Of a stretch of 6,580 nt of DNA, positions 1 through 6,580 are shown piece after piece (the first letter of the stretch is position 1; each line of letters starts with the position of its first letter). A model generated the notes under the pieces. It saw only the letters and a program-made list of their open reading frames with translations, had not been told where the DNA came from and searched no databases. The translations under genes and the position numbers were made by a program. The stretch comes from Desulfobacteraceae bacterium (GTDB lineage Bacteria > Desulfobacterota > Desulfobacteria > Desulfobacterales > Desulfobacteraceae), in contig JAFLJU010000278.1 of NCBI GenBank assembly GCA_022712835.1, positions 1 through 6,580 of the forward strand, given 5' to 3'.

Positions 1-599
1 TCAATCAGGTCTAAAATTTTTCTGGAGCAGTATTCTCCCACATCGGCAAGGCCATCGATGGGTAAAAACTGCTGCGCGTTATTTGAATACAGACAAGTTG
101 CAGAAGCCGGAAAATCGTCATCTGCTTCATAAAAGATATAGCAGAGCGCAATTTTCGGCAGCGGATAAACAACAAAAGAAAAATCCCCCCCGGCACCATC
201 AGGAGATGCTTCCCCCTTAAGTGTTTCAGTAACGATTTGGACCGATGCTTTGATTTTGTCTACATGAGGGACTAAAAGTTGTTCCGTATGGGTTGTAAAA
301 GCGCCCGCATAAGGCATACTGTCTGAAAATTCTTTGAAGGCTTTGAACGGAGAAAGAACGCAAATGTCAGGACAGGCATTCAAAGCATAAAGCGATATTA
401 AAATACCAAACACAGAAGAGTGTTCTTTATCACCAAGACGAATCCCATTGGGTCCAATCAGACATTTTTCTCCAAATGCATCAAAAGCAAAACGGCCGTC
501 CTCCTGTTCTCCTGGAAGATTATTTGCCAGGTCTTTGGGCAGATTACCATATAGTCGATTAAGGTTATCTTGAACAATTTTTGCATAATTATCTGTCAT
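1..599 (-). CDS. DUF3786-like protein, 3'-truncated by window edge
   Basis: An uninterrupted reading frame of 199 codons starts at ATG 599-597 and leaves the window at position 1 without a stop, so the C-terminus is missing. The start is supported by AGGGG (606-610) six bases upstream. The protein begins MTDNYAKIVQ and has no signal peptide or membrane segment, so it is probably cytoplasmic. Recalled DUF3786 family features are visible: a short helical start (1-25), a G-I-L-I-S-L-Y-A-L-N-A segment near 65-75, an S-P-F-K-A-F-K-E-F stretch near 83-91, then Y-P-L-P-K-I near 145-150 and an acidic E-A-D-D-D-F-P segment near 158-164. The usual domain is about 180-200 residues, so little is probably lost. 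The biochemical function of the family is not established; members occur mainly in anaerobes. Cysteines C46, C76, C80, C153, C169 and C191 are scattered, with no clear iron-sulfur cluster motif. It is transcribed away from the regulator and transporter, so no functional link is implied. The family assignment is from memory of its pattern, not from a search. Confidence 0.7.
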   Translation of the reverse strand, partial: MTDNYAKIVQDNLNRLYGNLPKDLANNLPGEQEDGRFAFDAFGEKCLIGPNGIRLGDKEHSSVFGILISLYALNACPDICVLSPFKAFKEFSDSMPYAGAFTTHTEQLLVPHVDKIKASVQIVTETLKGEASPDGAGGDFSFVVYPLPKIALCYIFYEADDDFPASATCLYSNNAQQFLPIDGLADVGEYCSRKILDLI

Positions 600-660
600 T
601 TCTTACCCCTGTCATTGACGTCCTCAGTATTTGAACAATCTATAGCAGACCCATTAAATC

Positions 661-690
661 CGCAAGAAAAATACCTTTTTTTCTTCAGCG
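661..690. repeat. Inverted repeat able to form an AT-rich hairpin
   Basis: AAGAAAAA (664-671) and TTTTTCTT (678-685) are perfect inverted arms of 8 bp with a 6-base loop. CGC (661-663) can also pair with GCG (688-690) if two bases (CA, 686-687) bulge out. On the plus strand a run of six T follows (692-697), which resembles an intrinsic terminator. However, no plus-strand gene lies upstream within the window and the stem is almost all A-T. It could equally be a bendable AT-rich spacer between divergent promoters. Function unknown. Confidence 0.35.
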
Positions 691-704
691 CTTTTTTGCA
701 TCAT

Positions 705-714
705 AATCATGATT
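705..714. repeat. 10-bp perfect palindrome in divergent intergenic region
   Basis: AATCATGATT is a perfect palindrome lying about 56 bp upstream of the -35 hexamer of the regulator gene and between the two divergent genes. It could be an operator for a dimeric repressor, but in AT-rich DNA a palindrome of this length may occur by chance. Confidence 0.25.
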
Positions 715-734
715 TATACAATATATTTTAAGAT

Positions 735-746
735 GACCGGTAATAA
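735..746 (+). repeat. 12-bp element shared with the transporter leader (copy 1)
   Basis: GACCGGTAATAA occurs here, 24 bases upstream of the -35 hexamer of the regulator promoter, and again exactly at 2458-2469 in the leader of the transporter operon. Both copies have the same orientation and contain the palindromic core ACCGGT. Two identical 12-mers in two short intergenic regions are unlikely by chance, so it may bind a common factor. That role is inferred. Confidence 0.4.
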
Positions 747-770
747 AAATAGTGCTCGTCGACAGATGAT

Positions 771-799
771 TTGACATTGATTCCGGTTTCAAATACAGT
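771..799 (+). promoter_or_regulatory. Sigma-70-type promoter of the regulator gene
   Basis: TTGACA (771-776) is a perfect -35 hexamer. It is followed after a 17-base spacer by TACAGT (794-799), which matches four of six -10 positions including the key first T, the A at position 2 and the final T. Transcription would start near 806, giving a leader of about 28 bases before the TTG start codon. This implies steady housekeeping expression of the activator, the usual arrangement for a sigma-54 enhancer-binding protein. Confidence 0.6.
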
Positions 800-818
800 T
801 TTTGCATATTAATCTAAT

Positions 819-830
819 GAGGAGCTCCTC
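819..830 (+). promoter_or_regulatory. Ribosome binding site inside a perfect palindrome, sets a TTG start
   Basis: GAGGAG (819-824) is a strong Shine-Dalgarno sequence nine bases before TTG 834-836, and it decides the start. It is the left half of the perfect 12-bp palindrome GAGGAGCTCCTC. The right half is anti-Shine-Dalgarno in character, so in RNA it could pair with the left half (4-bp stem GAGG/CCTC, 4-base loop) or between two transcripts and dampen translation. Confidence 0.6.
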
Positions 831-833
831 CCT

Positions 834-2213
834 TTGAAAAACGAATCGATTAAACGAACAGAACTGATAAAGACCATGGAAAAGATTTTTGATCCCATTC
901 CCATCCCCATTATCCTGGTTGATAAAAACATGAAGGTTCAAATGTTGAACAAGGCTTTTGCCCAATTTCTGAATTATAATAAAAAAGATATGATCGGTAA
1001 AAGCGCCATTGAGCTGGATAAAAACACACGATGGCCTGCTGTTTTTAAAAGCAAACAGGCGGAAATCGCCTGGAAGCATACATTTGTCAACGGAAAAACG
1101 GCTGTTGTTCATCGGATTCCCGTCATGGATGAAGACAATCATGTAGCTTACGGATTTGGAATGGTCCTTTTCGAAACTGTTGAGAACATGAAAGAGATCA
1201 TTAAAAATAACAGACTGCTCGAATCAAAGCTCAAACATTATGAAAAGGTCCTCTCCCAGATCAATACAACCACGTATACCTGGGATCATATCTCAGGACA
1301 GAGCGCGGCAATTTTGCAGACCATCAAAATGGCAAAAAAAGCGTCGCAAACGATTTCGACCGTTCTTTTAACCGGAGAGAGCGGTACCGGAAAAGAACTT
1401 TTTGCCCATGCTATCCATCATGGGAGCCGGAGAAAATCTAAACCATTTATAAAAATTAACTGTGCTGCCATTCCTACGGAGTTAATTGAATCCGAACTAT
1501 TTGGCTATGAGAGCGGTGCATTCACAGGAGCCAGAAAAGGCGGTAAAAAAGGAAAATTTGAATTGGCAGATACCGGCAGCATCTTTCTGGACGAAATTGG
1601 CGATCTGCCACTGAATATGCAGGCAAAACTCTTGCGTGTGCTCCAGGAAAAGGAATTTGAAAGAATCAGCGGGAATAAAACCATCAAAGTAGATGTCCGG
1701 GTGATTGCGGCAACCAACAGAAATCTGAAGGAAATGTGTCAGGCAGGGCATTTTCGGTCTGATCTGTATTTCAGGCTAAACGTGATGTCCATACAGATTC
1801 CTTCTTTAATAGAGCGGATGGATGATCTTGAGTTCTTGACAGAAGTATTGCTCGACAAGCTCTCCTTTAAGCTGGACAAGAAAAAAATTCCCATCTCGGA
1901 TAGTGCAATGGCGGCCTTGGAAAGGTATCACTGGCCGGGCAATATCAGGGAACTTGAGAATATGCTTGAGCGTGCCATGATTCTTGCGGATCATGGGGTC
2001 ATCACTCCAAATAACCTTGCGATTCCCCAGGCGATGTCCGATTCATCCTATGGACCGTCAAGCCAGTCTTTAAAAGCCATCGTTGAAACAGCAGAAAAAA
2101 ATGCCATCATCCTTTGTCTAAAGAAGGTAAACGGAAATCGTTCCAAGGCGTCAAGGCTCTTAGGAATCAGCAGATCTGGATTGTATGACCGGCTTAAAAA
2201 ACTCAATATGTAA
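834..2213 (+). CDS. Sigma-54-dependent activator, PAS-AAA+-Fis HTH
   Basis: This 459-residue protein activates RNA polymerase carrying sigma-54 by ATP hydrolysis. A PAS domain fills about residues 16-115 (I-I-L-V-D-K-N-M-K-V start, N-Y-N-K-K-D-M-I-G-K segment). A helical, coiled-coil-like linker follows at about 116-142. The AAA+ domain spans about 152-395: Walker A GESGTGKE 181-188, sigma-54-contacting GAFTGA 228-233, Walker B IFLDE 250-254, sensor I AATNR 292-296, the arginine-finger region FRSDLYFRLN 307-316, and sensor II WPGNIRELE 367-375. A Fis-type helix-turn-helix ends the protein (N-R-S-K-A-S-R-L-L-G-I-S-R-S-G-L-Y-D-R-L, 435-454). All catalytic motifs look intact. There is no receiver domain and no membrane segment, so it is likely a one-component cytoplasmic sensor; the PAS ligand or cofactor is unknown. 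The start is TTG with GAGGAG nine bases upstream. An in-frame ATG at 876 has no good ribosome site and would cut into the PAS edge. The target is inferred to be the adjacent transporter operon, whose upstream region has a sigma-54 promoter and candidate activator sites. Confidence 0.95.
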   Translation: MKNESIKRTELIKTMEKIFDPIPIPIILVDKNMKVQMLNKAFAQFLNYNKKDMIGKSAIELDKNTRWPAVFKSKQAEIAWKHTFVNGKTAVVHRIPVMDEDNHVAYGFGMVLFETVENMKEIIKNNRLLESKLKHYEKVLSQINTTTYTWDHISGQSAAILQTIKMAKKASQTISTVLLTGESGTGKELFAHAIHHGSRRKSKPFIKINCAAIPTELIESELFGYESGAFTGARKGGKKGKFELADTGSIFLDEIGDLPLNMQAKLLRVLQEKEFERISGNKTIKVDVRVIAATNRNLKEMCQAGHFRSDLYFRLNVMSIQIPSLIERMDDLEFLTEVLLDKLSFKLDKKKIPISDSAMAALERYHWPGNIRELENMLERAMILADHGVITPNNLAIPQAMSDSSYGPSSQSLKAIVETAEKNAIILCLKKVNGNRSKASRLLGISRSGLYDRLKKLNM

Positions 2214-2218
2214 ACGTA

Positions 2219-2236
2219 TGTCCAGAATACCGACAC
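2219..2236. promoter_or_regulatory. Candidate upstream activator site A (imperfect)
   Basis: TGTCC (2219-2223) and CGACAC (2231-2236) form an imperfect inverted repeat with a 7-base spacer, starting five bases after the regulator stop codon. It resembles sites B and C but is one base shorter and has one arm mismatch. It lies about 200 bp upstream of the predicted operon start, within enhancer range. It abuts site B with about 20 bp (two helical turns) between their GACAC cores, consistent with tandem dimers on one DNA face. Confidence 0.35.
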
Positions 2237-2237
2237 C

Positions 2238-2258
2238 TGTTTGGGTTTTAGGACACTT
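2238..2258. promoter_or_regulatory. Candidate upstream activator site B
   Basis: TGT-TT-GG-G-TT-TTA-GGACACTT matches site C (2310-2330) at 15 of 21 aligned positions, including an identical GGACACTT right end. The left arm is degenerate (TGTTT instead of TGTCC). The spacing between arms, 8 bases, is the same as in site C. The two sites start 72 bp apart, close to seven helical turns, so a protein bound to both would face the same side of the DNA. Confidence 0.45.
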
Positions 2259-2309
2259 TACTCAAGTCATTAGATGGCGTTTTCATTTGAACATCCCCGC
2301 TTAAAAATA

Positions 2310-2330
2310 TGTCCGGATTAATGGACACTT
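2310..2330. promoter_or_regulatory. Candidate upstream activator site C (best inverted repeat)
   Basis: TGTCC (2310-2314) and GGACA (2323-2327) are perfect inverted arms separated by 8 bases, followed by CTT shared with site B. Its centre is about 110 bp upstream of the predicted sigma-54 transcription start, the typical position for an enhancer-binding protein. The likely binder is the Fis-type regulator encoded just upstream. This is inferred from position and symmetry, since the true motif for this protein is unknown. Confidence 0.5.
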
Positions 2331-2360
2331 CGAAAGTAGAAAATAAATTAAAATATCTCA

Positions 2361-2373
2361 AAAAGACTTGATT
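2361..2373 (-). promoter_or_regulatory. Probable IHF binding site
   Basis: Read on the minus strand, the IHF consensus WATCAA-N4-TTR is matched at eight of nine fixed positions: AATCAA, four bases, then TTT where TTR is expected. On the plus strand this is AAA-AGAC-TTGATT. The flank at 2341-2356 is an A/T-rich run, as IHF sites prefer. It sits about 56-68 bp upstream of the predicted start, between activator site C and the -24 element, where IHF bends DNA in many sigma-54 systems. Confidence 0.45.
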
Positions 2374-2401
2374 TTAGCGCGGTTCCATGTTTTTGGGAGG
2401 A

Positions 2402-2418
2402 TTGGTATGAAGTTTGCT
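2402..2418 (+). promoter_or_regulatory. Sigma-54 (-24/-12) promoter of the transporter operon
   Basis: TTGGTATGAAGTTTGCT matches the sigma-54 consensus YTGGCACG-N4-TTGCW: the invariant GG (2404-2405) and GC (2416-2417) are separated by exactly ten bases, and the TTGCT block is complete. Only two bases of the -24 block (CAC to TAT) deviate. Transcription should start near 2429, leaving a leader of about 60 bases. The presence of a GAFTGA-containing activator gene immediately upstream strongly supports the call. Confidence 0.8.
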
Positions 2419-2457
2419 ATATTAAAATCCATCAGGAATTCATCATCGCTAACTGCG

Positions 2458-2469
2458 ACCGGTAATAAC
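2458..2469 (+). repeat. 12-bp element shared with the regulator upstream region (copy 2)
   Basis: This is an exact second copy of GACCGGTAATAA (first at 735-746), lying 20 bases before the start codon of the binding-protein gene. Here it falls inside the predicted transcribed leader, about 30 bases after the sigma-54 start. A bound protein would therefore act as a roadblock repressor, or the element could act in RNA. Role unknown. Confidence 0.4.
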
Positions 2470-2489
2470 CCTTACAAAAGGAGCATAAA

Positions 2490-3692
2490 ATGGAAAAAAG
2501 ACACATCTTAAAAGTGGCCTGTCTGATTATGGCCACCCTTATCCTTTCTTCCCCTCTGCGAGCAGCGCAACCCATAAAAATTGCCCAGCTCGCCTGCCTG
2601 ACCGGACCTTACGAAGCCTATGCCAAGCAGGCAGTGGAAGGATTCAAACTGGGTCTTGAATATGCCACCCAGGGAACCTTTGAAGTTCTTGGACGACCCA
2701 TTGAAGTGATTGTTAAAGATACTCACATGAAACCGGATATGGGTAAACAGCTTTTGACCGCTGCTTTTCAGGATGACAAAGTCGACCTGGCAGTCGGTCC
2801 GGTATCTTCTGCCGTGGCCATGGCCTGTCTTCCTGTTGCCAAAGAATTTAAGAAAATCCTCATTGTTGAGCCGGCTGTGGCAGACTCCATCACTGGAAAA
2901 GCCTGGAACCGATATATCTTCAGGACCGGCAGAAACTCATCCCAGGATGCCATTGCAGGGGCAACAGCCATTGGTGGTCCCGGTGTAAACGTGGCCTATA
3001 TTGCTCAGGACTACACCTTTGGTCGCGATGGGGTTGCAACGGCTAAAGAAGCGTTAGCTGCCACCGGTGCCAAGGTGGTTCATGAAGAATATATGCCTTT
3101 GAACACAGTTGATTTTACAGCCCCAGCCCAACGGATCATCAAGGCCATGAGCAAGGTAAAAGGTAAAAAGTATCTGTCCATTTACTGGGCCGGTAAAAAT
3201 AATCCCACAGCCAAACTCAATGCAATGAAACTGGACAAACGGTACAACATCCAGATGGCTGTTAGCGGTAATATCATTGATGTTCTTAAAACCTATAAAA
3301 ATCTGGTTGGCGCAGAAGGCGGCAACTATTACTACTATGAAAGCCCGAAAAACGAAGTCAATGACTGGCTGGTAAAAGAGCATTTTAAACGCTTTAATAC
3401 ACCACCGGATTTTTTCACCTGTGGTGGCATGAGTGCTGCCATGGCAGTGGTGAAAGCATTAAAAGAGGCCAAAACAACAGAAACCGAAACCTTGATTTCA
3501 ACCATGGAAGGCATGCACTTTCAGACGCCTAAAGGTGAAATGGTCTTCAGGAAAGAAGACCACCAGGCACTTCAGGATATGTATGCCTTTAAAATCGTTA
3601 ATAGAAAAGGTATTGCATGGGGTATCCCGGAAGTCACAAAAGTGATTTCATACAAAGACATGGATATCCCCATTAGAAACACAAGCAATTAA
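2490..3692 (+). CDS. Periplasmic substrate-binding protein, Liv/HAAT type (Peripla_BP_6)
   Basis: This 400-residue protein captures the transported solute in the periplasm and hands it to the permeases. Residues 1-25 form a Sec signal peptide: basic start MEKRHILK, hydrophobic core to about residue 20, likely cleavage after L-R-A25. No lipobox is present, so it should be a free periplasmic protein. The mature part shows type I periplasmic-binding features: I-K-I-A-Q-L-A-C-L-T-G-P-Y opening (29-41), V-G-P-V-S-S-A-V-A (102-110), Q-D-Y-T-F-G-R-D-G (173-181), a Tyr-rich patch at 280-283, and T-P-K-G-E-M-V-F-R (346-354). Length is normal for the family. AGGAG (2479-2483) sits six bases before ATG 2490. 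It is the first gene of the operon, behind the sigma-54 promoter. It is LivK-like, but the ligand is not readable: relatives bind branched-chain amino acids, amides, urea or aromatic acids. Confidence 0.9.
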   Translation: MEKRHILKVACLIMATLILSSPLRAAQPIKIAQLACLTGPYEAYAKQAVEGFKLGLEYATQGTFEVLGRPIEVIVKDTHMKPDMGKQLLTAAFQDDKVDLAVGPVSSAVAMACLPVAKEFKKILIVEPAVADSITGKAWNRYIFRTGRNSSQDAIAGATAIGGPGVNVAYIAQDYTFGRDGVATAKEALAATGAKVVHEEYMPLNTVDFTAPAQRIIKAMSKVKGKKYLSIYWAGKNNPTAKLNAMKLDKRYNIQMAVSGNIIDVLKTYKNLVGAEGGNYYYYESPKNEVNDWLVKEHFKRFNTPPDFFTCGGMSAAMAVVKALKEAKTTETETLISTMEGMHFQTPKGEMVFRKEDHQALQDMYAFKIVNRKGIAWGIPEVTKVISYKDMDIPIRNTSN

Positions 3693-3703
3693 CAGGAGCG
3701 TAT

Positions 3704-4471
3704 ATGAATTTAGCACCTGCTATTGAAACAAAGGATTTATCCATCCAGTTTGGTGGCCACATTGCCGTGGACAAGCTGAATTTCACAGTGGATCCCTTTA
3801 GTTTAAAATCCATTATCGGCCCCAATGGGGCCGGTAAGACCACCTTGTTCAACCTGATCTCAGGCCAGTACACCCCTACATCCGGTCAGGTGTTTCTCAA
3901 TGGCAGGGATATTACAAAATTAGGGGTGGCCAAAAGGACCAACCTGGGCATTGGCAGGTCCTTCCAGTTGACCAACATCTTTCCTTGCCTCACGGTATTG
4001 GAGAATGTCCGCCTGGCCCTCCAGGCCAAAGAAGATGTGGGCATGGTTTTCTGGAAACACTTTAAAAAGTACCCGGAACTGGAAGAAATGGCCCATGGCT
4101 TTCTTAAGCAGGTGCTGCTGGATGACAAGGCCATGTCCGAGGCCAGTCTGCTCACCCATGGGGAACAGCGAAAACTTGAAATTGCAATCCTCCTGGCCCT
4201 GGACCCCGATGTCCTTTTGCTGGATGAACCCACCGCCGGAATGAGCCTGGAAGACGTACCCGCCATCCTTGAGATTATCCAGGAGATCAAGGCACTGAGA
4301 AACAGGACCATTCTTTTGGTGGAGCATAAGTTTGATATGATCATGGCAGTCTCAGATTCCATAACGGTTCTCCAGGAAGGCCGGATCATCTGTGATGATA
4401 CACCCGAGGCAGTGTCCAACAACGAAGACGTGCTCAAGGCATATCTCGGTGGAGGTGTTAAAAATGGATGA
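3704..4471 (+). CDS. livG: ABC transporter ATPase, LivG type
   Basis: This 255-residue cytoplasmic ATPase is one of two that power uptake through the LivH/LivM-type permease pair. Motifs are in order: Walker A GPNGAGKTT 39-47, Q-loop Q88 in R-S-F-Q-L-T, ABC signature L-T-H-G-E-Q at 150-155, Walker B V-L-L-L-D-E 170-175, and the switch histidine H208 in L-V-E-H-K-F-D. The F-P-C-L-T-V-L-E-N-V segment (93-102) after the Q-loop is typical of LivG. The signature starts L-T-H rather than the more common L-S-H, a conservative change. It starts 11 bases after the binding-protein stop, with AGGAG (3694-3698) five bases before ATG 3704. It overlaps the next gene by 8 bases, suggesting translational coupling. 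The symbol denotes family membership, not a proven leucine substrate. Confidence 0.93.
   Translation: MNLAPAIETKDLSIQFGGHIAVDKLNFTVDPFSLKSIIGPNGAGKTTLFNLISGQYTPTSGQVFLNGRDITKLGVAKRTNLGIGRSFQLTNIFPCLTVLENVRLALQAKEDVGMVFWKHFKKYPELEEMAHGFLKQVLLDDKAMSEASLLTHGEQRKLEIAILLALDPDVLLLDEPTAGMSLEDVPAILEIIQEIKALRNRTILLVEHKFDMIMAVSDSITVLQEGRIICDDTPEAVSNNEDVLKAYLGGGVKNG
4451..4455 (+). promoter_or_regulatory. Ribosome binding site that sets the LivF start
   Basis: GGAGG ends eight bases before ATG 4464-4466, inside the last codons of the livG gene. It favours this ATG over the in-frame ATG at 4392, which would add 24 residues with no LivF similarity and a 79-base overlap with livG. Confidence 0.75.
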
Positions 4472-5171
4472 TGTTCTGTTGTCCCTTGATAATGTTCACA
4501 CCCATATTGCGCAACATCATATTCTCCAGGGCGTCACGTTGAACGTGGCGCCGGGAGACGCCACCATTCTTCTGGGCAGAAACGGCGCTGGCAAATCCAC
4601 TACCTTAAAAACCATTATGGGCCTTTACCCTGCATCCACAGGGAGTATCCATTTTAACGGTCACAGGATTGAAGCAAAAAAGACCCATGAGATTGCCCGC
4701 ATGGGCATGGGCTTTGTGCCCGAGGACCGAGCCGTCCTGTTTAATTTAACCGTGGAGGAAAACTTTCGCCTCTCCATGATTGAGGAAAATGAAAAAACAG
4801 ACGCCAACCTCACAGAAGTTTTAGCGCTTTTTCCCGCATTGAAAAAGTTCTGGAAAACAAAGGCCGGCCTCTTATCCGGCGGGCAAAAACAGATGCTGGC
4901 CATTGCCCGGGTCTTTGTCTGTGACCATGCCCTTCTTCTCATTGACGAACCCTCCAAGGGGCTTGCCCCTATTGTTGTGGATCAGCTGGGAGAAGCCCTT
5001 TTAAGAATTAAAAATAAAACAAAGGTGATCCTGGTGGAGCAAAACTTTAACCTGGCCCTTCAGGTGGGATCAGACTGCTTTATCCTGGATGGCGGACAAG
5101 TGGTTTTTCACGGCATGATTAAGGAGCTGGCAAAGGATAAAACAATGATGAAAAAATATTTGGGGATTTGA
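4464..5171 (+). CDS. livF: ABC transporter ATPase, LivF type
   Basis: This is the second ATPase of the transporter, 235 residues from ATG 4464, close to the usual LivF length of about 235. Motifs: Walker A GRNGAGKST 38-46, V-P-E-D-R 85-89 in the Q-loop position, signature LSGGQ 137-141, Walker B A-L-L-L-I-D-E 156-162 followed by P-S-K-G-L-A-P, and L-V-E-Q-N 190-194. Two apparent changes, Glu87 in place of the Q-loop Gln and Gln193 in place of the switch His, are normal for LivF proteins and help tell it from LivG. The frame is open further upstream (ATG 4392), but those codons lie over the livG 3' end and give non-homologous sequence. It overlaps livG by 8 bases (ATGGATGA) and is followed after 3 bases by livH. 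It should form a heterodimer with LivG at the inner face of the membrane. Confidence 0.93.
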   Translation: MDDVLLSLDNVHTHIAQHHILQGVTLNVAPGDATILLGRNGAGKSTTLKTIMGLYPASTGSIHFNGHRIEAKKTHEIARMGMGFVPEDRAVLFNLTVEENFRLSMIEENEKTDANLTEVLALFPALKKFWKTKAGLLSGGQKQMLAIARVFVCDHALLLIDEPSKGLAPIVVDQLGEALLRIKNKTKVILVEQNFNLALQVGSDCFILDGGQVVFHGMIKELAKDKTMMKKYLGI

Positions 5172-5174
5172 AAA

Positions 5175-6182
5175 ATGACAACTCAAACACTGGCCATCAC
5201 CGCTAATCCCAAATTTAAAACCCGTCTGAATTGGGCCATGGGCCTTGGCCTGCTTCTTTTGCCACTGATCTGGATCGATCTTGTCACCTATCTCACTCTC
5301 ACCGTGGCCGGGATTTCCTTTGGCATGTTAATTTTTCTCATCGCATCCGGTCTGACGCTGATTTTTGGTCTCATGGATGTGCTCAATCTGGCCCATGCCG
5401 CCTTTTTTGCCTTTGGTGCCTATGCTGGATTTACCGTGTTAAATTTCTTTAACAGCCTGGGATGGATAGAAACCGCTTCCCTGCCTGCCAGTCTTTTTTA
5501 CCTGCTAATGGCCCTTTTAATATCCGGGCTTGTGGGCGCACTTTTAGGTGTTGCCACGGAAAAGTTAGTGATCAAGAAAGTGTATGGTGATCACCTGATG
5601 CAGCTGTTAGCCACCGTGGGCGTTTCCTTTGTCATCGTGGAATTTTTAAAAATCATTTGGGGTGTGAATAATGAAGTTGTTCCGATCCCCTTTGGGTTCC
5701 TGGAAAGCATCATCATCTATGGCGTCTTTATCGAATATTTCAGGATCATCACCATTGTAGTGGGTGTGGGTATCTTTGCCACCCTCCAGTATCTTTTGAA
5801 AAAAACAAAGATTGGGATCATTGTCCGGGCAGGGGTTGAAAACCCGGAAATCGTCAGGACCACCGGGTATAATATCAGCCGTATTTTCACCCTTATTTTT
5901 GCCGCCGGAGCTGGCCTTGCAGCCATTGGTGGTACCATGATGGCGGTCTTTAACCAGGCCGTTGACCCGGGTATGGGAGATCAATTTCTTATCTTTGCCC
6001 TGATCGTTGTCATCATTGGTGGTATGGGATCTGTCACGGGCAGTTTTGTGGGGGCCATCATTGTGGGGCTCTCGTTTAACTATGTGGCATTCCTGGTGCC
6101 TAAGATGGCACTTGGGGTGAATTTCATGATCATGGCAGTCATTCTTTTAATCCGCCCAAAAGGGCTTTTCGGGAAAGATTAA
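5175..6182 (+). CDS. livH: ABC transporter permease, LivH type
   Basis: This 335-residue inner-membrane permease (BPD_transp_2) is one half of the translocation channel. It has a hydrophilic N-terminal tail of about 18 residues, then a series of hydrophobic segments: roughly 20-40, 42-65, 72-92, 105-126, 142-162, 178-205, 235-260, 270-300 and 308-327. Family landmarks are G-L-T-L-I-F-G-L-M-D-V-L-N-L-A-H (59-74) with A-F-G-A-Y-A-G (79-85), a cytoplasmic coupling-type loop R-A-G-V-E-N-P-E-I-V-R-T-T-G (218-231), G-G-M-G-S-V-T-G-S-F-V-G-A (282-294), and the R-P-K-G-L-F-G (327-333) C-terminus. It is slightly longer than typical LivH (about 300 residues), mainly from the N-terminal tail. ATG 5175 follows the livF stop by 3 bases; GGGGA (5162-5166) inside livF is the likely ribosome site. 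Substrate unknown. Confidence 0.92.
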   Translation: MTTQTLAITANPKFKTRLNWAMGLGLLLLPLIWIDLVTYLTLTVAGISFGMLIFLIASGLTLIFGLMDVLNLAHAAFFAFGAYAGFTVLNFFNSLGWIETASLPASLFYLLMALLISGLVGALLGVATEKLVIKKVYGDHLMQLLATVGVSFVIVEFLKIIWGVNNEVVPIPFGFLESIIIYGVFIEYFRIITIVVGVGIFATLQYLLKKTKIGIIVRAGVENPEIVRTTGYNISRIFTLIFAAGAGLAAIGGTMMAVFNQAVDPGMGDQFLIFALIVVIIGGMGSVTGSFVGAIIVGLSFNYVAFLVPKMALGVNFMIMAVILLIRPKGLFGKD

Positions 6183-6185
6183 CAA

Positions 6186-6580
6186 ATGGGTATCAGCATG
6201 GCAAATCAATTGACATTAGAAGAGCACAACAGGCCCAATACCAATAAAGGGGTGACCTCTTTTGGATACCTTCAAATCGGCATCATCGCTGTTTTAGCTG
6301 TCATGCCCTTTATATTCCCCTCCTTTAAACTCATGGATGTGATGGCCAAAATAATGATTTTCACCATTGTGGTGGCATCCTTTGATCTGTTGTTGGGATA
6401 TACCGGCATCCTGTCTTTTGCCCATGGCATGTTTTTCGGCATTGGTGCCTATTCCCTTGCCCTGATCCTGTATCACACGCCAAACCCAGCCTGGTATCAC
6501 ATTTTTTTAGCTGCCATCATCTCCCTTACCATCAGTATCGGGCTTGCCCTGGTAATTTCGTTTTTCTCCCTTCGGGTAAA
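6186..6580 (+). CDS. livM: ABC transporter permease, LivM type, 3'-truncated by window edge
   Basis: This is the second permease subunit; 131 codons are present and the frame is open at the right edge. It starts MGISMANQLTLEEHNRPNTN, a polar tail of about 25 residues, then a hydrophobic segment at about 27-46. The LivM landmark V-A-S-F-D-L-L-L-G-Y-T-G-I-L-S-F-A-H-G (63-81) follows, then F-F-G-I-G-A-Y (83-89) and another membrane segment at about 105-126. LivM proteins are usually 300-400 residues or more, so well over half is missing. ATG 6186 lies 3 bases after the livH stop, with GGGAAAGA (6171-6178) as a modest ribosome site. ATG 6198 (MANQ) is an in-frame alternative that would shorten the tail by four residues; no family landmark decides between them. 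It should pair with LivH. Confidence 0.9.
   Translation, partial: MGISMANQLTLEEHNRPNTNKGVTSFGYLQIGIIAVLAVMPFIFPSFKLMDVMAKIMIFTIVVASFDLLLGYTGILSFAHGMFFGIGAYSLALILYHTPNPAWYHIFLAAIISLTISIGLALVISFFSLRV

Follow-up and report, generated by a model that had tools for sequence, protein, structure and literature searches.

UAS (enhancers) of sigma-54 activators built of TGT and ACA half-sites have been described in two collections of motifs. In D. vulgaris, three motif groups contain TGT and ACA 9, 11 or 12 bp apart, according to the main text of that study (PMC4641369). In the Clostridiales, the main text of the corresponding work reports such half-sites, 10-12 bp apart, in 15 of 39 groups, including that of PrdR, and likens them to those of FhlA and NifA; most of the UAS lie 100-250 bp ahead of the promoter, and 32 groups have more than one site (PMC6615313). 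As described in both texts, the regulons mostly comprise one or a few operons, and the activator genes adjoin their targets in many or most cases (PMC4641369, PMC6615313).

Here we analyzed a 6,580-nt stretch of DNA from a Desulfobacteraceae bacterium (hereafter, the window), in which three dyads, A, B and C, lie between a sigma-54 activator gene and a transporter operon. They resemble the class outlined in the main text of these studies (PMC4641369, PMC6615313) in having several sites with half-sites 11 bp (A) or 12 bp (B and C) apart, located 100-210 bp upstream of the expected -24/-12 start, and an adjacent activator with a Fis-type HTH, but differ from it in the inner bases, CC(GG)/(CC)GG, and in the target operon. 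The pentamers TGTCC and GGACA are absent from the main text of both publications. The half-site class is thus already known, and the array of the window is a further member of it, whose specific motif did not turn up in the texts examined. The first-pass annotation of this DNA could not match the sites to any regulator motif that it could name; this was not borne out, as the texts cited show that TGT/ACA half-sites with a spacing of 9-12 bp recur as a type of sigma-54 UAS (PMC4641369, PMC6615313).

PrdR (NCBIfam NF041552) is the top NCBIfam model for the window activator, but the score of 424.5 bits lies below the cut-off of 795, and the target of PrdR is proline reductase, whereas that of the window is an ABC transporter. 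HbcR-type activators of hydroxybutyrate catabolism are presumably similar to the alphaproteobacterial clade that shares the motif frame (see below), whose neighbors include a CoA-transferase in L126, a TRAP-type binding protein in L127 and permease-like genes recognized by eye. The HbcR site is not given in the accessible text of PMC10482368, and no report of an operator of the window type was recognized among the best-ranked literature matches for the motif, the system or HbcR, including the text of PMC3333781. In the accessible texts of PMC3462791, PMC13207237 and PMC5552954, the TGTCCGG or CCGGACA strings belong to primers or form part of a -24/-12 sequence.

Organization of the locus

The activator gene is separated by a 276-bp gap from an operon encoding an ABC transporter of the branched-chain-amino-acid type, which extends from position 2490 onward (Table 1). 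The activator shows Pfam matches to Sigma54_activat (6.8e-72), HTH_8 (1.3e-12) and PAS (2.2e-06), and its translation contains GAFTGA; it therefore combines an AAA+ domain carrying this motif with a Fis-type HTH and is of the one-component type. Its start coincides in the alignment with the start in several orthologues.

Table 1. Genes, dyads and promoter element of the window
Feature	Position	Strand	Remarks
Sigma-54 activator (bEBP): PAS, AAA+ with GAFTGA, Fis-type HTH_8	834..2213	+	Proposed binder of A-C
Site A, distal, TGT-N11-ACA dyad TGTCCAGAATACCGACA	2219-2235	.	17 bp; 5 bp after activator stop codon
Site B, TGT-N12-ACA dyad TGTTTGGGTTTTAGGACA	2238-2255	.	Weak left arm; read directly from sequence
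Site C, proximal, exact TGTCC-N8-GGACA dyad TGTCCGGATTAATGGACA	2310-2327	.	Read directly from sequence
Sigma-54 promoter -24/-12 TGGTATGAAGTTTGCT	2403-2418	+	GG 2404-2405, GC 2416-2417
Periplasmic substrate-binding protein, operon gene 1	2490..3692	+	Pfam Peripla_BP_6 4.3e-59; nearest solved relatives 3n0x, 3nnd
ABC ATPase, LivG/UrtD type	3704..4471	+	Specific-family scores below curated cut-offs
ABC ATPase, LivF/UrtE type	4464..5171	+	Score below curated cut-offs
Permease, LivH/UrtB type	5175..6182	+	Specific-family scores below curated cut-offs
Second permease, LivM/UrtC-type partner inferred from gene order	6186..6580	+	Open frame running to window end

Several further features of the region were noticed. 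A DUF3786 gene (3-599, - strand) is divergent from the activator gene and, as far as seen, unrelated to the sites. Codon 1809-1811 specifies Ile in the window activator, while Arg or Lys stands there in the rest of the alignment, apart from P0137 with Asn; P0121, otherwise 100% identical (rounded) to the window activator, also differs at this codon, and the Ile may represent a polymorphism or a sequencing error. In P0137 (549 aa), most of the window activator is joined to a permease-like end (Pfam PF02653), which probably reflects a misassembly or a gene fusion.

Direct reading of the sequence confirmed the first-pass description of C as a perfect inverted repeat and of B as matching it at 15 of 21 positions (71%) at a distance of 72 bp. 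A weaker site A had also been placed about 20 bp from B. The spacing stands, A beginning 19 bp ahead of B, but the weakness was overstated: the half-sites of A are one base closer than those of B and C (11- vs 12-bp spacer), and 9 of its 10 arm bases match in this N11 register. When the 276-bp gap was dinucleotide-shuffled 20,000 times, 2 shuffles contained a perfect dyad and 21 contained two or more TGT..ACA dyads of comparable quality, while three were never obtained (0/20,000), the statistic having been picked after the sites had been seen.

Downstream of the sites, TGGTATGAAGTTTGCT is the sole GG-N10-GC within the gap and the top-scoring element of the window (15/15, with C or T allowed at two consensus positions); its GG lies 94 bp past the start of C. 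With +1 set by a rule of thumb at ~2429, about 12 nt past the -12 GC, the centers of A, B and C fall near -202, -182 and -110, in agreement with the earlier placement of the sites 100-210 bp upstream of the predicted start. A near match to an IHF site was seen by eye between C and -24; nothing similar was seen in L002, the relative described below.

Conservation of the sites in close relatives

Of 564 loci that encode a binding-protein relative, we compared the best 80; seven of these are cut short upstream, L012 and L038 to less than 300 bp. The four closest loci belong to Desulfobacula, Desulfobacteraceae or Desulfobacterales. In one Desulfobacteraceae locus (L002; Thermodesulfobacteriota), an activator 78% identical to that of the window is encoded just upstream of the binding-protein gene. 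All three sites are retained at the distances found in the window (A-B 19, B-C 72 bp), A again being 17 bp long, and the -24/-12 element lies 93 bp past the start of C. Window and L002 are identical at 14/17 positions in A, 13/18 in B and 14/18 in C. Together, the four elements (A, B, C and promoter) are identical at 53/69 positions, compared with 62/191 (32%) in the remaining gap, a figure that omits the 16 bp ahead of the start codon, themselves 13/16 identical. The B-C spacer, unchanged in length, is identical at 13 of 54 bp. When the comparison was repeated with 260 circular shifts, the value of 53/69 was reached by the true placement alone.

Among the genomes searched, L002 was the only close relative with both the activator and the operon. 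The activator search was positive for a single genome, G002, among 86 genomes of the family, 389 of the order, 389 of the class and 395 of the phylum (the sets share genomes, and for the larger ones scoring covered only 4 to 19 first-look candidates per genome), and for none of six genomes of another family. The binding proteins of L001, L003 and L004 are 85-91% identical to that of the window, and beside them both a full-length activator of the window type and the three-site array are absent. L001 contains a partial activator (50% identical) that is truncated where the contig ends; it is encoded on the opposite strand, with a gene in between. In the whole genomes, the window activator has no match at 1e-100 in G001 and G004, and only a 46% identical one elsewhere in G003.

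L003 retains the -24/-12 element, with different dyads (TGTA..TACA). Since it keeps the promoter without an adjacent activator, another activator may act there. Two TGTA..TACA-like dyads (3697-3732), 18 bp apart, lie ahead of the element (3846), and two similar TGTAG..ATACA dyads, also 18 bp apart (1384-1419), were seen at L082, near the gene for the 46% identical activator encoded elsewhere in the same genome. Control of the L003 operon may have passed to the L082 activator.

Among the best 80 of the 564 loci, only L002 and L013 contain at least two near-perfect dyads in the upstream 600 bp. An activator match (E <= 1e-20) that is co-oriented and lies just upstream was likewise restricted to these two of the 80; L039, L050 and L062 have one near-perfect dyad each within the same distance. 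L018 lacks the sites, although it possesses a divergent activator (43%) and a match to the -24/-12 element. The phylogenetic footprint, proposed earlier as a check, thus came out in favor of the sites: the locus with both genes keeps all three of them, while L001, L003 and L004 lack the array. Overall, the sites are kept together with regulator and operon and are absent where the regulator is absent, the exceptions being L018 and L130 (see below).

Related activators in Alphaproteobacteria and plasmids

L013 belongs to Tistrella mobilis (Pseudomonadota), in which an activator 37% identical to that of the window is encoded directly before a 62% identical binding protein. The gap between them contains CGTCCGGAATTCCGGACA, TGTCCGGCAGACCGGACG, CGTCCGGAAAGCCGGACA and TGGCATGCCCCTTGCT. 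A search of 385 genomes of the class of Tistrella revealed such an activator in 12, Tistrella included. In total, 18 loci chosen by the activator (L121-L138) were studied, 13 from the class search and five from plasmids (of 34 matching plasmid records), with flanks of 1.5 kb for L121-L133 and 3.5 kb for the rest.

A relative of the binding protein was present within the stretch in 6 of the 18 loci, and five of the six (L121-L125) carry an array of TGTCCGG-N4-CCGGACA before a -24/-12 promoter, with activators 37-40% identical to that of the window. L121-L123 are near-identical and represent one lineage; thus three alphaproteobacterial lineages and L002 share this motif, and the window is close to it. 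The sixth locus, L130, encodes both the activator and the binding protein (54%), yet has weak dyads only. In Azospirillum (L134) the activator follows a branched-chain-type ABC operon whose binding protein showed no tblastn relationship at 1e-8; in the stretches scanned no array was found at L134, where a single dyad with one mismatch was present, and L135 yielded no such dyad.

Activators of the same clade adjoin other operons as well, containing a CoA-transferase (L126) or a TRAP-type binding protein (L127); hydrophobic permease-like genes were recognized by eye alongside those of L129, L132, L136 and L138, the fragment in L129 being without a Pfam match. At L126, L127, L129 and L132 the outer TGTC/GACA is kept exactly or with a mismatch, and the inner bases differ. 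In L126 and L127, the site nearest the activator stop codon has an 11-bp spacer (TGTCTGATAATCCGACA, TGTCCGAGATTCCGACA), as in the window, despite the different operons. We also noticed TGTCCGC..CGGACA or TGTCTC..GAGACA-like dyads with a -24/-12 element beside the same-clade activators of L129, L132 and L136-L138. In L136-L138, from Burkholderiales plasmids, the dyads are TGTCTC..GAGACA-like and precede a divergent -24/-12 element; in two of the three a permease-like frame follows (none was read in L137). The context of these five loci suggests one activator clade for the uptake of small organic acids.

We counted sites in 14 loci selected for a -24/-12 match beside the gene for the activator or the binding protein, a set that excludes L128, L131, L133 and L134-L138. 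There were 29 sites of 18 bp and five of 17 bp (0.93 expected each), three of 16 bp and two of 19 bp (1.01 expected each), with the near-identical L121-L123 counted three times and overlapping registers counted separately; L003 and L018 contain none of the counted sites. Among the loci left out, L128 and L133 have no array, and L131 has two dyads, matching at 9 and 8 of 10 positions.

The locus activator was the best match of the window activator in all five alphaproteobacterial genomes tested. In the reverse search from Tistrella, the local activator of G002 ranked second, not first; strict orthology across phyla is therefore not established. The recognition helix SR[AS]xxY[DE][RK] is present in 11 of 14 aligned rows, including every locus with a TGTCCGG array. 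It deviates in L130 and L132 (SRAxFYKK) and in the G002 competitor L086 (HRTLLYRK); L128 has the helix, and no array was found there.

Spacing of the sites

The first-pass annotation regarded the three sites as helically phased. At 10.5 bp per turn, the distances between centers in the window correspond to 1.86 turns for A-B (19.5 bp) and 6.86 turns for B-C (72 bp), each ~51 degrees short, and A-C (8.71 turns) is out of phase. The A-B/B-C distances are 19.5/72 in the window and L002, 20.5/65 in L126, 20/65.5 in L127, 28/68 in L124, 28/72 in L125 and 28/24 in L121. Over these seven loci the B-C phases are scattered (resultant 0.19), and the A-B phases are more clustered (0.75), yet around -73 degrees rather than zero; whole-turn spacing is therefore not a conserved property. 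Helical phasing was accordingly rejected as a conserved rule, being approximate in the window and not kept across lineages. What is conserved in the seven loci compared is a close distal pair followed by a proximal site.

The distal pair occurs in two forms. In the first (window, L002, L126, L127) the sites are ~20 bp apart and the site with the 11-bp spacer comes first; in the second (L121-L123, L124, L125) they are exactly 28 bp apart and have 12-bp spacers. The proximal site usually follows 65-72 bp on (24 in L121-L123), with its center 61-106 bp before -24. This layout is not seen in L129, which has two sites, or in L130 and L132. It is possible, although we put it forward only tentatively, that these arrangements reflect a '2+1' enhancer grammar extending across two phyla and differing target operons, in which the distal pair would nucleate two ring dimers and the proximal site the third, while the outer TGTC/GACA would be fixed and the inner bases would set operon specificity.

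Distribution of the motif in whole genomes

A genome scan for TGTCC-N8-GGACA, also proposed earlier as a way to define the regulon, revealed no enrichment over the control in G001-G004 (G002, 9 vs 7; G001, 6 vs 11; G003, 7 vs 12; G004, 7 vs 9), and a genome-wide regulon was rejected. The lack of a general excess in G002 is as expected for a single target. The longer GTCCGG-N4-CCGGAC was found in six copies in G002 and in five in Tistrella, with none in either control, and in one copy in G404, the genome of L018 (control, 1). In Tistrella mobilis three of the five copies lie in the activator/binding-protein gap. The five G002 copies outside L002 are all within mechanical open frames and were not counted as targets; one of them (L118) has a TGG-N9-TGC match ~240 bp downstream, inside a frame.

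Discussion

Sites A-C are very probably the binding sites and enhancer of the neighboring activator. This reading builds on the sites themselves, their exact conservation where the activator is kept, the promoter, and the fact that the motif recurs next to related pairs of activator and transporter. The proposed mechanism draws on general knowledge of sigma-54 activators as regards binding, ring assembly, looping and the signaling role of PAS. Via the Fis-type HTH, dimers would bind A, B and C as dyads of the form TGTCC(GG)-N4-(CC)GGACA. Upon receiving a signal through the PAS domain, the activator would assemble on this DNA into an AAA+ ring, and the DNA between C and -24 would loop. ATP hydrolysis would then remodel the sigma-54 polymerase waiting at 2403-2418, and the transporter operon would be switched on.

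Alternatively, A-C could serve as operator for some other regulator with a share in controlling the operon, either a repressor or a second sigma-54 activator from the same genome. Activator-like candidates are numerous in genomes of the family (88 and 69 first-look candidates in G002), TGT..ACA half-sites are common to several Desulfovibrio activator groups in the main text of PMC4641369, and in L003 the promoter is kept without an adjacent activator. However, the array accompanies an adjacent co-oriented activator in binding-protein loci of two phyla (with the exception of L130), and the recurrence of the motif tracks the clade of the window activator; we therefore consider this explanation unlikely.

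Because A sits 5 bp past the activator stop codon, one could also suppose that the sites serve, additionally or mainly, autoregulation of the activator or termination of its transcript. A lies beside the stop codon in L002 too, and in L124 and L125 a site overlaps the activator match at its end; against this, the perfect dyad C is distant from the gene end, the distance to the -24/-12 element is similar, and the sites of L129 are located upstream of the activator and precede a -24/-12 element that is divergent, which makes such a role very improbable. That A-C are functionless inverted repeats produced by chance in AT-rich intergenic DNA is hardly credible: B is imperfect and short dyads do arise by chance, but three dyads never appeared in the shuffles, the sites are conserved in L002 amid DNA that is 32% identical, and arrays recur in distant genomes.

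Thus, with the conservation in L002, the absence from three relatives and the alphaproteobacterial arrays all agreeing with the earlier proposal that A-C represent the binding motif of the neighboring activator, we consider it highly likely that they form its predicted UAS, the target set probably being one operon. An activator of unassigned role thereby gains a concrete candidate operator and target, together with a refined motif, TGTCCGG-N4-CCGGACA. Since one clade of activators allows site geometry to be compared between phyla and between target operons, it can now be asked which spacings of dimer sites are tolerated by sigma-54 activator rings.
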